From Natronomonas salina (lineage in GTDB: Archaea > Halobacteriota > Halobacteria > Halobacteriales > Haloarculaceae): a stretch of 64,000 nt of DNA. A program made the translations under genes and the position numbers. The notes under the pieces are model-generated. The model had not been told where the DNA came from and searched no databases. It saw only the letters and a program-made list of their open reading frames with translations. Positions 1 through 64,000 of the stretch are shown here, piece by piece (the first letter of the stretch is position 1; every line of letters begins with the position of its first letter). The DNA lies in NCBI RefSeq assembly GCF_013391105.1, contig NZ_CP058335.1, positions 1,178,001 through 1,242,000 of the forward strand. Reading direction: 5' to 3'.

Positions 1-290
1 AGCTTCTCGTGTTTGCTCCGCTTGGGGCTCGCCGGCATCAGGACCGGGCCGAGCCGCGAGACCGACCGCCCGGGCGGCGGCGAGACGAGCGCCCGGCCGA
101 CGGACTTCGTCTGCTCGAAGATCGGCAGGAGCGCGACCGGCCGGTCGCCCTTGAAGGCGCCCAGCAAGAGGAGATCGCCGGCGACGTGGTCGTCGAGGAC
201 GTCGAGGGCCTCCGGCGCGTGGAACGGCTCGAAACCCCGATCCGGGAGGGAATCCCCCCACTCGGAGAGCGACAGTCGTTCGAGTTGCAT
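1..290 (-). CDS. FemAB/GNAT-like N-acyltransferase, N-terminal part (runs off the left edge)
   Basis: An open minus-strand frame starts with ATG at 290 and is still open at base 1, giving about 96 residues beginning MQLERLSLSEWGDSLPDRG. It resembles the N-terminus of the FemAB-like protein at 8296-9294: both share the order SLSEWxxL/SEEWNRLV, a block ending in GDRPVALLPIF / GQEPVGLFPVY, then a Pro-rich SPPP segment, LGPVLMP / LGPAQLN and a basic SPKRSK / SPKQRK stretch. I infer a paralogue that transfers an acyl or aminoacyl group onto a surface glycan or its precursor. It is the last visible gene of the minus-strand glycan operon, 72 bp after the Eis-like GNAT. The catalytic half lies outside the window, so the family call rests on this internal similarity. 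Confidence 0.75.
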   Translation of the reverse strand, partial: MQLERLSLSEWGDSLPDRGFEPFHAPEALDVLDDHVAGDLLLLGAFKGDRPVALLPIFEQTKSVGRALVSPPPGRSVSRLGPVLMPASPKRSKHEK

Positions 291-362
291 CTGGCGGTCG
301 GAGTCGACCTGTCCTATTCGTTATCTCCCTCCTGCGGAACCGCACCGGCCGTTAGGGGTCGA

Positions 363-1481
363 TTAGAGGACGTCGTAGGCGGTTAACCGCCAGCTCGCCG
401 GCGATTCCGGGAGGTCGCGGTCGGCGAAGTCGGGCGGCCACATCATGTACTCGGTGCCGAGGCTGACCCAGTTCGAACCGGGGCGGCGCTCCGAGCAGGC
501 GACGATCACGTCGGCGCCGGCCCGGCGAGCGTCGGTCTCGAGTCGTTCGAAGAGGCGTGTCGCCGCCGCCGGGTCCGACCACGTCTGCTCGACGACCCGG
601 TACTCCGTGAAGCCGTCCTTCCGGAGGGCGCCCGCCACGAGGAAGTCCCGGAGGTCGCCGTCGGCGTCGCGGGCGACGTAGACGCTGGCGTCCGGGTAGC
701 GCCCGGCGTGGCGGATGGTCTCGGCCGACCGCCGGAAGTGGTACGGCACGTCGATATCGTCCCGCAGGTGTGCCGCGAGCTCCTCGACGAGGTCGTCGGG
801 GAGGCTGCGCCCGTCGACGACCGAGACTTCGAACCGTCCTTCGGACCCCGGCGTCGAGGCTCCGGCGGTACTCTCGTCACCGCCGGGTTGATCCACGTCA
901 CCGCTGCCGTACACGACGTCGGCCGCCCTCGCCATGAGCTTCGAGACGGCGTCCGACCGGGTCAACCGCCGGTCCAGCGGGGCGACGTAGTCCGCGGCCG
1001 TCCTCGCGAGGTCGCGGTCCAGCACGTAGTGGGCGAGGACGCGCGACGGCGAGAGCACCCGCGTGTGGACTGGCAGCGTCACCTTCCGCCAGCCGTTCTT
1101 CTCGTGGTGCTCCGTCGTGATCTTGCCGGCCCGGTTGAACGTGACGACGTGGTCGGCGTGCTCGCGGCTGTGGGCCATCGACCGCTCGAGCAGCTCCGAG
1201 TAGTGGCCGCGGCCGCGGTAGGGTTCGTCGACGGCGGTGCCGCCGTGGACGTGGACCGTCGCCGTCCCCGATGGCGTCCGGAGCTCCCGCTGGAAGACTC
1301 GGCGGGCGGCCACGACCTCGCCGTCGTCGTTCGTGACGACGAAGTTGTCGGTCGCCGGGTCGTACCCCGGGAAGTCGCCGTACTTCCAGTCGAAGTACGC
1401 CGCGGACCCCCAGCCGTCGAACGCGCGGTTCAGGAGGGCGAGCAGTTCGTCGTCGTCCGGGTCGGTCGTCTCGGTAGCCAT
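363..1481 (-). CDS. GNAT family N-acetyltransferase (Eis-like two-part layout)
   Basis: 372 residues. The N-terminal half has a GNAT acetyl-CoA-binding signature: VHVHGGTAVDEPYRGRGHYSELL, i.e. a VxPxxRGxG-type loop at about residues 80-100 followed by the helix that grips the pyrophosphate. The second half is a longer domain seen in Eis-like acetyltransferases. The substrate is unknown; by context (polysaccharide deacetylases, a nucleotide-sugar dehydrogenase and another N-acyltransferase in the same operon) I infer an amino sugar or amino-acid substituent of an envelope glycan. It follows the deacetylase-like gene with an 10-bp gap, which suggests cotranscription. It has no signal peptide, so it should act in the cytoplasm. 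Confidence 0.8.
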   Translation of the reverse strand: MATETTDPDDDELLALLNRAFDGWGSAAYFDWKYGDFPGYDPATDNFVVTNDDGEVVAARRVFQRELRTPSGTATVHVHGGTAVDEPYRGRGHYSELLERSMAHSREHADHVVTFNRAGKITTEHHEKNGWRKVTLPVHTRVLSPSRVLAHYVLDRDLARTAADYVAPLDRRLTRSDAVSKLMARAADVVYGSGDVDQPGGDESTAGASTPGSEGRFEVSVVDGRSLPDDLVEELAAHLRDDIDVPYHFRRSAETIRHAGRYPDASVYVARDADGDLRDFLVAGALRKDGFTEYRVVEQTWSDPAAATRLFERLETDARRAGADVIVACSERRPGSNWVSLGTEYMMWPPDFADRDLPESPASWRLTAYDVL

Positions 1482-1491
1482 GGTCGATCCC

Positions 1492-2430
1492 TCACCCCCG
1501 TCCGCCGTCGACCGCCCCAGCCTCGACCGTCGGATCGTCGGTCGCGGGGTGGTCGAGCGTCTCGTACAGTTCGCCGGGCGGGCCGACCCAGGCGCCCATC
1601 TCGAGGGCGCGCTCCACGAGCCGGCAGTACAGCGTCCGGTAGTTCGGGAAGTCCCGCTCGCTGAACGACCGCGGGTGCCAGTCGACGGACATCACGGCGT
1701 CGTTCTCGCGGGCCTCCTCCAGGAGGGCCTCGCAGGTCTCCCAGGCGCCCGCCAGGTCCCCCTCGCTCGGGAGCGCGACGTCCATCAGGTTCACGGGGAA
1801 GACGACGAACTCGTCGTCGAAGGGGCGCTGGACGGTGTAGCCGTGCTCGAAGCCGGGGTCGGTCGCGGTGCCGAGCGAGGCGTCGTACTCCAGGCCCGCC
1901 TCGCGCTGGAGGTACCAGGTCTCCGGGACGTCGAGGTTGAGGTAGTGCTGGCGGGTGCCGACGACCTCGCGGCCCAGGACCCCCTCGAGGCGGCGCTTCT
2001 CGGCGGCGAGTCGGTCGCCGTCCCGGTAGGACTCGTAGGAACCGTGGAGGCCAATCTCCCACCCGCCGCCGTCGAGTTCGTGGATCAGGTCGACGACGGC
2101 CGGGTCCCGCAGCGAGTACCGGCCGGCGTACAGCTGGACCGTCTCCGGGCTGAACCACTCCCGGACCGGCCGGTCGAAGAACCGCTGCTCGTCGAGGAAG
2201 TAGAAGGCCGACCGGACGCCGAGGTCGTCCTCAAGGTCCATCACGTCCTCGTAGGTCCAGTAGGGGTTCCGGCCGGGCAGCAGCGACGTGAGGTGCCAGG
2301 GGTCGCGGTCCCGGACGGCGTAGTACAGCGCCTGGTGGGTCTTGTACGGCCGGTCGACGTCGTGGGAGAGACACAGCGCGAAGCTGTGGTCGTCCAGGAC
2401 GTCGGGCCGGAGGTGGGCGTCGTCACTCAT
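1492..2430 (-). CDS. Polysaccharide deacetylase family protein (NodB-like fold)
   Basis: 312 residues. The NodB-type metal motif is visible: the Asp-containing LSHDVDRPYK near residues 21-30 (motif 1, HDVD) and EIGLHGSYESY near 137-147 (motif 2, HxxxS-like), plus a late DWHPRSF segment that fits the catalytic-base region. The family removes N-acetyl groups from sugars, or in some members acts on other amides. No secretion signal is visible, so it may act on a cytoplasmic lipid-linked or nucleotide-linked sugar. The reading frame overlaps the upstream DUF354 gene by 8 bp, a sign of translational coupling. There is a second, diverged deacetylase-like gene two positions upstream in the operon. 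Confidence 0.82.
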   Translation of the reverse strand: MSDDAHLRPDVLDDHSFALCLSHDVDRPYKTHQALYYAVRDRDPWHLTSLLPGRNPYWTYEDVMDLEDDLGVRSAFYFLDEQRFFDRPVREWFSPETVQLYAGRYSLRDPAVVDLIHELDGGGWEIGLHGSYESYRDGDRLAAEKRRLEGVLGREVVGTRQHYLNLDVPETWYLQREAGLEYDASLGTATDPGFEHGYTVQRPFDDEFVVFPVNLMDVALPSEGDLAGAWETCEALLEEARENDAVMSVDWHPRSFSERDFPNYRTLYCRLVERALEMGAWVGPPGELYETLDHPATDDPTVEAGAVDGGRG

Positions 2431-3460
2431 GGGCGGCCTCCTCGACCACGTCGAGCATGTACTGGGTCACGTCTATCGCGTCCTCGAGATAGGCGTCGCG
2501 CTTCTCGGTCCACTCCGCTCCGGCGTCGCCGGACTCGGCGAGTTCGAGGGTGCGGTCCCGCAGTGCCGCGTCCTCGGTGGCGAGATCGACCAGCCCCCGC
2601 GACTGGACCTCGACGAGCGCGCCGAGGACGCCCTCGTTGGCCGGCGACTCGTACCTGACGGCGGGCGTTCCGAGGAGCCCGGCCTCGATGGCCATCGTCC
2701 CGGAGTCGGTCGCCAGGACGTCCGCCTCCGCAAGCAGGTGGTGGATGTCCGCCGGCGGGACCGGGATCTCGTGGCCGTCCAGTCCGGGCGGGAGGTCTCC
2801 CTCGGAGGAGACGTAGACGGTCCCGAGCTCCGAGAGGGCGTCGACGAGGTCGCGCTTCGTCCCCGCGCGCAGTCCCGCCCGCTCGCCGTCGTGGTGGGCG
2901 TCCTGGGCGACGAAGCGGAGGACGAAGTACGGCTCGTCGGGGTCGACGCCGTGGTCGCGGAGCAGGTCCCGGTCCGGCGTGAACCGGTCGGGGTGGAGGT
3001 AGGCGAGTTCCTGGACGCCCGGGTGGCGGCGGTGGACTCGCCCGTAGTCCTTCTGGTAGCTCTCCGGCGTGCAGAAGTAGTCGACGAGCGGCGTGGTGAC
3101 CCGCGCGACCGTCTCGACGTTCTCGGTGTCGGCGAAGACGACGCTGGCGGCGCCGGCCGCCTTCGCGGCGTGGACGGCGGTCGGGACGAGGCGGCTCACG
3201 ACGACGTCGGGGTCGAACCGCCGGGCGAACCGGATCGTCCGGACCTCCCGGGCTCCCCACTCGCCGACGGTCCCGAGCGTCCCGGTCCGGCGCGTCGAGA
3301 GGACGGTGTGTTCGATGTCGTAGGCGTCCAGCAGGTCCGTCGTCATCTCCTTCTCCCGTGAGGTGACCGCCACCGTGTGGCCGTCGGCTGCCAGCGACGT
3401 GACGGCGTTTCTGAACAGGTGGACGTGGGCCGGGTGTGCGATGTCGAACTGGACCCGCAT
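2423..3460 (-). CDS. DUF354 family protein (WecB/glycosyltransferase-B-like fold)
   Basis: 345 residues starting MRVQFDIAHPAHVHLFRNAV, the typical DUF354 N-terminus: a Rossmann strand followed by a HPAHVHLF loop like that in UDP-GlcNAc 2-epimerase and GT-B enzymes. The C-terminal half contains LATDSGTMAIEAGLLGTPAVRY, the nucleotide-sugar-binding loop common to epimerase/GT-B proteins. In archaeal glycan clusters DUF354 proteins often sit where a 2-epimerase or glycosyltransferase would be expected. Here the WbpI-type 2-epimerase step of the diacetamido-sugar route is otherwise unassigned, so this gene is a candidate for it, though a transferase role is equally possible. It overlaps its downstream neighbour by 8 bp. 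Confidence 0.85.
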   Translation of the reverse strand: MRVQFDIAHPAHVHLFRNAVTSLAADGHTVAVTSREKEMTTDLLDAYDIEHTVLSTRRTGTLGTVGEWGAREVRTIRFARRFDPDVVVSRLVPTAVHAAKAAGAASVVFADTENVETVARVTTPLVDYFCTPESYQKDYGRVHRRHPGVQELAYLHPDRFTPDRDLLRDHGVDPDEPYFVLRFVAQDAHHDGERAGLRAGTKRDLVDALSELGTVYVSSEGDLPPGLDGHEIPVPPADIHHLLAEADVLATDSGTMAIEAGLLGTPAVRYESPANEGVLGALVEVQSRGLVDLATEDAALRDRTLELAESGDAGAEWTEKRDAYLEDAIDVTQYMLDVVEEAAHE

Positions 3461-3463
3461 GGT

Positions 3464-4318
3464 TCAGCCGACGTTCGGTTCGGCCGAGTCGTCCCCGGCG
3501 TCGTCCGCCAGGTCGATCGGCGCGTAGTGGAGACCGTACTTGAACGCGTTGATGGCGCCGTCCTTGGCCCGCTCGGCGGTGAGTTCGGCGGCCGACCCCG
3601 CCCACCGGTTCGGGTGGGTGAGCAGGCAGGCGCGGTCGATCTCGCCGTCGCGGAGGAGGCCGATGAGCTCCCAGGTGCTGTCGACCTGGATCGTCTTGTC
3701 GCCCTCCCCCATCGTGTGGTCCTTGACCTTGAGCGCGCCGTCCCGCCAGGTGCGCCCGGTGTCGGAGAAGTACGTGACGTCCTCGAAGTCCATCGAGAGG
3801 TAGGCCTCGCCCTCGAGGTCGTAGTCCTCACAGTCGGGGGCGCCCTCGACCCACATGTCGCGGTTGTCGTGGGCCGACAGGGGGTTCCCGTGCATGCAGA
3901 CGGTGTCGATATCGGCGAGCCGCCGGAAGCGCTGGAGGTTCCGCTCGAAGTTCTCGTGGGCCGCCTCGACGTCGCCGTCGGCGACGTCCATCGACTCGTA
4001 GTGGTAGCCGACCTCGTGGCCGAGCGCCTCCAGTTCCGTCAGCAGGTCCGGCTTGAACGTCTTGTCGATGGCGCGGACGTAGTACGTCGACGGGACGTCC
4101 CGGACCGACTCGATCTGGGCCATCTGCAGGGCGTTCCACGGTTTCCGGTCGACGTCGTGGCGGAGCACGATGAACTGCTCGGGCAGCGACCCGCCGCCGA
4201 GGTACTCCCGGACGGTGACGAACTCGTAGCCGGCGTCGAGTGCGGCGTCGAGCAGGTCCGCGTACGCCTGGTAGGTGAAGTCGCTGCGCATGTCCAGGAC
4301 GGACTCGAGGTCAATCAC
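3464..4318 (-). CDS. Polysaccharide deacetylase-like protein
   Basis: 284 residues. The metal-binding first motif is present (VLRHDVDRKPWNAL, near residue 51-64), followed by EVGYHYESM, the position of motif 2 with a His and Ser-type arrangement, and a CMHGNPLSAHDN segment. The overall order matches deacetylase-fold proteins of archaeal polysaccharide loci rather than classical chitin deacetylases, and I cannot tell whether it is an active deacetylase. It lies 3 bp from the DUF354 gene and overlaps the upstream dehydrogenase by 8 bp, so all five genes look like one transcription unit. No signal peptide is seen. Confidence 0.78.
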   Translation of the reverse strand: MIDLESVLDMRSDFTYQAYADLLDAALDAGYEFVTVREYLGGGSLPEQFIVLRHDVDRKPWNALQMAQIESVRDVPSTYYVRAIDKTFKPDLLTELEALGHEVGYHYESMDVADGDVEAAHENFERNLQRFRRLADIDTVCMHGNPLSAHDNRDMWVEGAPDCEDYDLEGEAYLSMDFEDVTYFSDTGRTWRDGALKVKDHTMGEGDKTIQVDSTWELIGLLRDGEIDRACLLTHPNRWAGSAAELTAERAKDGAINAFKYGLHYAPIDLADDAGDDSAEPNVG

Positions 4319-5675
4319 CGTCGGCCCTCCCGACCACGCGTCGGTCGTGGTCGAACTGGACGTCGTCCAGCGCGGCGCGGGTGTCGACGACGACGAGGTC
4401 GTCGTGGGCGTCCCAGTCGTAGTCGTCGAACGCCTCGTGGGCCGTCACGAGGACGACCGCGTCGAGGTCCCGGTCGGCGGCGGCGTCCTGGGAGACCAGC
4501 TCCGCGACGCCGTCGACGTCGTCGAGCATCGGGTCGACGGCGACCGTCTCCGCGCCCGCGTTCGAGAGCTGCTGGAGGATGGCGACGGCGGGGCTGTTGC
4601 GGGTCTCCTCGACGCCGGCGCGGTAGGTGACCCCCAGTACGAGGACGGTCGCGTCCCGCAGCGCCGTCCCGTGCTGTTCGAGGGCGCCCTCGAGCTTGCC
4701 GACGACGTGGGTCGGCATCCCGTCGTTGACCGCCCGCGCCGCCTGGATGATGGGACTGTGGACGTCGAAGCGGTTCAGCAGGAAGTACGGGTAGACGGGG
4801 ATGCAGTGGCCGCCGACGCCCGGCCCCGGCCGGAGGATGTTGCTGTGGGGGTTCGTGTTGGATGCGTCGATGGCCTCTCGGACGTCGATGTCGAGGCCGT
4901 CGGCGTAGTTCGCGAACTCGTTGGCGAGCCCGATGTTGACGTCGCGGTAGACGCCGCCGAAGACCTTCGTGGCCTCCGCCGTGGTGGCGTCCGAGACGGT
5001 GATGACGTCGTTGTCGGTCACCCGGTCGTAGATGGCGGCGGCGACGCGGCCGCTCTCCCGGTCGATGCCGCCGACGATCTTCGGGTACGCACCGCGGATG
5101 TCCTGGAGGGCCCGGCCGCTCGAGGTGCGTTCCGGACAGAAGGCGAGGCCGAACTCGTCGGCCTCGAGGCCGCTCTCCTCGGCCAGCCGCGGTTCGACGA
5201 CGTCGCGGCAGGTCCCCGGCGGGACCGTCGACTCCACGACCACGAGGTCGCCGCGGTCGAGGCCGGCGGCGATGTCGTCGACGACGGCCCGGACCACCGC
5301 GAGGTCCGGGTTGTTCTCGTCGGTCAGCAGCGTCGGGACGATGATGACGTGGAGGGTCGCGTCGGCGGCCGCCGCCCGCGGGTCGGTCACCGCCTCGAAG
5401 GCACCGGATTCGACGGTCTCGGAGACGAGTTCCGGGAGTCCGGGTTCGCCCTCGACGTGGCTCTCGCCGGCGTTGACTGACTCGACGACGTCGGGGTCGA
5501 TGTCCGCGCCCGTGACGTTGCCGGAGACGTCGGCGAACACCGACGCGATGGGCAGGCCCATCTTCCCGAGGCCGTAGACCGCGACTGGGACGTCCCCGCT
5601 CGCGAACCGCTCGCCGATCTCGTCGGCGTCGTCGGCCGTCCCGTAGAGCCCGCCGCTCTCGACTGTCTCGCTCAT
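4311..5675 (-). CDS. Nucleotide sugar dehydrogenase (UDP-GlcNAc / UDP-ManNAc 6-dehydrogenase, WbpA/WecC family)
   Basis: 454 residues with the three-domain UDP-sugar dehydrogenase layout: N-terminal NAD-binding Rossmann domain (VAVYGLGKMGLPIASVFA, about residues 31-48), central helix domain, and C-terminal UDP-binding domain. The catalytic cysteine lies in GPGVGGHCIPVYPYFL near residue 290, and VVVESTVPPGT is the conserved second motif. The enzyme oxidises C6 of a UDP-HexNAc to the uronic acid with two NAD+. A short acidic leader precedes the Rossmann fold. Its stop/start overlaps (ATGA) the upstream hexapeptide acyltransferase. With the Gfo/Idh, DegT and acyltransferase genes of this window it can complete a WbpA-B-E-D pathway. 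Confidence 0.92.
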   Translation of the reverse strand: MSETVESGGLYGTADDADEIGERFASGDVPVAVYGLGKMGLPIASVFADVSGNVTGADIDPDVVESVNAGESHVEGEPGLPELVSETVESGAFEAVTDPRAAAADATLHVIIVPTLLTDENNPDLAVVRAVVDDIAAGLDRGDLVVVESTVPPGTCRDVVEPRLAEESGLEADEFGLAFCPERTSSGRALQDIRGAYPKIVGGIDRESGRVAAAIYDRVTDNDVITVSDATTAEATKVFGGVYRDVNIGLANEFANYADGLDIDVREAIDASNTNPHSNILRPGPGVGGHCIPVYPYFLLNRFDVHSPIIQAARAVNDGMPTHVVGKLEGALEQHGTALRDATVLVLGVTYRAGVEETRNSPAVAILQQLSNAGAETVAVDPMLDDVDGVAELVSQDAAADRDLDAVVLVTAHEAFDDYDWDAHDDLVVVDTRAALDDVQFDHDRRVVGRADGD

Positions 5676-6256
5676 CGGATATCGTTCTCCCCGTCGAGTT
5701 GGTCGGGAAGCGGTCGCGACTCGGCCGGGACGCCGACGGCGAGGCGTCCGGGCGGGACGTCGTCGGTGACGACCGCACCGGCGGCGACGAACGAGCCCTC
5801 GCCGATCGTGACGCCCGGGTTGATCGTCGCGTTGGCGCCGACGGAGACGTGGTCCTCGATGGTGGGGCCCTCGAGGTCCTCGTCGGTCCGGACCGGGTAG
5901 GGGTCGTTCGTCAGGACGGCGTTCGGTCCGAGGAAGACGTCGCTGCCGATCTCGGTGTAGGAGGGGACGTAGACCCCGGTCTGCATGCTGACGCGGTCGC
6001 CCACGACGGTGTGGCCGTCGATGACCGTCTTGGTCCCGACGATGCAGTCGTCGCCGATCTCGGTCTGCTCGCGGACGAGCGCGTCGTGGCCCGTGGTCAG
6101 CCCCTCGCCCACGGTGACGTCCGGGTAGATGATGGTCCCGGAACGGACGGTCGCGCCGTCGCCGATCCGGGGCGGTTCGCCGGAGACCTCCGGCGGGGAG
6201 ACCACCGCCCCCTCGTGGATCGTGCAGTCGTCGCCGAGGTCCGCCCGACTGCTCAC
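5672..6256 (-). CDS. Left-handed beta-helix (hexapeptide) N-acetyltransferase, WbpD-like
   Basis: About 194 residues made almost wholly of hexapeptide repeats: IGDGATVRSGTIIYPDVTVGEG, IGDDCIVGTKTVI, IGSDVFLGPNAVLTND and VSVGANATINPGVTIGEG, then VAAGAVVTDDVPPGRLAVGVPA at the C-terminus. This is the WbpD arrangement: a trimeric acetyl-CoA-dependent enzyme that acetylates the 3-amino group of a UDP-2-acetamido-3-amino-uronic acid. I chose a GTG start at 6256 (MSSRADLGDD); a GTG at 6265 is equally possible, and a longer frame extends upstream but is non-conserved. It is the first gene of the minus-strand operon. The shared promoter motif lies 84-93 bp upstream at 6340-6349. Confidence 0.85.
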   Translation of the reverse strand: MSSRADLGDDCTIHEGAVVSPPEVSGEPPRIGDGATVRSGTIIYPDVTVGEGLTTGHDALVREQTEIGDDCIVGTKTVIDGHTVVGDRVSMQTGVYVPSYTEIGSDVFLGPNAVLTNDPYPVRTDEDLEGPTIEDHVSVGANATINPGVTIGEGSFVAAGAVVTDDVPPGRLAVGVPAESRPLPDQLDGENDIR

Positions 6257-6339
6257 GGCGACCACCCCTGGCCCCGGCCCGTGGGCGGCTGGAGTCGGTT
6301 CGAAATCTCTCTCATGTGCGGGCACTCCCGTCGGCCCGG

Positions 6340-6349
6340 CTTTGTTATG
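6340..6349 (-). promoter_or_regulatory. CATAACAAAG promoter element of the acyltransferase-dehydrogenase operon
   Basis: On the minus strand this reads CATAACAAAGCCG. The same 13 bases occur at 15421-15409 ahead of the aminotransferase-oxidoreductase operon. It is AT-rich in a very GC-rich background and lies upstream of the first gene of the operon, so it is likely a TATA-type box or an activator site. Confidence 0.55.
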
Positions 6350-6638
6350 CAACTCTTTACTCGCGCCTTCGTCGCTCGTAGCCGTCCCGGTGTGTGACAC
6401 GGAGACGAGGCTTGACCGCCCGCAAAGTCGGGTTTGGAACCCCCTACCGGTACACGCGGGGAGGACACCTCGAGGGCCGTTCGTCGGTCGTCCGGGGACT
6501 GACCGGGTACGGCCCTCGCCGACTCCGATCGGTGGGCTCACCGTACCGGTGGGGATTCGTCGGTTATCGTCCTCCTACGAATTGCATTCCCTCGCACCGC
6601 CGGTAGTATGAAACAGTAGGGCCGGCGAAAATGTTAAT

Positions 6639-6648
6639 CATAACAAAG
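6639..6648 (+). promoter_or_regulatory. CATAACAAAG promoter element of the phosphatase-FemAB operon
   Basis: The motif spans -35 to -26 relative to the ATG at 6674. That is where a haloarchaeal TATA box would be for a nearly leaderless transcript, so here it probably is the core promoter itself. Confidence 0.6.
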
Positions 6649-6673
6649 GGTAGAACCACCGACCGTCCGCTAC

Positions 6674-8299
6674 ATGCCCGCCACAGATTTCGAGGGGATG
6701 CGGACGCTCGTCGTCGGGATCGACGGAGCGTCGCTCGACGTGCTCGCCGACCGCGGCGAGGACGTCGTCCCCGCCATCACGGACCTCCTGCATTCGGGGG
6801 TGTCGGGGGACCTCGAGTCGCAGATCCCGCCCTGGACCCCCAGCGCCTGGCCGTCGATCTACACCGGCGTCAATCCCGGTAAGCACGGCGTCTTCGGCTT
6901 CCTCCGGTTCGAAGGCTACGACTGGGACGTCGTCAACTACACCGACGTCAGAGAGCACACCGTCTGGGAACTCCTGAGCGACCACGGCTACACGAGCGTG
7001 GTCGTCAACACGCCCGTGACCCACCCGCCCTCGGAGTTCGACGGCGCGCTGGTCCCCGGGTACGTCGCCCCCGAGGAGCCGGCCTGCCACCCCGAGGGGC
7101 TCCTCGACGAACTGGAGGCGGAGATCGGCGAGTACCGCGTCTACGACGACGCGGACGACCGGAACACCGACGAGGAGATCGCCGAGGGTTACGAGGAGCT
7201 CGTCGAGATGCGCGGCGAGGCCTTCCGCTACCTCGCCGACGAGTTCGACCCCGACTTCGGCTTCCTCCAGTTCCAGCAGACCGACACCGCCTTCCACGAG
7301 CACCCGGAGAACGACGCGGTCGTCGACGCGGTCTACGCGGCGGCCGACCGGGAGATCGCGGCGACCCTCGAGGCCTGCGACCCCGACGTCGTCCTGCTGG
7401 TCAGCGACCACGGCATCGGCCCCTACGACGGCCACGAGTTCCGCGCGAACAGCTTCCTGCGTGACCGCGGCGACGTCGCGACGACGGCCGGCGAGGGCGG
7501 CATGCCCTCGTGGTCGAGCATCGCTCGCAACCGGCTGCAGGACGGCGAGGAGGGCGGCCAGCCCGACCCGTCGGCGCTGGAGCGGACGATGTCGATGGCC
7601 GCGAAGGTCGGCGTCACGAGCCAGCGCATCGAGACGGTCGTGAAGGCCCTCGGCCTCGAGGACCTCGCGGTGCGGGTCGCGCCGACCGACGCCATCCGCG
7701 CGGCCAGCGAACAGGTCGACTTCGCGGAGTCGCGCGCGTACGTCCGCGACAGGATCGAACTGGGCGTCCGCATCAACCTCGAGGGCCGCGAGCCCGCGGG
7801 CGTCGTCCCCGAATCGGAGTACGAGTCGGTGCGCGCCGAACTCGTCGACGCGCTGTCGGCCGTCCGCACGCCCGACGGCGAGCCCGTCTTCGAGTCCGTC
7901 GTCCGTCGCGAGGACGTCTTCGACGGACCGTACCTCGAGGAAGCCCCCGACATCGTCGTCGTCCCGTCCGAGTTCGACCAGTACCTCTCGGCGTCGCTGC
8001 GCGACGAGCAGTTCGGCCCGCCGTCCGAGCCGTGGAACCACAAGCTCGACGGCGTCGTCGCGGCCGCCGGGGACGTCGACGACGACGCCAGCCTCGCGGG
8101 CGCACACATCTTCGACGTCGCACCGACCGTCCTCGCAACCTTCGGGCTTCCGGCGGCCGACCGGATGGACGGGCTGGTGTTGCCCGTCGTCGACGACGTC
8201 GGCTCCGAGCCGTACCCCGAGTACGAGGGCGACGACGTCACGACCGAGGACGAAGCCGTCGAGGACCGGCTGGAGGACCTGGGGTACCTGGAGCGATGA
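6674..8299 (+). CDS. Alkaline phosphatase superfamily protein (type I phosphodiesterase/nucleotide pyrophosphatase-like)
   Basis: 541 residues. The N-terminus has the superfamily metal and nucleophile region: TLVVGIDGASLDVL (metal Asp) and TPSAWPSIYTGVNPGKHGVFGF (Thr/Ser nucleophile in the TxxAxPSxxTG-like turn). Further metal residues are in VLLVSDHGIGPYDGHEF (about residues 241-256, DHG). Members hydrolyse or transfer phosphate or sulfate esters; in archaeal surface-glycan clusters they are common but uncharacterised. No signal peptide or membrane segment is obvious, so the action is presumably cytoplasmic. It overlaps the FemAB-like gene by 4 bp (ATGA), showing an operon. Start at 6674 fits the promoter motif spacing. 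Confidence 0.85.
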   Translation: MPATDFEGMRTLVVGIDGASLDVLADRGEDVVPAITDLLHSGVSGDLESQIPPWTPSAWPSIYTGVNPGKHGVFGFLRFEGYDWDVVNYTDVREHTVWELLSDHGYTSVVVNTPVTHPPSEFDGALVPGYVAPEEPACHPEGLLDELEAEIGEYRVYDDADDRNTDEEIAEGYEELVEMRGEAFRYLADEFDPDFGFLQFQQTDTAFHEHPENDAVVDAVYAAADREIAATLEACDPDVVLLVSDHGIGPYDGHEFRANSFLRDRGDVATTAGEGGMPSWSSIARNRLQDGEEGGQPDPSALERTMSMAAKVGVTSQRIETVVKALGLEDLAVRVAPTDAIRAASEQVDFAESRAYVRDRIELGVRINLEGREPAGVVPESEYESVRAELVDALSAVRTPDGEPVFESVVRREDVFDGPYLEEAPDIVVVPSEFDQYLSASLRDEQFGPPSEPWNHKLDGVVAAAGDVDDDASLAGAHIFDVAPTVLATFGLPAADRMDGLVLPVVDDVGSEPYPEYEGDDVTTEDEAVEDRLEDLGYLER

Positions 8300-9294
8300 G
8301 TATCGACGCGTCCCTGATGCTGGATTCCGAGGAGTGGAACCGGCTGGTCGACCGCTCCGACCAGACGACGCCGTTCCATCGCTACGAGGCACTGGAGGTC
8401 ATCGCCGACCACTCGGGGACGACGCTGTACCCCTACGTCGGGTACAAGGGCCAGGAACCGGTCGGTCTGTTCCCCGTGTACGCGATGGAGCGGTGGCCGC
8501 TGCGGGTCGCGTTCTCGCCGCCGCCGGACCTGGAGGTGTCGTACCTCGGGCCCGCGCAACTGAACGGGTCGAGCCCCAAGCAGCGGAAGGCCGAGCGACG
8601 CCACAGGCGGTTCGTCGAGTCGGTCGTCGAGGAGGTCGAGTCCGAGATCGAACCCCACTACTCCCACGTCCGGTCCGGCACCGGCTACGAGGACCCGCGG
8701 CCGTTCATCTGGAACGGCTTCGACCCGACGCCGCGGTACACCTACGAGGTGGACCTCTCTCCCGACCAGGACGACCTGTTCATGTCGTTCAGCAGCGACG
8801 TCCGGAAGAACGTCCGGAAGTCCGAGGACTTCGAGTACGACCTCTACGAGGGCGACGCCGCGGACGTCGAGCAGATCGTCAGCCGTGTCCAGCACCGCCA
8901 CGAGGAGCAGGACGTCTCCTACAACGTGACGAAGGCCTTCGCCCGCGACCTCTACCGGTCGCTCCCGGACGGGACAGCTCGGGCGTACGTCTGCGAGCGC
9001 GACGGGCGCTTCGTCGGCGGGAAGATCACCCTGGAGGACGACGAGACGCTGTACGGCTGGCAGACGGTCGCCGACCTCGACGACGACCTGCCCGCGACCG
9101 ACCTGATCGACTGGGAGGTCATCAAGCGGGCGAAGGACCGCGGCCTCGAACGGGTGGACCTCGTCGGGGCGAACGACAAGCGGCTCTGCGGCTACAAGGC
9201 GAAGTTCAATCCCCGGGTCCGGACCCACTACACACTCGAACAGGGGTCGGTGGCGACGGACACGCTGAAGCACGTCTACAAGCGCCTCCGATGA
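8296..9294 (+). CDS. FemAB-like GNAT N-acyltransferase
   Basis: 332 residues starting MSIDASLMLDSEEWNRLVDRS. It has the double-GNAT FemAB layout: an N-terminal GNAT half, then a C-terminal GNAT half with MSFSSDVRKNVRKSE (the basic donor-binding stretch seen in BioF2-like/FemAB proteins), YVCERDGRFVGGKITL and DLIDWEVIKRAKDRGLERVDLVGAND. Bacterial FemAB and the exosortase-associated FemAB proteins attach amino acids or acyl groups to cell-wall or exopolysaccharide precursors. Here the likely acceptor is an envelope glycan. It is translationally coupled to the phosphatase gene and is a paralogue of the truncated gene at the left edge. Confidence 0.83.
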   Translation: MSIDASLMLDSEEWNRLVDRSDQTTPFHRYEALEVIADHSGTTLYPYVGYKGQEPVGLFPVYAMERWPLRVAFSPPPDLEVSYLGPAQLNGSSPKQRKAERRHRRFVESVVEEVESEIEPHYSHVRSGTGYEDPRPFIWNGFDPTPRYTYEVDLSPDQDDLFMSFSSDVRKNVRKSEDFEYDLYEGDAADVEQIVSRVQHRHEEQDVSYNVTKAFARDLYRSLPDGTARAYVCERDGRFVGGKITLEDDETLYGWQTVADLDDDLPATDLIDWEVIKRAKDRGLERVDLVGANDKRLCGYKAKFNPRVRTHYTLEQGSVATDTLKHVYKRLR

Positions 9295-9637
9295 GCGGCG
9301 GCCTGCCGAGGTGGTAGCGATAACCGCCCACATCCCCCATCTGGTAAACATCTAGAATCAACTCCCCCTATCGACTAGTAGAGTACTACTACCCCGCCAC
9401 AGAGCTCGTGCTATCGAGACGATACCGGTCGGAAACGTCCTTTCAGATGTATTTGCGCCGTTTTCGGCGTTTTCACTGTCGCGGCGTCTGGTAGCCGTAC
9501 CTATAACAAAGTGTATCTGTCGACGTGCAACGGGTGATGCCTTCCAACCGATCCGCCCTGACGTCTCGCACCAGCGGTGACGCGAGACGGTGGTCCGCAG
9601 TGCCCTCGACAGCGCCGCCCAGGCGGGGGGCCGAGAG
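9295..9637. other. Intergenic region, 343 bp, upstream of the PKD surface protein
   Basis: No gene recognised. It contains an AT-rich patch around 9340-9400 and a TATAACAAAG copy at 9502-9511, leaving a leader of roughly 100 bp before the PKD gene if that motif is its promoter. Confidence 0.5.
9502..9511 (+). promoter_or_regulatory. TATAACAAAG element upstream of the PKD surface-protein gene
   Basis: Exact ATAACAAAG copy on the plus strand, 127-136 bp upstream of the ATG at 9638. It shares the motif with four other promoter regions between 6.3 and 16.4 kb. Confidence 0.5.
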
Positions 9638-11575
9638 ATGACAGTTACAACCCCTCGCCCGCGCGTGGTTGCGTGCGTGGTCGTACTGTCCCTTCTGTCC
9701 GTTGGGCTGGTGGCCTTCGCGCCGACGGCCGCGGCCCAGGAGAGTGACACGTACGTCGTCGAACAGGGCGACCAGTGCGTCGAGGTCGACCCGATCACGA
9801 ACCGCGACCAGACCGTCGAGGAGTTCTACGACTACCGGAGCCCGTACACCGAACCGACCGCGAACGACTACAGCTCCCACGGCACCATCGAGTACCAGGA
9901 GCACAACACCAGCGTGCTCATGATCTACGAGGGCGCCGAGGGGACGAGCCTCGTCGTCGTCCACGAACGCCTGACGCAGGACGGCGACGAGAGGGACACC
10001 CGCGGGAGCTCCGCGACGTTCACGGTCACCGGCATCGACCCCGGCGACAGCTGGGCCGTCGAGGACGACGACTACGACGAGTACGCGGATCAGGACGACG
10101 AATACGTCCACAGCGAGAATTCCAGCGAGATCACCTGGCTGTGGGGCCAGGGCCGGACCGACGGCGGCGCCTACCGCGGCCTCGCCGACGACGCGCCAGT
10201 CCGGATAGAGCCGGCGTTCAACGACCGGGCCAACGAACGGTACGGCGGCAGCCCGGAGTACTCTGGCTGGGTCCACGACTGGAAGGTCGTCCGCTCGGCG
10301 GACCCGACCGACAAGGAAGCGCTCGGAAGCATGGAGCAACAGGTGACGATCCGCGCGGGCACCTGTGGCCCCGACGACCCCGCGAAACCCAACGCCTCTC
10401 TGAGCGCACCGGAGAACGCCACTACCGGTGACGAGATCACCTTCGACGCCAGCGACTCCGAGGGCGACGTCGACCGCTACGAGTGGGACTTCGGCGACGG
10501 CACCACGATCGAGGACGGAAGCCCCACCGAGACCCACACGTACGACACGCCCCGCAACTACGAGGTCCAGGTCACCGCCTACGATAGCTCCGGCGGGTAC
10601 AGCCAGGCCACCCGGACGGTCAACGTGACCGATCCGGGGCCTGCAGGGCCGACCGCCTGGCTCAGCGCCCCGGACACCGCCGCCACGGGCGACTCGGTGA
10701 CACTGGACGCCAGCGACTCGGCGTCGAACGGAAGTCCCGAGTACGGCTGGACCGTCGAAGGTTCCCACGAGGGCACCACCGAGGAGGCGACCCGCGAAAT
10801 CGTCTTCGAGGAGCCGGGGACCTACGAACTCGGGGTCACGGTGACCGACGAGTACGGTCAGGACGAAGCCACGACGACCATCGAAGTGGTGGCTGACTCG
10901 GGCGGTGACGGTGACGCCCCCCTCGAGGCGTCGGTCACAGCGAGCGAGCAGACAGTCGAACCCGGGGACGAGGTCACCTTCGACGCCAGCGACTCCGAGG
11001 GCGACGTCGACAGCTACGGTTGGGACTTCGGCGACGGCACCACCGTCGAGGACGGAAGCCCCACCGAGACCCACACCTTCGACTCGCCCGGCGAATACGA
11101 GGTCACGCTCACCGTCGACGGCGCAGACGGTGGGACGGCGTCCGAGACGGTCACCGTGATCGTCGAGGAACCCGAGCAAGACCGGGGAGCGGGAGACCCC
11201 GGCGGCGGTGACTCCGGAACCTCGGACGACTCCCAGGAGTCGGACGATTCGGACGGATCCGGAAGCGACTCCGGGACGTCCGACGAGGACTCGAAGGGGA
11301 GCGACGGAGACACCGACCAGACGACCGACGAACCGGCTGTCTCGGTCGGAACTCCGGAGGGGACCGACGGCGACCCGGAGCGGTCGGCCACCGAGACCGA
11401 CACCCCCTCCGAAACCGCGAACGGGACCGACACCGGCGCGAACGAGACCGATAGCGAGACGAGCGAGACCGACGACGACCCGGGCGTCGTCGGGGACGGC
11501 GCCGGGTTCGGGCCCGTGACGGCGCTGCTCGCGGCCGCGGGTGCCGTCCTGCTGGTCCGACGCCGGAGCGAGTGA
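9638..11575 (+). CDS. Secreted PKD-domain surface protein with PGF-CTERM-like anchor
   Basis: 645 residues from the ATG at 9638. A signal peptide is visible (basic MTVTTPRPR, hydrophobic VVACVVVLSLLSVGLVAF, AAAQ cleavage region). A unique domain follows (to about 247), then three PKD domains at roughly 248-334, 338-417 and 428-509, each with the YEWDFGDGT / YGWDFGDGT-type core. A Ser/Asp/Thr-rich stalk (about 510-620) is likely O-glycosylated. The C-terminus GAGFGPVTALLAAAGAVLL plus RRR is a PGF-CTERM-like sorting signal for an archaeosortase, with AGF instead of PGF. PKD1 and PKD3 are nearly identical at DNA level. I infer a cell-surface adhesin or structural protein, possibly glycosylated by the flanking pathway. 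Confidence 0.87.
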   Translation: MTVTTPRPRVVACVVVLSLLSVGLVAFAPTAAAQESDTYVVEQGDQCVEVDPITNRDQTVEEFYDYRSPYTEPTANDYSSHGTIEYQEHNTSVLMIYEGAEGTSLVVVHERLTQDGDERDTRGSSATFTVTGIDPGDSWAVEDDDYDEYADQDDEYVHSENSSEITWLWGQGRTDGGAYRGLADDAPVRIEPAFNDRANERYGGSPEYSGWVHDWKVVRSADPTDKEALGSMEQQVTIRAGTCGPDDPAKPNASLSAPENATTGDEITFDASDSEGDVDRYEWDFGDGTTIEDGSPTETHTYDTPRNYEVQVTAYDSSGGYSQATRTVNVTDPGPAGPTAWLSAPDTAATGDSVTLDASDSASNGSPEYGWTVEGSHEGTTEEATREIVFEEPGTYELGVTVTDEYGQDEATTTIEVVADSGGDGDAPLEASVTASEQTVEPGDEVTFDASDSEGDVDSYGWDFGDGTTVEDGSPTETHTFDSPGEYEVTLTVDGADGGTASETVTVIVEEPEQDRGAGDPGGGDSGTSDDSQESDDSDGSGSDSGTSDEDSKGSDGDTDQTTDEPAVSVGTPEGTDGDPERSATETDTPSETANGTDTGANETDSETSETDDDPGVVGDGAGFGPVTALLAAAGAVLLVRRRSE

Positions 11576-11644
11576 CGAGACCGCCAACACCGAGATAGGG
11601 CCGGCCATCCCGGTCCCTTCCGACGGTTCCGCGCGGTAGCCCGG

Positions 11645-11653
11645 GAATACTAA
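11645..11653 (+). promoter_or_regulatory. TATA-like box of the ATP-grasp gene
   Basis: AATACTAAT lies about 26-34 bp before the ATG at 11679, the usual haloarchaeal TATA position for a leaderless message. Confidence 0.45.
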
Positions 11654-11678
11654 TCCGTCGAGATTGAGACCACGACCT

Positions 11679-12872
11679 ATGGACGATGCCGAGGAGCAGT
11701 CCGCACTGATACCGACGGGGTTCGACGCGGGGAGTTACACGAGCGTCCGCTCGCTGGCGGCCGAGGGGGTAAATCCGGTCGTCGCCTCGGAGTACACCGA
11801 CGTACCGGCCGCCGCCTCGCGGTTCTGCGAGGAGTTCGTCCGCATCCCGTCGCCGCACGAAGACCTGGTGGCCTACCGGGACGCGTTGCTCGGGATCGCG
11901 GCGCGGCCCGACGTGAAGACCGTCCTCCCGCTGCGCCCGCAGGATCCCTACGTGTTCGCGAAGTACGCCGACGAGTTCGAGCCCTACGTCTCGCTCGTCA
12001 CGCCGCCGATGGAGACGCTCCGGACGGTCCAGGACCGCCTGAAGCTCGTCGAGACCGCCGAGGCGGCGGGCGTCCCCGCCCCGGAGACGCGCCTCCTCTC
12101 GGAGGTCGACGACTGGGGCGAACAGCGGATCGTCAAGTCGCGGTACAACCTGCTCGTCGACGAGTACCTGCCGTCGCTGTCGCCGCGGGACGTCCTGACG
12201 GTCAAGTCGATCGAGCACGTCGAAGCCGGCGACCGCCCCGACGTCGAGGCCATCCAGGAGTCGATGCAGCACGACCCCATCGTCCAGGAGTTCGTCGACT
12301 CCTCAGACGAGTACCTCTTCGGGGCGCTGTACGACCACGGGGAGGCGCTCACGACGTTCCAGCACCGTCAGGTCCGCGGCGACTCCTACCGAGGCGGCGG
12401 CGGCGTCTACCGCGAGTCCATCGACGACCCGGAGCTCGAGGCGGTCGGACGCAAGCTGCTCGACCACATGGACTACCACGGGCTCGCCTGCATCGAGTAC
12501 ATGAAGGACGCCGAGACGGGCGAGTACGTCCTGACGGAGATCAACCCGCGGCTCTGGCAGTCGCTGCCGCTGGCGGTCGAGGCCGGCGCCGACTTCCCCC
12601 TCGACTACTGGTACCTGGCGACCGACCAGGCCGAGCTGATCGAGGACGGCTACGAGACCGGCGTCGGCTCCCACCTGCTGTACGGCGAGTTCCAGCACCT
12701 GCTGAGCGTCGTCTCCGACGACTCGCCCATCGTCGACCGGCCGTCGGTCGCGGGGACGGTCGGCACCATCGCCTCCTCCTGCCTGCAGACCCCCAACTTC
12801 GACGTCCTCAAGTTCGACGACCCCATGCCGTTCCTGCAGGGCATCGGGCACTTCGTCAGGAAGCGGACGTGA
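11679..12872 (+). CDS. ATP-grasp domain protein (carboxylate-amine ligase type)
   Basis: 397 residues. The layout is that of ATP-grasp ligases: N-terminal pre-grasp Rossmann part (IPTGFDAGSYTSVRSLAAEG, residues 9-28), then the A subdomain with a lysine in RIVKSRYNLL, and the C-terminal metal-binding stretch CIEYMKDAETGEYVLTEINPRLW, where Glu and Asn of EINPR bind Mg-ATP. These enzymes join a carboxylate to an amine via an acylphosphate. With FemAB-like and GNAT genes around it, a role in adding an amino acid to a glycan or lipid is a reasonable inference; the substrate is unknown. It is plus-strand and monocistronic by spacing, with its own TATA-like box. Confidence 0.82.
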   Translation: MDDAEEQSALIPTGFDAGSYTSVRSLAAEGVNPVVASEYTDVPAAASRFCEEFVRIPSPHEDLVAYRDALLGIAARPDVKTVLPLRPQDPYVFAKYADEFEPYVSLVTPPMETLRTVQDRLKLVETAEAAGVPAPETRLLSEVDDWGEQRIVKSRYNLLVDEYLPSLSPRDVLTVKSIEHVEAGDRPDVEAIQESMQHDPIVQEFVDSSDEYLFGALYDHGEALTTFQHRQVRGDSYRGGGGVYRESIDDPELEAVGRKLLDHMDYHGLACIEYMKDAETGEYVLTEINPRLWQSLPLAVEAGADFPLDYWYLATDQAELIEDGYETGVGSHLLYGEFQHLLSVVSDDSPIVDRPSVAGTVGTIASSCLQTPNFDVLKFDDPMPFLQGIGHFVRKRT

Positions 12873-12945
12873 GGGCGCGACTGCGACGACGTGAGACCTC
12901 GTCGTGGCGAATGATTTTCCAGACCGTCGGCCGGTGGGATCTGCT

Positions 12946-13167
12946 ATGGGCGAGCCAGCCCTCCACCGCCGGCTCCGCCGGATCGAGCAGCGGCAGTACC
13001 TCGTGTTGCTCCTGATAGGTATCGGGTACATCCTCGCCCTCGCGGAACTGGTCGGCGTTTGGCTGACCGGACTCCTCGGCGGGGCGGTCGGCGCAGCCTC
13101 ATTCGGGGCGGGGATCTACTCTCGCAAGCAGAGTCGGAGCCGAAACCGGGACTCGACCGGACCCTAA
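12946..13167 (+). CDS. Small membrane protein, unknown function
   Basis: 73 residues from ATG 12946 (MGEPALHRRLRRIEQRQYL); an in-frame ATG at 12904 would add 14 residues. A basic N-terminal segment is followed by two hydrophobic helices (VLLLIGIGYILALAELVGVWL and TGLLGGAVGAASFGAGI) and a basic, Arg/Ser-rich tail. No known family is recognised. It follows the ATP-grasp gene and is convergent with the oxidoreductase operon. AATGATTTT at about 12910-12918 could serve as its promoter. Confidence 0.6.
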   Translation: MGEPALHRRLRRIEQRQYLVLLLIGIGYILALAELVGVWLTGLLGGAVGAASFGAGIYSRKQSRSRNRDSTGP

Positions 13168-13260
13168 CCACCCGACCGACGTCTCGACCGGACAGAAGAA
13201 ACTGGACGAGCCCGGACCTGGCGAGTGGGAGCGCAGTAGGACGACGAGCGGGAGAGCCGA

Positions 13261-14211
13261 TCAGTGGACGAGTTCGTTGTCGAGCTCGCGTCGGACCCGC
13301 TCGGCGAGTTCGATGACACGTCGGCCGTCCTCGCCGGTGACTTCGGGCTCGGTGTCCTCCCGGACGCTCTCGACGAACGAGGAGAGCTCTTCCTTCAGCG
13401 GTTCGCCGTTGTTGACGGTGGGCTGCTCGACGAGCGTCTCGCTGCGGAAGCGGAGGCCGTCGTCGGCGGCGACGTACTCGGGTTCCGTCCGGCGGGTGAT
13501 CGTCACGTCCTGGGAGGTGTAGTCGACGTCGACGCGGCAGTCGTCGGCCGTCACCGCCATGTTCCGCAGCTTCTTGGCGGTGACGCGGCTGGCGGTCATC
13601 GTCGCGACGACGTGGTCGTCGAACGTCAGCGACGCCGTGACGTAGTCGCCGCCGGCGGTGCCGGTCGCCTCGATGGCCGTGACCTCGCCGTCGAGCAGCG
13701 CGCAGGCGACGTCGATGTCGTGGACCATCAGGTCCATCACGACGTCGTCGTCGCCGTCGCGGTCCACCGGCGGGCCCTGCCGCTGGGCCTCGAGGGCGAT
13801 CGGGTCGAGTTCGTCGGCGAACTCCGAGACGGCCTGGACCGCCGGGTTGAACCGCTCGATGTGGCCGACCTGTAAGGTCACGTCGGCTTCGTCGGCGGCG
13901 TCGACGATCTCGCGGGCGGCCTCCGACGTCGGGGCCAGCGGCTTCTCGATCAGGATGTCGGTCCCCGACTCGATGGCCCGCTCGGCCATCTCCTTGTGGA
14001 AGGCAGTCGGGACGACGATGGAGACCACGTCGGCGGTCTCGACGAGCCCGTCCAGCGAGAGGGGTTTCGTCCCGTGTTCCTCCGCGACCGCCATCGCCTG
14101 GTCGTGGTCGACGTCGTAGACGCCGACGAGGTCGACCCCTGGGAGTTCGCGGTAGACGCGGGCGTGGTGTTGGCCCATGCTCCCGACGCCGATGACGCCG
14201 GCGTTTATCAC
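13261..14211 (-). CDS. Gfo/Idh/MocA family oxidoreductase, WbpB-like UDP-sugar 3-dehydrogenase
   Basis: 316 residues. N-terminal NAD(P) Rossmann domain with GVIGVGSMGQHHARVYREL (residues 5-23); the family motif EKPLAPT holds the catalytic Lys near residue 97, and VGHIERFNPA (about 116-125) is the conserved GH-x-ERFNP segment of the UDP-GlcNAcA 3-dehydrogenase (WbpB) branch. The C-terminal alpha/beta domain is complete. The expected reaction is oxidation of C3 of a UDP-HexNAc-uronic acid to the 3-keto sugar. It overlaps the aminotransferase gene by 4 bp; the two consecutive steps (WbpB then WbpE) are therefore cotranscribed. Confidence 0.88.
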   Translation of the reverse strand: MINAGVIGVGSMGQHHARVYRELPGVDLVGVYDVDHDQAMAVAEEHGTKPLSLDGLVETADVVSIVVPTAFHKEMAERAIESGTDILIEKPLAPTSEAAREIVDAADEADVTLQVGHIERFNPAVQAVSEFADELDPIALEAQRQGPPVDRDGDDDVVMDLMVHDIDVACALLDGEVTAIEATGTAGGDYVTASLTFDDHVVATMTASRVTAKKLRNMAVTADDCRVDVDYTSQDVTITRRTEPEYVAADDGLRFRSETLVEQPTVNNGEPLKEELSSFVESVREDTEPEVTGEDGRRVIELAERVRRELDNELVH

Positions 14212-15305
14212 TGCTCGAACACCTCGAGCGCCTCGACGATCCGGTCGACCTCCGAGTCCTCGAGCTGGGGGTGGACGGGCAGGGAGAGGACCTCCTCGCT
14301 CGCGCGCTCGGCGTGGGGGTACGACCCCTCGAGGTCCGAGTACGGCGGCTGCTCGTGGACCGGCGTCGGGTAGTAGACGGCGGTGTCGACGCCGGCGTCG
14401 TCGAGGTGGGCCTCGAGGGCGCTGCGGTCCTCACAGCGGACGGTGTACTGGTGGTAGCTGTGGCGGTAGCCCTCGGGTTCGACCGGCGGGTCGATGGCGG
14501 GAACGTCCTCGACGGCCGCGGTCAGCCGTTCGGCGTTCCGGCGCCGCGCCTCGACGTAGTCGGGGAGCTTCTCGAGCTGGACCGACCCGATGGCGGCCGC
14601 GATGCTCGTCATCCGGAAGTTGTGCCCCACGCGGGCGTGCGCGTAGGAGGTGCCACCCTCCTGGGTCCGCCCGTGGTTGATGAACGACCGGACGCGGTCG
14701 GCGAGTTCCCCGTCGTTCGTCGTGACCATGCCGCCCTCCGCGGTGGTCATGTTCTTCGTCGGGTAGAAGGAGAACGTCGCCGCGTCGCCGAAGGTGCCCA
14801 CGTGCCGGTCGTCGATGGTCGCCCCGTGGGCCTGGGCGGCGTCCTCGATTAGCGTGACGTCGTGGGTCTCGGCCAGGTCGGCCAGCTCCGACATCGGCGC
14901 CGGGAGCCCGTAGAGGTGAACCGCCAGGATGGCGTCGACGTCGGCGTCCGCTCTGAGTCGCTCCTCGACTGCCGCGGGGTCGAGGTTGTAGGTGACGGGG
15001 TCGATGTCGGCGAAGACCGGTTCGGCGCCGGCCAGCCGGATGGAGTTCGCGCTGGCGATGAAGGTGAACGGCGTCGTCAGGACCCGGTCCCCGGGTTCGA
15101 TCCCGGCTGCGACGAGGGCCGCGTGGAGGGCGGTCGTCCCGTTGGACGTCGCGACGGCCTCGTCGGCACCGCAGTAGTCGGCGAACTCGGACTCGAAGTC
15201 CCGGACCGCCGGCCCGTCGGCGATGGGGCCCTCCTCCATCACGTCGGCCACGCGGTCGATCTCGGCGGCCCCGACGTCGGGGTCCGCGATGGAAATCCGG
15301 GTCAT
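14208..15305 (-). CDS. DegT/DnrJ/EryC1/StrS aminotransferase, WbpE-like
   Basis: 365 residues of a PLP sugar aminotransferase. Visible landmarks are SNGTTALHAAL (phosphate-binding), FTFIASANSI, IEDAAQAHGA (Asp binding the PLP ring) and FYPTKNMTTAEGG, whose Lys forms the Schiff base. The segment FADIDPVTYNLD closely follows the WbpE pattern. The reaction is transfer of an amino group from glutamate to a 3-keto UDP-sugar, giving the 3-amino sugar later acetylated by the hexapeptide enzyme at 5672-6256. It is the first gene of a two-gene minus-strand operon. The 13-base promoter motif lies 107-116 bp upstream. Confidence 0.9.
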   Translation of the reverse strand: MTRISIADPDVGAAEIDRVADVMEEGPIADGPAVRDFESEFADYCGADEAVATSNGTTALHAALVAAGIEPGDRVLTTPFTFIASANSIRLAGAEPVFADIDPVTYNLDPAAVEERLRADADVDAILAVHLYGLPAPMSELADLAETHDVTLIEDAAQAHGATIDDRHVGTFGDAATFSFYPTKNMTTAEGGMVTTNDGELADRVRSFINHGRTQEGGTSYAHARVGHNFRMTSIAAAIGSVQLEKLPDYVEARRRNAERLTAAVEDVPAIDPPVEPEGYRHSYHQYTVRCEDRSALEAHLDDAGVDTAVYYPTPVHEQPPYSDLEGSYPHAERASEEVLSLPVHPQLEDSEVDRIVEALEVFEQ

Positions 15306-15411
15306 CGGTGGAGCCCCCCACTCACTCCGGTTCGTGCAAGTTCGTATGCTCGAGTCATAATATCGTGTGCCGTCGGCACGGCATCGTTGTCGGGTGGAGG
15401 CTGGTTTGCGG

Positions 15412-15421
15412 CTTTGTTATG
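15412..15421 (-). promoter_or_regulatory. CATAACAAAG element upstream of the aminotransferase-oxidoreductase operon
   Basis: Reads CATAACAAAGCCG on the minus strand, identical over 13 bases to the copy ahead of the acyltransferase-dehydrogenase operon. It lies between the aminotransferase start (15305) and the end of the membrane hydrolase gene (15454). Confidence 0.55.
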
Positions 15422-15453
15422 TAGCGCTTGTGTGGAGTACCGACCGATTTCGG

Positions 15454-16023
15454 TCAGTAATCACCCGTTGTACGAGGGCCGCGCCGGAAGGAGCCGGGCG
15501 CGAGACCCGGGAATCCGTCGTATATCCAGACCACCAGGGCGGCGCCGAGCAGCGCCAGTTCGAAGCCGAGATAGGTCATCCCTTCCGGACTCGCGAGGAA
15601 GCGGGCGTACTCCGCGATCCAGTACTCGATCTGGGAGAACAGCCCCGCCGGCTCGGAGGCCGGCTGATCGACCAGGGGCCAGAACATGAACTCGTACTCG
15701 AAGCGGCCGGCGACCACGGCCTTGTAGAAGACGTCGCCGAGCAGGTGGGTTCCGAGGCCGACGCCGAGCGGCAGGGCGTACCGACCGCCCGCGAGCGCCC
15801 ACACCAACAGTACCGCGGGCACGGCGAAGAACAGTGAGTGGCCGAGCCCGATGCTCGGCAACCAGCCGAGCCACCAGCCGAGCGGTTTGTCGATCAGGTC
15901 CGGGAGCACCGTCGCGATTCCGAGGACGATCACCGGAAGCCCCGAGGGCCGCCGTTGCCAGCCGAAGTGGACCAGCAGCGAGTACAGCAGGTACCCGACG
16001 GCCGCGTGTTCCCAGGGAAGCAT
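15454..16023 (-). CDS. Membrane-bound metal-dependent hydrolase family protein (YdjM-like)
   Basis: 189 residues, strongly hydrophobic. It begins MLPWEHAAVGYLLYSLL; the early WEHAAVGY and later VLPDLIDKPLGW, GLGHSLFF and GTHLLGDVFYK supply the spaced His/Asp residues of the LexA-binding/YdjM-like membrane hydrolase family. About four membrane segments can be made out. The biochemical role of the family is poorly known; members are frequent beside archaeal polysaccharide genes. It is the upstream minus-strand neighbour of the aminotransferase operon but is separated by 148 bp and a promoter motif, so it is probably transcribed separately. Confidence 0.78.
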   Translation of the reverse strand: MLPWEHAAVGYLLYSLLVHFGWQRRPSGLPVIVLGIATVLPDLIDKPLGWWLGWLPSIGLGHSLFFAVPAVLLVWALAGGRYALPLGVGLGTHLLGDVFYKAVVAGRFEYEFMFWPLVDQPASEPAGLFSQIEYWIAEYARFLASPEGMTYLGFELALLGAALVVWIYDGFPGLAPGSFRRGPRTTGDY

Positions 16024-16433
16024 CAGTCGAAGAGAAGGTCGTCCGACGCGTAAGGCTGTCGGCAGACCCCGCTGGCACCGGGCACGGACCGGCGACCACC
16101 GCCTCCACCGGAGAGTCCGCTTGGTCCGTCAGCAACCGGAGATTCCATCTCGGTACCCGTCTCGAATCTGGATGACGGCGGCGGCGATGACGATCGCATC
16201 GTGTTCTTTCTCATCCGACAATTCGTTCGTTATAACCGTCCTAAATCTCGAACGACCACCGTACTCGCCCGTGAAACAGCCAGGGGACCACTCACTAGTT
16301 ACGCGCCACTACTTGAGCGTAAGCAACCCAATAGGAACCCTCCGGCTCCCGATAACGCCTTTGTAACAAAGTACAGTCATGTGGTCGATTCTGGTAGCAC
16401 GGCTGTCGGAAACGAGATGACGGGACACACCGA
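16024..16433. other. Divergent intergenic region, 410 bp
   Basis: No gene recognised. It separates the minus-strand membrane hydrolase from a plus-strand regulator and contains CTTTGTAACAAAG at 16359-16371, plus AT-rich runs near 16210-16260. Confidence 0.5.
16359..16371 (+). promoter_or_regulatory. Near-palindromic CTTTGTAACAAAG element
   Basis: The right half is TAACAAAG, the core found at four other promoters in the glycan locus; the left half is its near mirror image. It lies 63-75 bp upstream of the DUF7344-type gene at 16434, so this regulator may share control with, or control, the glycan operons. Confidence 0.45.
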
Positions 16434-16952
16434 ATGTCGAACAATTCAAGCACGCTCTCGCAGGACACAGCATTCGACCTGCTAAGTAACGCCCGCCGAA
16501 GGCTCGCCCTCCAGTACCTACAGGAGGCCACCGGGCCGGTCAGCATCGGCGAACTCGCGACGCACGTCGCCGCCATGGAGAACGACATCCCGGTCGACGA
16601 TGTCGACTCCCAGCAGCGCAAGCGGACGTACGTGTCGCTGTACCAGACGCACGTGCCGAAGCTCGCGAAGGCAGGTGCCGTCGACTACGACTCCGAGGAG
16701 GGCATCGTCGAGCTGAACGGCGACGCCCGGATGATCACGTCGTACCTGTCGCCGTCACAGCCGGACGAGGACTGGCCCAGGTACTACCTGGCGCTGTCCG
16801 CCGTCGGGCTGCTCGGCTACGTCGCGGCGCTGTTCGTCGACGCAGTGGACAGCCTGCTCGTCGGGATCGTCGTGATCCTGCTGTTCGTGGTCGTAAGCGT
16901 ACTGCACTACTGGTCAGCACGAGGTAACGGGTCGATACCCATAGGAATCTGA
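16434..16952 (+). CDS. DUF7344-type winged-helix regulator with C-terminal membrane anchor
   Basis: 172 residues. The first 110 form a winged-helix domain of the haloarchaeal DUF7344 type: AFDLLSNARRRLALQYLQEA, SIGELATHVAAMEN, a RKRTYVSLYQTHVPKLAKAGAVDYD recognition-helix region and a short wing. Two hydrophobic helices follow (YLALSAVGLLGYVAALFV and LLVGIVVILLFVVVSVL), so it is probably a membrane-tethered DNA-binding protein. Proteins of this family are abundant in haloarchaea but their targets are mostly unknown. It lies next to the glycan locus and 44 bp before another small winged-helix gene on the same strand. Confidence 0.75.
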   Translation: MSNNSSTLSQDTAFDLLSNARRRLALQYLQEATGPVSIGELATHVAAMENDIPVDDVDSQQRKRTYVSLYQTHVPKLAKAGAVDYDSEEGIVELNGDARMITSYLSPSQPDEDWPRYYLALSAVGLLGYVAALFVDAVDSLLVGIVVILLFVVVSVLHYWSARGNGSIPIGI

Positions 16953-16995
16953 ATGAACCGAAATCATGCACAACCGGCAATCCGGGAGGGATTCG

Positions 16996-17274
16996 ATGAG
17001 TGACGACTGGGACGAGATCGGATTCATAATCAGCTCGAAGTACCGCGTGGCGGTGATGCGGCGGCTCGTGGAGAGCCCCGCGACGCCGTCGAAGATATCC
17101 GAGGACGAGGACATCAGCATCGCGTCGGTGTCCCACGCCCTCAGTCAGCTCCGAGAGCGCTCGCTCGTCGAGCTGCTCGTCGACGAGGACCGTCGGAAGG
17201 GCCGCGTCTACGGGATCACCGAACGGGGCGAACAGCTCTGGAACGAGATCAGGAACCGGGAGCTCGTGGATTGA
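16996..17274 (+). CDS. Small winged-helix transcriptional regulator
   Basis: 92 residues from ATG 16996 (MSDDWDEIGFIISSKYRVAV); an in-frame ATG at 16966 is also possible. The protein is little more than a winged helix: ISSKYRVAVMRRLVESP (helix 1-2), TPSKISEDEDISIASVSHALSQL (helix-turn-helix), and a wing ending in KGRVYGITERGEQLW. It is a close paralogue of the gene at 19684, which has the same length and the same WDxIGxxISSKYRVAVxRxL start. I infer a local regulator, plausibly of surface or glycan genes. Confidence 0.8.
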   Translation: MSDDWDEIGFIISSKYRVAVMRRLVESPATPSKISEDEDISIASVSHALSQLRERSLVELLVDEDRRKGRVYGITERGEQLWNEIRNRELVD

Positions 17275-17634
17275 GGGGACGTCCCGTCTCGTCGGCGTCC
17301 ACCTCGCTCGACAGCCGTAGCTCCGGCCGCCCGTAAGCGGGTCGTTCGGCGCACTGCTCGATACGGCCGCGGTCGCCGTCGGTCAGTCTTCGAGACGTCC
17401 ATCGGCACGTTCACAGCAACTCCGGGACGTCAGTCGAGCGAGTCAGGGGGAATCACCAGAGAGCCACTATCACCGAATCGGTTCGTTCTGGATAGTATCG
17501 AACAGCATCACCCGCCGTCGGACCGAACCCTCTCGACCACCGGTAAACGCCTCTTTCCGCCGCTTGCGAGTTTATTCGACAGAGGTATAGGGGTAATAAC
17601 TATCCTGGTATCTGTCCCCTGCTAACCTGGAACG
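17275..17634. other. Intergenic region, 360 bp
   Basis: No gene recognised. The last 70 bp are AT-richer and include GTAATAACTATCC near 17593-17605, a possible promoter for the small protein that follows. Confidence 0.45.
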
Positions 17635-17820
17635 ATGCGTGTGACAGGCAACCACGGTGTGCGGGGGGCGACGATGCACTTGCGGGCGACCGTCGTGGAG
17701 TACGAGGACGGGCCCGACGAGTGCACGATCTATCCGAACGGCGTCTCCGGGGCGGAACGGATGACGACCTGGATCTCCGCGAAGGAGGGGTCGTTCGTCG
17801 ACCTGGAGACGGTCATCTGA
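17635..17820 (+). CDS. Small DUF7511-like protein
   Basis: 61 residues from ATG 17635, or 48 from the internal ATG at 17674 (MHLRATVVEYEDGPDECTIY). The core, VVEYEDGPDECTIYP followed by ERMTTWISAKEGSFVDL, matches what I remember of the short haloarchaeal family DUF7511; no function is known. It stands alone between two intergenic regions. The protein-like composition and the matching motif make it a likely real gene. Confidence 0.65.
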   Translation: MRVTGNHGVRGATMHLRATVVEYEDGPDECTIYPNGVSGAERMTTWISAKEGSFVDLETVI

Positions 17821-18206
17821 CGGCCAAGGGTCGGAGAACCTCGATACGCACCGACTCGCCCACTTGCAACTGATTCCTACGAGCTATCTCCTCAGAGCGT
17901 CGTTACGCGCGTACGTGACCGGATACGAGACGCGATTCGTCCATCGCGAGCGCGGGTACGTCTCCGATGTAAAACGGGCTGTGTCCGCCGATAGCCCATT
18001 CTGATCACGAATCCCTGTTGGAGCCGACGAGGCGGTCCCGATAACCACCGAACGGTCGATCGAGCGTGGACTCGTCGACCGCTACCGACTGTCATTCGCG
18101 CCGGCGTCCCCGAGTTTCGCGAGGGACCACGAAGCCAGCGAATAACAATGCCCTCGAGGTGGGTGGCCTGAGCCAACGGGCCACCGTTCCGGCTCGACTG
18201 TCCACC
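17821..18206. other. Intergenic region, 386 bp
   Basis: No gene recognised. AATAACAATG at 18141-18150 is one mismatch from the ATAACAAAG element and lies 57-66 bp before the GT2 start, similar to the spacing at 16434. Confidence 0.4.
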
Positions 18207-19160
18207 ATGTACGAAGGCAACACAATCGGTGTCGTAGTGCCCGCATACAACGAGGAGGGGTTCGTGGGGGAGGTCATCGAGACCATGCCGTCGTTCGTCG
18301 ACCGCGTCTACGTCGTCGACGACTGCTCGACCGACGGCACCTGGGAGGAGATCCAGGAAGCCAAGGAGCGAACCCAGGAGGCAGCGGTCACCGACGGCGG
18401 CGCCGAAGGGGAGTTCGTCGTCCCCATCCAACACGAGGAGAACCGCGGCGTCGGCGGCGCCATCAAGACCGGCTACCTCCGGGCGCGCGACGACGGCATC
18501 GACGTCACCGCCGTGATGGGCGGCGACGGCCAGATGGACCCCGACGACCTGGATCGGATCCTCGACCCGGTCGTCGAGGGCCGAGCCGACTACTCGAAGA
18601 GCAACCGGCTCATCCGTGAGGAACACCACCAGGAGATGCCGCGGTTCCGCTACGTCGGCAACCACCTCCTCACCCTCCTGACGAAGATCGCCAGCGGGTA
18701 CTGGACAGTCAGCGACCCCCAGAGCGGGTACACCGCCATCTCCCACGAGGCGCTCGAGGCCGTCGATATCGATGAGATGTACGAGTTCTACGGCTACTGC
18801 AACGACCTCATCGTCCGCCTGAGCGCCAACGACATGCGGATCCTCGACGTCCCCATGCGGCTCACCTACGGCGACGAGGAGAGCTCCATCAGCTACCCCG
18901 AGTACATCCCGCGGGTCTCCTCGATGCTGCTCAGGATGTTCGTCTGGCGGCTGGCCGTCAAGCGCGACACCGCGGGCGAGCAGCTCCGCTCGGGTCTCTT
19001 CCTGGGCGGCGCCGTCGCAACCGTCGCCGGCTTCGTGGGAGCCGCCGCGGGTCGACGGCCCGAACGGCTCCGTATCGCGCTTCTCGGCGTCGTGGGGCTC
19101 CTCGGCGGGATGGCGACCGACGCCGTGACCAACCGGGAGAAGAACGGCCGCGACGAGTGA
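18207..19160 (+). CDS. Family 2 glycosyltransferase with C-terminal membrane segments
   Basis: 317 residues from ATG 18207 (MYEGNTIGVVVPAYNEEGFV). The GT-A fold is clear: VVVPAYNEE, YVVDDCSTDGTWEE, then GGDGQMDPDDLDRILDP with the metal-binding acidic motif, and SDPQSGYTAISHEAL. After about residue 250, LFLGGAVATVAGFVGAA and IALLGVVGLLGGMA are two hydrophobic stretches that would anchor it to the membrane. This suits a dolichol-phosphate sugar synthase or lipid-linked glycosyltransferase of N-glycosylation or polysaccharide assembly. It stands alone on the plus strand. Confidence 0.88.
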   Translation: MYEGNTIGVVVPAYNEEGFVGEVIETMPSFVDRVYVVDDCSTDGTWEEIQEAKERTQEAAVTDGGAEGEFVVPIQHEENRGVGGAIKTGYLRARDDGIDVTAVMGGDGQMDPDDLDRILDPVVEGRADYSKSNRLIREEHHQEMPRFRYVGNHLLTLLTKIASGYWTVSDPQSGYTAISHEALEAVDIDEMYEFYGYCNDLIVRLSANDMRILDVPMRLTYGDEESSISYPEYIPRVSSMLLRMFVWRLAVKRDTAGEQLRSGLFLGGAVATVAGFVGAAAGRRPERLRIALLGVVGLLGGMATDAVTNREKNGRDE

Positions 19161-19683
19161 GGGGGTACGAGAGTCGCTCGAATCCTGCCGACCTCCGATG
19201 GTCGCGATAGAAGGTGAAATTGGGCGATTATGGCGGACTTAGGTGGGTTCTTTCGGCCCTTATTCCGTTGATTTCAGCTATTACAGCCCTGCTAGCCAGG
19301 AATCAGGTTATAACCCGCTCATCACCAGTTACTCACTGGCTTCTTAACTCCCTTCCCGTCGTCGGTTAGGACACGAAACGAGGCGACGCGACGACATCAA
19401 TCGAACGAATCCGCCACGGTCGATGGTCGGTCGAACCACTGGAGGGACCCAGGATGATGAACCAAACGACCAACAAAGCGCAGTCAACGGGACAGAACAC
19501 TCACCTGTCGACCAGCGGGAATTACAGCCGCAGGATGAGTGCATCGCTTCCCGGTTCAGTCCCCTGGAGTGCGGCAGCTCCCCACCCCTCGAACCGACGC
19601 GACGGCTCGTTCAGGCCACGAGCGGATTCATCGACCAGCTAGCACCGATCGAGCAAACGACGCAACTCCAACCAAATCGCACT
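19161..19683. other. Intergenic region, 523 bp
   Basis: No gene recognised. The first half (19200-19330) is AT-rich and has a perfect 10-bp palindrome GGTTATAACC at 19306-19315. An open frame extends upstream of the 19684 gene, but its sequence is low in conservation and lacks a matching extension in the paralogue at 16996. Confidence 0.5.
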
Positions 19684-19962
19684 ATGTCAACAGACTGGGA
19701 TGCTATCGGCTACGTTATCAGCTCCAAATACCGGGTCGCGGTCCTCCGGAACCTCTCGTCGGGTCCGGCGACGCCGACGACCATCGCCGACGAATCGGGC
19801 CTCGGAATCACGCACATCTCCCGTGCACTCCGCCGCCTCGAGGATCGCGAAATCATCGAGCTCATCGTCCCCGAGGACCAGCAGAAGGGGCGACTCTACG
19901 CCCTCACCGAGAAAGGCGAGATGGTCTGGGAGGAGATCGTCTCGCAGGACCTGACGACCTGA
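19684..19962 (+). CDS. Small winged-helix transcriptional regulator (paralogue of 16996)
   Basis: 92 residues (MSTDWDAIGYVISSKYRVAV). Helices and wing match the gene at 16996-17274 position for position: ISSKYRVAVLRNLSSGPATPTTIADESGLGITHISRALRRL, then KGRLYALTEKGEMVW. I placed the start at ATG 19684 because the paralogue begins at the same residue. No effector domain is present. The two copies bracket the GT2 gene, which makes a duplicated local regulator of surface genes likely. Confidence 0.8.
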   Translation: MSTDWDAIGYVISSKYRVAVLRNLSSGPATPTTIADESGLGITHISRALRRLEDREIIELIVPEDQQKGRLYALTEKGEMVWEEIVSQDLTT

Positions 19963-20463
19963 TCGCCTGCGGCGACCGTCGATCGACCTTTCTCCCACGA
20001 CCTGCCGATAGCATCTCTTCCTCAGTCACGTCCTAAAATCCGCCTGTAAGGTGACCTTACCGTGACTCGGGCAGCGTTACGGCACGCTGGAACGGTCGGT
20101 TTCAGTCCCGATGAAGCACTTTCGTTTGGATATTGAGTGCTAGATTCGGTATGGCGCACCTACCGTTCCGGCACCTAGCTGGGATGCGACTCGCTACTAG
20201 GCACATCCATCCCACACCCATCCCCATCCAAATAGAATGTAAAAATATCCATTCTCACGTGAATATCTGTAATCAGCCATTACACTCTTGTGTGTAATAT
20301 GTCCTTAATCCGGCTATGGCAAGACGCCATCACGATAGGCAGGCGCGGATGCGGGTCGGTCGTCGACCCAGCGGGGAAGTGGGGATGCCCGCAACAGCAC
20401 AATCACTAACGACCACGACGGTCGGACGGACCGTCGACGCCGCAACCGGGGTGGTGTAGTATC
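19963..20463. other. Intergenic region, 501 bp, with palindromes
   Basis: No gene recognised. It carries the first of two related hairpins (20035-20070). The stretch 20225-20310 is AT-rich with short inverted repeats, for example TTACAC-6-GTGTAA at about 20280-20297, which look like promoter/operator DNA for the small gene at 20464. Confidence 0.5.
20035..20070. repeat. Hairpin repeat, copy 1
   Basis: AAATCCGCC followed by a perfect stem GTAAGG / CCTTAC around TGA. A second copy with the same flank and a changed but still paired stem lies at 20953-20986. Confidence 0.6.
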
Positions 20464-20652
20464 ATGGACAGCACCCCGCCGGAGTGGCTCGACGAACCGC
20501 ACGAGGACATCGACGAGTGGGAGGTCGTGACAACGAACCGCTGCGGCGCCGAGCACGTCGTCTTCCTCTCGAACCGCGACGAGGACAAGGATCGAGCCAC
20601 CTTCATCGTCTCCGAGGCCGACCTCGTCTGCGACCTCCTCGACGAACGGTGA
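20464..20652 (+). CDS. Small acidic protein, unknown
   Basis: 62 residues beginning MDSTPPEWLDEPHEDIDEWE. It is acidic, with a short beta-rich core (WEVVTTNRCGAEHVVFLSNR) and a helical end (FIVSEADLVCDLLDE). It contains two cysteines but no pair that looks like a zinc ribbon. I do not recognise a family. It is isolated between two hairpin repeats and preceded by an AT-rich region, so it may have its own promoter. Confidence 0.55.
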   Translation: MDSTPPEWLDEPHEDIDEWEVVTTNRCGAEHVVFLSNRDEDKDRATFIVSEADLVCDLLDER

Positions 20653-21005
20653 CACCGCTGTCGCACAGTCGGCGACACTCGACGCGGTAAGTAGCCCGGC
20701 CACACGAGGCAACGCGACCGGCGTCTCTCCTGCTGCACCCGACCCGATAGCCCCGCATCTAGTGCGGGAGCATTCGAGCGACCTGCCTTCGAATTCCCCT
20801 CTCCAGACGATCGCCCTGATCACGTCGAGATTTTCAGAGTCAGTGTTTCGAGGCCAGTCATCGCTGGCGCACTCCGTCTTGTCGTGTTCCAGGTATCCGA
20901 TTCTCCCCTACCGTCGGTTGGCTATACTGGCCCAACATCGGTCGAGATAGTCGAAATCCGCCGGTAGGATGACCCTACCGGCGTCGTTTCGGCCGCAGAT
21001 TCCGA
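20653..21005. other. Intergenic region, 353 bp
   Basis: No gene recognised. It holds the second hairpin copy (20953-20986), close to the 3' end of the minus-strand gene at 21006-21710. Confidence 0.45.
20953..20986. repeat. Hairpin repeat, copy 2
   Basis: GAAATCCGCCGGTAGG, a short ATGAC-type loop and CCTACCGG: a perfect 8-bp stem. It shares AAATCCGCC, the central TGACC and the stem position with copy 1, while the stem bases differ in a compensating way. Confidence 0.6.
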
Positions 21006-21710
21006 TCACGCACGCAGTAGACACTCGTCTTCGAGTGCACTTCGAGGACCGCCGACTACCAGCTCCGTATCCTCACCAGTGCCGAGTTGCACGGTACCCT
21101 TCGCGAGCAACGGGGCAACGAGGCCGGCCGCCACGGTGTCAGGGTCCGTGAACGAGCCCTCGACCGCAACTCGGGTCCCCTCCGCTAGCGACAGGAAGTC
21201 GACGGCTCCAGCCGCTGCATCGAGCACCTCGCCGTGACTGTACGTCGATTCCGCCGTCCGGAGCAACGGATCGTCGGGTGAAACGAGGTCCGGGGGCTCC
21301 GTGGGGTTCTCGCTCCAGACGTCGCGTTCGAAGTACGAGACGGACGGGTCCTCCGGCGCCTCGCCGTAGACGACTCGCTTCGTCGATGGCCCGACGTCGT
21401 GACTGTCCAGTTCGGCCTGGGGAACAACGAGAGCGCGAACGTCGTCCGCCACCGGGGACCCGGGTTCGAACCGGACGACACCGCCCAGGAGGGCGGCGCC
21501 GTAGAACGCCAGCACCGGTTCGGGGAGCGGATCGTCGGCGACGTCGACGCCCGCGCCGCCGCGGACGCCGAGGTGCCGGAGGAAGTTCCCGACCTTCCAG
21601 GCGCTCGTACAGAACCGCCGGTAGTCGTAGCACCGACCGGCCGAGAGCACGTCGAGTGCCGGCGCGTCGGAACGGCGGTCGCGGGCAATCACGTCCCCCA
21701 GTACCTCCAT
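21006..21710 (-). CDS. Short AMP-binding-enzyme-like protein
   Basis: 234 residues from ATG 21710 (MEVLGDVIARDRRSDAPALD). It resembles the N-terminal part of acyl/acetyl-CoA synthetases: DYRRFCTSAWKVGNFLRHLGVR, then LPEPVLAFYGAALLGGVVRFEP. The P-loop YTSGTTG and the C-terminal hinge motifs of real synthetases are absent; only TYSHGEVLDAA remains in the equivalent area. It is therefore probably not an active ligase; it could be a regulatory or degenerate homologue. The open frame extends far upstream of 21710, but that part is antisense to purNH and is not credible. It is divergent from the MazG-like gene with a short shared promoter. Confidence 0.72.
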   Translation of the reverse strand: MEVLGDVIARDRRSDAPALDVLSAGRCYDYRRFCTSAWKVGNFLRHLGVRGGAGVDVADDPLPEPVLAFYGAALLGGVVRFEPGSPVADDVRALVVPQAELDSHDVGPSTKRVVYGEAPEDPSVSYFERDVWSENPTEPPDLVSPDDPLLRTAESTYSHGEVLDAAAGAVDFLSLAEGTRVAVEGSFTDPDTVAAGLVAPLLAKGTVQLGTGEDTELVVGGPRSALEDECLLRA

Positions 21711-21764
21711 GGACGGCCTTTCACACGACGGACGCTTATAGGGGTGCGGCTCGCGCTGGCCGAC

Positions 21765-22070
21765 ATGGACGAACAATCGACCGTCGCGGACTTCGTGCGA
21801 ACGAATGACCTGGAGGCGCCGGCAGCCTACCGACTGCTGGACGCGGTCTCCGAACTCGGCGAGGTGGCCAAGGAGGTCTGCACCTCGACAGGATACGGCG
21901 ACGACCCCGGCTCGGTCGCGGTCGCCGAGGACGAACTGGGCGACGCGCTGTTCGCGCTGCTGGCGCTCTGTGAGGAACTGGACGTCGACGCCGAGGCGGC
22001 CTTGCTGACATCTCTGGCGAAGTACGAGGACCGGCTGGGTGAGACCGGCCAGGCCGGAAGCGGCGAGTAG
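21765..22070 (+). CDS. MazG-like nucleotide pyrophosphohydrolase family protein
   Basis: 101 residues from ATG 21765 (MDEQSTVADFVRTNDLEAPA). The MazG/all-alpha NTPase pattern is present: LLDAVSELGEVAKEV (first EExxE-like helix, here ELGEVAKE) and DELGDALFALLALCEEL (the second ExxD helix). These enzymes hydrolyse non-canonical or housekeeping NTPs to NMPs. A TATA-type GCTTATAGG lies at about 21734-21742, 23-31 bp upstream, which supports this start and a leaderless message. Confidence 0.82.
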   Translation: MDEQSTVADFVRTNDLEAPAAYRLLDAVSELGEVAKEVCTSTGYGDDPGSVAVAEDELGDALFALLALCEELDVDAEAALLTSLAKYEDRLGETGQAGSGE

Positions 22071-22234
22071 ACCGACGGTACGAGTGTCGTGGACGGCGAT
22101 CGGACCTGTGGCGAACAGGCGGGGCGAACGTTCCCGGTCGGCGCTGCACCGCGCACCCGCGAGGCGCCGACCGGCGACCGGCCAGAACACGGGCCGCCTG
22201 GCCGCGTCTTCGGATAAAAGGTCTCGCCCGGCCG

Positions 22235-23808
22235 TCAGTGCTTGAAGGCGCGCTGTCCGGTGAACGCCATCGCGATGCCATGTTCGTCGGCGGCCTCGAC
22301 GACGTCCTCGTCGTTGACCGAGCCCCCTGGTTGGATGACGGCCTCGACGCCGGCGTCGGCGGCCTCCTCGATGCCGTCGGGGAACGGGAAGAAGGCGTCG
22401 GAGGCCATGACGGCACCGTCGGCGTCCTTCCCCTCCGCGTGCTCGTCGGCCTTCATCGCGGCGAGTCTGACCGCGTCGACGCGTGAGACCTGGCCCATCC
22501 CGACGCCGACGGTCTCGGTGCCCTTCGCGAAGAGGATGGCGTTGGACTTGACGTGCTTGATGGTCTGCCAGGCGAACAGCATCGTCTCGACCTGCTCGTC
22601 GGTGGGCTCGCGCTCCGTGGGGAACTCGAGGTCGTCGGCGGTCAGCGCCTGGAGGTCCCGCTCCTGGACGAGTCGGCCGCCGACGAGGTGCGACTCGGTG
22701 AGCGGTTCGGAGGGGTCGTCGAGTTCGCCCACGTCCAGTACGCGGAGGTTGTCCTTCTCGAAGAGGACGTCGAGGGCGGCGTCGGTGTAGCCCGGCGCGA
22801 CGACGACCTCCTTGAACGAGTCGGTGATGGCCTCGGCGGTGGCGGCGTCGCACTCGCGGTTGAGCGCGACGATGCCGCCGAAGGCGCTCATCGGGTCCGT
22901 CGCGAGCGCGCGGTCGTACGCGTCGACGAGGTCGTCGGCCGTCGCACACCCCGCGGGGTTGGTGTGCTTGATGACCGCCGCCGCGGGTTCGTCGAACTCC
23001 TTAATCAGGTTCAGCGCGCCGTCGGCGTCGTTGTAGTTGTTGTAGGAGAGCGCCTTCGCCCCCTCGTTCAGCTGGTCGGTGTGGACGACGCTGGCCTCCT
23101 CGCAGGCGCCGTCGAGGTAGACCGCGGCGTCCTGGTGGGGGTTCTCGCCGTAGCGGAGCTCCCGGCCGCGGTCGTCAGAGGCGAGGCGGCGGGCTGGGAA
23201 CTGGCCACCGTCGTCGCCGTCGACGGCGACGTCGCCGCCCTCGACGGAGACACGGTCCTCGGCGAACCACTTCACCGCCCGCGGATAGGCCGCGAACTCG
23301 GCCTCGTAGAGGACCCGCTCCTTGAGATCCGTGGCGTCGTCGCCGTCGTAGACCGGGACCGGCTCCTGGGTGACGATGGGGCCGCCGTCGACGGTCTCGT
23401 CGACGACGTGGACGGTACAGCCCGTGACCGAGACCCCCGCCTCGAGGACCTGTTCGTGGGCGTCCATCCCGGGGAACGAGGGGAGGAGCGACGGGTGGAC
23501 GTTGATCGTCGTCGGCGCCTCGCCCAGGAACGTCTCGGTGAGAGGATGCGCATGTACCCGTCTAGGCAGACGAGGTCGACGTCGTAGCCCTCGAGTCGCT
23601 GGAGGACGCGGCGTTCGTGTTCCTCGCGCGTCTCGTCGTCGGCCTTGGGGACGACCTCGGTCGGGATGCCGCGCTCGGCGGCGCCCTCGAGGACCGGCGC
23701 GCCCTCCTCGTTCGCGAGCACGACGGCGAACTCCGCGCCGCCCGGTTGGACGTCGGCGAGGTGCAGCAGGTTCCGGCCGCGGTTCGAGGCCATACCGGCG
23801 ATGTTCAT
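22235..23808 (-). pseudogene. purH: purNH fusion: GAR transformylase + AICAR transformylase, split by a one-base frameshift
   Basis: The start is ATG 23808 (MNIAGMASNRGRNLLHL), a PurN domain with GYMRILS where the frame is lost at about 23536-23541. The next frame resumes exactly with LGEAPTTINVHPSLLPSFPG, the conserved PurN active-site stretch, then HVVDETVDGGPI, and runs into a PurH AICAR-transformylase domain (RYGENPHQ, LSYNNYNDADGAL, IKHTNPAGCA, SAFGGIVAL, FTGQRAFKH). One base appears to be missing in CTCTCACCGAGACG. Haloarchaea carry this purN-purH fusion; no classical IMP cyclohydrolase domain is seen, as in archaea that use PurO. The restored protein would be about 524 residues. The gene is needed for purine synthesis, so a sequencing error is as likely as a real lesion. 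Confidence 0.85.
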
Positions 23809-24011
23809 ACGCGAGGTGCGCCGCCGCGCCGGCAAAGTAGTTGCGGTTGCGAGACCGTATATGTGCACGAATGTGCCTACATCCCTCAGTACAGGAATCC
23901 TAATCCGATATTCTATACACGTTTCTGTTTATTCTACGCCAGTTAACGAACCCAGGCCGTATCCGATTCCTGACGAACAATGTTAACAACTATCGGGACG
24001 AGTGGTGGCAC

Positions 24012-25577
24012 ATGACGGATATCGACGACCTCGTGGAGGAGGTCAGGGAAGCCAAGCGGTCGGTCTCCGACGAGGGCCGCTCCGAGGCGGTCGAGAAGCA
24101 GCACGAACAGGGGAAGCTCACCGCGCGCGAGCGGGTCGACCACCTCTGTACGGACTTCGACGAGATCGGACAGCTCGCGGCGCCGGCGCCGACTACCCCC
24201 GAGACGGCCGACTGGGACCGGGATGACGCACCGGCCGACGGCGTCGTGGCCGGCGTGGGAGACGTCGACGGCAGGCCGGTCGCCGTCGCGGCGACGGACT
24301 TCACCGTCAAGGGCGGCTCCATCGGTCACACCGGCGGCCAGAAGCTGAAGCGCGTCATGGAGCTGGCGCTCCAGCGCGGCTTCCCGCTCGTCCTGCTGCA
24401 CGACGGCGGCGGCCACCGCATCCAGGAAGGCCTCGACGCCCGCCCGACCGCGCAGGGCGACGGCGGCATCTTCCGGACCCAGACGAAGTGCTCGGGGTGG
24501 GTGCCGATCGTCTCGGCGATGATGGGCCCCGGGTTCGCGGCGCCGACGAACTTCTCGGCGATGGCCGACTTCGTGCCGATGGTCGAGGGTTCGACGCTCG
24601 GGGTCGCCGGCCCCTCGCTCGTGGAGGCCGCCCTCGGCGTCGACCTCTCGAAGGAGGAACTCGGCGGCGCGCAGTTCCACACCGGCGAGACGGGGATGGC
24701 CGACCGCGCCTACGAGGACGACGAGGCCTGCCTGGACGGCATCCGCGAGTTCCTGTCGTACCTGCCGCGCAACGCCCGCCGCGACCCGCCGACCGTCGAG
24801 CCCGCCCCGCCAGGCGAGTCGGTTCGAGAGCGGCTGGTCGACGTGATGCCCGCGGACCCCAAGAAGGGCTACGACATCTACGCCGTCGTCGAGGGCGTCA
24901 CAGACGCGGAGAGCTTCTTCGAGCTCAAACCGGCGTTCGCGCGGAACGTCGTCACCGGGTTCGCCCGGGTCGGCGGACGCCCGATCGGCGTCATCGCCAA
25001 CAATCCCCGGGTGATGGCGGGCACCATCGACGCCGACGCCTCGACGGCCGCCGCCCGGTTCGCCTCCCTCTGCGACGCCTTCGGGCTGCCCGTCCTGATG
25101 CTGGAGGACGTCCCCGGCATCCTGCCAGGTCCGGACTCCGAGCGGGACGGCGTCGCCCGGGCAGCCGGCAAGCTCCCGTTCGCACTCAACCGCGCGACCG
25201 TCCCCATCGTCAACGTCGTCCTGCGGCGCGGCTACGGGTTCGGCCACGTCGCGATGGGCGGCGGCGAGTCCGTCCGGAACGTCCTCACGGCGGTGTGGCC
25301 CACCGCCGAGGTCGCCGCGATGGGCATCGAGGGCGCCGTCGACGTCGTCCACGGCCGCGAGATCGAGGCGGCCGACGACCCCCAGGCGAAGCGCCGCGAA
25401 CTCGTCGAGCGCTACAAGGACCGCACCGACGCCATCCGGTCGGTCGAGGGCGTCGGCATGGACGCCGTCATCGAACCCGCCGAGACCTACGGGTGGGTGA
25501 AGCGAGCGCTCGACCGCTACGACGAACCCAGCGAGGAGTCCTGGCCGCCGAAGAAACACGCCATCGATCCGTGGTGA
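24012..25577 (+). CDS. Acyl-CoA (propionyl/methylcrotonyl-type) carboxylase carboxyltransferase subunit
   Basis: 521 residues, the full length of the biotin-dependent carboxyltransferase beta family. The N-terminal CoA-binding half has LTARERVDHLC, then the oxyanion region VKGGSIGHTGGQKLKRVMEL and DGGGHRIQEG; the C-terminal carboxybiotin half has PIGVIANNPRVMAGTIDADA, VLMLEDVPGILPG and RRGYGFGHVAMGGG. It transfers CO2 from carboxybiotin to an acyl-CoA. The biotin-carboxylase/BCCP partner is not in this window, so which acyl-CoA is used is open. It is monocistronic; an AT-rich TGTTAACAAC lies about 25-34 bp upstream of the start. Confidence 0.87.
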   Translation: MTDIDDLVEEVREAKRSVSDEGRSEAVEKQHEQGKLTARERVDHLCTDFDEIGQLAAPAPTTPETADWDRDDAPADGVVAGVGDVDGRPVAVAATDFTVKGGSIGHTGGQKLKRVMELALQRGFPLVLLHDGGGHRIQEGLDARPTAQGDGGIFRTQTKCSGWVPIVSAMMGPGFAAPTNFSAMADFVPMVEGSTLGVAGPSLVEAALGVDLSKEELGGAQFHTGETGMADRAYEDDEACLDGIREFLSYLPRNARRDPPTVEPAPPGESVRERLVDVMPADPKKGYDIYAVVEGVTDAESFFELKPAFARNVVTGFARVGGRPIGVIANNPRVMAGTIDADASTAAARFASLCDAFGLPVLMLEDVPGILPGPDSERDGVARAAGKLPFALNRATVPIVNVVLRRGYGFGHVAMGGGESVRNVLTAVWPTAEVAAMGIEGAVDVVHGREIEAADDPQAKRRELVERYKDRTDAIRSVEGVGMDAVIEPAETYGWVKRALDRYDEPSEESWPPKKHAIDPW

Positions 25578-25619
25578 TCCGTTGGGTATCCGCAGGCAAC
25601 CGACGGCCGCGGGGAGCGT

Positions 25620-26219
25620 TCACCTGTCCAGCACGGCCCGGGCGACGGGGTAGACTTCCTCCATCCAGCGGCGGTGTTGTTCGGGCGCCGGATGCAGGCC
25701 GTCCGCCGCGACGAGCGACGGGTCGGCGGCGACGGCCCGCGAGACGTCCACGACGTCGACCAGCCGCGTCCCGGCGGCGTCGGCCTCCTCCCGGACGGCG
25801 CGGTCGTACGCCGCGAGTCGCTCGTCGTGGTCCTCGCAGCCCTCGGTTTCGCAGTAGGGGGTGACCGAGTAATCCGGAATCGTGACGACGACGACGTCCG
25901 CCGGGTCGCCGCCGGCGAACTCGACGGCCCGTTCGAGCATCGCGACGAAGTTCGTCCGGAACGCCTCGACGGGCCGGCCCTGGTAGGCGTCGTTGGCGCC
26001 GACCAACAGTGTCACCAGGTCGAACGGCGGCTCCAGCGACCGGCGCTCGACGGCCGCGGCGAGTCGGCCGGTCGTCCAGCCGTCGGCGGCCACGATCTGG
26101 GGGGCGTCGGCGTCGACGCCGTCGTTTCGCAGCCGCTCGACGAGGCGGTCCACCCACCGGTCCTCCGGGGGGACCCCCGTCCCGATCGTGTAGGAGTCGC
26201 CGAGCGCGAGGAGTCGCAC
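25620..26219 (-). CDS. SGNH/GDSL hydrolase family protein
   Basis: 199 residues from a GTG at 26219 (V/MRLLALGDSYTIGTGV). The SGNH blocks are clear: block I ALGDSYTIG with the nucleophile Ser at about residue 9, block III LLVGANDAYQG with Asn, and block V DGLHP with the catalytic Asp-x-x-His near the C-terminus. It is expected to be an esterase or lipase-like hydrolase; no signal peptide is visible, so it is likely cytoplasmic. A longer open frame extends upstream but is unlike any family. It is convergent with the carboxylase gene, 42 bp away. Confidence 0.82.
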   Translation of the reverse strand: MRLLALGDSYTIGTGVPPEDRWVDRLVERLRNDGVDADAPQIVAADGWTTGRLAAAVERRSLEPPFDLVTLLVGANDAYQGRPVEAFRTNFVAMLERAVEFAGGDPADVVVVTIPDYSVTPYCETEGCEDHDERLAAYDRAVREEADAAGTRLVDVVDVSRAVAADPSLVAADGLHPAPEQHRRWMEEVYPVARAVLDR

Positions 26220-26279
26220 GGCCGGGAGTCCACACCCTCGCGGCAAAAACCAATCGGCCGCCCCGTCCGGCTCGGAGGA

Positions 26280-26303
26280 CGAAAGGCCGGAACCGGCCTT
26301 TCG
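26280..26303. promoter_or_regulatory. Perfect 11-bp inverted repeat upstream of purB
   Basis: CGAAAGGCCGG, AA, CCGGCCTTTCG, followed by ACACCCTTTTT. It lies 36-59 bp before the purB ATG and could be a hairpin, an operator or a terminator for a transcript reading across from the SGNH side. Confidence 0.5.
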
Positions 26304-26338
26304 ACACCCTTTTTCGACGGCTCGTCCCATCACCGGGT

Positions 26339-27721
26339 ATGACCGACCGGGGCCCCCTGTACGCCGTCTCCCCGCTCGACGGCCGCTACGCACGCTACAC
26401 GGAACCGCTCGCGGAGTACGCCAGCGAGGCGGCGCTGATGCGCGCTCGCGTGCGCGTCGAGGTGGAGTACCTGCTGGCGCTCGCCGACCTCGAGGCGACG
26501 CCGCTAGAGCTGGACGGGGCGACCCGCACGGACCTCCGGGACCTCTACGAGGCGTTCGACGCCGAGGACGCCGACGTGATCAAGCGCCTCGAGACGGAGG
26601 GCTACGAGGAGTACACAGCGACCAACCACGACGTGAAGGCCGTCGAGTACTTCGTCCGGATGCACCTGCCCGACGAGGACGCCCAGGGGCCCTGGGTCCA
26701 CTTCGGGCTGACCAGCGAGGACGTCAACAACCTCGCCCACCGGCTGCTGGTGAAGCCGGCCGTCGAGGACGTCCTGGCCCCCGCGATACGGGAACTCCGC
26801 GATACGCTGGCCGACGAGGCCCGCGAGCACCGCGACGTGCCGATGCTGGCGCGCACGCACGGCCAGCCGGCGACTCCCACGACCTACGGCAAGGAGCTGG
26901 CCGTCTACGCCTCGCGGCTCGGCCGGACGCTCGGCCGCGTCGAGGCGGCGGCCGACGACCTCTCCGGGAAGCTCGCCGGCGCGTCCGGGACCTACGCCGC
27001 CCACCACGCCGCCTACCCGGACGTCGACTGGCCGGCGTTCTCCGAGTCGTTCGTCGACTCGCTCGGCCTCGACCACGAGCCGCTGACGACGCAGGTGAAC
27101 CCCTGCGACGACCTCGCGGCGCTGTTCGACGCGCTCCGCGGCGTCAACAACGTCCTCCGGGACCTCGACCTCGACATGTGGCTGTACGTCTCCGACCGCT
27201 ACCTCGGCCAGGAGACCGTCGAGGGCGAGACCGGCTCCTCGACGATGCCGCACAAGGTCAACCCCATCGACTTCGAGAACAGCGAGGGGAACCTCACGAA
27301 GGCCAACTCGGACCTGACGTTCCTCGCCGACTACATTACGACCTCGCGGCTCCAGCGGGACCTCTCGGACTCGACGGTCAAGCGCAACATCGGCGCGGCG
27401 TTCGCCCACTGTCTCATCGGCTACCAGAAGGCCGCCGCGGGGCTCTCGAAGGTGACGCCGAACGAGGCCGTCATGCGGGAGGAGCTGGCGGCCAACCCCG
27501 AGGTCGTCGGCGAGGCCGTCCAGACCATCCTCCGGCGGGAGGGCGACACCGAGGCCTACGAGCGCATCAAGGCGCTCACCCGCGGCCAGCGCGCCACGAT
27601 GGAGGACTTCCGCGAGCTGTTCGACGACCTCGACGTCGACGAGTCGGTCCGCGAGGAGCTCCACGCGCTGACCCCCGAGGGGTACACCGGGGTCGGGTCC
27701 GACCTCGTCGACGAACTGTAG
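26339..27721 (+). CDS. purB: Adenylosuccinate lyase
   Basis: 460 residues from ATG 26339 (MTDRGPLYAVSPLDGRYARY). The fumarase/aspartase superfamily signatures are present: SPLDGRY at the N-terminus, ARTHGQPATPTTYGKEL (catalytic His region, about residues 179-195), and the C3 loop GSSTMPHKVNPIDFENSEGN near residue 300 with the mobile Ser. The enzyme cleaves SAICAR to AICAR and adenylosuccinate to AMP with release of fumarate. It lies 2.5 kb from purNH. The conspicuous 11-bp palindrome just upstream suggests specific regulation. The downstream DUF7344 gene is convergent, with its stop 3 bp away. Confidence 0.95.
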   Translation: MTDRGPLYAVSPLDGRYARYTEPLAEYASEAALMRARVRVEVEYLLALADLEATPLELDGATRTDLRDLYEAFDAEDADVIKRLETEGYEEYTATNHDVKAVEYFVRMHLPDEDAQGPWVHFGLTSEDVNNLAHRLLVKPAVEDVLAPAIRELRDTLADEAREHRDVPMLARTHGQPATPTTYGKELAVYASRLGRTLGRVEAAADDLSGKLAGASGTYAAHHAAYPDVDWPAFSESFVDSLGLDHEPLTTQVNPCDDLAALFDALRGVNNVLRDLDLDMWLYVSDRYLGQETVEGETGSSTMPHKVNPIDFENSEGNLTKANSDLTFLADYITTSRLQRDLSDSTVKRNIGAAFAHCLIGYQKAAAGLSKVTPNEAVMREELAANPEVVGEAVQTILRREGDTEAYERIKALTRGQRATMEDFRELFDDLDVDESVREELHALTPEGYTGVGSDLVDEL

Positions 27722-27724
27722 GGG

Positions 27725-28147
27725 CTACTCCTCCGTCCGCCTGGCGTCCGCCACGAACCGCGCGATCCGCGGGGGTTCTCGCTCCCTGGCGAACTCGAGG
27801 TACGCCTCGAGCTCTTCTGCTCCGGCGGCGAAGGTGACCGCGCGGTCCCGCCGGTCGTACGTCACCAGCCCGTGCTCTGCGAGCGTCGGCACGACCACGA
27901 GGTGGAGGTAGGAGGCCACGCCCCGCTCGGACTCGGTGGGCAGCAGATTCCGGCCGGTCTCGGCGTCGTACTCGACCAGCCGGGCGGCGAGTTCGTCCAC
28001 GGCGGTCGTCCCGCCGCGGGCCCGCAGCAGGTGGAGGACGAGGCGGTTCCGCTCGTCGGCGAGGACGTCGAAGACAACGCCCGGTGGCAGCTCCTCGTCG
28101 GCTCCGTCGCCGGTCGACCGTTCGCCGGCCACGTTGTCGCTTGCCAT
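27725..28147 (-). CDS. DUF7344-type winged-helix protein
   Basis: 140 residues from ATG 28147 (MASDNVAGERSTGDGADEEL); a GTG/ATG slightly upstream at 28159 would add four residues. The winged helix runs VVFDVLADERNRLVLHLLRAR, TAVDELAARLVEYDA, GVASYLHLVVVPTLAEHGLVTYD, similar in plan to the 16434 gene but without membrane helices. Family members act as haloarchaeal regulators, largely uncharacterised. It is convergent with purB and has no obvious partner gene. Confidence 0.75.
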   Translation of the reverse strand: MASDNVAGERSTGDGADEELPPGVVFDVLADERNRLVLHLLRARGGTTAVDELAARLVEYDAETGRNLLPTESERGVASYLHLVVVPTLAEHGLVTYDRRDRAVTFAAGAEELEAYLEFAREREPPRIARFVADARRTEE

Positions 28148-28246
28148 CAATGAACGCACGGTAGGTCCGGTGTTAAGCCTTCTATCCCGTTGCTCGGAGT
28201 TTCCTTCGGCCGCCGACGGCGGCGGGAGTAACGGAGGGATGTCATC

Positions 28247-29035
28247 TCAGGGCGAGGCGAACTCCTCGTGTTCCAGGTGGGTCTCGAGTATCGGCCGGAG
28301 CCAGACGACCAGCCCGTGACCGGCGCCGGTCCCCCACAGCCCGGTCTCCTCGCTCTCGCCGGGGACGAGCCCCTCCTGGAGCGAACTGAGGACGACCGTC
28401 TCCCGGTCGACGAGGGCCAGCCGGCCCGGCTGGCGACCCTCGACCGCCAGCGACTGGAGGGGGAGGTCGGTCACCGAGACGGCCGCGTCCGGGACGGCGT
28501 CGAGGACGGTCTCCTCCGTGTCGTCGTTCGGGACGGCCACGTAGATGGAGACGCCCCGGCCGGAAGCTTCGCGCAGCGTCTCGAGGACGGCCTCGTCAAG
28601 GAGTTGCTCCGCGGCGACCAGGAGGAATATCTCCTTGCTCGCGGCCTCGAAGTGCGTCTGGAGGCGATCGAGGATGTCCCGCTGGTCGGCGATCTCCCAG
28701 ACGCCCTCCGGGCTGGTGCTTCTGGTTTCGAGGCTCTCGAGGCGGTCGGCCGCGGTCTCGAGTGCGGCGTCGTACTCCCGCTGCAGGCGCTCGAGGGCCC
28801 GCTGGACCGGCAAGACGCGATACTTCCGTGGCTCCGACTCCTGGACGTCGACGACGCCCATCTGGTGGAGTTCGTCCGCGATGTCGTAGACTCGCGACTG
28901 GGGCACGTCGGCGATCCGGCTCACTTCCTTGGCCGTCCCCTCGGAGAGCTGGGTGAGCGCCACGAAACACCGCGCCTCGTACTCCGTCATCCCCAGCTCC
29001 ATCAGGGAGTCGACAGCTTCGAGTTTCGAGGCCAT
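28247..29035 (-). CDS. TrmB family transcriptional regulator
   Basis: 262 residues. The N-terminal TrmB winged helix is plain: MTEYEARCFVALTQLSEGTAKEVSRIADVPQSRVYDIADEL at about residues 16-56, then a wing and a linking coiled segment (ALERLQREYDAALETAADRLESL). The C-terminal half is a PLD-like effector domain of the TrmB C-terminal type. TrmB proteins control sugar uptake and central metabolism in response to sugars; the effector here is unknown. It has a long AT-rich upstream region shared with the HalOD1 gene, which is transcribed the other way. Confidence 0.85.
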   Translation of the reverse strand: MASKLEAVDSLMELGMTEYEARCFVALTQLSEGTAKEVSRIADVPQSRVYDIADELHQMGVVDVQESEPRKYRVLPVQRALERLQREYDAALETAADRLESLETRSTSPEGVWEIADQRDILDRLQTHFEAASKEIFLLVAAEQLLDEAVLETLREASGRGVSIYVAVPNDDTEETVLDAVPDAAVSVTDLPLQSLAVEGRQPGRLALVDRETVVLSSLQEGLVPGESEETGLWGTGAGHGLVVWLRPILETHLEHEEFASP

Positions 29036-29281
29036 CTGACTCTCCCGAACTTATTTCGGCGTGTCGTATAGATATATATTGCCTAGGTGCATCAGAAAAC
29101 GTTAGTTTTCATTTGTTCGAAGCTTACAAACGTTACGCTCCCGAAAACCCGTGGTTACCGGCCGGTAACCTTCCCGGAGCACCCCCGGTCGGATTCGACG
29201 GCCCCGGTACGGTGATGTTGATGGGTTGTACCGTGTCGTACTATGATATACCTCTACGTCGTAGACCGGAATCGTAACCCA

Positions 29282-29515
29282 ATGAGCGCCCAGGACGACG
29301 TGGTGATCGACAGGGTCGTCGCTCGCATCGCCGAGGAGTTGGAGACCGACGCGCTCGACCTCGAGCCGCTCGGGAACGCCATCGATCCCGACCTGGTGTG
29401 CGGCTTCATGACCGAAGAGGGAGTGCTCCCGAGTTCCGAACTTCAGTTCACCTACGAGGGTCGCGAGGTGTGCATCGCCGGCGACGGGACCGTCTCCATC
29501 GGGCGGGGCGACTGA
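29282..29515 (+). CDS. HalOD1 output-domain protein
   Basis: 77 residues from ATG 29282 (MSAQDDVVIDRVVARIAEEL). It is a stand-alone HalOD1 domain: a VVARIAEELETDALDLEPLG helix-loop, DPDLVCGFM, then a small beta sheet ending FTYEGREVCIAGDGTVSI. HalOD1 is a haloarchaeal signal-output module of unknown biochemical effect. ATG 29243 is in frame, but a TATA-like GATATACC at 29246-29253 overlaps that region and is 29-36 bp before 29282, so I prefer the later start. It is divergent from the TrmB gene. Confidence 0.78.
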   Translation: MSAQDDVVIDRVVARIAEELETDALDLEPLGNAIDPDLVCGFMTEEGVLPSSELQFTYEGREVCIAGDGTVSIGRGD

Positions 29516-29521
29516 CCTCGC

Positions 29522-30769
29522 CTACTCCCCACTACCGGGAGCCTCGTCTTCCAGTCTCGTCAGGTCGTCGAAGGTCTCCCGTCGCCGCGTCACGCGCTCG
29601 TCGTCGCCCTCGAGGGCGACCTCCGCCGGCCTGGGCTGGGAGTGGAACTGGCTGGCGAGGTTGATCCCGTAGGCGCCGACGTTGCCGATCGCCAGCAGGT
29701 CCTCGGCCTCCGGTCGCGGGATCGGCCGGTCCGTACAGAACACGTCCGCGCTCGTACACAGCGGCCCGCCGACGCTCGACGCGACCGGCTCGCGGTCCCC
29801 GCCCGTCACGTTCCGGATGTGGTGGTAGGAGTCGAACATCGCCGGCCGGATCATCGCCGTCAGCCCGGCGTCGACGCCGACGACGCGGGTCTCCGGGGTC
29901 TCCTTGACCGTGTTGACCCGGGTCAGCAGCGCGCCGGCGTCGGCGACGAGGTACCGCCCCGGCTCCAGGGCGATGGTCGCGTCGACGTCCGCGGTCACCT
30001 CCCGGACCATCTCCGCCGCCGCCTCGATGTCCAGCGGCGGCTCCTCCGGGCGGTAGGGGACGCCGAACCCGCCGCCGAGGTCGAGGAACTCCAGGTCGCC
30101 CACCCGCTCGGCAAGGTCGGCGACCTTCTGGAGGGCCCGCCGGTGGTCGTCGAGGTCCCCCGAGAGGACGCCGCTGCCGACGTGGGCGTGCAGCCCGACG
30201 AAGTCGAAGCGCTCTCTCGCGTCCGCGACCACGTCGGGGACCGCATCGTACGGCAGCCCGAACTTCGCGTCCTTGCCCGTCGCGACCTTCTCGTGGTGGC
30301 CGGTCCCGATGCCGGGGTTGACCCGCAGCGCCAGCCGCCCGTCGAACCCGCGGGCCTCGAGGCGGTCCAGCGTCATCTCCGCGCCCGCCGTGATCGTCAG
30401 CTCCGGGGTGTCCTCCCAGAGGTCGACCGCGTAGTCGAGGTCGCCGTCCGGCGGGTTGACCGCGGTGTACTGGAGGTCCTCGGGAGCAACGCCGGCCTCC
30501 AATGCGCGGTGGAGTTCCCCCGCCGCGGCGCACTCGACGTCCGCGCCCGCGTCGTACAGCGTCCGGACGACCGCGCGGCCGGTGTTGGCCTTCGCCGCGT
30601 ACATGACGTGGGCGAAGTCGAAGGCCGCGTCGAACCGCGCGAAGTTCTCGCGGATCCGGTCGTGGTCCATCACGTACAGCGGCGTGCCGTGCTCGGCGGC
30701 GAGCCGCTCCAGGCGGTCGGCGTCCCAGTCGGCGAGCCGCTTGACGGCGGGCGAGGCGGCGAGACTCAT
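29522..30769 (-). CDS. lysA: Diaminopimelate decarboxylase
   Basis: 415 residues of a fold-III PLP decarboxylase. Landmarks: MYAAKANTGRAVV (the PLP Lys, near residue 60), GLHAHVGSGV (His), LDLGGGFGVPY (phosphate-binding glycine loop), EPGRYLVADAG and the C-terminal GGPLCTSADVF, where Cys and Asp take part at the dimer interface. It removes CO2 from meso-DAP to give lysine. It is encoded opposite to and upstream of dapA-dapB-dapD, so lysine genes are clustered but in two transcription units. It is convergent with the HalOD1 gene, 6 bp away. Confidence 0.94.
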   Translation of the reverse strand: MSLAASPAVKRLADWDADRLERLAAEHGTPLYVMDHDRIRENFARFDAAFDFAHVMYAAKANTGRAVVRTLYDAGADVECAAAGELHRALEAGVAPEDLQYTAVNPPDGDLDYAVDLWEDTPELTITAGAEMTLDRLEARGFDGRLALRVNPGIGTGHHEKVATGKDAKFGLPYDAVPDVVADARERFDFVGLHAHVGSGVLSGDLDDHRRALQKVADLAERVGDLEFLDLGGGFGVPYRPEEPPLDIEAAAEMVREVTADVDATIALEPGRYLVADAGALLTRVNTVKETPETRVVGVDAGLTAMIRPAMFDSYHHIRNVTGGDREPVASSVGGPLCTSADVFCTDRPIPRPEAEDLLAIGNVGAYGINLASQFHSQPRPAEVALEGDDERVTRRRETFDDLTRLEDEAPGSGE

Positions 30770-31154
30770 TGCCGGTACACGGGGGCGGCCGATAACAAGG
30801 GTTCCGCTCTCGGTCGGCCGGTGGCGGCGTCCGGGCGCTAAGTTCCCCTTACCGCACCGATCGGTCCTCCGAAGAGTGGGTTCGTGGACCGCCCCGCGAG
30901 CCTCGGCGACGGCCTGACCCGGCGCGACTCGCGCGACTCAAAACGCCTAAGTCGGTTCGCGACACCTGCACAGATATGCGACGTCACGTGCTCGACGGTC
31001 GGCCGGGAACGCACACCCGCGAGCACGTCGACGGGCCCGCTTCTCCGAAAGGCAAACGTCCGTAGGCCGATCTCCGGCGGGCGTGGCGCCCCCGTCGCAG
31101 GTCGACACCGGACGCACAGCCCCCGAACGCAGCGACCCACCGAATCCCACAGCA
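30770..31154. other. Divergent lysA-dapA intergenic region, 385 bp
   Basis: No confident gene. CAAAACGCCTAAG at about 30939-30952 is a plausible promoter. It would start a transcript near 30975, where an ATG opens a 29-codon frame ending PKGKRP before dapA; this is only a possible leader peptide. Confidence 0.4.
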
Positions 31155-32036
31155 ATGACACACGACACGTTCACGGGCGTCTTCCCCGCGATGACGACGC
31201 CCTTCCACGACGACGAGAGCATCGACCACGACACCCTGCGGAACCACGCCCAGCGGCTCGAGGACGCCGGCGTCGACGGCGTCGTCCCGGTCGGCACCAC
31301 CGGCGAGTCGGCGACGATGACCCACGACGAGCACATCGAGGTCGTCGAGACGGTCGTCGACGCCGTCGACGACGTCCCGGTGATCGCCGGCAGCGGCTCG
31401 AACAACACCCGCGAGGCGCTGGACCTCTCGCGGCGCTCCGCTGACGCGGGCGCCGACGGCCTGCTGCTCATCTCGCCGTACTACAACCGCCCCCAACCCG
31501 AGGGCATGGAGCACCACTTCCGGCAGATCGCCGACGAGGTCGACCTGCCGCAGATCGTCTACAACGTCCCGAGCCGGACGGGCCGGAACATCGCCGTCGA
31601 GACCGCGGTCTCGCTGGCCGAACACGACAACGTCGTCGGCTACAAGGCCGCCAGCGGCGACCTCAACCGCATCAACGAGGTCGTCGAGCGGACCCGCGAG
31701 GAGAACTTCTCGGTGCTCTCCGGCGACGACGCGCTGACACTGCCGGTCATCGCGCAGGGCGGCACCGGCTGCATCTCCGTGGCGGCGAACGTCGAGCCCG
31801 AGCGGACGGTGGCGCTCGTCGGCGCGGCCCTGGAGAACGACTTCGACCGCGCACGCGAACTGCAGTACGAGATGGGCGACCTATTCCGGACGCTGTTCGT
31901 CGAGTCCAACCCCATCCCGATCAACGAGGCCATGGAGATCCGGGGCGTCCACTCCTCGACGATGCGGTCGCCGCTCAACCCGATGACCGATGAGAACCGC
32001 GAGCGACTGCGCGAGGTCCTCGCCGACCTGGAATGA
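31155..32036 (+). CDS. dapA: 4-hydroxy-tetrahydrodipicolinate synthase
   Basis: 293 residues from ATG 31155 (MTHDTFTGVFPAMTTPFHDD). The DapA/NanA TIM barrel shows VPVGTTGESATMTHDEH, the catalytic Tyr in LLISPYYNRPQPEG, NVPSRTGRN, and the Schiff-base Lys in VGYKAASGD near residue 160. It condenses pyruvate with aspartate semialdehyde, the first committed step of lysine/DAP synthesis. Its last 4 bp overlap dapB (ATGA), so the two are coupled. Confidence 0.94.
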   Translation: MTHDTFTGVFPAMTTPFHDDESIDHDTLRNHAQRLEDAGVDGVVPVGTTGESATMTHDEHIEVVETVVDAVDDVPVIAGSGSNNTREALDLSRRSADAGADGLLLISPYYNRPQPEGMEHHFRQIADEVDLPQIVYNVPSRTGRNIAVETAVSLAEHDNVVGYKAASGDLNRINEVVERTREENFSVLSGDDALTLPVIAQGGTGCISVAANVEPERTVALVGAALENDFDRARELQYEMGDLFRTLFVESNPIPINEAMEIRGVHSSTMRSPLNPMTDENRERLREVLADLE

Positions 32037-32773
32037 GGCTGGTCGTCATCGGCGCGACGGGCCGGACCGGCGGCGAAATCGTCGCGGAGGCGAGCGACCG
32101 CGGCCACGACGTCGTCGGCGTCGCCACCGAGGCGGCCACGATCGAGAGCGTCGACGTCCACCCCAGCGACGACCTCGCCGAGGTGCTGGAGGGGGCCGAC
32201 GCCGCCATCGACTTCACGGTCCCCGACGCCAGCCGCGAGCACGCGGCGCTCGCCGCCGAGGCCGGCGTCCCCTACGTCGTCGGGACGACCGGGTTCGACG
32301 AGCAGGGGATGTCCACGCTTCGAGAAGCCAGCGAGTCGGTGCCAGTCCTGAAGGCCTCGAACTTCGCCCGCGGCGTGCAGGCGCTGCTGCAGGTCGTCGA
32401 GGCCGGCGTCGAGGCGCTGCCGGGGTACGACGTCGAGCTCACGGAGACCCACCACAACGGCAAGCGGGACGCCCCGAGCGGCACTGCGAACACCATCTTG
32501 GATGTGGTCGACGAGGCGCGGGAAGAGAGTCTCGACCGCACCCACGGCCGCGAAGGCGAGCACCTGCGCGATGAGTCCGAGGTCGGCGTCCACGTCCGCC
32601 GGGCGGGCAACGTCCGCGGCGAACACGAGGTCATGCTCGCGGGCAACGACGAGGTCGTGACGCTGACCCACCGCGCCGAGTCGCGGCGGGTGTTCGCCGC
32701 CGGCGCCGTCGACGCCGCCGAGTGGCTCGCCGGCCGCGAGGCGGGCTGGTACGACTTCGCGGACGCGCTGTAG
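32033..32773 (+). CDS. dapB: 4-hydroxy-tetrahydrodipicolinate reductase
   Basis: 246 residues. The N-terminal NAD(P)-binding domain reads VVIGATGRTGGEIV; the conserved DapB active-site block ETHHNGKRDAPSGTA is at about residues 138-152 with the catalytic His-His and Lys, preceded by the phosphate/hinge segment VLKASNFARGVQALL. It reduces the DapA product using NAD(P)H. It overlaps dapA by 4 bp. The next gene of the canonical succinylase route (dapD) comes only after a broken lipoprotein and an acyltransferase. Confidence 0.94.
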   Translation: MRLVVIGATGRTGGEIVAEASDRGHDVVGVATEAATIESVDVHPSDDLAEVLEGADAAIDFTVPDASREHAALAAEAGVPYVVGTTGFDEQGMSTLREASESVPVLKASNFARGVQALLQVVEAGVEALPGYDVELTETHHNGKRDAPSGTANTILDVVDEAREESLDRTHGREGEHLRDESEVGVHVRRAGNVRGEHEVMLAGNDEVVTLTHRAESRRVFAAGAVDAAEWLAGREAGWYDFADAL

Positions 32774-32822
32774 CCGACCGCTGCGCGAGTGGTTTTATCG
32801 GGCGGACGTTCGACTGCGCGGT

Positions 32823-33200
32823 ATGAACCGACGGCACTTCCTCGGCGTCGCCACGACCGCGTCCCTGACCGGTTGCACCGGTTTCGTGGGCAACGAGGAG
32901 AACGGCGACCTCGACCTCACCGTCCAGAACGACCGCGACGGCCCGGTGTCCGTAGACGTCGAGGTCGTCGACGACGAGGGGACGACGCACGAGGAGGCGT
33001 CCAACCGGATCGACAGCGGCGTCGCCCGGAGCGCCCAGGTGACGGTCGGGTCGGCCGGCCGACACGAGGTGACTGTCTTCGGCGAGGACTGACGCGGGCA
33101 ACTCGCCTGGAACGTCGACACCTGCGCACTGTTCGACGGGACGGTCCGGGTCACCCCGGAGAGCGTCGAGGTGGCCGGCGAGTGCGCCGAGCCGAAGTGA
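32823..33200 (+). pseudogene. Small secreted lipoprotein interrupted by an in-frame TGA
   Basis: The start is ATG 32823 (MNRRHFLGVATTASLTGCTGF): a twin-Arg-like leader, then a lipobox LTGC. A soluble beta-rich domain follows (LDLTVQNDRDGPVSVDVEVVDDEG). At 33090-33092 a TGA interrupts the frame, but the same frame continues for another 35 codons, RGQLAWNVDTCALFDGTVRV to ECAEPK, ending at 33200. The rest is clearly protein-coding in composition (with two cysteines like a secreted domain), so I read one ORF with a nonsense codon or base error. A TATA box GGTTTTATCGG at 32791-32801 is correctly placed for the start. Function unknown. Confidence 0.7.
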
Positions 33201-33300
33201 ATCGGTCGTATTCGGCTTTCGTATCGGTAGAGAGTGGTTACCGTTCGTGACTTGCGCGGTCCGAAAAGGCTACGTCACGGACCCCAGATTATTCAATGGA

Positions 33301-34413
33301 GTGACAGAACGGATCCACAGTATCGACGCCACGCGCATCGTCGCGATGGCGTTCGTCGTCGCGATTCACACGGACCCGTTCCGCGGCCTGGGAGCGTACG
33401 GCAACCTGGCCAACTTCGCGATCGATTCGACGGCGCGGTTCGCCGTCCCCTTCTTCTTCCTGACGTCCGGCTACCTGTTCGCCGCCAAGACGGCCGATCG
33501 GAACACGCGGCAGTTCCTCGTCGAGCAGGTGCGGACGCTCGCCTCGCTGTACGTGTTCGGCCTGCTCCTCGCCGCACCTGTCTTCCTCGCGGGAGCGCTC
33601 GCAGACAGAGGAGCGGATGCGGGGAGCGTCGTCCGAACGGGCACCCAGGAGCTCGCCGGATTCGTCTCGCCGCTCGAACTGCTCTACTTCGGCAACTCCG
33701 TCTCGGAGATCCTCTGGTTCCTCCCGGCGCTGGGGTACTCGCTGGTCCTGATCTACGGCTTCGACAGGGTCGACGGGACCCGGTATCTGCTCCCGGTCTC
33801 GCTCGGATTGCACGTCGTCGGCCTCCTGGCGTCCAGTTACGGGCTGTTCCTCGACGTCCCGATCGAGCACCGGGACGCGCTGTTCTTCGGGTTCTTCTAC
33901 ACGAGCCTCGGCTACCACCTCGGCGCGAGTGATTGGCGCCCGGACGCCGACCGGAGTACGCTCTACCTCGGTGCGGCGGGCGCGTTCGCCGCGCTGAACG
34001 TCGTGGAGCGGTACGTGCTGGGGTACGTGCTGACGGGCGAGACGGTCACTCAGGGCGTCTACACCGCGAGCTACACGATCGGGACCGCGCTCTTCTCGAT
34101 CGCGCTGTTCCTGTTCCTCCTGGCGCGACCAGGGCTCGGCCAGCACACAGCACTGCCGTCGTGGGGGAAATCGGCTGTGGGGATCTACGTCGTCCACCCC
34201 GCGCTGCTGTACCCCCTGGAGCGCTCGGGGACGGCGCTGCGCTTGCTCGGGGTCGACGGTAGCGAGTCGGTCCTCTGGCACCTCCTCCTGACGCCCACGG
34301 TGTTCTTCGGGTCGTGGCTCGTCTACGTCGCAGTCCGGGAGTTGGGCGCCATCCAGGACGGCCAGGTCCGCCTTCCCGATGCGTGGTCGGTCCGGTCCGC
34401 CGATTCAGAGTGA
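33301..34413 (+). CDS. Acyltransferase 3 family membrane protein
   Basis: 370 residues from GTG 33301 (MTERIHSIDATRIVAMAFVV); another GTG at 33247 would add 18 residues. It shows the acyltransferase-3 pattern: RIxSIDATR then AFVVAIHTDPF (the early His of the family), FAVPFFFLTSGYLFA, about ten hydrophobic segments, and FYTSLGYHLGA in the middle. Family members acylate sugars and lipids at the membrane (O-acetylation of surface polysaccharides is typical). It sits between dapB and dapD on the same strand but is unrelated to lysine synthesis, so it looks inserted. Confidence 0.8.
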   Translation: MTERIHSIDATRIVAMAFVVAIHTDPFRGLGAYGNLANFAIDSTARFAVPFFFLTSGYLFAAKTADRNTRQFLVEQVRTLASLYVFGLLLAAPVFLAGALADRGADAGSVVRTGTQELAGFVSPLELLYFGNSVSEILWFLPALGYSLVLIYGFDRVDGTRYLLPVSLGLHVVGLLASSYGLFLDVPIEHRDALFFGFFYTSLGYHLGASDWRPDADRSTLYLGAAGAFAALNVVERYVLGYVLTGETVTQGVYTASYTIGTALFSIALFLFLLARPGLGQHTALPSWGKSAVGIYVVHPALLYPLERSGTALRLLGVDGSESVLWHLLLTPTVFFGSWLVYVAVRELGAIQDGQVRLPDAWSVRSADSE

Positions 34414-34473
34414 TTCCGTCCCGGAGCGAAGAATCCAACAGAGCCAAGGTCCGCGTTTTCGTCCCCCGAGGTA

Positions 34474-35310
34474 ATGAGCACACTCCAGAACGACGTCGAG
34501 GAACTGCAGCAGCGCTACGACGAGGGACTGACCGCCGACGAGGTCGGCGAGGAAGAACTGGCCGTCCTTGAGGAGTTCCTGCAGGCGCTCGAGGCCGGCG
34601 ACGTCCGGGCCGCCGAGAAGCGCGACGGCGAGTGGGAGGCCAACGAGTGGGTCAAGCAGGGCATCCTCCTGAACTTCGGCCTGCGCGACATCGAGACGCA
34701 CAGCCACGGCGGCGTCGACTACCACGACGTCCTGCCGCTGCGCGACACCTCGGACCTCCCCGAGCGCGGCACCCGGAACACCCCGGACGGCACCGTCGTC
34801 CGTCGCGGCGCCTACGTCGGCAGCGACGCCATCATGATGAGCCCGTCGTTCGTCAACATCGGCGCGTACGTCGGCGACGGCACGCTCGTCGACTCCTGCG
34901 ACACGGTCGGCTCGGCGGCCCAGATCGGCGACGACGTCAAGCTCGGCGCGAACACGCTCATCGGCGGCGTCCTCGAACCCGTCGAGGCCGCGCCGGTCGT
35001 CGTCGAGGACGGTGTCGCACTGGGCGCCGGCTGTCGCGTGACCTCCGGGTTCGTCGTCGGCGAGAACAGCGTCGTCGGCGAGAACACGCTGCTGACGCCG
35101 CGCATCCCGGTCTACGACCTCGTCGAGGAGGAGATCCTCTTCGGCCACCTGCCGCCGGAGCGGCGCGCGTTCACCCGGTTCGTGGAATCGAGCGTCGGTG
35201 ATCACGACCTCTTCGAAGGCGGCGCCTACAAGCCCGCCGTCGTCGCGACGGACGTCGAGGACGAGACGCTGGAGGCGACCCAGCGCGAGGACGCGCTGCG
35301 CGGCAATTGA
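34474..35310 (+). CDS. dapD: 2,3,4,5-tetrahydropyridine-2,6-dicarboxylate N-succinyltransferase
   Basis: 278 residues. The N-terminal helical part is followed by a left-handed beta-helix, with hexapeptide-like rungs VVRRGAYVGSDAIMMSPSFVNIGAYVGDGTLVDSCDTVGSAAQIGDDVKLGANTLIGGVL; the MSPSFVNIGAYV and DSCDTVGSAAQIG blocks are the DapD signature. It succinylates tetrahydrodipicolinate. Downstream genes of this route (dapE, dapF, and an aminotransferase) are not in the window; the next gene is a vapB antitoxin. A CGTTTTCG stretch about 20 bp upstream may be part of its own promoter. Confidence 0.93.
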   Translation: MSTLQNDVEELQQRYDEGLTADEVGEEELAVLEEFLQALEAGDVRAAEKRDGEWEANEWVKQGILLNFGLRDIETHSHGGVDYHDVLPLRDTSDLPERGTRNTPDGTVVRRGAYVGSDAIMMSPSFVNIGAYVGDGTLVDSCDTVGSAAQIGDDVKLGANTLIGGVLEPVEAAPVVVEDGVALGAGCRVTSGFVVGENSVVGENTLLTPRIPVYDLVEEEILFGHLPPERRAFTRFVESSVGDHDLFEGGAYKPAVVATDVEDETLEATQREDALRGN

Positions 35311-35335
35311 TCACGGTCCCGCCGAAACCTTATCT

Positions 35336-35353
35336 GTGTACGTACACGTACAC
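35336..35353 (+). promoter_or_regulatory. Palindromic operator of the vapB promoter
   Basis: GTGTACGTACAC (35336-35347) is a perfect palindrome, continued by GTACAC. It lies between a TATA-like ACCTTATC (35327-35334) and the vapB ATG at 35360, so a bound VapB/VapBC complex would block initiation, the usual autoregulation of TA pairs. Confidence 0.55.
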
Positions 35354-35359
35354 GGCTAT

Positions 35360-35623
35360 ATGGGGACGAAGACGATATCGCTCGCGGACGATGCCTACGA
35401 GAAACTCAAGGCCCACAAGCGCGAGGGCGAGAGCTTCAGCGACGTCGTCCGGCGTCTCACCGGCGGCGTCACGCTCTCGGAATACTACGGCGCTCTCGAC
35501 GACGAGACGGCCGACGAACTCGAGGGGATCATCGAGGAGCGCCGAGAAGGACGCTCCGAGACACACCGCGAACGGGTCGATCGGTTCGTCAACGAGTTCG
35601 ATGGGTCAGGTACCCACCTCTAA
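35360..35623 (+). CDS. vapB: VapB-type antitoxin
   Basis: 87 residues from ATG 35360 (MGTKTISLADDAYEKLKAHK). The N-terminus is the short DNA-binding part of archaeal VapB/UPF0330-like antitoxins (TISLADDAYEKLKAHKREGESFSDVVRRL), followed by an acidic helical C-terminus that normally wraps around VapC. It has lost its native end: codons from about GSGTHL onward and the TAA stop at 35621-35623 lie inside the right-end hairpin of a TnpB element. Its toxin partner vapC is 1.4 kb downstream, beyond the element. The preceding palindrome suggests autoregulation. Confidence 0.82.
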   Translation: MGTKTISLADDAYEKLKAHKREGESFSDVVRRLTGGVTLSEYYGALDDETADELEGIIEERREGRSETHRERVDRFVNEFDGSGTHL

Positions 35624-35632
35624 AGGGGTGGG
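35613..35632. repeat. Right-end hairpin of TnpB element 1, hosting two convergent stop codons
   Basis: CCCACCTC, TAAA, GGGGTGGG: an 8-bp stem with one G-T pair. The vapB stop (TAA 35621-35623) and the tnpB stop (CTA on plus, 35620-35622) both lie in it. Confidence 0.7.
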
Positions 35633-36876
35633 CTTGTCAGTGGACTCCCGCTCTGACCACCCGTGTCGGTGGCAGGCGTAAACTCGCCGTTCGCGTGCAG
35701 CGTCCCTGACTTCAGGGCCACCTGACAGTCGGCCCCTCCAGGGCCAGACGTGTGCCAGCCCTGGAGCAATCGCCACCCGATATTTCGGGCGGCATTGTAG
35801 TCGGCGTGCAGTTCCTTCCCGCATTCAAGGCACTCGAACTCATCGCCGTCACGGTTGTGCTCGTGGGTGAACCCACAGGTCGAGTGACTGCAGCGCTGAC
35901 TCGTGTAGGCGGGGGCGACTGTGGCCACCAGAATGCCGTGTTCTTCGGCCTTGTACTCGGTGTACTGCTGGATCGTCCGGAAGGCCCACTGCTGGAACTT
36001 CGAGGCACTCGAGATCCTCTCGCAGATGTTCGTTAAATCCTCGAATGCAATCGCAGCACAGTCGTGTTGACGGGCCTCCTGAACGATGGCTTTCGAGACC
36101 CGATGGAGATAGTCGTCGCTCCATCGCCCGAACCGATTACCGACGCGCTGGATGGTGAGGTGGGCCGACCGCGTCCCTGTCTGCTGGAGGCGCCCGCGTC
36201 GCCGTTCGTACTCGCGACGCTTGTGATTCAGTAAGTCGGCGTTGCCGAGGAACTGTCCTGTGCTGGTGACGGCCAGAGAGCCATCCACATTGAGGTCGAC
36301 GCCGAGAACCACTCCGTTCTCAACAGTCGACACGTCCGTCTCCGGCTCCTTCTCGATGGCAACATGGAGGTAGTACTCACCGTTCCGCTTGTGCAGCGTC
36401 GCTTCCTTGCGCTCCCACTCCTCACGGTCCCAGTACTCTTCGAACGGCGTCCCTGTCTCGTCTGCGGGCGTGACATAGTCGGCACGAACACGCCCATCGA
36501 CAGTAGCGAGTGTGCAGTGTTCGTCATTGTACGTGATGGTGCGGTGGCCGTAGACGACGACCGACCCGCGGAACGTGGGTTTACTCGTCGTGGCCCCCTC
36601 GAATAGTCGGTCCTGAGAGTTGGCAAGAGCTTCGGCAGCGAGCCGCCGCGCCGATTGGACGTGATTCGAGTGGAGGTCGGTCTGTGCGCGTACCTCATCG
36701 TAGGTTGCAGCGTTGAGGACACGTTGGTCAGTGGTGATGTCGCAAGGGTCGTCGGCCCATCCGTAATCCGCAACGTACTGAGCAGCCTCGCGAAATTGCT
36801 CGAACGTCGCATCAAGCACGCTGTGAGCGTCCGCTGGCACGTCGAGTTTCACCTGGATGTTCCGGACGACCGTCAC
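35620..36876 (-). CDS. tnpB: TnpB (RNA-guided endonuclease family, IS1341 type)
   Basis: 418 residues from GTG 36876 (MTVVRNIQVKLDVPADAHSV); the frame is open to 36954. All three RuvC acidic sites are seen: VLGVDLNVDGSLAVT (Asp), AAIAFEDLTNICE (Glu) and ADYNAARNIGWRLL (Asp), with the zinc ribbon CSHSTCGF...CLECGKE just before the last. A TATA-like CTTTAAGTAC at about 36899-36908 is 23-32 bp upstream of 36876, which supports this start. TnpB proteins use a right-end RNA to cut DNA and help retain the element. No TnpA is encoded here, so the element needs one in trans to move. Confidence 0.85.
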   Translation of the reverse strand: MTVVRNIQVKLDVPADAHSVLDATFEQFREAAQYVADYGWADDPCDITTDQRVLNAATYDEVRAQTDLHSNHVQSARRLAAEALANSQDRLFEGATTSKPTFRGSVVVYGHRTITYNDEHCTLATVDGRVRADYVTPADETGTPFEEYWDREEWERKEATLHKRNGEYYLHVAIEKEPETDVSTVENGVVLGVDLNVDGSLAVTSTGQFLGNADLLNHKRREYERRRGRLQQTGTRSAHLTIQRVGNRFGRWSDDYLHRVSKAIVQEARQHDCAAIAFEDLTNICERISSASKFQQWAFRTIQQYTEYKAEEHGILVATVAPAYTSQRCSHSTCGFTHEHNRDGDEFECLECGKELHADYNAARNIGWRLLQGWHTSGPGGADCQVALKSGTLHANGEFTPATDTGGQSGSPLTSPPL

Positions 36877-36978
36877 ACCGCCCGTTGGCTGCGTTATCGT
36901 ACTTAAAGGTTGGAACGGGACCGAGGAGTCGGTCTTGCTAGTACCGAGGAACATTGTACTGGAGCGGACACGCTTCCT

Positions 36979-36998
36979 CCCACGGCTGAAGCCGTGGG
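36979..36998. repeat. Left-end hairpin of TnpB element 1
   Basis: CCCACGGCTGAAGCCGTGGG, an 8-bp perfect stem with a short loop. Matching hairpins lie at 55269-55288 and, with an extra A, at 48233-48253. Confidence 0.7.
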
Positions 36999-37016
36999 TT
37001 TCCGCGCTGCGATTTT

Positions 37017-37406
37017 ATGATACTGGATTCGACGTTCCTCATCGACGTCCTTCGCGGTCGTGAGGAGGTCACTGACCGCGTCGAAGAGTTGGATGCCAGC
37101 GGAGCTCCAGCTGTCAGTTCGGTGACCGTGATGGAGCTCTGGGAGGGGATCCAGCTGGCCGATGCGAGCGAAAGCGAACGAAGAGCGGTCGAGAATCTCC
37201 TGACCGATATCGACGAGTTCGCCTTCGACAGGGACTGTGCGATGACCGCAGGTCGAATCAACGCTGAACTGGTCCAGGCCGGTACCCCGGTCGATACGAC
37301 CGACGTGATGATCGCGGCGACCGGGCTGGTGTACGACCGGCCGGTCGTGACGCGGAACGTCAGCGATTTCGAACGCGTTCCAGACCTCGAGGTCGTCTCC
37401 TACTGA
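37017..37406 (+). CDS. vapC: VapC-type PIN-domain ribonuclease toxin
   Basis: 129 residues beginning MILDSTFLIDVLRGREEV. The PIN domain is complete: Asp in LDSTFLID (residue 4), Glu in SVTVMELWEG, Asp in VDTTDVMIAATG (about residue 97) and the last acidic site NVSDFERV. VapC enzymes cut RNA, often tRNA or rRNA. The start ATGA at 37017 contains TGA, where a vapB stop would normally overlap, so vapB and vapC were adjacent before the TnpB element went in. It is cut off from the vapB promoter by 1.4 kb of opposite-strand DNA, so its current expression is doubtful. Confidence 0.87.
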   Translation: MILDSTFLIDVLRGREEVTDRVEELDASGAPAVSSVTVMELWEGIQLADASESERRAVENLLTDIDEFAFDRDCAMTAGRINAELVQAGTPVDTTDVMIAATGLVYDRPVVTRNVSDFERVPDLEVVSY

Positions 37407-37464
37407 TTTCCCCTTGCGCCTGCGGGCTCCGCCTTTATCCCTCCACGGCACCAAGTCCGGACGC

Positions 37465-37902
37465 ATGTCAGAACACGAGCTGGCCTCCGAGTTCGAGGAC
37501 TTCCAAGGGGATCTGCCGGACAGCGTCGACCAAGCCGCGGTCGACCGGATGCGGCTGGTCGCCCGCCTCCTGGACGACGCGGTCCGCGTCCCGGGGACGG
37601 ACTACCGCATCGGGCTCGACCCGATCATGGGCGCCGCGCCGATCGCCGGCGACGTCGTCACCGGGCTCGTCTCGCTGTACATCGTCGCCGAGTCCGCCCG
37701 CCTCGGAGTCTCCTACCAGACGCTGCTGAAGATGATGCTGAACGTCTCCATCGACGTCGGCGGCGGGTCCATCCCGGTCCTCGGGACGCTGTTCGACGCC
37801 GCCTGGAAGTCCAACCAGCGGAACGTCAAGCTCCTCGTCGACGAGCTCAAGGAGCAGGCGAACCGCGCCGACCAGGAGCCGAAGACGATCGACGTCGACT
37901 GA
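37465..37902 (+). CDS. DUF4112 domain protein
   Basis: 145 residues from ATG 37465 (MSEHELASEFEDFQGDLPDS). The DUF4112 core is recognised from LLDDAVRVPGTDYRIGLDPIMGAAPIAGDVVTGLVSLYIVAESARLGV, then a hydrophobic segment and VGGGSIPVLGTLFDAAWKSNQRN. The two hydrophobic stretches suggest membrane association. Its function is unknown. It lies downstream of vapC, and the gene at 37904 is convergent with the stops almost touching (37902 / 37904). Confidence 0.8.
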   Translation: MSEHELASEFEDFQGDLPDSVDQAAVDRMRLVARLLDDAVRVPGTDYRIGLDPIMGAAPIAGDVVTGLVSLYIVAESARLGVSYQTLLKMMLNVSIDVGGGSIPVLGTLFDAAWKSNQRNVKLLVDELKEQANRADQEPKTIDVD

Positions 37903-37903
37903 A

Positions 37904-38236
37904 CTACTCGGAAGCGTCGCCAGCGTCCGACTCCGATCCCGACGCCGATTCGGGATTCGTGCCGCCGCTCGCGTTCTCCGCCTCGTTCTCACCTTCGTCG
38001 CCCGTGTCTTCGATCTCGATCGTCGTCGCGCCGTCGAGCCCGTCCGTCGTCTCGTCGTCGTCGTCGTCGGGACGCGAGACGCCGGGGCCGAACGCGAGGG
38101 AGAACGCGACGCGGTTCGCGCCGAAGACGCTGCGCACGGTCGCGCCGAAGGGGCCGAACGCGGCCCCGAACACCGTCTCGATCGGTTCCCTCTCCGAGCG
38201 AGGCTCCTCGTCCCGTTCGCGGCTCCGTTCCGTCAT
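37904..38236 (-). CDS. Small acidic-tailed protein, unknown
   Basis: 110 residues from ATG 38236 (MTERSRERDEEPRSEREPIE). The first half has a compact, fairly hydrophobic segment VFGAAFGPFGATVRSVFGANRVAFSLAFGPGV, possibly a membrane-associated or oligomerising region. The second half is low-complexity Asp/Glu/Ser-rich. No family recognised. It is divergent from htpX, with about 120 bp between. An upstream in-frame ATG at 38359 exists but overlaps the htpX start and would yield an unlikely N-terminus. Confidence 0.6.
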   Translation of the reverse strand: MTERSRERDEEPRSEREPIETVFGAAFGPFGATVRSVFGANRVAFSLAFGPGVSRPDDDDDETTDGLDGATTIEIEDTGDEGENEAENASGGTNPESASGSESDAGDASE

Positions 38237-38358
38237 ATCCGCGGGTTCTTCGCCGATCGGCTGAAGCTTTTCGGTCGGAATCGGTCGATTCTGCACGACC
38301 CCTGCTAGCACGAGCGCCAGAAGCAATTTCACCAGTACTCGCCAATCCTCTGGATACA

Positions 38359-39195
38359 ATGAGACACGCAGGCCTGAAAGCCAGAATGGCGGTCGTGGGG
38401 AGCGTCCTGTTCGCCTTCTACGCGTTCCTCGCGCTCGTCGCCTTCGCGATGGGCGCCGGCCCCGTCCTGATCGGGATCGGGACCGTCCTGTTCGTCGGCT
38501 TCCAGTACGTCGTCGGCAAGAAGGTCGCGCTGTGGAGCGTCGGCGCCGAGGACATGCCCGAGGACCGGTATCGCGGCGTCCACGAGTCCGTCGAGCGCCT
38601 CAGCGACGAGATGGACCTCGAGAAGCCGCGGCTGATGGTCGCCGAGATGGGCGTGCCGAACGCCTTCGCGGTCGGCCGGCGCGGCGCGGGCGTCGTCGTG
38701 GTCTCGACGGAACTGATGGAGGCCCTCGGCCGCGACGAACTGGAGGCCGTCCTCGCCCACGAGCTGGCGCACATCGACAACCGCGACGTCGTGACGATGG
38801 TGCTGGGCCAGTCCATCGCGTCGATGCTCGGCCTCGCCGTCCAGTTCGCCATCCTGTTCACGAACGACCGCGGTATCGGGAACTTCCTGCTGGCGTACGT
38901 CGCCGGCATCGTCGTCCAGATGGTCGCGATGGTGTTCGTCCTCGCCATCTCGCGGTACCGCGAGTACGTCGCCGACGCCGACGCCGCCCGCCACGTGGGC
39001 GGCGACGCGATGGCCGGCGCCCTCCGGAAGATCGCGGCCGCGGGCGAGCGTACCGACAACGACGTCAGTGACAACGTCTCGGCGCTCTGCATCTTCGGCG
39101 GCGAGCGCTCGGCCCTGGAGAAGGTGTTCGCGACCCACCCGCCGATCGAGAAACGCATCGAGGCGGTCCAGGGCGTCGACCGCGAGTTCTACTGA
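38359..39195 (+). CDS. htpX: HtpX-like M48 family membrane metalloprotease
   Basis: 278 residues. Two N-terminal membrane helices (VLFAFYAFLALVAFAMG and VLIGIGTVLFVGFQYVVG) are followed by the zinc motif VLAHELAHIDNRD (HExxH, near residue 133); a hydrophobic pair lies at about residues 145-198; the third ligand Glu is in REYVADADAARHVGG. HtpX-type proteases degrade damaged membrane proteins with the active site facing the cytoplasm. It is likely monocistronic: the upstream gene is divergent and the downstream pair convergent. Confidence 0.9.
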   Translation: MRHAGLKARMAVVGSVLFAFYAFLALVAFAMGAGPVLIGIGTVLFVGFQYVVGKKVALWSVGAEDMPEDRYRGVHESVERLSDEMDLEKPRLMVAEMGVPNAFAVGRRGAGVVVVSTELMEALGRDELEAVLAHELAHIDNRDVVTMVLGQSIASMLGLAVQFAILFTNDRGIGNFLLAYVAGIVVQMVAMVFVLAISRYREYVADADAARHVGGDAMAGALRKIAAAGERTDNDVSDNVSALCIFGGERSALEKVFATHPPIEKRIEAVQGVDREFY

Positions 39196-39201
39196 CCGGG
39201 T

Positions 39202-39543
39202 TCACCGACCTTCGGCGTCGACGTAGTCGACGAGTTCCGCTACCGTGGAGTCGACGACCTCGCTCTCGAGGGATCCCTGCCAGTGCTGGACGTCGTCGTG
39301 CTCGAGCGTCTCGACGCTCCAGGGGATGACGCGGCTGCGTTCCGGCGTGCCACCTCTTAGCCACGCCGCCTCCGGAATCTCGACCAGATCGTCGTGCCAA
39401 GTCCGGGTCGTCAGCGCCAGGACGATGTACTGTTCCCCGTGGTAGGGGTGTGACTCGTCACTGACGACCAGCCACGGCCAGGCGTACTCCTCGCCCTTGA
39501 ACGGGTCGTCCCCGTACAGCACGTCCCCGCGGTCGAAGCTCAT
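39202..39543 (-). CDS. PemK/MazF-type toxin-like protein
   Basis: 113 residues (MSFDRGDVLYGDDPFKGEEY). The MazF/PemK beta-barrel order is visible: GDVLYGDDPF at the start, then WPWLVVSDESHPYHGEQYIVLALTTR, and VIPWSVETLEHDDVQHWQGSL. It overlaps by 4 bp with an upstream winged-helix gene, the arrangement expected of a toxin after its antitoxin. MazF-like toxins are RNases, but I cannot judge whether this one is active. It is convergent with htpX, 6 bp apart. Confidence 0.72.
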   Translation of the reverse strand: MSFDRGDVLYGDDPFKGEEYAWPWLVVSDESHPYHGEQYIVLALTTRTWHDDLVEIPEAAWLRGGTPERSRVIPWSVETLEHDDVQHWQGSLESEVVDSTVAELVDYVDAEGR

Positions 39544-39902
39544 CCGTCGACGTTCGGGTGCGGTTCGTCCGGCGCGTGTTCGCGCCAGCTCTCAGGGTCC
39601 TCCTCCCCGAACCGGTCGTTGAGGCGACGCGTCGCTCGCTGGTAGGTGCCGAACGAGCGGATCCGCTCGGGGTCGCCGAGCGCCCAGTACTCGCCCTTGT
39701 GTCGGACCAGCCCGCGGTCCTCGAGGCGCGAGAGGACGGTCCCGATGGAGTTCCGATCGATCCCGGTCTCCTCGGCGATCTCCGCGGCCGTGAACGCCTT
39801 GTCGTCGTTCTCGATGAGGAAGAGCAGTACCGTCTCGGGGTTGCTCGGCTCCTCGAGATCCTCCGCCGAACTCGAATCGAACCGCTCGATGTCGATCGGC
39901 AT
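39540..39902 (-). CDS. Winged-helix (MarR-like) protein, probable antitoxin/regulator
   Basis: 120 residues from ATG 39902 (MPIDIERFDSSSAEDLEEPS). The winged helix reads ETVLLFLIENDDKAFTAAEIAEETGIDRNSIGTVLSRLEDRGLVRHKGEYWAL. Its C-terminus ends with a basic helix RATRRLNDRFGEE and an acidic tail. It overlaps the PemK/MazF-like gene by 4 bp, so they form a pair. A TATA-like ATTTATT on the minus strand lies at about 39923-39930, 21-28 bp upstream. Whether it binds the toxin is inferred from position only. Confidence 0.75.
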   Translation of the reverse strand: MPIDIERFDSSSAEDLEEPSNPETVLLFLIENDDKAFTAAEIAEETGIDRNSIGTVLSRLEDRGLVRHKGEYWALGDPERIRSFGTYQRATRRLNDRFGEEDPESWREHAPDEPHPNVDG

Positions 39903-39951
39903 GTCCGTCAGTACGTCCGGAGCGGAATAAATGTAACTAGTGTAAGTGATG

Positions 39952-40359
39952 TCACTCGCTCGGTTCGCGGACGGCCATCCCGGCGATGAAATCGGTGAGG
40001 TCCGTCGCCGAGATGATGCCGATGACCTCACCATCGTCGTCGACGACGGGGAAGTGGCTGATACCGCGCTCGACCATCTCGCTGGCGATCTCCGGGATCG
40101 GTCGGTCGGGGTCCGTCGTGACGATCTCGGTGGTCATGTGGTCGCCGACGGTGGTCGTGTCCTTCGGCGTCCCCTCGGCGACGATCTTCACGAAGTCCGT
40201 CGAGGTGAGGATGCCGATGGGCTGGCAGTCGTCGTCGATGGCGACGATCGAGCGGATTCCCTCCTCGAGCATGGCGTCGGCGACCTCCTCGACCGCCGTC
40301 TCGGGGTCGACCGTCAGCACTGGCGCGGTCATCAGCTGGCGGACGTCGATGTCGGACAT
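39952..40359 (-). CDS. CBS-domain pair protein
   Basis: 135 residues (MSDIDVRQLMTAPVLTVDPE). Two CBS domains: VRQLMTAPVLTVDPETAVEEVADAMLEEGIRSIVAIDDDCQPIGILTSTD and GDHMTTEIVTTDPDRPIPEIASEMVERGISHFPVVDDDGEVIGIISATDL. Such proteins sense adenine nucleotides or SAM and are common as free-standing sensors in haloarchaea. It is upstream of and on the same strand as the HTH-toxin pair, 49 bp away, so some cotranscription is possible. Confidence 0.88.
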   Translation of the reverse strand: MSDIDVRQLMTAPVLTVDPETAVEEVADAMLEEGIRSIVAIDDDCQPIGILTSTDFVKIVAEGTPKDTTTVGDHMTTEIVTTDPDRPIPEIASEMVERGISHFPVVDDDGEVIGIISATDLTDFIAGMAVREPSE

Positions 40360-40424
40360 ATGGGTACCATTCACCAGGTCGGGGATTAACCTTGTCCTCG
40401 GGTCCAATCTCGCTGGAACGGGCC

Positions 40425-41369
40425 TCAGTACGTCCGCAGGTTCGCCCACAGTTCTTCGAGGCGCCCCCGGGTCGACGGCCGGGGAACCCCCTTCGGCTCC
40501 CGGGCCGTGGCCGTGCCGTACCGGTCGAACTCGGTGACGATGCGGTACTCGTACCGCCGCTCGGCGTCGTCGTTCGAACGGTCCTCGAACTGGAGGGCTT
40601 CGGGCGGGGGCTCCACGGCCCGGTGGTCGTCGAGTTCGAGCAACCGGCCGGTCTCACGGTCGATCGTCGCTGTGATCGAGCAGTCCTCGGTCGGCCGCAC
40701 CAGGATCGGCGGCACCTTCGCGTACGCCTCACGACCGGCGATCTCGTAAGTGACCGTCTCGTCGGTCTCTTGTGCGAGCGTCCAGTTGACGTCCGGCGAG
40801 AGGACGTACTCACTGCGCGTGGAGGGGCCGATCCAGTCACCGTCGTTCGGCACGTAGCGGCTGGTTCGACCGTGCTCATCGGTCAACTCTACATGGTCGT
40901 CGGGACTCGACGGCGTCTCGGCAATCGGATCGCGAATGAGCGTCCCGGCGGAGAAGTACCATACAGAGGTCAACGGCGGGTCGGACGGTCCGACGTTCTT
41001 CGCCCGGGCGTGGTGGGATTGCGCTGTCGTGTGCGGGAACACTGCCGGCGGCATCCCGGGCGGCATTGCGTACGTGGTGTAGACTTCGAGATACCGGTGC
41101 CGGGACCGTTGCTGGTCGCGCCGGTAGCGTGCGTGGCGGTACGGGTCGGCGTTTGTGCCATCGTCGAGGACGGTCACTCTTGACACCGCCCGGTGGTCGA
41201 GGACGTGGAGGAGTCGGGCCGCCTCGTAGATACGCTCGCCGGGCGGCAACGAGTCGTCGACCGTCTCCCGGGGCGCGTATCGCCGGACGTTCGCGAGTCG
41301 CGCGCCGACGTAGCCGCCGAGGCCGGTCGTCACCGCCCCTGCCCCGGCGAGGAATCGCCGCCGTTTCAC
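40425..41369 (-). CDS. Tat-type secreted protein, unknown
   Basis: 314 residues. The leader MKRRRFLAGAGAVTTGLGGY looks like a twin-Arg signal, with RRR-F-L then a hydrophobic stretch. The remaining domain, rich in beta strands and Asp/Glu, contains a pair of TVLDDGTNADPY and WYFSAGTLIRDP segments but no motif I know. It overlaps the next gene by 4 bp (ATGA at 41366-41369), so the two secreted proteins form an operon, and their products may act together at the surface. Confidence 0.7.
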   Translation of the reverse strand: MKRRRFLAGAGAVTTGLGGYVGARLANVRRYAPRETVDDSLPPGERIYEAARLLHVLDHRAVSRVTVLDDGTNADPYRHARYRRDQQRSRHRYLEVYTTYAMPPGMPPAVFPHTTAQSHHARAKNVGPSDPPLTSVWYFSAGTLIRDPIAETPSSPDDHVELTDEHGRTSRYVPNDGDWIGPSTRSEYVLSPDVNWTLAQETDETVTYEIAGREAYAKVPPILVRPTEDCSITATIDRETGRLLELDDHRAVEPPPEALQFEDRSNDDAERRYEYRIVTEFDRYGTATAREPKGVPRPSTRGRLEELWANLRTY

Positions 41370-41764
41370 GGCGAGTCACCCTGCTTCGGGCGCCGGTTGA
41401 CGACGTCGAGCGTCGCGGAGTGGGGGCCATCGGGTGCGGTCCAGACGATCCGGAGCGGCGTCTCCCGGTCCGTCCCGACGGTGATCGAGTCGCCTGGCTC
41501 CAGCGGGAACGACGCAGCCGCGGGCCCGGATCGCGACACCCAGACGAACTCCTCGCGCGAGTCCTCGTCGAGGACGTACAGCGTCTCGGTGTTCCGCTCC
41601 GTGAGCGTCGTCCCGTACTCGAAGGTCAGGCGGTGGGCCGACCCCGTCCATCGGTGGCCGACGTAGACGTTGGGCGCCGACAGGGGGCCGTCGGGAGGTT
41701 CGGGGGCTGCGGTACAGCCTGCGAACGTGGCGACCCCGAGTGCGATGACCTCTCTCCGACGCAT
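41366..41764 (-). CDS. Small secreted lipoprotein
   Basis: 132 residues from ATG 41764 (MRRREVIALGVATFAGCTAA). It has a basic start, a hydrophobic core, and a lipobox FAGC with a Pro-rich linker (CTAAPEPPDGPLSAPNVY). A small beta domain follows. No known family. It is the promoter-proximal gene of the pair with 40425-41369, and is divergent from folCP. Confidence 0.72.
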   Translation of the reverse strand: MRRREVIALGVATFAGCTAAPEPPDGPLSAPNVYVGHRWTGSAHRLTFEYGTTLTERNTETLYVLDEDSREEFVWVSRSGPAAASFPLEPGDSITVGTDRETPLRIVWTAPDGPHSATLDVVNRRPKQGDSP

Positions 41765-41851
41765 CGGCGTGACTACTGGGCTGGCTGATAAATGTCTTCG
41801 TCCAGCATCCAGAAGCGAAACACGATTACCGCTCCCCGCACAGCCACGGAT

Positions 41852-44318
41852 ATGGAGTACCACGAGGCGGCGAACTTCCTGTTCGACCTCCGCCGGTACT
41901 CGCCGCGGACGGGCGTCGAGTCCACGCGGCGACTCCTCGCACATCTCGACGACCCGCAGTCGGAGCTCCGGTTCGTCCAGGTCGCCGGGTCGAACGGGAA
42001 GGGCAGCACCGCCCGCATGGTCGAGAGCGTCCTCCGGGAGGCCGGCCTCGACGTCGGGCTCTACACCTCGCCGCACCTCGACGACCTCCGCGAGCGCGTC
42101 CGCGTCAACGGCCGGAAGGTCTCGAAGCGGGCCGTCGTCGAGTACGTCGAGGCGATCGAGGAGTACGCCACCGACGAGGCCGCCGCCGGGGCCTCGCCGA
42201 CCTTCTTCGAGGGCGTCACCGCCTTCGGCATCTGGGCGTTCGCTCGCGCCGACGTCGACGTCGCCGTCCTCGAGGTCGGGCATCGGCGGGAAGTACGACG
42301 CGACCAGCGCCGTCGCCCCCGAGGCCAGCGCCGTCACGAACGTCACCCTCGAACACGCCGACGTACTCGGCGATACCGTCCCGGAGATCGCTCGCGACAT
42401 GGCCGCCGTCGCCCCGGGAGACGCGCCGCTGGTGACGGCCGCCGAGGGCGAGGCACTCGACGCCATCGACGAGGTCGTCGACGACCGGCTGCTGGTCGGG
42501 ACGGGCGAAGACGCAGCTGTCACGGTAGCCGACCACGGACGGGAGGGACTCGAACAGGCCGTCAAGATCGAACGCGAGGTGGAGGACGACTGGGGCTGGC
42601 AGGTGGAGACCCGGCTGCCGGTCTTGGGCTCCTACCAGGCGCGCAACGCCGGCGTCGCGGCGACGCTGGCGCGGCAGATCGAGGACGTCTCCGAGGACGA
42701 CCTCGCGCGCGGGCTCCGGAACGCCCACTGGCCGGGACGCTTCGAAGTGATGGACCGCGACCCGCTGGTCGTCCTCGACGGCGCGCACAACCCAGGGGGC
42801 TGTGCGGGACTCGAGGCGACCCTCGAGACCTTCGACTACGGCGACCTGCACGTCGTCTTCGGCGCGATGTGCGACAAGGACCACGGCGAGATGATCGCCG
42901 CGCTCCCGGACGCCGACCGGGCGTACACCTGCGAACCGGACAACGAGCGCGCCGAGTCCGCAGCGGCGCTGGCGACCGCCTTCGAGACCGCTGGTCGGGC
43001 CGACGAGGTGGTGGCGTCGGGTAACGTCGCCGACACGGTCGGCGCCGCCATCGAGGCCGCGGGGCCGGACGACGCGGTCGTCGTCACCGGGTCGCTGTTC
43101 ACCGTCGCGGAGGCCCGCCGCCGCTGGACCCGGCTGAAGGTGCCCAAGCGCGTCCCGGACCTCGAGCGGGCGCGGGAGGTCCTCGCCGACGCGGACGTCG
43201 CCGAGCCGGCCGTCCGGCGGCTGCGAAACGAGGGCGTCCACCGGGTACTACAGACGCGCGTCCAGCCCCGGCAGGCGCGGGCGCTCGAGGCGGAGATGCC
43301 GCGAGTGGGCGGGGAGTGCGCCGTCTCCGCCGTCGCCGAGCAGGACGAGGAGTACGTCGACGTCGTCCTCACGGGGACGCTGGCGGCGTTCGACCGACTG
43401 ACGGATGCCCTCGAGGACCGCCCGTACGGACTCGAGTCGCTGGCCGGAGAGCTCCGCGGAGCGCTGGGCATCCAGCGGGCCCCCGAGACCGACGGTTTCC
43501 CCTGGGCCGACCGCACAGCCGTCATGGGTATCCTGAACGTGACGCCCGACTCCTTCCACGACGGCGGTCGCTACGCGGCGACCGAGGACGCCATCGAGCA
43601 GGCCGAGGCGATGGTCGCCGACGGCGTCGATATCGTCGACGTCGGCGGGGAGTCGACGCGACCGGGCGCCGACCCCGTCCCGGTCGAGGAGGAGCTCGAC
43701 CGCGTCGTCCCGGTCGTCGAGTCGCTCGCGGACGTCGACGCGCTGGTCTCCGTCGACACACGGAAGGCCGAGGTGGCCCGCGCCGCCATGGAGGCGGGCG
43801 CGGACATCCTCAACGACGTCTCGGGGCTCGAGGACCCCGAGATGCGGCTGGTCGCCGCCGAGTACGACGCGCCGGTCGTCGTGATGCACTCCATCAACGC
43901 GCCGGTCGACCCCGACGCGGACGTCGAGTACGACGACGTCGTCGCGGACGCCCTGGACGCCCTCGTCGAGCGCGTCCTGCTGGCCGAGAAGGCCGGCCTC
44001 GACCGCTCGCAGATCATCGTCGACCCCGGCATCGGCTTCGGGAAGACGTCGACGGAGAGCTTCGAGCTCCTGGGTCGCGTCGACGAGTTCCGGGCGCTGG
44101 GCTGTCCCGTCCTGGTCGGCCACTCCCGGAAGTCGATGTTCGACCGCGTCGGCGCCGACGGCACGGAGGACCGGCTCGCGGCGACCGTCGCAGCGAGCGC
44201 GGTGGCCGCCGAGCGCGGCGCGGACATCGTCCGCGTCCACGACGTCGCCGAGAACGTGGCCGCGGTGCGGACCGTCGCGGCAGCCGACGACCCCGAGCGG
44301 TTCCGGGACCGCGACTGA
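41852..44318 (+). pseudogene. folP: folCP fusion: dihydrofolate/folylpolyglutamate synthase + dihydropteroate synthase, with a one-base frameshift
   Basis: The start is ATG 41852 (MEYHEAANFLFDLRRYSPRT). The FolC part has the P-loop VAGSNGKGSTARMVESVL and LYTSPHLDDLRERV. At about 42277-42281 the frame breaks: VLEVG is followed in the next frame by IGGKYDATSAV, which is the normal continuation, so GTCGGGCATC seems to hold one extra base. FolC then continues (VTNVTLEHADVLGDTVP, LDGAHNPGG). From about 43500 the DHPS part is complete: GILNVTPDSFHDGG, GGESTRPGA, SVDTRKAEV, ILNDVSG, DPGIGFGKT, GHSRKSM. This fusion is known in haloarchaea. With the frame repaired the protein would be about 820 residues. 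The DHPS half could still be made only if translated from an internal start. Confidence 0.85.
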
Positions 44319-44371
44319 GGGCGCCCGACGGAGGCACAGGAACCTTATCCCAGGCGCGAGACGGCCCGTTC

Positions 44372-44572
44372 ATGGTAGAATGGAAGTCGACGCTGGCCAG
44401 CGCCGTTCTGATCGCCGTGCTGTTCGGGATCTTCTATCGACTGTGGCAGTCACTCGGCGTCACCGACAGCGTCGTCGTCGACCTCCTCGTGCCGTTCGTG
44501 GTCGCCCTGGTGGTCGCCTTCGGCATCTCCGTCGCCTACTACGCGCTGCGGGCGCGGATGCGGACCAGATAG
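44372..44572 (+). CDS. Small two-helix membrane protein
   Basis: 66 residues from ATG 44372 (MVEWKSTLASAVLIAVLFGI). Two hydrophobic helices, SAVLIAVLFGIFYRLWQSLGV and SVVVDLLVPFVVALVVAFGISVAYYA, with a basic end RARMRTR. No family recognised. A TATA-like ACCTTATCC sits at about 44342-44350, 22-30 bp upstream. It lies 53 bp after folCP and is convergent with the acyl-CoA ligase. Confidence 0.65.
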   Translation: MVEWKSTLASAVLIAVLFGIFYRLWQSLGVTDSVVVDLLVPFVVALVVAFGISVAYYALRARMRTR

Positions 44573-44593
44573 GGCGACGAGGGGACGACGGGG

Positions 44594-46582
44594 TCAGTCC
44601 GTCGCCGCCTGTCCGGTTCCGGCGTCGGCTCTCGGCCCGCGACCGTAGATGTCGTCGATGTCGTCCTGGAAGGCGCTGCGGATGTTCCGTCGCTTCTTCT
44701 TCATCGACGGCGTCAGCAGGTCGTTGTCCGCGGTCCACTCCTCGGCGACGAGCCGGAACTCCTTGATCTGCTCGTGGTGGCCGAGCGTCTCGTTGACGCG
44801 GTCGACCTCCTCGGCGACCCACTCGCGGACCCGGTCGTCTCGGGTCGCGGCCTCGGGGTCGCGCGGGACGTCGACGTCCTCGTCGTCGGCCCAGTCCCAC
44901 AGCTCCTCGAAGTTGGGTTTGATGACCGCGCCGACGAACTTCTCGTCGTCGCCGACGACCATGATCTGGTCGACCCGCGGCGACGTCGAGAACGCGTCCT
45001 CGATGGGTTCGGGCGCGACGTTCTTGCCCGTATCGAGGACGAGGAGGTTCTTCCGGCGGTCGACGAAGCTGTAGTAGCCGTCGGCATCCCGCGAGACGAT
45101 GTCGCCGGTCCGGAAGTAGCCGTCGTCGGTGAACGCGCGGTCGGTCTTCTCGGGCTTCTGCCAGTAGCCGCGGAAGACATTCGGTCCCTTCGCGAGCAGT
45201 TCGCCGACCTCGCCGTCGACCGCCTCCTTCTGGGTGGCGCTGACGACGTCGGGGTCGAGCCGGAGGTCGACGTCGCAGAGCGCGGCGCCCATCGTCCCGA
45301 CGTGGATGTCCTCGGGCGGGTTGAACGTCAGCCCCGGCGCGGTCTCGGTGAGTCCGTACCCCTCGATGATGGTGACGCCCATCACGCGGTAGAGCCGGGC
45401 CAGTTCCTCCGAGAGCGAGCCGCCGCCGGAGATGAACATCTCGATGTTGCCGCCGAGGGCCTCCCGGACCGTCGAGAAGACGAGCCGGTCGGCGACCGAG
45501 AGCTTCGCCTCGAGGAACGGCCCGGGGTCGTCGGCGCGGTCGTACTCCTGGGCGACGTCGACGGACCACTCGAAGATGCGCTTCTTGAGGCCGGACTCGC
45601 TGGCCTGCTCGCGGATGCCGTTGTAGATGCGCTCGAAGACCCGCGGGACCGCCGCCGCGAAGTTCGGCTGGACCTGCTGGATGTCCTCGGCGATGGTGTC
45701 GGTGCTGCCGGCGTACGCCAGCGTGACGCCGCCGCCGAGGCTCTGGAAGTGGTTCGACCGCTCGAAGGCGTGCGCGAGCGGCAGCAGCGCCAGCGACGTC
45801 TTCCCGGCCTCCAGCGTCGGCACGTCCTCGGGCTTGTCCGGCCGCGGCCCGATGCGTTTCCGGACCTGGTTGAGGCAGGTCCGCCAGTTCTTGTGGGTCA
45901 GCTCCACGCCCTTCGGGTCGCCCGTCGTCCCGGAGGTGTAGACGAGACTGGAGAGCTCCTCCCAGTCCTGGTCGTCGACCCAGCGTTCGACGGCCTCGGG
46001 GTCGTAGTCCGCGTCGCCGAGGTCGTACACCTCGTCGAGCGTGTAGACGTCCGCCTCGAGGACGTCCGTCGCTTCGTCGTCGTCGAGCAGCACCGCGAAC
46101 TCGACGTCGACCTCGTCTTCGACCGCCGCGACGTTGTCCAGGAGCTCGCGGTTCTCGACGACCACGCCGGTCGCCCCGGGGTCGTTCAGCAGGTACTGGA
46201 CCTGCTCGGGCGACGACTCCGTGTAGACGGTCGTGACGACCGCGTCCGTCGTCATCAGCGCGAGGTCGGCGTGGGCCCACTCCATGCGGGTGTCCGCGTA
46301 GATGCTCACGCGGTCGTCCGGCTCGACGCCGAGGTCGCGGAACCCGGCCGCCAGCCGCCCGACGATATCGCCGACCTCGCGGTAGCTCAGTTCGGCGTAG
46401 CCGCCGTGCGGCGCCGCGGGCACGACGTCGCCAGCGACGAGTGCCCGGTCGTAGACGCCGCCCTTGTACATCTGGCAGGCGCCGTCGTCGTACCGCTCCA
46501 CGGCGTCGAAGAACAGCCGCGGGATGGTCGTCTCCCCGATTACCTCGTCCGTGTACTCCCGTTCGGCCTCTTTCCAGCCCAT
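44594..46582 (-). CDS. AMP-dependent long-chain acyl-CoA synthetase
   Basis: 662 residues, full length for the family. Motifs: YTSGTTGDPKGVELTHKN (P-loop, about residue 215), EGYGLTETAPGLTFNPPE, GEVGELLAKGPNVFRGYWQ, GYFRTGDIVSRDADGYY and DRRKNLLVLDTGKNVAPEPIE with the C-terminal catalytic Lys region. It activates fatty acids through acyl-AMP to acyl-CoA. It is one of two AMP-forming CoA ligases here (the other is acetyl-CoA synthetase at 52.5 kb). Minus strand; it is separated from the GT4 gene by 111 bp. Confidence 0.92.
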   Translation of the reverse strand: MGWKEAEREYTDEVIGETTIPRLFFDAVERYDDGACQMYKGGVYDRALVAGDVVPAAPHGGYAELSYREVGDIVGRLAAGFRDLGVEPDDRVSIYADTRMEWAHADLALMTTDAVVTTVYTESSPEQVQYLLNDPGATGVVVENRELLDNVAAVEDEVDVEFAVLLDDDEATDVLEADVYTLDEVYDLGDADYDPEAVERWVDDQDWEELSSLVYTSGTTGDPKGVELTHKNWRTCLNQVRKRIGPRPDKPEDVPTLEAGKTSLALLPLAHAFERSNHFQSLGGGVTLAYAGSTDTIAEDIQQVQPNFAAAVPRVFERIYNGIREQASESGLKKRIFEWSVDVAQEYDRADDPGPFLEAKLSVADRLVFSTVREALGGNIEMFISGGGSLSEELARLYRVMGVTIIEGYGLTETAPGLTFNPPEDIHVGTMGAALCDVDLRLDPDVVSATQKEAVDGEVGELLAKGPNVFRGYWQKPEKTDRAFTDDGYFRTGDIVSRDADGYYSFVDRRKNLLVLDTGKNVAPEPIEDAFSTSPRVDQIMVVGDDEKFVGAVIKPNFEELWDWADDEDVDVPRDPEAATRDDRVREWVAEEVDRVNETLGHHEQIKEFRLVAEEWTADNDLLTPSMKKKRRNIRSAFQDDIDDIYGRGPRADAGTGQAATD

Positions 46583-46693
46583 GCCCGAGTGTTAATACCA
46601 ACCACACTTGAAACTATCCGGAAAACAAGCCTCTCGATACCGATGCAGCAGACGAGGAAGAACTGCTGATTTCGTTGGATTCGTAGTGGTCGC

Positions 46694-47746
46694 CTACACC
46701 TCGACGCCGCACTCCCGGAAGAGCTCGAGGTACCGCCGGGTGATGGCGTCGTGGTCGAACTGCTGGAACTCCTTGTCGACGTCGCGGAACCCCCGACTCC
46801 AGGCGTCCTCGATGGCGTCGTCGAGGTTCTCCATGTCGGTGACGCGGATGCCCCGTTCGCGGCGCTCCACGAGTTCGTGGGCGCTGGAGTCGCCCTGGTA
46901 CTCGACGACGCCGACGCAGCCACAGGCCAGCGCCCACAGCAGTTCCTCGGCGAAGTGAGCGCGCTTGGCGGTCTGGACGAACGTCTGGGCGCCGCGGTAG
47001 ATGGCGACGCGCTCCGCGCGGTCGCACTCGCCGACGAACTCGACGCGGTCGCCGAGGTGAAGGTCCCGGGCCTGCCGCTCGTAGTCGGCGCGCTCGGGGC
47101 CGTCGCCGATGACCGTCGCCGTCCAGTCGGTCTGTCCGCGGAGCTCCGCCAGTGCCAGCAGCAGGCTCTCGAGGTTGGCGTCGGCGTCGAGGCGCCGCGC
47201 GTAGACGACGTCGCGGTAGTCGGCGGGTTCGGTCGACTCGATCACCGAGAAGTCGATGCTCTGGGGGACGACCGTCGCGGCCGCGTCGCTGGCGCCCCAC
47301 TCGCGGACGCGCGTGCGGTGAAGCTCCGAGGGCGTGACGACCCTGGTCGGGAGCTTGGCGGCGAACTTGGTGACTCGCGAGTCGTCGATGCCGCGCTCGT
47401 CGCCGTACCAGTCGCAAATGACTGGCGCCCGGGCGAGCGTGCCGCCCACGGATGCGGCCACTGCAGTCCCGGGCGGCGACGGGGAGACGAGGACCACGTC
47501 CGGTCGGTCTCGGAAGAGCAGGCCCGGGACGCGAGAGACGAACAGCGCCGGCGAGTCGAAGGTGACCGCCTCGTACTGGAGGTCGTCGAACTCGAGGCGA
47601 CGCCCGGACTCCTCCCACCAGGCGACGCAGTAGACGGTGACCTCGTGGCCGCGGTCGGCGAGGGCTGCGGCGAGCCGCCGGAGCCTGAGAGCCCCGGTAC
47701 GCTCTGACTTCGGCGGCGGGTTCCTGACGACGACCGCGACGCGCAT
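46694..47746 (-). CDS. Family 4 glycosyltransferase
   Basis: 350 residues from ATG 47746 (MRVAVVVRNPPPKSERTGAL). The GT-B fold is visible: an N-terminal acceptor Rossmann part (RLRRLAAALADRGHEVTVYCVAWW), and a C-terminal donor domain with VYARRLDADANLESLLLAL, TVIGDGPERADYERQARDL, FVGECDRAERVAIYRGAQTFVQTA and FAEELLWALACGCVGVVEY, the EX7E-like sugar-nucleotide site of GT4. The sugar is unknown. It is minus-strand and stands apart from the main glycan locus. Confidence 0.88.
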   Translation of the reverse strand: MRVAVVVRNPPPKSERTGALRLRRLAAALADRGHEVTVYCVAWWEESGRRLEFDDLQYEAVTFDSPALFVSRVPGLLFRDRPDVVLVSPSPPGTAVAASVGGTLARAPVICDWYGDERGIDDSRVTKFAAKLPTRVVTPSELHRTRVREWGASDAAATVVPQSIDFSVIESTEPADYRDVVYARRLDADANLESLLLALAELRGQTDWTATVIGDGPERADYERQARDLHLGDRVEFVGECDRAERVAIYRGAQTFVQTAKRAHFAEELLWALACGCVGVVEYQGDSSAHELVERRERGIRVTDMENLDDAIEDAWSRGFRDVDKEFQQFDHDAITRRYLELFRECGVEV

Positions 47747-47951
47747 GGAACCCTCGACGACGGCCGGTGGCAAAAAGGGCGCGGAAGCCGAACCGCCGCG
47801 GATCGATCGACGGGTGACGTTCGATATCGGCTGTTAAGCAATTACTAATTAGATAAATATGAGCACTACCTAACTCGAATCGAATCGGTCGTATACCGAG
47901 ATACCCGGTTAAAACAGCTAAACCAGTACGTTGTACTTACCAGAACGTTGC

Positions 47952-48215
47952 ATGAGCACCGAAGGTGGTAAGAGACTCCTACCAGACACTTACGGCGTGG
48001 TTCGAGGGGCGATCGCGGAGGTCGTCGGCCTCGTCCGGGGCGCAGCGTTCTGGCTCGCGGCACTGTTGCCGCTGTCGTACCTGCCGCTGCTGCAGGCGGC
48101 GTCGCTGTCGTTCGCCGGGTTCACAAAACTCCTCGTCGTCAACATCGTCGCACTGCTGGTAGGCCACAGTTACAGGAACGAGGGAGGGGGGAACGACCGA
48201 GGTAGACCCAACTGA
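47952..48215 (+). CDS. Small membrane protein, unknown
   Basis: 87 residues from ATG 47952 (MSTEGGKRLLPDTYGVVRGA). The middle carries two hydrophobic stretches (AAFWLAALLPLSYLPLLQAA and FAGFTKLLVVNIVALLVG), followed by a charged tail NEGGGNDRGRPN. No family known. It lies upstream of a solo left-end hairpin of TnpB type (48233-48253), which could act as its terminator. Confidence 0.6.
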   Translation: MSTEGGKRLLPDTYGVVRGAIAEVVGLVRGAAFWLAALLPLSYLPLLQAASLSFAGFTKLLVVNIVALLVGHSYRNEGGGNDRGRPN

Positions 48216-48232
48216 CACGTCGCGAGCGGAAG

Positions 48233-48253
48233 CCCACAGGCTTCAGCCGTGGG
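48233..48253 (+). repeat. Solo left-end-like hairpin of the TnpB element family
   Basis: CCCACAGGCTTCAGCCGTGGG: the element left-end hairpin with one extra A in the stem, preceded by GCGGAAG and followed by AGGAGG as in element 1. No tnpB or right end is nearby, so this is a relic, a very short non-autonomous derivative, or a borrowed terminator. Confidence 0.6.
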
Positions 48254-48307
48254 AGGAGGTAAAGACCGGGCGAATCGCTATTAGGTCAGGCGCCACATCG
48301 AGGAGAC

Positions 48308-50101
48308 GTGTACGACATCGAACGGTATCTGAACGTCCGGAGCGCGTTCGGGGCGTCGTTCGCGCCCGACGGCACGCTGGCGTTCCGGCTCGACGCCACC
48401 GGCACGCCGCAGGTGTGGACCCTCGAGGAACCGGGGTCGTGGCCCGACCAGCGAACCTTCTATGACGAGCGGATCACCTTCGCCTCGTGGTCGCCGGAAC
48501 GACAGGAGCTCGCCTTCGGGATGGACGAGGGCGGCAACGAGCGCCAGCAGCTGTTCCGACTGGACGACGACGGCGTCGTCACGAACCTCACCCAGACCGA
48601 CGCCAAGCACCGCTGGGGCGGCTGGAGCCACGACGGCGAGCGCATCGCGTTCGCCTCGAACCGCCGCGACGAGTCCGTCTTCGACGTCTACGTCCAGGGC
48701 CGCGAGGAGACTGGCGACGACGCCGAGCTGATCGTCGAGGGCGATGGCTGGCTCTCGCTGGGCGGCTGGAGTCCCGACGACTCGCGGCTGCTCGTCCACG
48801 AGGCGTACTCCAGTTTCGACCACGACGTCCACGTCCTCGACGTCGAGTCCGGCGAGCTGACGCATCTGACTGACCACTCCGAGGGCGAGATCCGCTACAG
48901 CAGCCTCTCGTGGGCGCCCGACGGCGAGGCGTTCTACTGCTGTACGGACCTCGATGCCGACACGCTGTACCTCGCCCGCGTCGACGCCGAGACCGGCGAC
49001 ATCGACGTCGTCGAGGAGGGCGGCGACTGGAACCTCGACGGCATCGCGCTGGACGACGAGACCGGCCGGCTGGTCTACTCGCGGAACGTCGACGGCTACA
49101 CCGAACTGACCGTGGGCGAACTCGCTGGCCCGACGACCATCGAGGAGTACCCAGCCCCCGATATCCCGGCAGGTGTCTCGGGTGGCGTCGCGTTCGACGA
49201 CGACGCCGAGCGGTTCGCGCTGACCGTCACCGCGGACACCGTGAACACGAACGTCTACGTCGTCGACGTCGAGACCGGCGACGCCGAGCGCTGGACGCAC
49301 GCCTCGACCGCGGGCATCCCCGAAGCGTCGTTCGTCGAGAGCGACCTCGCCCACTACGACACCTTCGACGATCGCGAAATTCCGGGGTATCTCTCGTTAC
49401 CCGACGACGTCCCGGAGGCCGGCGCACCCGTCGTCATCGACATCCACGGCGGCCCTGAGAGCCAGCGCCGGCCGTCGTTCTCGCCGGTCAAGCAGTACTT
49501 GCTCGCCCACGGCTACGCGGTCTTCGAGCCGAACGTCCGCGGGTCGACCGGCTACGGCCGCGAGTACACCCATCTCGACGACGTCGAGAAGCGGATGGAC
49601 TCCGTCGCCGACATCGAGGCCGCCGCGGAGTGGCTCGCCGCGCGCCCGGAGATCGACGGCGACCGCATCGTCGCCAAGGGCGGCTCCTACGGCGGCTTCA
49701 TGGTGCTCGCCGCGCTGACGGAGTACCCCGACATCTGGGCTGCGGGCATCGACGTCGTCGGCATCGCGAACTTCGTGACGTTCCTCGAGAACACGGGGTC
49801 GTGGCGCCGCGCGCTCCGCGAGGCCGAGTACGGCTCCCTCGAGGACGACCGCGAGTTCCTCGAGTCCATCTCGCCGATCAACAACGTTGAGCGCATCCAG
49901 GCACCACTGTTCGTCCTCCACGGCGCCAACGACCCGCGCGTCCCGGTCGGCGAGGCCGAACAGATCGCCGAAGAAGCCGATGGCCAGGGCGTCCCAGTCC
50001 GGAAGCTCATCTTCGACGACGAGGGCCACGGCCTCTCGAAGCGCGAGAACCGCATCGAGGCCTACACCGAGATCGTCGAGTTCCTCGACGAGCGCGTGTA
50101 G
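48308..50101 (+). CDS. S9 family (prolyl oligopeptidase-type) serine peptidase
   Basis: 597 residues from GTG 48308 (MYDIERYLNVRSAFGASFAP). The N-terminal half is a beta-propeller of WD-like repeats (FASWSPERQELAFG, WGGWSHDGERIAFASNRR, SWAPDGEAFY). The C-terminal alpha/beta hydrolase has the nucleophile in GGSYGGFMVLA near residue 460, the Asp in GANDPRVPVGEA and the His in DDEGHGLSKREN. No signal peptide is seen, so it probably degrades peptides in the cytoplasm. It is monocistronic. Confidence 0.92.
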   Translation: MYDIERYLNVRSAFGASFAPDGTLAFRLDATGTPQVWTLEEPGSWPDQRTFYDERITFASWSPERQELAFGMDEGGNERQQLFRLDDDGVVTNLTQTDAKHRWGGWSHDGERIAFASNRRDESVFDVYVQGREETGDDAELIVEGDGWLSLGGWSPDDSRLLVHEAYSSFDHDVHVLDVESGELTHLTDHSEGEIRYSSLSWAPDGEAFYCCTDLDADTLYLARVDAETGDIDVVEEGGDWNLDGIALDDETGRLVYSRNVDGYTELTVGELAGPTTIEEYPAPDIPAGVSGGVAFDDDAERFALTVTADTVNTNVYVVDVETGDAERWTHASTAGIPEASFVESDLAHYDTFDDREIPGYLSLPDDVPEAGAPVVIDIHGGPESQRRPSFSPVKQYLLAHGYAVFEPNVRGSTGYGREYTHLDDVEKRMDSVADIEAAAEWLAARPEIDGDRIVAKGGSYGGFMVLAALTEYPDIWAAGIDVVGIANFVTFLENTGSWRRALREAEYGSLEDDREFLESISPINNVERIQAPLFVLHGANDPRVPVGEAEQIAEEADGQGVPVRKLIFDDEGHGLSKRENRIEAYTEIVEFLDERV

Positions 50102-50217
50102 GGACTGGAAGGACAGCGAGCGATGGGGGGTTGTTTGGAGGGGACTGAGAACCCGTCGAGCAGCAGTCCTAATCTGATGTGCTTCGGCTGGATTCTTCCT
50201 CCACCCTCCAGGACGAT

Positions 50218-51336
50218 TCAGCCGCCAGTGACAGTGATATCACGTTCATACCGGATATCGCCGTCGTCATATGTGAACAAGAGGGAGGTGTTGTAGACTG
50301 CACTTGTCGTGAACGGCTCCGGGGAACCATCCTCGCCAAGCAAGTCCCGGACGAACTCGGAGAGAGACAAGGTATCAAGTAAATCGTTGAAGGCACTCTC
50401 CAACAAGGAGTCGTATTCAGACCTCAGGTTATCACGAAATTCCGACTGAGAGTTGTCGGCGATGAAGTGATAGGACCCATGGACTTCGTCCCCGCCCACC
50501 CAGTACATATTGTGGGCACCAAGCTCGTCGTAGAACGACAGCGCCGGGCAATCAACGGTTGTGTCGCCGCGCAGTTCACTGTTCTCGAAATCGATGGTCG
50601 CCCAGTCTCCGGTGACGCGGCAGACACTATCAGGCTCGGTCTCATCATCAGTCGTCACGACCGTCGCGATCTCACCAGTCTCGTTTATTTCGAACAGATA
50701 GACTTTCCAGGTCGTCTCGCCGTCATCGATCTGGATCCAGAAGACGTCACTTCCGGTCAGTAACTCGTTGACCAGGTCACTCATATCCGCCAAGAAGCTC
50801 TGGTCGACCCCTTTTAGCTCGTCACGCCTGACAGTCACATTGAGGTCGCGGGTGTGAACATCCGGGGCGATGAGCCAGTTCGTCCGGTCACCCAGTCCAA
50901 GTGGATCGATTGTCGAATCGAGGAGGTACTGATCCAGGGAGTCGTCAGCCGGCATGAAGTCACCAGGCGTGTGCTGGGAGACGCGCACGCCCTCTGTCAT
51001 TCCACCGACCTGGATCGAGGCTGATCGTCCCCGGACTGCACTCTCTCGACCAGCGCGGACGTCCCATCGTTCAACTGACGCGTGAACCTTGTCCTGCCGC
51101 TCCTGGTATGAGTGGTCATCCTCATTCCAGTTCGCGTTTCGGGCGGCGAGTGAGAGCCGTTCTTCCGCATTCGTCGCGAAGTCAACCGCATCTGACGTCG
51201 AGGTAGCCTCCTGTGTGGCGAGGTTTTCCGTATAGATCGCTCCATTAAGGACGATTGCCAGTCCGACGAAGAGGACAGCAATCAGCAGGGCTCCGATCAC
51301 CATCACTTGGCCGCGCGCTTCGTTCCCCCCGATCAT
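50218..51336 (-). CDS. Pseudopilin/type IV pilin-like protein with long C-terminal domain
   Basis: 372 residues from ATG 51336 (MIGGNEARGQVMVIGALLIA); an ATG at 51384 is also in frame. The start resembles haloarchaeal pilin-like proteins: a short polar segment GNEARGQV then one long hydrophobic helix VMVIGALLIAVLFVGLAIVLNG. The rest is an extracytoplasmic domain (EERLSLAARN, WNEDDHSYQERQD, later many acidic loops). No pilus assembly ATPase or other pilin lies near, unlike usual loci. The base composition is more AT-rich than its neighbours, which may mean later acquisition. Confidence 0.65.
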   Translation of the reverse strand: MIGGNEARGQVMVIGALLIAVLFVGLAIVLNGAIYTENLATQEATSTSDAVDFATNAEERLSLAARNANWNEDDHSYQERQDKVHASVERWDVRAGRESAVRGRSASIQVGGMTEGVRVSQHTPGDFMPADDSLDQYLLDSTIDPLGLGDRTNWLIAPDVHTRDLNVTVRRDELKGVDQSFLADMSDLVNELLTGSDVFWIQIDDGETTWKVYLFEINETGEIATVVTTDDETEPDSVCRVTGDWATIDFENSELRGDTTVDCPALSFYDELGAHNMYWVGGDEVHGSYHFIADNSQSEFRDNLRSEYDSLLESAFNDLLDTLSLSEFVRDLLGEDGSPEPFTTSAVYNTSLLFTYDDGDIRYERDITVTGG

Positions 51337-51571
51337 CTGGCTTCGAATCGATGCTGACGTACATAAATGAAGGCGGCCATTCACCCGACGATTACGAGGA
51401 GAAATACATGGAAAGATCGCTAATAAGCGAGATTTGAGCAGTGTTTCACTCCGGCGGTGTTCGATGTAGCCTGCTCGACCTGAGCGACTTGTTTCACGCC
51501 AGATATTCGAAGGATGGGATGTCCTTGCAGACCTTCAACTACATACTGGATTCTATGTGGCTTCCGTCCCT

Positions 51572-52051
51572 ATGTCCGGTATGCGTGTCGCAGTCGCCGG
51601 GACGTTCGGCCCGCTCCACGACGGCCACCGCGAGATGTTTGCTGCAGCACTGGCACGCGGCGACGACGGGGTCGTCGTCGGGCTCGCAAGCGATAGATTC
51701 GCGATCGATTCGCGGCGTCCGGACCCGCGGCCGATCCCACCCTTTGAGGAGCGCAAGCAGGCCGTACCGGAACTGCTCAACGACCTCGACGAGTGGGACC
51801 GTGACTTCGAGATACGCGAGTTCGACGACGAGTACGGGTTCGCGGACGACGACCCCTCGCTGGACGGACTGGTCGTCTCGCCGGAGACCGACGACCTCGT
51901 CGACGACATCAATCGACGACGAGAAGAGCGAGGCATGGACCCGCTCGAACCGATCGTCGTCGACCACGTCCTCGCCGAGGACGGCGAACCCATCTCGTCG
52001 ACGCGGATCGTCCGCGGGGAGATCGACGAGCACGGGCGGCTACTCGAGTGA
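51572..52051 (+). CDS. coaD: Phosphopantetheine adenylyltransferase (archaeal type)
   Basis: 159 residues from ATG 51572; ATG 51581 would give MRVAVAGTFGPLHDGHREMF directly. The nucleotidyltransferase motif GTFGPLHDGH (HxGH) is at the N-terminus and ISSTRIVRGEID, the archaeal counterpart of the ISSTxIR motif, near the C-terminus. It forms dephospho-CoA from phosphopantetheine and ATP. A TATA-like ACATACTGG at 51541-51549 is 23-31 bp upstream of 51572. It precedes a 463-bp non-coding gap. Confidence 0.9.
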   Translation: MSGMRVAVAGTFGPLHDGHREMFAAALARGDDGVVVGLASDRFAIDSRRPDPRPIPPFEERKQAVPELLNDLDEWDRDFEIREFDDEYGFADDDPSLDGLVVSPETDDLVDDINRRREERGMDPLEPIVVDHVLAEDGEPISSTRIVRGEIDEHGRLLE

Positions 52052-52514
52052 CGAGGAGAACCTCGAAGCTGGATTAGGAGGATTGGAACGGGTGAGCTGA
52101 TGTTCGGCTTGCAAATGCGGGCAGAACCCACTTTGTTTGTCAACCTCTATCATGGTGTGTCGGAGGTGACGATGAGAGAGCCGTCACCTCCGCGCCGTAT
52201 CGGCTTGGAACTCCATCAACACGCTGCCGGCGACACGCGACGCACCATTTTTCCAGAATAGGCGACACTCCAGCAGTCGTAACTCACCCGTACGGCCACA
52301 AGGTTAATGCTACGCCACACCATACCATAGTTCAAGGAGGTGACGAAACAGTCTATCGCGCATACAACGACGATGTCGACGACGAGGCAACGCCCAAGAC
52401 AACAATATCCCGTCACCCTTCTGGCACCGGCAGCCCGATTTTTTCAAACCCGTAACCAGCGGCGCCTGACGTAACAGCGACCGACCGGGCCGAATTCCGT
52501 ATAGTTCCCGTCGC
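52052..52514. other. Intergenic region, 463 bp, with nested inverted repeats
   Basis: No confident gene. A perfect 11-bp inverted repeat lies at 52161-52192. A distant pair ATGGTGTG / CACACCAT (52152-52159 and 52316-52323) brackets it. GGAGGTGACGA recurs at 52337-52347. An open frame ending at about 52460 (reading RAYNDDVDDEATP) has protein-like acidic composition but no recognised start or family. Confidence 0.5.
52161..52192. repeat. Perfect 11-bp hairpin
   Basis: CGGAGGTGACG, ten-base loop, CGTCACCTCCG. It lies between coaD and the acetyl-CoA synthetase 3' end, so it may terminate coaD transcription or form part of a small mobile or RNA element. Confidence 0.55.
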
Positions 52515-54491
52515 CTAGCGCGCGTTCTCGATCTCCTCGAGTGCGTCTGGATTCTCGATGGAGGACATGTCGCCGAGGTCCTCGCCGGTGTAGGTCGCCT
52601 CGATGGCGCGCCGGATGATCTTCCCGGACTGGGTCTTCGGGAACTCGTCGACGAACAGTACCTCGCGCGGACGGAATGGCTTGCCGTGCTCCTCGCCGAC
52701 CTTCTCGCGGAGCTCCTCCCGAAGAGCGTCGCTGACCTGGTAGCCCGGCTCGAGGACGACGTACGTGACGACGGCCGTCCCGGTAGTGTCGTCGGGGACG
52801 CCGACCGCCGCGGCCTGGTTGACAGCCTCGTGTTCGATGAGCGCGCCCTCGATCTCCGCGGGGCCGACCTTCCGGCCGGCGACGTTGAGCGCGTCGTCGG
52901 CGCGGCCGTGCAGGAACCAGAAGCCGTCCTCGTCCTTCTGGGCCCAGTCGCCGTGGTCCCACATCGGTGGGTCCTCGAAGCTCGACCAGTACTCGTGGAG
53001 ATACCGGTCGTCGCCCTGCCACAGCGACTTCGTCATCGAGGGACAGGAATCCCGAGCGACGAGGTATCCGCGCTCGTGAGTCTCGCGGATCGACTCGCCG
53101 GTCTCGTCGACGATGTCGATGTCCATCCCGAGGCCGGGGCCGCCCAGCGTACAGGGTTTCAGCGACTGGATGGGCATCGGCATCAGGAAGCAGCCGAAGA
53201 TCTCGGTACCGCCGGAGATGTTGATGATCGGCGCCTCGCCGCCGCCGACCTCCTCGTAGAACCACAGCCACGACTCGGGGTCCCACGGCTCGCCGGTCGA
53301 GCCCAGGAGGCGGAGACTGGAGAGGTCGTGACCCTCGACCCACTCGTCGCCCTGCTTGCGGAGCGCGCGGATCGCGGTCGGCGAGATGCCGAACTGCGTG
53401 ACGTCGTGGCGATCGATGAGCTCCCAGAAGCGGTCCGGCTCGGGGTGGTCCGGCGCCCCCTCGTACATCACCATCGTCCCGCCGAAGGTGTGGGTGCCGA
53501 TGAGCGTCCACGGCCCCATCATCCAGCCGATGTCGGAGACCCAGAAGAACCGGTCGCTCGGCTTGAGGTCGAACCCGAAGTACACCTCCTTGGCTGCCTG
53601 CAGTTGGGCGCCGGCGTGGGTGTGGACGATGCCCTTCGGCGTGCCCGTCGTCCCCGACGAATAGAGGAGCATGCACTCGTCGTCGGAGGCGAGCTCCCGC
53701 GTTGCGAAGTCGTCGGACTGCTGGTCGACCGCGTCCGTCCAGTACTCGTCGCGGCCGTCGGTCATCGCGGGGTCGGAGTCCGGGAAGCGCCGATAGACGA
53801 CGACGTTCTCGACGTCGTGGTCGGCCTCCTCGATGGCCTCGTCGGCGGGCTCCTTGAGGCTCACCTCGTCGCCGCGGCGGTAGAAGCCGTCCGCCGTGAA
53901 CAGGACGTCCGCTTCGGGGTCCTCGATGCGCGTCGCGGTGGCGTCGACGCCGAACCCCGAGAAGATGGGGACGGCGATGGCGCCGACCTTGAAGCAGCCG
54001 TAGAGGATCGAGATGACCTCCGGGACCATCGGCATGTACGTCGCGACGGTGTCGCCCTTGCCGACGCCCACGGCGTCGAGGTAGTTGGCGACCTGGTTGG
54101 ACTGCCGCTGCAGTTCGTGGTACGTGAAGTTCCGCGTCTCGCCGTCCTCGCCCTCCCAGATGCAGGCGACCTTGTTGCGGCGCTCCTCGCCGCGGGCGGC
54201 GTGGCGGTCGACCGAGTTGTGCGCGACGTTCAGCTCGCCGCCCGGATACCAGTCGGTGAACTGCGGGCCCTCGGTGTCGTCGCGGACCGCGTCGTACTCC
54301 TCGTACCACTCGATGCCCATGTAGTCGGGAAGCTCGTCCCAGAACCAGTCGACGTCGCCCGTCGTCCGCTCGATGAGCTCGTCGTAGTCGTCGATGTCGT
54401 ACTCCTGCATGAACTGCCAGACGTTGGTCGACTCGACGAACTCCCGGTCGGGCTCGTGGACGACCTCGTCGAACTCCTCCAGTGATTCCAT
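52515..54491 (-). CDS. acs: Acetyl/acyl-CoA synthetase (AMP-forming)
   Basis: 658 residues from ATG 54491 (MESLEEFDEVVHEPDREFVE); a TTG at 54518 would add nine residues. The ACS pattern is complete: YSSGTTGTPKGIVHTHAG (P-loop, about residue 255), SDIGWMMGP, STGEPWDPESWLW, HGDWAQKDEDGFWFLHGRADDALNVAGRKVGPAEIE, and the C-terminal PKTQSGKIIRR with the regulatory acetylation Lys. It makes acetyl-CoA (or a short acyl-CoA) from acetate, ATP and CoA. A TTAATTAAG at about 54536-54544 is the likely promoter element. Confidence 0.92.
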   Translation of the reverse strand: MESLEEFDEVVHEPDREFVESTNVWQFMQEYDIDDYDELIERTTGDVDWFWDELPDYMGIEWYEEYDAVRDDTEGPQFTDWYPGGELNVAHNSVDRHAARGEERRNKVACIWEGEDGETRNFTYHELQRQSNQVANYLDAVGVGKGDTVATYMPMVPEVISILYGCFKVGAIAVPIFSGFGVDATATRIEDPEADVLFTADGFYRRGDEVSLKEPADEAIEEADHDVENVVVYRRFPDSDPAMTDGRDEYWTDAVDQQSDDFATRELASDDECMLLYSSGTTGTPKGIVHTHAGAQLQAAKEVYFGFDLKPSDRFFWVSDIGWMMGPWTLIGTHTFGGTMVMYEGAPDHPEPDRFWELIDRHDVTQFGISPTAIRALRKQGDEWVEGHDLSSLRLLGSTGEPWDPESWLWFYEEVGGGEAPIINISGGTEIFGCFLMPMPIQSLKPCTLGGPGLGMDIDIVDETGESIRETHERGYLVARDSCPSMTKSLWQGDDRYLHEYWSSFEDPPMWDHGDWAQKDEDGFWFLHGRADDALNVAGRKVGPAEIEGALIEHEAVNQAAAVGVPDDTTGTAVVTYVVLEPGYQVSDALREELREKVGEEHGKPFRPREVLFVDEFPKTQSGKIIRRAIEATYTGEDLGDMSSIENPDALEEIENAR

Positions 54492-54609
54492 ATGCCACGT
54501 GTTCGCACCCGGCGGCAAGTAGGTTTCGTACGCGATTTAATTAAGAACAGGTTTATCGTTTCCATGCTGAGGGGGAACGGTTTTGCGTGGGCCCTCCAAA
54601 GGCCCCCGT

Positions 54610-55188
54610 ATGTACGTCCGGGACGCACGCAACCGCGATGAGGCCTGGCTGCTGGACCACATCGAGGCGATGGGTCTGGACGAGACGGCCTTCCGCTCGC
54701 GGGACTACGTCATCGCGGTCGACGAGGAGTCGAACGCGCGTGCCGGGTTCGGCCGGATCCGCATCCACGCCGACGAGGACCAGGAGGTCTGCGAGCTCAC
54801 CTCCATCGGCGTCCTCGACGGCTGGCGGGGACAGGGGGTCGGGGCGCACGTCGTCGAGCGATTGATCGACAGCGCCGAGGCGAAGGGCTTCGACCACGTC
54901 TACTCGCTGACGAGCAGCCACGAGTACCTCGCGCAGTTCGGCTTCGAGGGTGTCTCCCCCGACGAGCTCCCCGAGATGCTCCAGGACCGCCTCGAGCAGA
55001 AGAAGGAGTCGCTGGACCCCGAGGCCGTCCCGATGCGCATCGGCACCGACGAATTCAGCATGCCTGCCGACCTCCGCGAGGCGTTCAAGGTCGCCGCCGA
55101 GGACGAACCCGACACCGGCCCCGAGGAGACGCCCGAGGACTTCGGGATCGACCCCGACGAGGCGACCTACAAGTACGACACCAGCTGA
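54610..55188 (+). CDS. GNAT family N-acetyltransferase
   Basis: 192 residues from ATG 54610 (MYVRDARNRDEAWLLDHIEA). The GNAT core is clear: SRDYVIAVDEESNARAGFGRIRI (strands 2-4), CELTSIGVLDGWRGQGVGAHVVERLI with the RGQGVG acetyl-CoA loop, then YSLTSSHEYLAQFGFEGV. The C-terminal 60 residues are an acidic extension. Substrate unknown; it could acetylate a protein N-terminus or small molecule. It is divergent from acs with a short spacer and precedes TnpB element 2. Confidence 0.85.
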   Translation: MYVRDARNRDEAWLLDHIEAMGLDETAFRSRDYVIAVDEESNARAGFGRIRIHADEDQEVCELTSIGVLDGWRGQGVGAHVVERLIDSAEAKGFDHVYSLTSSHEYLAQFGFEGVSPDELPEMLQDRLEQKKESLDPEAVPMRIGTDEFSMPADLREAFKVAAEDEPDTGPEETPEDFGIDPDEATYKYDTS

Positions 55189-55268
55189 GGCGGCCCGAAC
55201 TGCCGCCCGCGGCTGCAGCCACGGCTGGCATCGAAGCGGTATTGCTTACAGTAGAAGCAAGGCGAAAG

Positions 55269-55288
55269 CCCACGGCTTTAGCCGTGGG
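55269..55288. repeat. Left-end hairpin of TnpB element 2
   Basis: CCCACGGCTTTAGCCGTGGG, preceded by GGCGAAAG. It matches the left ends of element 1 and the solo copy at 48233. Confidence 0.7.
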
Positions 55289-55382
55289 ATGAAGCCGACA
55301 AATCGGGGACAAACCACCGGCCACGACCGGTCTGATATTCCCACGGTTTATATGCGATTCCGAGCCAGATACTGTTGTTCCC

Positions 55383-56429
55383 GTGGTCACGAGAGCTGTC
55401 ACCACGACGTTTCACAATCCATCCCGTGAGCGGCGCAGAGAGTGCCAACGCGCCACCCACTTGTACCGCGACACCAAGCAATTCTGCATCGACGGCTGGG
55501 AAGCCGGTGAGTTTGGCATGCGTGTGACCACGGCTAGCATCAACAACGACCTGTATTCCGCCATCCAGAATCAGGCCATCCGCGAAGCCAAAGCTGACTA
55601 CAACAAGGACGGCACCGTCAAGTACCACGCCAGCCAACCGTTCGCGATCAACAACCAGAACTGGGAGATTGATCGCACTGAGAACGGATCGGTCGTCGTC
55701 GGGTTCCCCTGTATCTCAGGGTGGTGGTACACCCCTATCGATGTGTACGATGACATCGCCGACGACGTTGCCCGTCTCGTGGACGGCGACGCTGACAAGT
55801 CCCGATTGCAGGTGTATCGCCGTGGCGAGGACTGGTATTGTACGTTCACCGTCGAATCCGACGCCGAGTTAGGCGACGGAACAGCGATCGGCGTAGATAT
55901 TGGCCACAACCATCTGCTGGCGGCAGACGCCGAGCGCGGTGAGTCGTTGCTTATGTCCGGTCGTGAGGCGAAATACGTTCGGCGCAAATATCGTTCCCTA
56001 CGCGAGTCGCTCCAAGAGGCGGGTGCGCTTCGCGCACGCAACCGCGTGGGTAACAAAGAACAGCGTCGGATCCGTGACCTCAACCACACCGCCTCCCGTC
56101 GCCTCATCGACTGGGCACAACAGTTCGAGAATCCTGTTCTAAAACTCGAGGACGTAGAGGGGATTAGAGCGGGAAGCGATTGGCGCGGCGTTCACTCGTG
56201 ACACTTCCACCAGCTTCAGGAGTTCATCACCTACAAAGCCCAACGGGCCGGGATTCGCGTCGAGGTAGTTGATCCGTTCGAGACGAGTCAGCGCTGTTCG
56301 GCATGTGGTGCCGACGGAACACGTGACGGTGACTATTTTTCGTGTTCCGAATGCGACCGTGGTCGTCATGCCGACCTGAACGCCGCCGAGAACATCCGTC
56401 AACGGGAGGGAGACCCATGCACGGCCTAA
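55383..56429 (+). pseudogene. tnpB: tnpB with an in-frame TGA
   Basis: The start is GTG 55383 ([20 protein letters not shown]), with a TATA-type GGTTTATATGC at 55344-55354, 29-39 bp upstream. RuvC sites are intact: [13 protein letters not shown] (Asp), LKLEDVEGI (Glu), and [10 protein letters not shown] (Asp), with the zinc ribbon CSACGADG...CSECDRG. At 56199-56201, after RGVHS, a TGA interrupts the frame where TnpB proteins normally have Trp (HSWxF); the frame continues [14 protein letters not shown] to 56429. A single G-to-A change TGG to TGA explains it. The truncated product would lack the zinc ribbon and last catalytic Asp, so the element is probably dead as a nuclease. Confidence 0.82.
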
Positions 56430-56669
56430 CACTTCGGGTGAGGCGAACCGTGCGGCCTCGTGGACTGAACACTCCACCGTCTGCTTTGCAGTCGCCCGGC
56501 GTGACCGGGGAGGAAGGCCGCGTTGACCCGGCTGTATGCGCTGGAAAGCACGCTCGGGGTCGTAACCGAGCGGCGACCGCTGACGCTCCACGCGAAAGCG
56601 TCTTTGAGGGCCGAGGAAACGCGCAACCTGAATATCCCCGTCGGGGAATCCCACCCCTTTAGGGGTGAG
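56430..56669 (+). ncRNA. Candidate right-end guide RNA region of TnpB element 2
   Basis: 240 bp between the tnpB stop and the right-end hairpin, with no gene. In studied TnpB elements the guide RNA is made from the 3' part of tnpB and the right end. This stretch has the expected place and several GC-rich stem candidates (for example GGCGTGACCGGGG near 56493-56505 and the terminal hairpin). No direct evidence of expression. Confidence 0.35.
56650..56669. repeat. Right-end hairpin of TnpB element 2
   Basis: CCCACCCCTTTAGGGGTGAG. Element 1's right end reads CCCACCCCTTTAGAGGTGGG on its own strand, so the two ends are clearly related. Confidence 0.7.
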
Positions 56670-56675
56670 AGGAGG

Positions 56676-57674
56676 TCAACCGTTGCCGCCGTCCGAGATG
56701 GCCGAGGCGTCCCCCGGGGTGTCCTGATCGAGGCCGTCCGGCGTCTGTACGGAGTCGACGATCTCGTAGACGAGTTCGGCCGTGTCGACGCCACCGATCT
56801 CGGCGTCCGCATTCAACAGGAGTCGGTGGAGCAACACCGGATGTGCGAGTGTCTTGATGTCATCGGGGATGACGTACTCGCGGCCGTGGATCGCCGCCCG
56901 TGCTTTCCCGGTCTTGAGGAACGCGAGCGAGGCTCGCGGCGACGCGCCGTGTTCGACCGACGAATGGGAGCGACTCGCCGCGACGATATCGAGGACGTAC
57001 TGTTTGATCTCGGGGGCGACGTGGACGTCATTGACGGCGTCCCTCGCCGCCAGGATATCGTCCGGAGAGACGACCTGCGAGATATCGGTCGCCGCCAGCT
57101 CCGGGGTGGCGTCGAAGCGATCGAGGAGTGCGCGTTCGGTCTCCCGGTCCGGCAGCCCCATCGTCAGCTTCAGCTGGAAGCGGTCGCGTTGGGCTTCCGG
57201 CAGCGTGTAGGTCCCCTCCATCTCGATGGGGTTCTGCGTCGCTATGAGAAGGAACGGCGACGGCAACGCGTGTGTCTCGCCCTCGATGGTCACCTGGCGC
57301 TCCGCCATCGCCTCGAGTAACGCACTCTGGGCTTTCGGCGTCGCGCGGTTGATCTCGTCGGCGAGCACGACGTTCGCGAACACGGGGCCTTTCCGCGTCT
57401 CGAAGGTGCCCGTGCTCTCCCGATACACGTTCGTTCCCGTGATGTCCGCGGGCAGGATGTCCGGCGTCATCTGGATCCGGGAGTGGGTCAACCCGGTGGC
57501 CTCGGAGAACAGCACGGCGATGGTCGTCTTGGCGATCCCGGGGACGCCCTCGAGGAGGACGTGGCCGTTTGTCAGCAACGCGACGGTCAGCCCTTCGACG
57601 ATGTCCTCGTTGCCGAGCAGGACCGTCTGGACCTCGTCGCGGATCGCCGAGTACAGCGCGGCCGGCTCACTCAT
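56676..57674 (-). CDS. MoxR-type AAA ATPase
   Basis: 332 residues. AAA+ landmarks of the MoxR family: Walker A HVLLEGVPGIAKTTIA (about residues 37-52), Walker B VVLADEINRATPKAQ, sensor 1 FLLIATQNPIEMEGTY, arginine finger LPEAQRDRFQLKL, and a C-terminal lid domain (GASPRASLAFLKTGKARAAIHGREYVIPDDI). MoxR ATPases work with von Willebrand or DUF58 partners in protein maturation or stress. It overlaps the upstream DUF4350 gene by 8 bp. Its TGA stop (56676-56678) lies within the end of TnpB element 2 (GGTCAACC), so the last codon or two may not be native. Confidence 0.92.
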   Translation of the reverse strand: MSEPAALYSAIRDEVQTVLLGNEDIVEGLTVALLTNGHVLLEGVPGIAKTTIAVLFSEATGLTHSRIQMTPDILPADITGTNVYRESTGTFETRKGPVFANVVLADEINRATPKAQSALLEAMAERQVTIEGETHALPSPFLLIATQNPIEMEGTYTLPEAQRDRFQLKLTMGLPDRETERALLDRFDATPELAATDISQVVSPDDILAARDAVNDVHVAPEIKQYVLDIVAASRSHSSVEHGASPRASLAFLKTGKARAAIHGREYVIPDDIKTLAHPVLLHRLLLNADAEIGGVDTAELVYEIVDSVQTPDGLDQDTPGDASAISDGGNG

Positions 57675-58701
57675 TGTCGTCGCGTTCGTCTGGATTACGT
57701 ATAACCCCCGTGGTTACTTTCTCGAGTGGGGCAGATTCGAGCGCGGGATATCGCTGTTTGAGGCCCGCTGTGAGCGCGCTGGCATCGGTAGCCGAGGGCG
57801 TTTCGGGGTCTCGTGTACGGCGATTGCGCAGTCGGCGCCCGGTCAGGGCGACCGCGGCGAGTCCGCCGAGGCCGATGCCGACCTGCAGCAGCGCGGAGTC
57901 ACGGATCGTCAACACGGCAGCCACCAGTGGGGGCAGCGAGGACTGCGAGACGTCGACGAGGGTGTGATTGGCGTCGGCGACCAGCGCGCGCGTGAACGCC
58001 TCGTTGCCCGCCTGGCCCTGCATCACGTTGATGAACACGCTCGGGTCACCGACGACGATGACGCGTCCCTGGCCGACCGACTCGACGGTCGCGACAGGAT
58101 ACGACTGGACGGTCTCGTCGGCGCCGAGTGACGCGCTGCCATCGCGGTCGAGATAGCTGTACTCGGAGCTCGCGACGAGCACCGTCGCACCGTTGGGGGC
58201 GACCGCGGTGCCGTGGTTGAGCGTCAGCGCGGAGACGTTCTCGACCAGGGAGTGATTGCCCACGTCGTTGGCGACCGGCATGGCTGGATTGCGGTAGTTC
58301 TCGCGTTCGTCCCGGAGGGTGGGTCCGACCGGGCGGGCGGTGGCGCCGACCGAATCGAGAAGTGCCGCCCCGTGTGAGTTATTCCGATCGGCGACGACGA
58401 GCGTGCCGCCGTTCTCGACGAATCGCCGGATGCGCTGTGAATCCGCGCCACTGTAGGCCGATTCTGGCGCGAGGACGAACGCGACGTCACCGTCGCCGTA
58501 GTCGTCGTACTCGGTGGTGTTCCGGACGATGATGGGCTCGGCACCCTCGTCGTCGGCGATCGACCGGAGTTCGCTCGTCCCATCCCAGTTGGGGTTGAAG
58601 GCGTTGAAGGCAGCCGCGGAGGTCGCACCACCGAAGACGAACGTGACGGTGACCGCGACGACGAGCGCGGCGGCGATGACCGTCGGGACGTCGTAGCGCA
58701 C
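57667..58701 (-). CDS. DUF4350 domain membrane protein
   Basis: 344 residues from GTG 58701 (MRYDVPTVIAAALVVAVTVT). One N-terminal membrane helix is followed by a DUF4350 extracytoplasmic Rossmann-like domain, with DGDVAFVLAPESAYSGADSQRIRRFVENGGTLVVAD and VGQGRVIVVGDPSVFINVMQ, and a second helix LLQVGIGLGGLAAVALTG near the C-terminus. DUF4350 proteins stand next to MoxR ATPases in many archaea and bacteria. The gene is fitted between its neighbours with an 8-bp overlap downstream and no gap upstream. Confidence 0.83.
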   Translation of the reverse strand: MRYDVPTVIAAALVVAVTVTFVFGGATSAAAFNAFNPNWDGTSELRSIADDEGAEPIIVRNTTEYDDYGDGDVAFVLAPESAYSGADSQRIRRFVENGGTLVVADRNNSHGAALLDSVGATARPVGPTLRDERENYRNPAMPVANDVGNHSLVENVSALTLNHGTAVAPNGATVLVASSEYSYLDRDGSASLGADETVQSYPVATVESVGQGRVIVVGDPSVFINVMQGQAGNEAFTRALVADANHTLVDVSQSSLPPLVAAVLTIRDSALLQVGIGLGGLAAVALTGRRLRNRRTRDPETPSATDASALTAGLKQRYPALESAPLEKVTTGVIRNPDERDDNE

Positions 58702-58977
58702 CTAGATCACCCCCTCCGGCAGGATCTCGAGGATGCGCCGGATGACGATGTAGCCGAACACGAGGAGGCCGACGGCGATGAACCAGGGGAGGCGGCGTCG
58801 CCATTCGGGCGAAACGGCGATCGGCGACGTCAGTTCGACGATCACGAGGAAGCCGATAAGCGAGAGGACGAAGAACAGCTCCAGGGAGAGCGACCCGACG
58901 ATCGTGAGGACGACCAGCGAGGCAAGCATCCACGCCACCTGCCCCTGGACGAACTGGAGTCGCCGTCTGGAGGTCAT
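58702..58977 (-). CDS. Small membrane protein of the MoxR operon
   Basis: 91 residues (MTSRRRLQFVQGQVAWMLAS). Three or so hydrophobic stretches: QVAWMLASLVVLTIVGSLSL, LFFVLSLIGFLVIVEL and LPWFIAVGLLVFGYIVI. No named family known to me. It sits immediately upstream of DUF4350 on the minus strand (stop at 58702, next start at 58701), so it is clearly part of the same operon, and may be a small subunit of the membrane complex. Confidence 0.72.
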   Translation of the reverse strand: MTSRRRLQFVQGQVAWMLASLVVLTIVGSLSLELFFVLSLIGFLVIVELTSPIAVSPEWRRRLPWFIAVGLLVFGYIVIRRILEILPEGVI

Positions 58978-59105
58978 TGCAGCATGCTTCTTGGCCGACG
59001 TTTACCAAGGTACCGCCTCTGCCGCGAGGCCGACGCGCCCGGCGAGATTGGACGCGCTCTCTTCGACCGATGCCCCGTCAGGACTGGGCGTCCGCTCGCA
59101 ATGGG

Positions 59106-60065
59106 TCACTCGTGGGTCGATGCTGCAGCTCCATCCCCAGAGTGGTTATCGAACTGGAAGGCCGACTCGCGCGGACCGTCGGCCAGCGTCTCGGGGCGAC
59201 CCCAGCGACAGGTCACCCGCCATTCACCGTCGGCGTCGCTCTCGGAGACGGTGACGGTCACGGGTTCGTCGAGCTCGACCGCGAACGTCGTCGCGAACAG
59301 TGAGGCGACGGGATGGTCGAACCGGTCGAGCGGGCCGTAGACGCTGCCGTCGACGGCGAGGATGGCGCGGCCGGCGCCGGCATCTGCATTGGCATCGACG
59401 TCGACGTCGACACCGTCGACGAGTTCGAACTGCTCGACGAGGGCGTCTCCAATAGACCGGCCGAGTGCGGCCGGCTCCTCGGGAAGCGTGCCCGCGGCCT
59501 CCTGGAAGGCCTGGTACAGCTGAAGGCCCGTCGGCTGGAGGAACAGCCCGAGGCGGTCCTCGACGGCGAACGGGGCGACGTGGGCTGTCGACTCGGGGAC
59601 GTCGACGGTGTCGTCGAGGGGGACGAATAGGCGCGCGGGGGCTGCACCGCCTGTGGCAGGAATGATGTGGTGGTCGCCTCGGAGATCGAGGTCGTCGATG
59701 ATGGCGGCCTCGTTGTCGGCGAGCGTCGCGTACACCGCTTCGCCGACGCTGGCGGCGACGAACCGCTCGGGCGTCAGGAAGTACGTCAGGATCGCGGCGA
59801 AGACGCCGGTGCCGCCGAGGGCGACGAGGACGGTTCGGACGTCTGGGAAGACCACGGCACCGACGAGCGCGAGGACGCCGACGGCGCCCATCGTGAGGGC
59901 ACTTCGGCGGTAGCGGGCGCGCGTCGCGGCGGCGACCTCCTGTCGAAGCTGTTCGTTCTGTGCTTCGAGTTCCTGGATGCGGGCGGTCAGTTCGGCGGTC
60001 TCGGGGTCGGCAGCCGACTGGCTGGTGGATCGGTCGATCGCCGGTGCTGGTTGCTGGTCGCTCAT
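59106..60065 (-). CDS. Membrane protein of the MoxR operon (coiled coil plus two helices)
   Basis: 319 residues from ATG 60065 (MSDQQPAPAIDRSTSQSAAD). A coiled coil comes first (AELTARIQELEAQNEQLRQEVAAATRAR), then two hydrophobic helices (ALTMGAVGVLALVGAVVF and TVLVALGGTGVFAAILTYFL), then a soluble domain with EAVYATLADNEAAIIDDLDLRGDHHIIP and a beta-rich end. The layout fits a haloarchaeal membrane family of unknown function found beside MoxR. It overlaps the upstream gene by 4 bp; the downstream gene is 128 bp away. Confidence 0.72.
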   Translation of the reverse strand: MSDQQPAPAIDRSTSQSAADPETAELTARIQELEAQNEQLRQEVAAATRARYRRSALTMGAVGVLALVGAVVFPDVRTVLVALGGTGVFAAILTYFLTPERFVAASVGEAVYATLADNEAAIIDDLDLRGDHHIIPATGGAAPARLFVPLDDTVDVPESTAHVAPFAVEDRLGLFLQPTGLQLYQAFQEAAGTLPEEPAALGRSIGDALVEQFELVDGVDVDVDANADAGAGRAILAVDGSVYGPLDRFDHPVASLFATTFAVELDEPVTVTVSESDADGEWRVTCRWGRPETLADGPRESAFQFDNHSGDGAAASTHE

Positions 60066-60529
60066 GCGTCGGCCTCCGTGATCAGGTCGAGGCGGACCAG
60101 TTCGTATCGATGGAGCGTGTAGGCGGTAAGGGCGTAGATGGCCGCAAGCAAGACAGCGCCGTGCCAGAGCGTCTCGAGAGCGTAGACGGTCGCGAGACCG
60201 GTCGCGGCGAGACCGAACATGAGCGCGGCGATGGCCGCCGTCCGTCGTGGCCACGGCTCAACGAGCGCGAACAGGAGGAACGCGCCGAGGCCGAGTTGCC
60301 CGCCCAGGAGGCGTGCATCCGGGAGGCCGCCCGCGACGGTCGTCGCGAGGACGGCGAACAGGAGCTGGCCGACGCCGAAGGCGTAGACGGCCGACGTGAC
60401 CACGCCGACGATGGCGACGATGGCGGCGACGCCGAAGCCGATCACGCCGAGTGCGTACCCCAGGGCAGCCGTAACGATGGCCACCGCGAGGGCGGTATGC
60501 GTGAGTCGTCGATCAGACACGAGTGCCAT
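60062..60529 (-). CDS. DUF7519-like integral membrane protein
   Basis: 155 residues, nearly all hydrophobic (MALVSDRRLTHTALAVAIVT), with about five helices and a short positively charged end (TLHRYELVRLDLITEADA). It looks like the DUF7519 proteins that accompany MoxR-DUF58 genes in haloarchaea; I am moderately sure of that family. It is the first gene of the contiguous part of the operon. Upstream, a NUDIX and an epimerase gene separate it from the DUF58 gene. Confidence 0.7.
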   Translation of the reverse strand: MALVSDRRLTHTALAVAIVTAALGYALGVIGFGVAAIVAIVGVVTSAVYAFGVGQLLFAVLATTVAGGLPDARLLGGQLGLGAFLLFALVEPWPRRTAAIAALMFGLAATGLATVYALETLWHGAVLLAAIYALTAYTLHRYELVRLDLITEADA

Positions 60530-60742
60530 CAGTTAGCCATCACGTCTCGAGGCGGCGACTAAGCTATACTGGTTCGCGCGGTCGCCGCGCCCGGGGTGGC
60601 CGGTGAGATTCCAGGGCAGCAATACGGCGGGAGCCGATGATGCAAGCCAGGATGCGGGAGATCCAGGTCGCCTGGCAGAGCGGCGCACGGCTAGCTAATT
60701 AGGTAGCAGGACTATGCTGGATACGTGTGAATAGAGTGACGA

Positions 60743-61186
60743 ATGACCGAAGAGTTGCTCAACGCGACGGTAAGTATTCGTGGCGTCCTGCTCACGGGAC
60801 GTGGCGAGACGCTCGTCGTAAAGCGGCGAAGTGACGGCGAATGGGAGCTCCCGGGCGGTCGCCTCGGTCCCGACGAGGACATCGTGCCGGGGCTGCAGCG
60901 AGAGCTGCAGGAGGAGACAGCGCTCGAAGTTGCCGTCAAGGACACGGTCCACGCCAACACCTGGCGGAACGACGATGACGCTGGGCGGATGGCGGTCTAC
61001 TATCGGTGCCAGACGGCCGATCGAGACGTCGAGCTGAGCGAGGAACACGATGCGTTCCGCTGGGTCCCCTACAGTCAGGCGATGGCGCTGTTGCCGAACG
61101 CCCAGGCGACAGCCGTCCGGAACGCTCGGCCCGAACCCGACACCGAGATCTCGGTGTCCAGCGTGCGGTCCGTCACCTCCGACTGA
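60743..61186 (+). CDS. NUDIX hydrolase
   Basis: 147 residues (MTEELLNATVSIRGVLLTGR). The Nudix box is complete: GGRLGPDEDIVPGLQREL followed by QEETAL, matching Gx5Ex7REUxEE with Thr at the usual final Gly. The pre-box segment VSIRGVLLTGRGETLVVKRRSDGEWELPGG is typical for NUDIX family members that hydrolyse ADP-ribose or nucleotides. It is a single plus-strand gene within an otherwise minus-strand region, next to the epimerase. Confidence 0.85.
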   Translation: MTEELLNATVSIRGVLLTGRGETLVVKRRSDGEWELPGGRLGPDEDIVPGLQRELQEETALEVAVKDTVHANTWRNDDDAGRMAVYYRCQTADRDVELSEEHDAFRWVPYSQAMALLPNAQATAVRNARPEPDTEISVSSVRSVTSD

Positions 61187-61377
61187 TTCTCACCAGTCAG
61201 CGACCTGTCCCCGAGCGTCGCGTTCGCGCCGCCAGCCGTCGCCACGAGCGGCAGGGATGCCTCGTCGCGATCCGAAGCGCGAGGAGCGGCCGGTCGGTGC
61301 TGGATGGCGCCACACGCAGAGCAAAGGATCTCGGTATCGTGTAGGGAACGGTTCGCGGGGCGGCCGTTCGAGGCCAG

Positions 61378-62307
61378 CTATCGGGCTTCGTTCTGGTAGG
61401 GGCGACAGACGCGCTCGATACCGGTCTCGAAGTCGATCTGTGGCTCCCAGCCGGTCTCCGCGCGCATCTTCGAGGCGTCCGCGCAGGTGTCGTGGACGTA
61501 CACGTCCTCAGGGATGGGGTTCTCGACGAACTCCGGGTCGATGTCCGTCCCGAGTTCGTCGTTGAGCATGTCGACGACGGTCAGGAAGTCGTAGCTCTCG
61601 CCGGTGCCGAGGTTGTAGACGCCGTCGAGGTCGTGGTCGGCGGCGAGCTCGAGGCCGCGAACGATGTCGGAGACGTGCGTGAAGTCCCTGGTCTGGGTGC
61701 CATCGCCGTAGAGGACTGGGGCCTCGCCGTTGGCGATGTCGTCGGCGAACTGGGCGATGACGTTCGCGTACTCGCCCTTGTGTGCCTCGGCGCCCTCGTA
61801 GCCCTGGTAGACCGAGAAGAACCGCATCCCGGCACACGTCATCTCGTAGTGGTTCGAGAAGTATTCCGCGTAGCGCTCGCGAGCGAGCTTCGAGGCCTCA
61901 TAGCCGGTGTTGACCGCGACATCCATGTCCTCGGGGGAGGGCTCGGTCCGGCTCCCGTAGATCGACGACGTGGAGGCGTAGACGACCGTCTCACAGCCGT
62001 CATCACGGGCTTGCTCGACGGTATTGACGAACCCCTCGACGTTCACGCGTGCGCCCGTCGTCGGGTCTTCCTCGTGCATTGCGTACGACGAGAGCGCAGC
62101 GAGGTGGAAGACGACGTCGACGTCGGTGGGAAGGTCGTCGTCGAGGACACTGGCCTCGACGAACTCGACGCTGTCATCGAGGTTCTCCGGCGTCCCGAGG
62201 TAGCAATCGTCCAGTGCGATGACGTCGTTGTCCGCCGCGAGTGCGTTCGCGAGATTCGAGCCGATGAATCCTGCGCCCCCCGTGACGAGGACACGCTGGT
62301 CCTGCAT
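61378..62307 (-). CDS. NAD-dependent nucleotide-sugar epimerase/dehydratase (GalE-like)
   Basis: 309 residues of the extended SDR family. NAD motif VLVTGGAGFIGSNLANAL at residues 6-23; STSSIYGSRTEPSPED holds the catalytic Ser; YEASKLARERYA is the YxxxK site (about residue 145); then RFFSVYQGYEGAE, LYGDGTQTRDFTHVSDIV and the sugar-binding end. Reaction on UDP-Glc/Gal or another NDP-sugar is the usual function. It is minus-strand, located between the NUDIX gene and the DUF58 gene, and could supply a sugar for the surface glycan though it is 46 kb away from the main locus. Confidence 0.88.
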   Translation of the reverse strand: MQDQRVLVTGGAGFIGSNLANALAADNDVIALDDCYLGTPENLDDSVEFVEASVLDDDLPTDVDVVFHLAALSSYAMHEEDPTTGARVNVEGFVNTVEQARDDGCETVVYASTSSIYGSRTEPSPEDMDVAVNTGYEASKLARERYAEYFSNHYEMTCAGMRFFSVYQGYEGAEAHKGEYANVIAQFADDIANGEAPVLYGDGTQTRDFTHVSDIVRGLELAADHDLDGVYNLGTGESYDFLTVVDMLNDELGTDIDPEFVENPIPEDVYVHDTCADASKMRAETGWEPQIDFETGIERVCRPYQNEAR

Positions 62308-62465
62308 GGAAGGGATGTGCTCTGAATGCGGGAAAAAGATTCCGAGGGCCGATTCCGGACGGAGGCCTGGCGATCAGGTCGCCCGATGCCTGCAATCACG
62401 GACCCCCGGAGTGGGCATTGTCACCTCGTTCGAACTGAGGTGGCGCCTGCGTCTCTGGTTCTCGG

Positions 62466-63851
62466 TTAGTCGGCGACAGTAGAGCGTTCCTGTTCGAGAA
62501 CGGTCTCGATGCGGCTCTGCGGGGCGACCTCGTAGCTGGTGACGTGATCGAGGTTGGCGAGTTCGCGTCGGAACCGCTCGAAGTCGCGGTAGCGCTCGGT
62601 CGCGGCCGTGAGGTCGGCGAGCGTATCCGGTTCGAACAGGACTGTCGGCGCCAGGAAGATCTCCAGGAAGTAATCGCTGCGCCGCACCTCCCTGACGATC
62701 TCGCGGATCCCCGAGCGGTCGGTATCGTCGGTGTACAGGACGATCCGTGCCGACTCGGGGAGGGTCTTGATTGCCGACCGGACGGCGGTCTGCAACGGGT
62801 TCGATTCCGGGTCGGTCGCTGGCCGGGCCGTCGCGTACGGATCGAGAAGTCGGCCGAATCGCGTCTCGGTGTCGTACTGGGTCGGTCGACGCTGGATGGA
62901 GGCTGTGCGGCGCGGCCGCGAGGAACCGGTCGAGGCCGTGAGACCGCGGAGTCGTCGTCTGGTGAGGTCGTACCCGCGGGCGGAGTTGGTCGGCGAGACG
63001 TATCGATGGACGCCGTGGTCGTCGATGCCGTAGCAGCCGAGCGGGTCGCCCATCCGCTGGATGGCGGTGACGTTCGATAGCGCGACCGTCCGGAGGTAAT
63101 CGAGGGCGGTCTCGCCCGCCAGGCCGGTCGCGAGACTCGAGCGAGCGTCGACGACGAAGAGCGTCGTCTGGTTCGATTCCGCCTCGTACTTCCGGATGTA
63201 CGGTCTCGAGAGGCGTGCGGTCGCCTTCCAGTCGATGTTGGAAGCGGGTTCGCCGGCGACGTACTCTCTGAGTTCCGTCGGCGTGAGCCCCGGCCCGGCT
63301 GCCTTGACGCTGTGCTCGCCGAAGGTGGTCGGCTGGGAGCGGCCGCCCTGGCCGACGTGGACGTTCCTGGGTCGGCGTGCCTCGACGAGAAGCGATCGCT
63401 GGATGCCTCGTTCGAACCGCTCACGGAACAGCCCGAGGGGGTCACGGACCTCGATTTCGGGGACCGCGAGGTGATGGGTGCCGGCGATATCGGATTCGAC
63501 CGTAAACGACGTTGACTCACCGAGAGTGATCTCGCGGTCGCCCGACGCATCGAGACCAGCGCTCGTGGCTGCCGTGACGGTGGTGCGGAGACCGGGGGCG
63601 TCACCTCTCGCGGTGAGCGTCGCCGTCACGGGGTCGCCGGTCGCGGCCGCCTCGCGGTCGAGCGTCTGGCCGATAGCCAGTGAGTCATCGAGGCGGCCGA
63701 CGGCGTAGACGAAGCCGAGTTGTGCGGCGAGCAACCAGGCGGCGATCCCGGCCGGCGCCAGCAGCAACAGCGGCTGGGCGAACGCGACGGCGGCCGCACA
63801 GAGCACCCCGGCGACCGCGAGCGTCTCCCAGAACCGACGAGTCGGCTGCAC
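62466..63851 (-). CDS. DUF58 domain protein (MoxR partner)
   Basis: 461 residues. Two N-terminal membrane segments (ETLAVAGVLCAAAVAFAQPLLLLAPAGIAAWLLAAQ), then a beta-sandwich (ATLTARGDAPGLRTTVTAAT), then the DUF58 region with REYVAGEPASNIDWKATARLSRPYIRKYE, its typical strand-Asp-x-Lys motif, and a von Willebrand-like segment TTLFVVDARSSLATGL with the MIDAS-like DxRSS. DUF58 proteins are partners of MoxR ATPases. Its MoxR mate is 4.8 kb downstream on the same strand; epimerase and NUDIX genes now lie between. It may be the first gene of the locus. Confidence 0.85.
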   Translation of the reverse strand: MQPTRRFWETLAVAGVLCAAAVAFAQPLLLLAPAGIAAWLLAAQLGFVYAVGRLDDSLAIGQTLDREAAATGDPVTATLTARGDAPGLRTTVTAATSAGLDASGDREITLGESTSFTVESDIAGTHHLAVPEIEVRDPLGLFRERFERGIQRSLLVEARRPRNVHVGQGGRSQPTTFGEHSVKAAGPGLTPTELREYVAGEPASNIDWKATARLSRPYIRKYEAESNQTTLFVVDARSSLATGLAGETALDYLRTVALSNVTAIQRMGDPLGCYGIDDHGVHRYVSPTNSARGYDLTRRRLRGLTASTGSSRPRRTASIQRRPTQYDTETRFGRLLDPYATARPATDPESNPLQTAVRSAIKTLPESARIVLYTDDTDRSGIREIVREVRRSDYFLEIFLAPTVLFEPDTLADLTAATERYRDFERFRRELANLDHVTSYEVAPQSRIETVLEQERSTVAD

Positions 63852-64000
63852 TGGCCATCACTTCGGGGGTCGGGGTGTTGAAGGTTTGTTGTCCGCTCCC
63901 GCGCAGGCCGGGTCGGCGTTCGAGCTGGTGCAGAAGCGAAGCCTGCTCTAGGGAGGTGAAGAGCCGCTGTCGGGCTTGGTGGCAGCCAGCCGACACCGAC
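63852..64000. other. Window edge, 149 bp
   Basis: Only the upstream region of the DUF58 gene is visible. An open minus-strand frame covers it but shows no recognisable sequence, so I call no gene. Confidence 0.5.

What the first reader, a model, noticed from the sequence alone, without database searches (positions are those of the whole stretch)
35336..37406. vapBC toxin-antitoxin pair split by a TnpB element
The antitoxin (35360-35623) and the PIN toxin (37017-37406) are on one strand with a complete TnpB element in opposite orientation exactly between them. The toxin start ATGA still holds the TGA where vapB would normally end. The toxin is now remote from the autoregulated vapB promoter, and the antitoxin has a new C-terminus. 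A TnpB nuclease that protects its own insertion site would, in this place, keep a toxin-antitoxin locus inactivated; alternatively both systems now act as separate addiction modules.
Basis: partly seen in the sequence, partly recalled or inferred. Interest (0 to 1): 0.65.

Follow-up and report, generated by a model that had tools for sequence, protein, structure and literature searches.

The report
TnpB element inserted between vapB and vapC
In a salt-loving archaeon, a small mobile element carrying an RNA-guided nuclease (TnpB) landed exactly between an antitoxin gene and its toxin gene, leaving both proteins readable but cutting the toxin off from its promoter; it is a clean example of a known kind of event.

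Summary
In a Natronomonas-type haloarchaeon, vapB (35360-35623) and vapC (37017-37406) are separated by exactly 1,412 bp. Nine distinct relatives carry the orthologous dapD-vapB-vapC locus uninterrupted, vapB running straight into vapC, usually with an ATGA overlap. The insert (35605-37016) is a complete IS1341-type (IS200/IS605, TnpB-only) element, tnpB on the minus strand, inserted without deletion or duplication next to TCAT. Relatives of this element sit next to (T)TCAT; its reverse complement is the ATGA overlap, which explains the exact position. VapB keeps all 82 residues and gains SGTHL; VapC keeps its whole frame and PIN residues but has lost its promoter. The right end has omegaRNA anatomy with a covarying pseudoknot, and the guide it would carry matches the empty vapBC site, so an active TnpB should attack intact copies. 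That this keeps the toxin silent is plausible but untested. No other split vapBC was found in 72 element loci, gene starts are not clearly preferred (4 of 29 against 6.5% of control sites), and no cognate TnpA was found. Ordinary biology, unusually clean.

The parts
35325..35359 (+). vapB promoter region: AT-rich box (CCTTATC, about -30) and palindromic GTGTACGTACAC operator-like repeat
   Evidence: Box position and palindrome are shared with 12 relatives; promoter and operator function inferred
35360..35623 (+). vapB antitoxin, 82 native residues plus SGTHL read from the element
   Evidence: PF02697; relatives end at residue 81-82
35605..37016 (-). IS1341-type (TnpB-only IS200/IS605) element, 1,412 bp
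   Evidence: Ends defined by two further copies in the genome and by the empty site in relatives
35620..36876 (-). tnpB from its probable GTG start (418 aa; longest frame reaches 36954)
   Evidence: NF040570, PF07282; aligned with Cas12f and TnpB chains of known structure; start by homology
35605..35769 (-). right end with omegaRNA scaffold; the 3' terminal CCTGAC pairs with an inner GTCAGG (pseudoknot)
   Evidence: Six of six pairs in 16 of 16 sequences with five combinations
35585..35604 (-). guide segment expected in the omegaRNA: CCATCGAACTCGTTGACGAA, the complement of the vapB 3' end
   Evidence: Position next to the right end; use as guide inferred from the TnpB family
37017..37020 (-). 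TCAT target motif (ATGA on the + strand: vapC start, holding the former vapB stop TGA)
   Evidence: TCAT flanks the left end in the three copies of this genome and in nearly all related elements
37017..37406 (+). vapC, PIN-domain toxin, 129 aa, intact frame
   Evidence: PF01850; nearest solved proteins are VapC endonucleases; D4, E40, D96 kept in the alignment

Best explanation
An ancestral dapD-linked vapBC operon was interrupted by one precise insertion of a TnpB-only IS200/IS605 (IS1341-type) element. Shown: the 1,412-bp element lies next to TCAT on the minus strand, that is at the ATGA overlap of vapB and vapC, with no deletion or duplication; VapB is lengthened by five residues and VapC is whole. 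Inferred: vapB is still expressed from its own autoregulated promoter, while vapC, now 1.4 kb downstream behind an element read in the opposite direction, is expressed weakly or not at all. Inferred from the TnpB family: the omegaRNA from the right end carries the complement of the vapB 3' end as guide, so TnpB cuts empty vapBC copies, where TCAT precedes the guide match (sister chromosomes of a polyploid cell, incoming DNA), and repair copies the element in; the occupied site lacks TCAT there and is spared. Silencing of vapC would be a by-product of element maintenance.
For: Uninterrupted orthologues with dapD upstream and vapB-vapC gap 0 against 1,412; two more copies of the same length and ends in the genome; TCAT next to the left end throughout the clade; catalytic part of TnpB aligned with solved relatives; covarying pseudoknot ending exactly at the junction; no TCAT-flanked match to the guide elsewhere in the genome within 3 mismatches over 20. 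ISDra2 TnpB cuts next to its target motif with a right-end RNA and was proposed to restore the transposon (PMC8612924).
Against: No expression or cleavage data. No cognate TnpA in the genome: the only one lies in an element with a different TnpB. The right end matches no Rfam sotRNA family at E<=1. The promoter scan upstream of vapC is weak evidence, since the same scan also misses the vapB box.
Confidence: 0.8

Rival explanations
1. The pair still works as a TA system: read-through from the vapB promoter across the element, or a weak promoter inside it, makes enough VapC, and VapB with five extra residues still neutralises it.
For: VapB is complete plus five residues, VapC is intact with PIN residues kept and overall low dN against dS to relatives; a TTAAA-type box lies 115 nt upstream of vapC.
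Against: No promoter-like box at the usual distance of a leaderless start: that stretch is the G+C-rich end hairpin; lineage-specific changes in VapC are 18 against 8 and 20 against 9 in the strongest comparisons (8 against 5 in the weakest) while VapB and dapD are balanced, a hint of relaxed constraint.
Confidence: 0.25
2. The TnpB element is a dead passenger: TnpB or its omegaRNA is no longer active, and the split is a plain insertion with no ongoing protection of the site.
For: No cognate TnpA was found, copies are few and diverged (88% and 77% in DNA).
Against: TnpB frame, catalytic motifs, both ends and the pseudoknot are intact.
Confidence: 0.3
3. The element is drawn to TA loci, or the association is selected because it builds a joint addiction module.
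For: The position exactly between antitoxin and toxin looks suggestive.
Against: No other split vapBC among 72 element loci; gene starts hit in 4 of 29 insertions against 6.5% of control ATGA sites; the motif TCAT alone explains the site.
Confidence: 0.03

Closest known systems
IS1341-type (TnpB-only) IS200/IS605 elements of haloarchaea, such as those of Natronomonas pharaonis (PMC3119063)
   Same: tnpB without linked tnpA, near-terminal palindromes, no target duplication, conserved target oligonucleotide at the left end, few close copies per genome
   Different: Nothing in kind; this copy happens to lie at the vapB/vapC overlap
ISDra2 TnpB with its right-end RNA (PMC8612924)
   Same: RuvC and zinc-ribbon nuclease, right-end RNA whose 3' end is the flanking DNA, insertion 3' of a short motif used as TAM
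   Different: Motif TCAT (mostly TTCAT) instead of TTGAT; no tnpA in the element; activity not tested
VapBC type II toxin-antitoxin systems, VAPB_antitox with PIN toxin
   Same: Both partners, their order and strand, promoter box with palindromic repeat before vapB
   Different: The two genes are 1.4 kb apart and no longer overlap; VapB carries five extra residues

Membership tests
IS200/IS605 element, IS1341 type | TnpB of the RNA-guided family | tested here: met
   NF040570 179 bits, cut-off 100
IS200/IS605 element, IS1341 type | No linked TnpA | tested here: met
   Single Y1 transposase of the genome is at 1761836, with another TnpB
IS200/IS605 element, IS1341 type | Insertion next to a fixed short motif, without target duplication | tested here: met
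   TCAT; gap 1,412 against 0
IS200/IS605 element, IS1341 type | Structured right-end RNA directly before the guide | tested here: met
   Covarying pseudoknot and stems; expression not testable here
Active TnpB nuclease system | RNA-guided cleavage next to the motif | not testable with these tools
   Needs an experiment
VapBC type II TA | VapB-family antitoxin with PIN-domain toxin | tested here: met
   PF02697, PF01850
VapBC type II TA | Adjacent, overlapping genes in one operon | tested here: not met
   1,412 bp between them in the window; met in relatives. By layout this is an interrupted VapBC
VapBC type II TA | Toxicity of VapC and neutralisation by VapB | not testable with these tools
   Needs an experiment

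The most novel reading that the evidence does not exclude
TnpB, guided to the vapB 3' end, acts like a small gene drive that converts intact vapBC copies in a polyploid haloarchaeal cell, and in recombining strains, to the interrupted allele, so that an RNA-guided nuclease keeps a toxin-antitoxin system switched off in a population.
Probability: 0.15. Interest if true: 0.55.

Novelty: new member of a known kind. Interest (0 to 1): 0.3.

Why it matters
It is a natural experiment: one clean event separates a toxin from its antitoxin's promoter while leaving both proteins whole, and the inserted element carries a nuclease that should be programmed against the intact allele. It also shows a simple reason why this clade can land exactly at ATGA overlaps of operons: its target motif is TCAT.

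Tried and rejected
Recurrent targeting of TA loci: no other split pair in 72 element loci. Preference for gene starts: 4 of 29 against 6.5% of 275 control ATGA sites, too few to claim. Cognate TnpA in trans: the single TnpA sits in an element with another TnpB and other end sequences. Known haloarchaeal sotRNA families of Rfam: no match at E<=1. Other genomic targets of the guide: five sites with 3 mismatches, none preceded by TCAT. Decay of vapC: frame and PIN residues intact, only a weak rate signal. A second split locus suspected in L221 turned out to be loss of vapB, not an insertion. No paper on a vapBC split by a TnpB element was found in the library.

Full report
Setting. The window lies at 1178001-1242000 of a single-contig 3.75-Mb genome. 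The nearest named relatives at this locus are Natronomonas (L042/L013, a MAG; L043/L014, N. gomsonensis).

Observation. The solved proteins nearest to VapC are tRNA(fMet)-specific VapC endonucleases.

Was the pair once joined? Yes. In the nearest relatives vapB runs directly into vapC, mostly as GG or GA followed by ATGATCCT, the vapB stop TGA lying inside the ATGA. dapD stands upstream in nine distinct close relatives, as in the window, so the loci are orthologous (three further loci agree but may be the same species). Of 48 loci examined, the window aside, 43 had both genes, all adjacent and on one strand (a few are the same genome fetched from two collections), and four distant ones had no vapB detected; only the window has a gap, of exactly 1,412 bp.

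The element. Two more copies of 1,412 bp lie in the same genome, 88% and 77% identical in DNA. The left end begins directly after TCAT (window TATCAT, copies ATTCAT and AATCAT); the right end closes with CCTGAC. In the wider clade the base before TCAT is mostly T (22 of 29 in a set that was selected for TCAT); in the unselected listing one element showed TTCAG instead. A sister clade at about 60% identity uses TTGAT, the motif of ISDra2 (PMC8612924). The reverse complement of TCAT is ATGA, the vapB/vapC overlap, so the position needs no further cause.

What happened to the genes. VapB keeps its 82 native residues, the third base of its last Gly codon now coming from the element, and reads SGTHL before a stop in the right end. 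Its AT-rich box and GTGTACGTACAC-type palindrome are kept as in relatives. VapC keeps its frame and the acidic residues D4, E40 and D96. At the usual distance of a haloarchaeal leaderless promoter the stretch before vapC is the G+C-rich end hairpin; a simple scan finds only a CTTAAA 115 nt away, but the same scan also misses the vapB box, so it is weak evidence. Lineage-specific amino-acid changes in VapC are 18 against 8 and 20 against 9 in the strongest comparisons and 8 against 5 in the weakest; VapB and dapD are about balanced. The comparisons are not independent, so this is at most a hint of relaxed constraint.

The nuclease. TnpB aligns over its RuvC and zinc-ribbon parts with solved Cas12f and TnpB chains. 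The last ~165 nt of the right end fold into conserved stems, and a pseudoknot joins the very 3' end to an inner loop: all six pairs hold in 16 of 16 sequences through five combinations of arms. This puts the border between scaffold and guide at 35605/35604. The guide, CCATCGAACTCGTTGACGAA, is the complement of the vapB 3' end; in the empty site TCAT stands directly before it, in the occupied site it does not. No other place in the genome within three mismatches over 20 nt is preceded by TCAT. By analogy with ISDra2 (PMC8612924) an active TnpB would cut empty vapBC copies and have the element copied in; polyploidy and gene conversion of haloarchaea (PMC4056108, PMC11276520) would favour this. 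That whole step is inference.

Generality. IS1341-type elements are abundant in Natronomonas, mostly without TnpA, and insert without duplications (PMC3119063). The only TnpA of this genome belongs to a different element, so how this element moved is unknown. In 72 element loci no second vapBC was split, and gene starts were hit in 4 of 29 cases against 6.5% of control sites.

Verdict. A real, precise and well-explained insertion of a known kind of element into a known kind of TA locus. The regulatory consequence is likely but unmeasured. Interest is modest, raised by how clean the natural experiment is.

Noticed in passing
L221 (G242:C1:1237933-1238316), also L253: Another haloarchaeal relative of this vapC stands without vapB: only the last dozen codons of vapB seem to remain, and at the place of the vapC start codon the sequence reads ATA instead of ATG. 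It looks like a decayed vapBC.
   Followed up: partly
L126, L127, L128: Three genomes (two in other genera of the family, one in another family of the order) carry a related TnpB element at the same site inside what looks, from memory, like a SRAP (YedK)-type gene, with the same guide segment. Shared descent, homing or transfer were not told apart.
   Followed up: no
L003 (G000:C1:3478944-3480354): A further copy in the same genome also sits directly before an ATGAT start of an open frame of 136 codons.
   Followed up: partly
window 34474-35623 and relatives L013-L018, L044-L046: The vapBC pair is stably linked to dapD (lysine biosynthesis) across several haloarchaeal families; a TA module kept next to a biosynthetic gene is worth a look.
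   Followed up: partly
window 55794-56396 and 48226-48257: A distant TnpB relative (31% identity over 217 residues) and a solitary left-end-like hairpin of this kind of element lie elsewhere in the window.
   Followed up: no
L155, L156, L132, L135: The sister clade of this element uses TTGAT preceded by CATC (CATCTTGAT) at its left end, so the target motif switched between TTCAT and TTGAT among close TnpB relatives.
   Followed up: no
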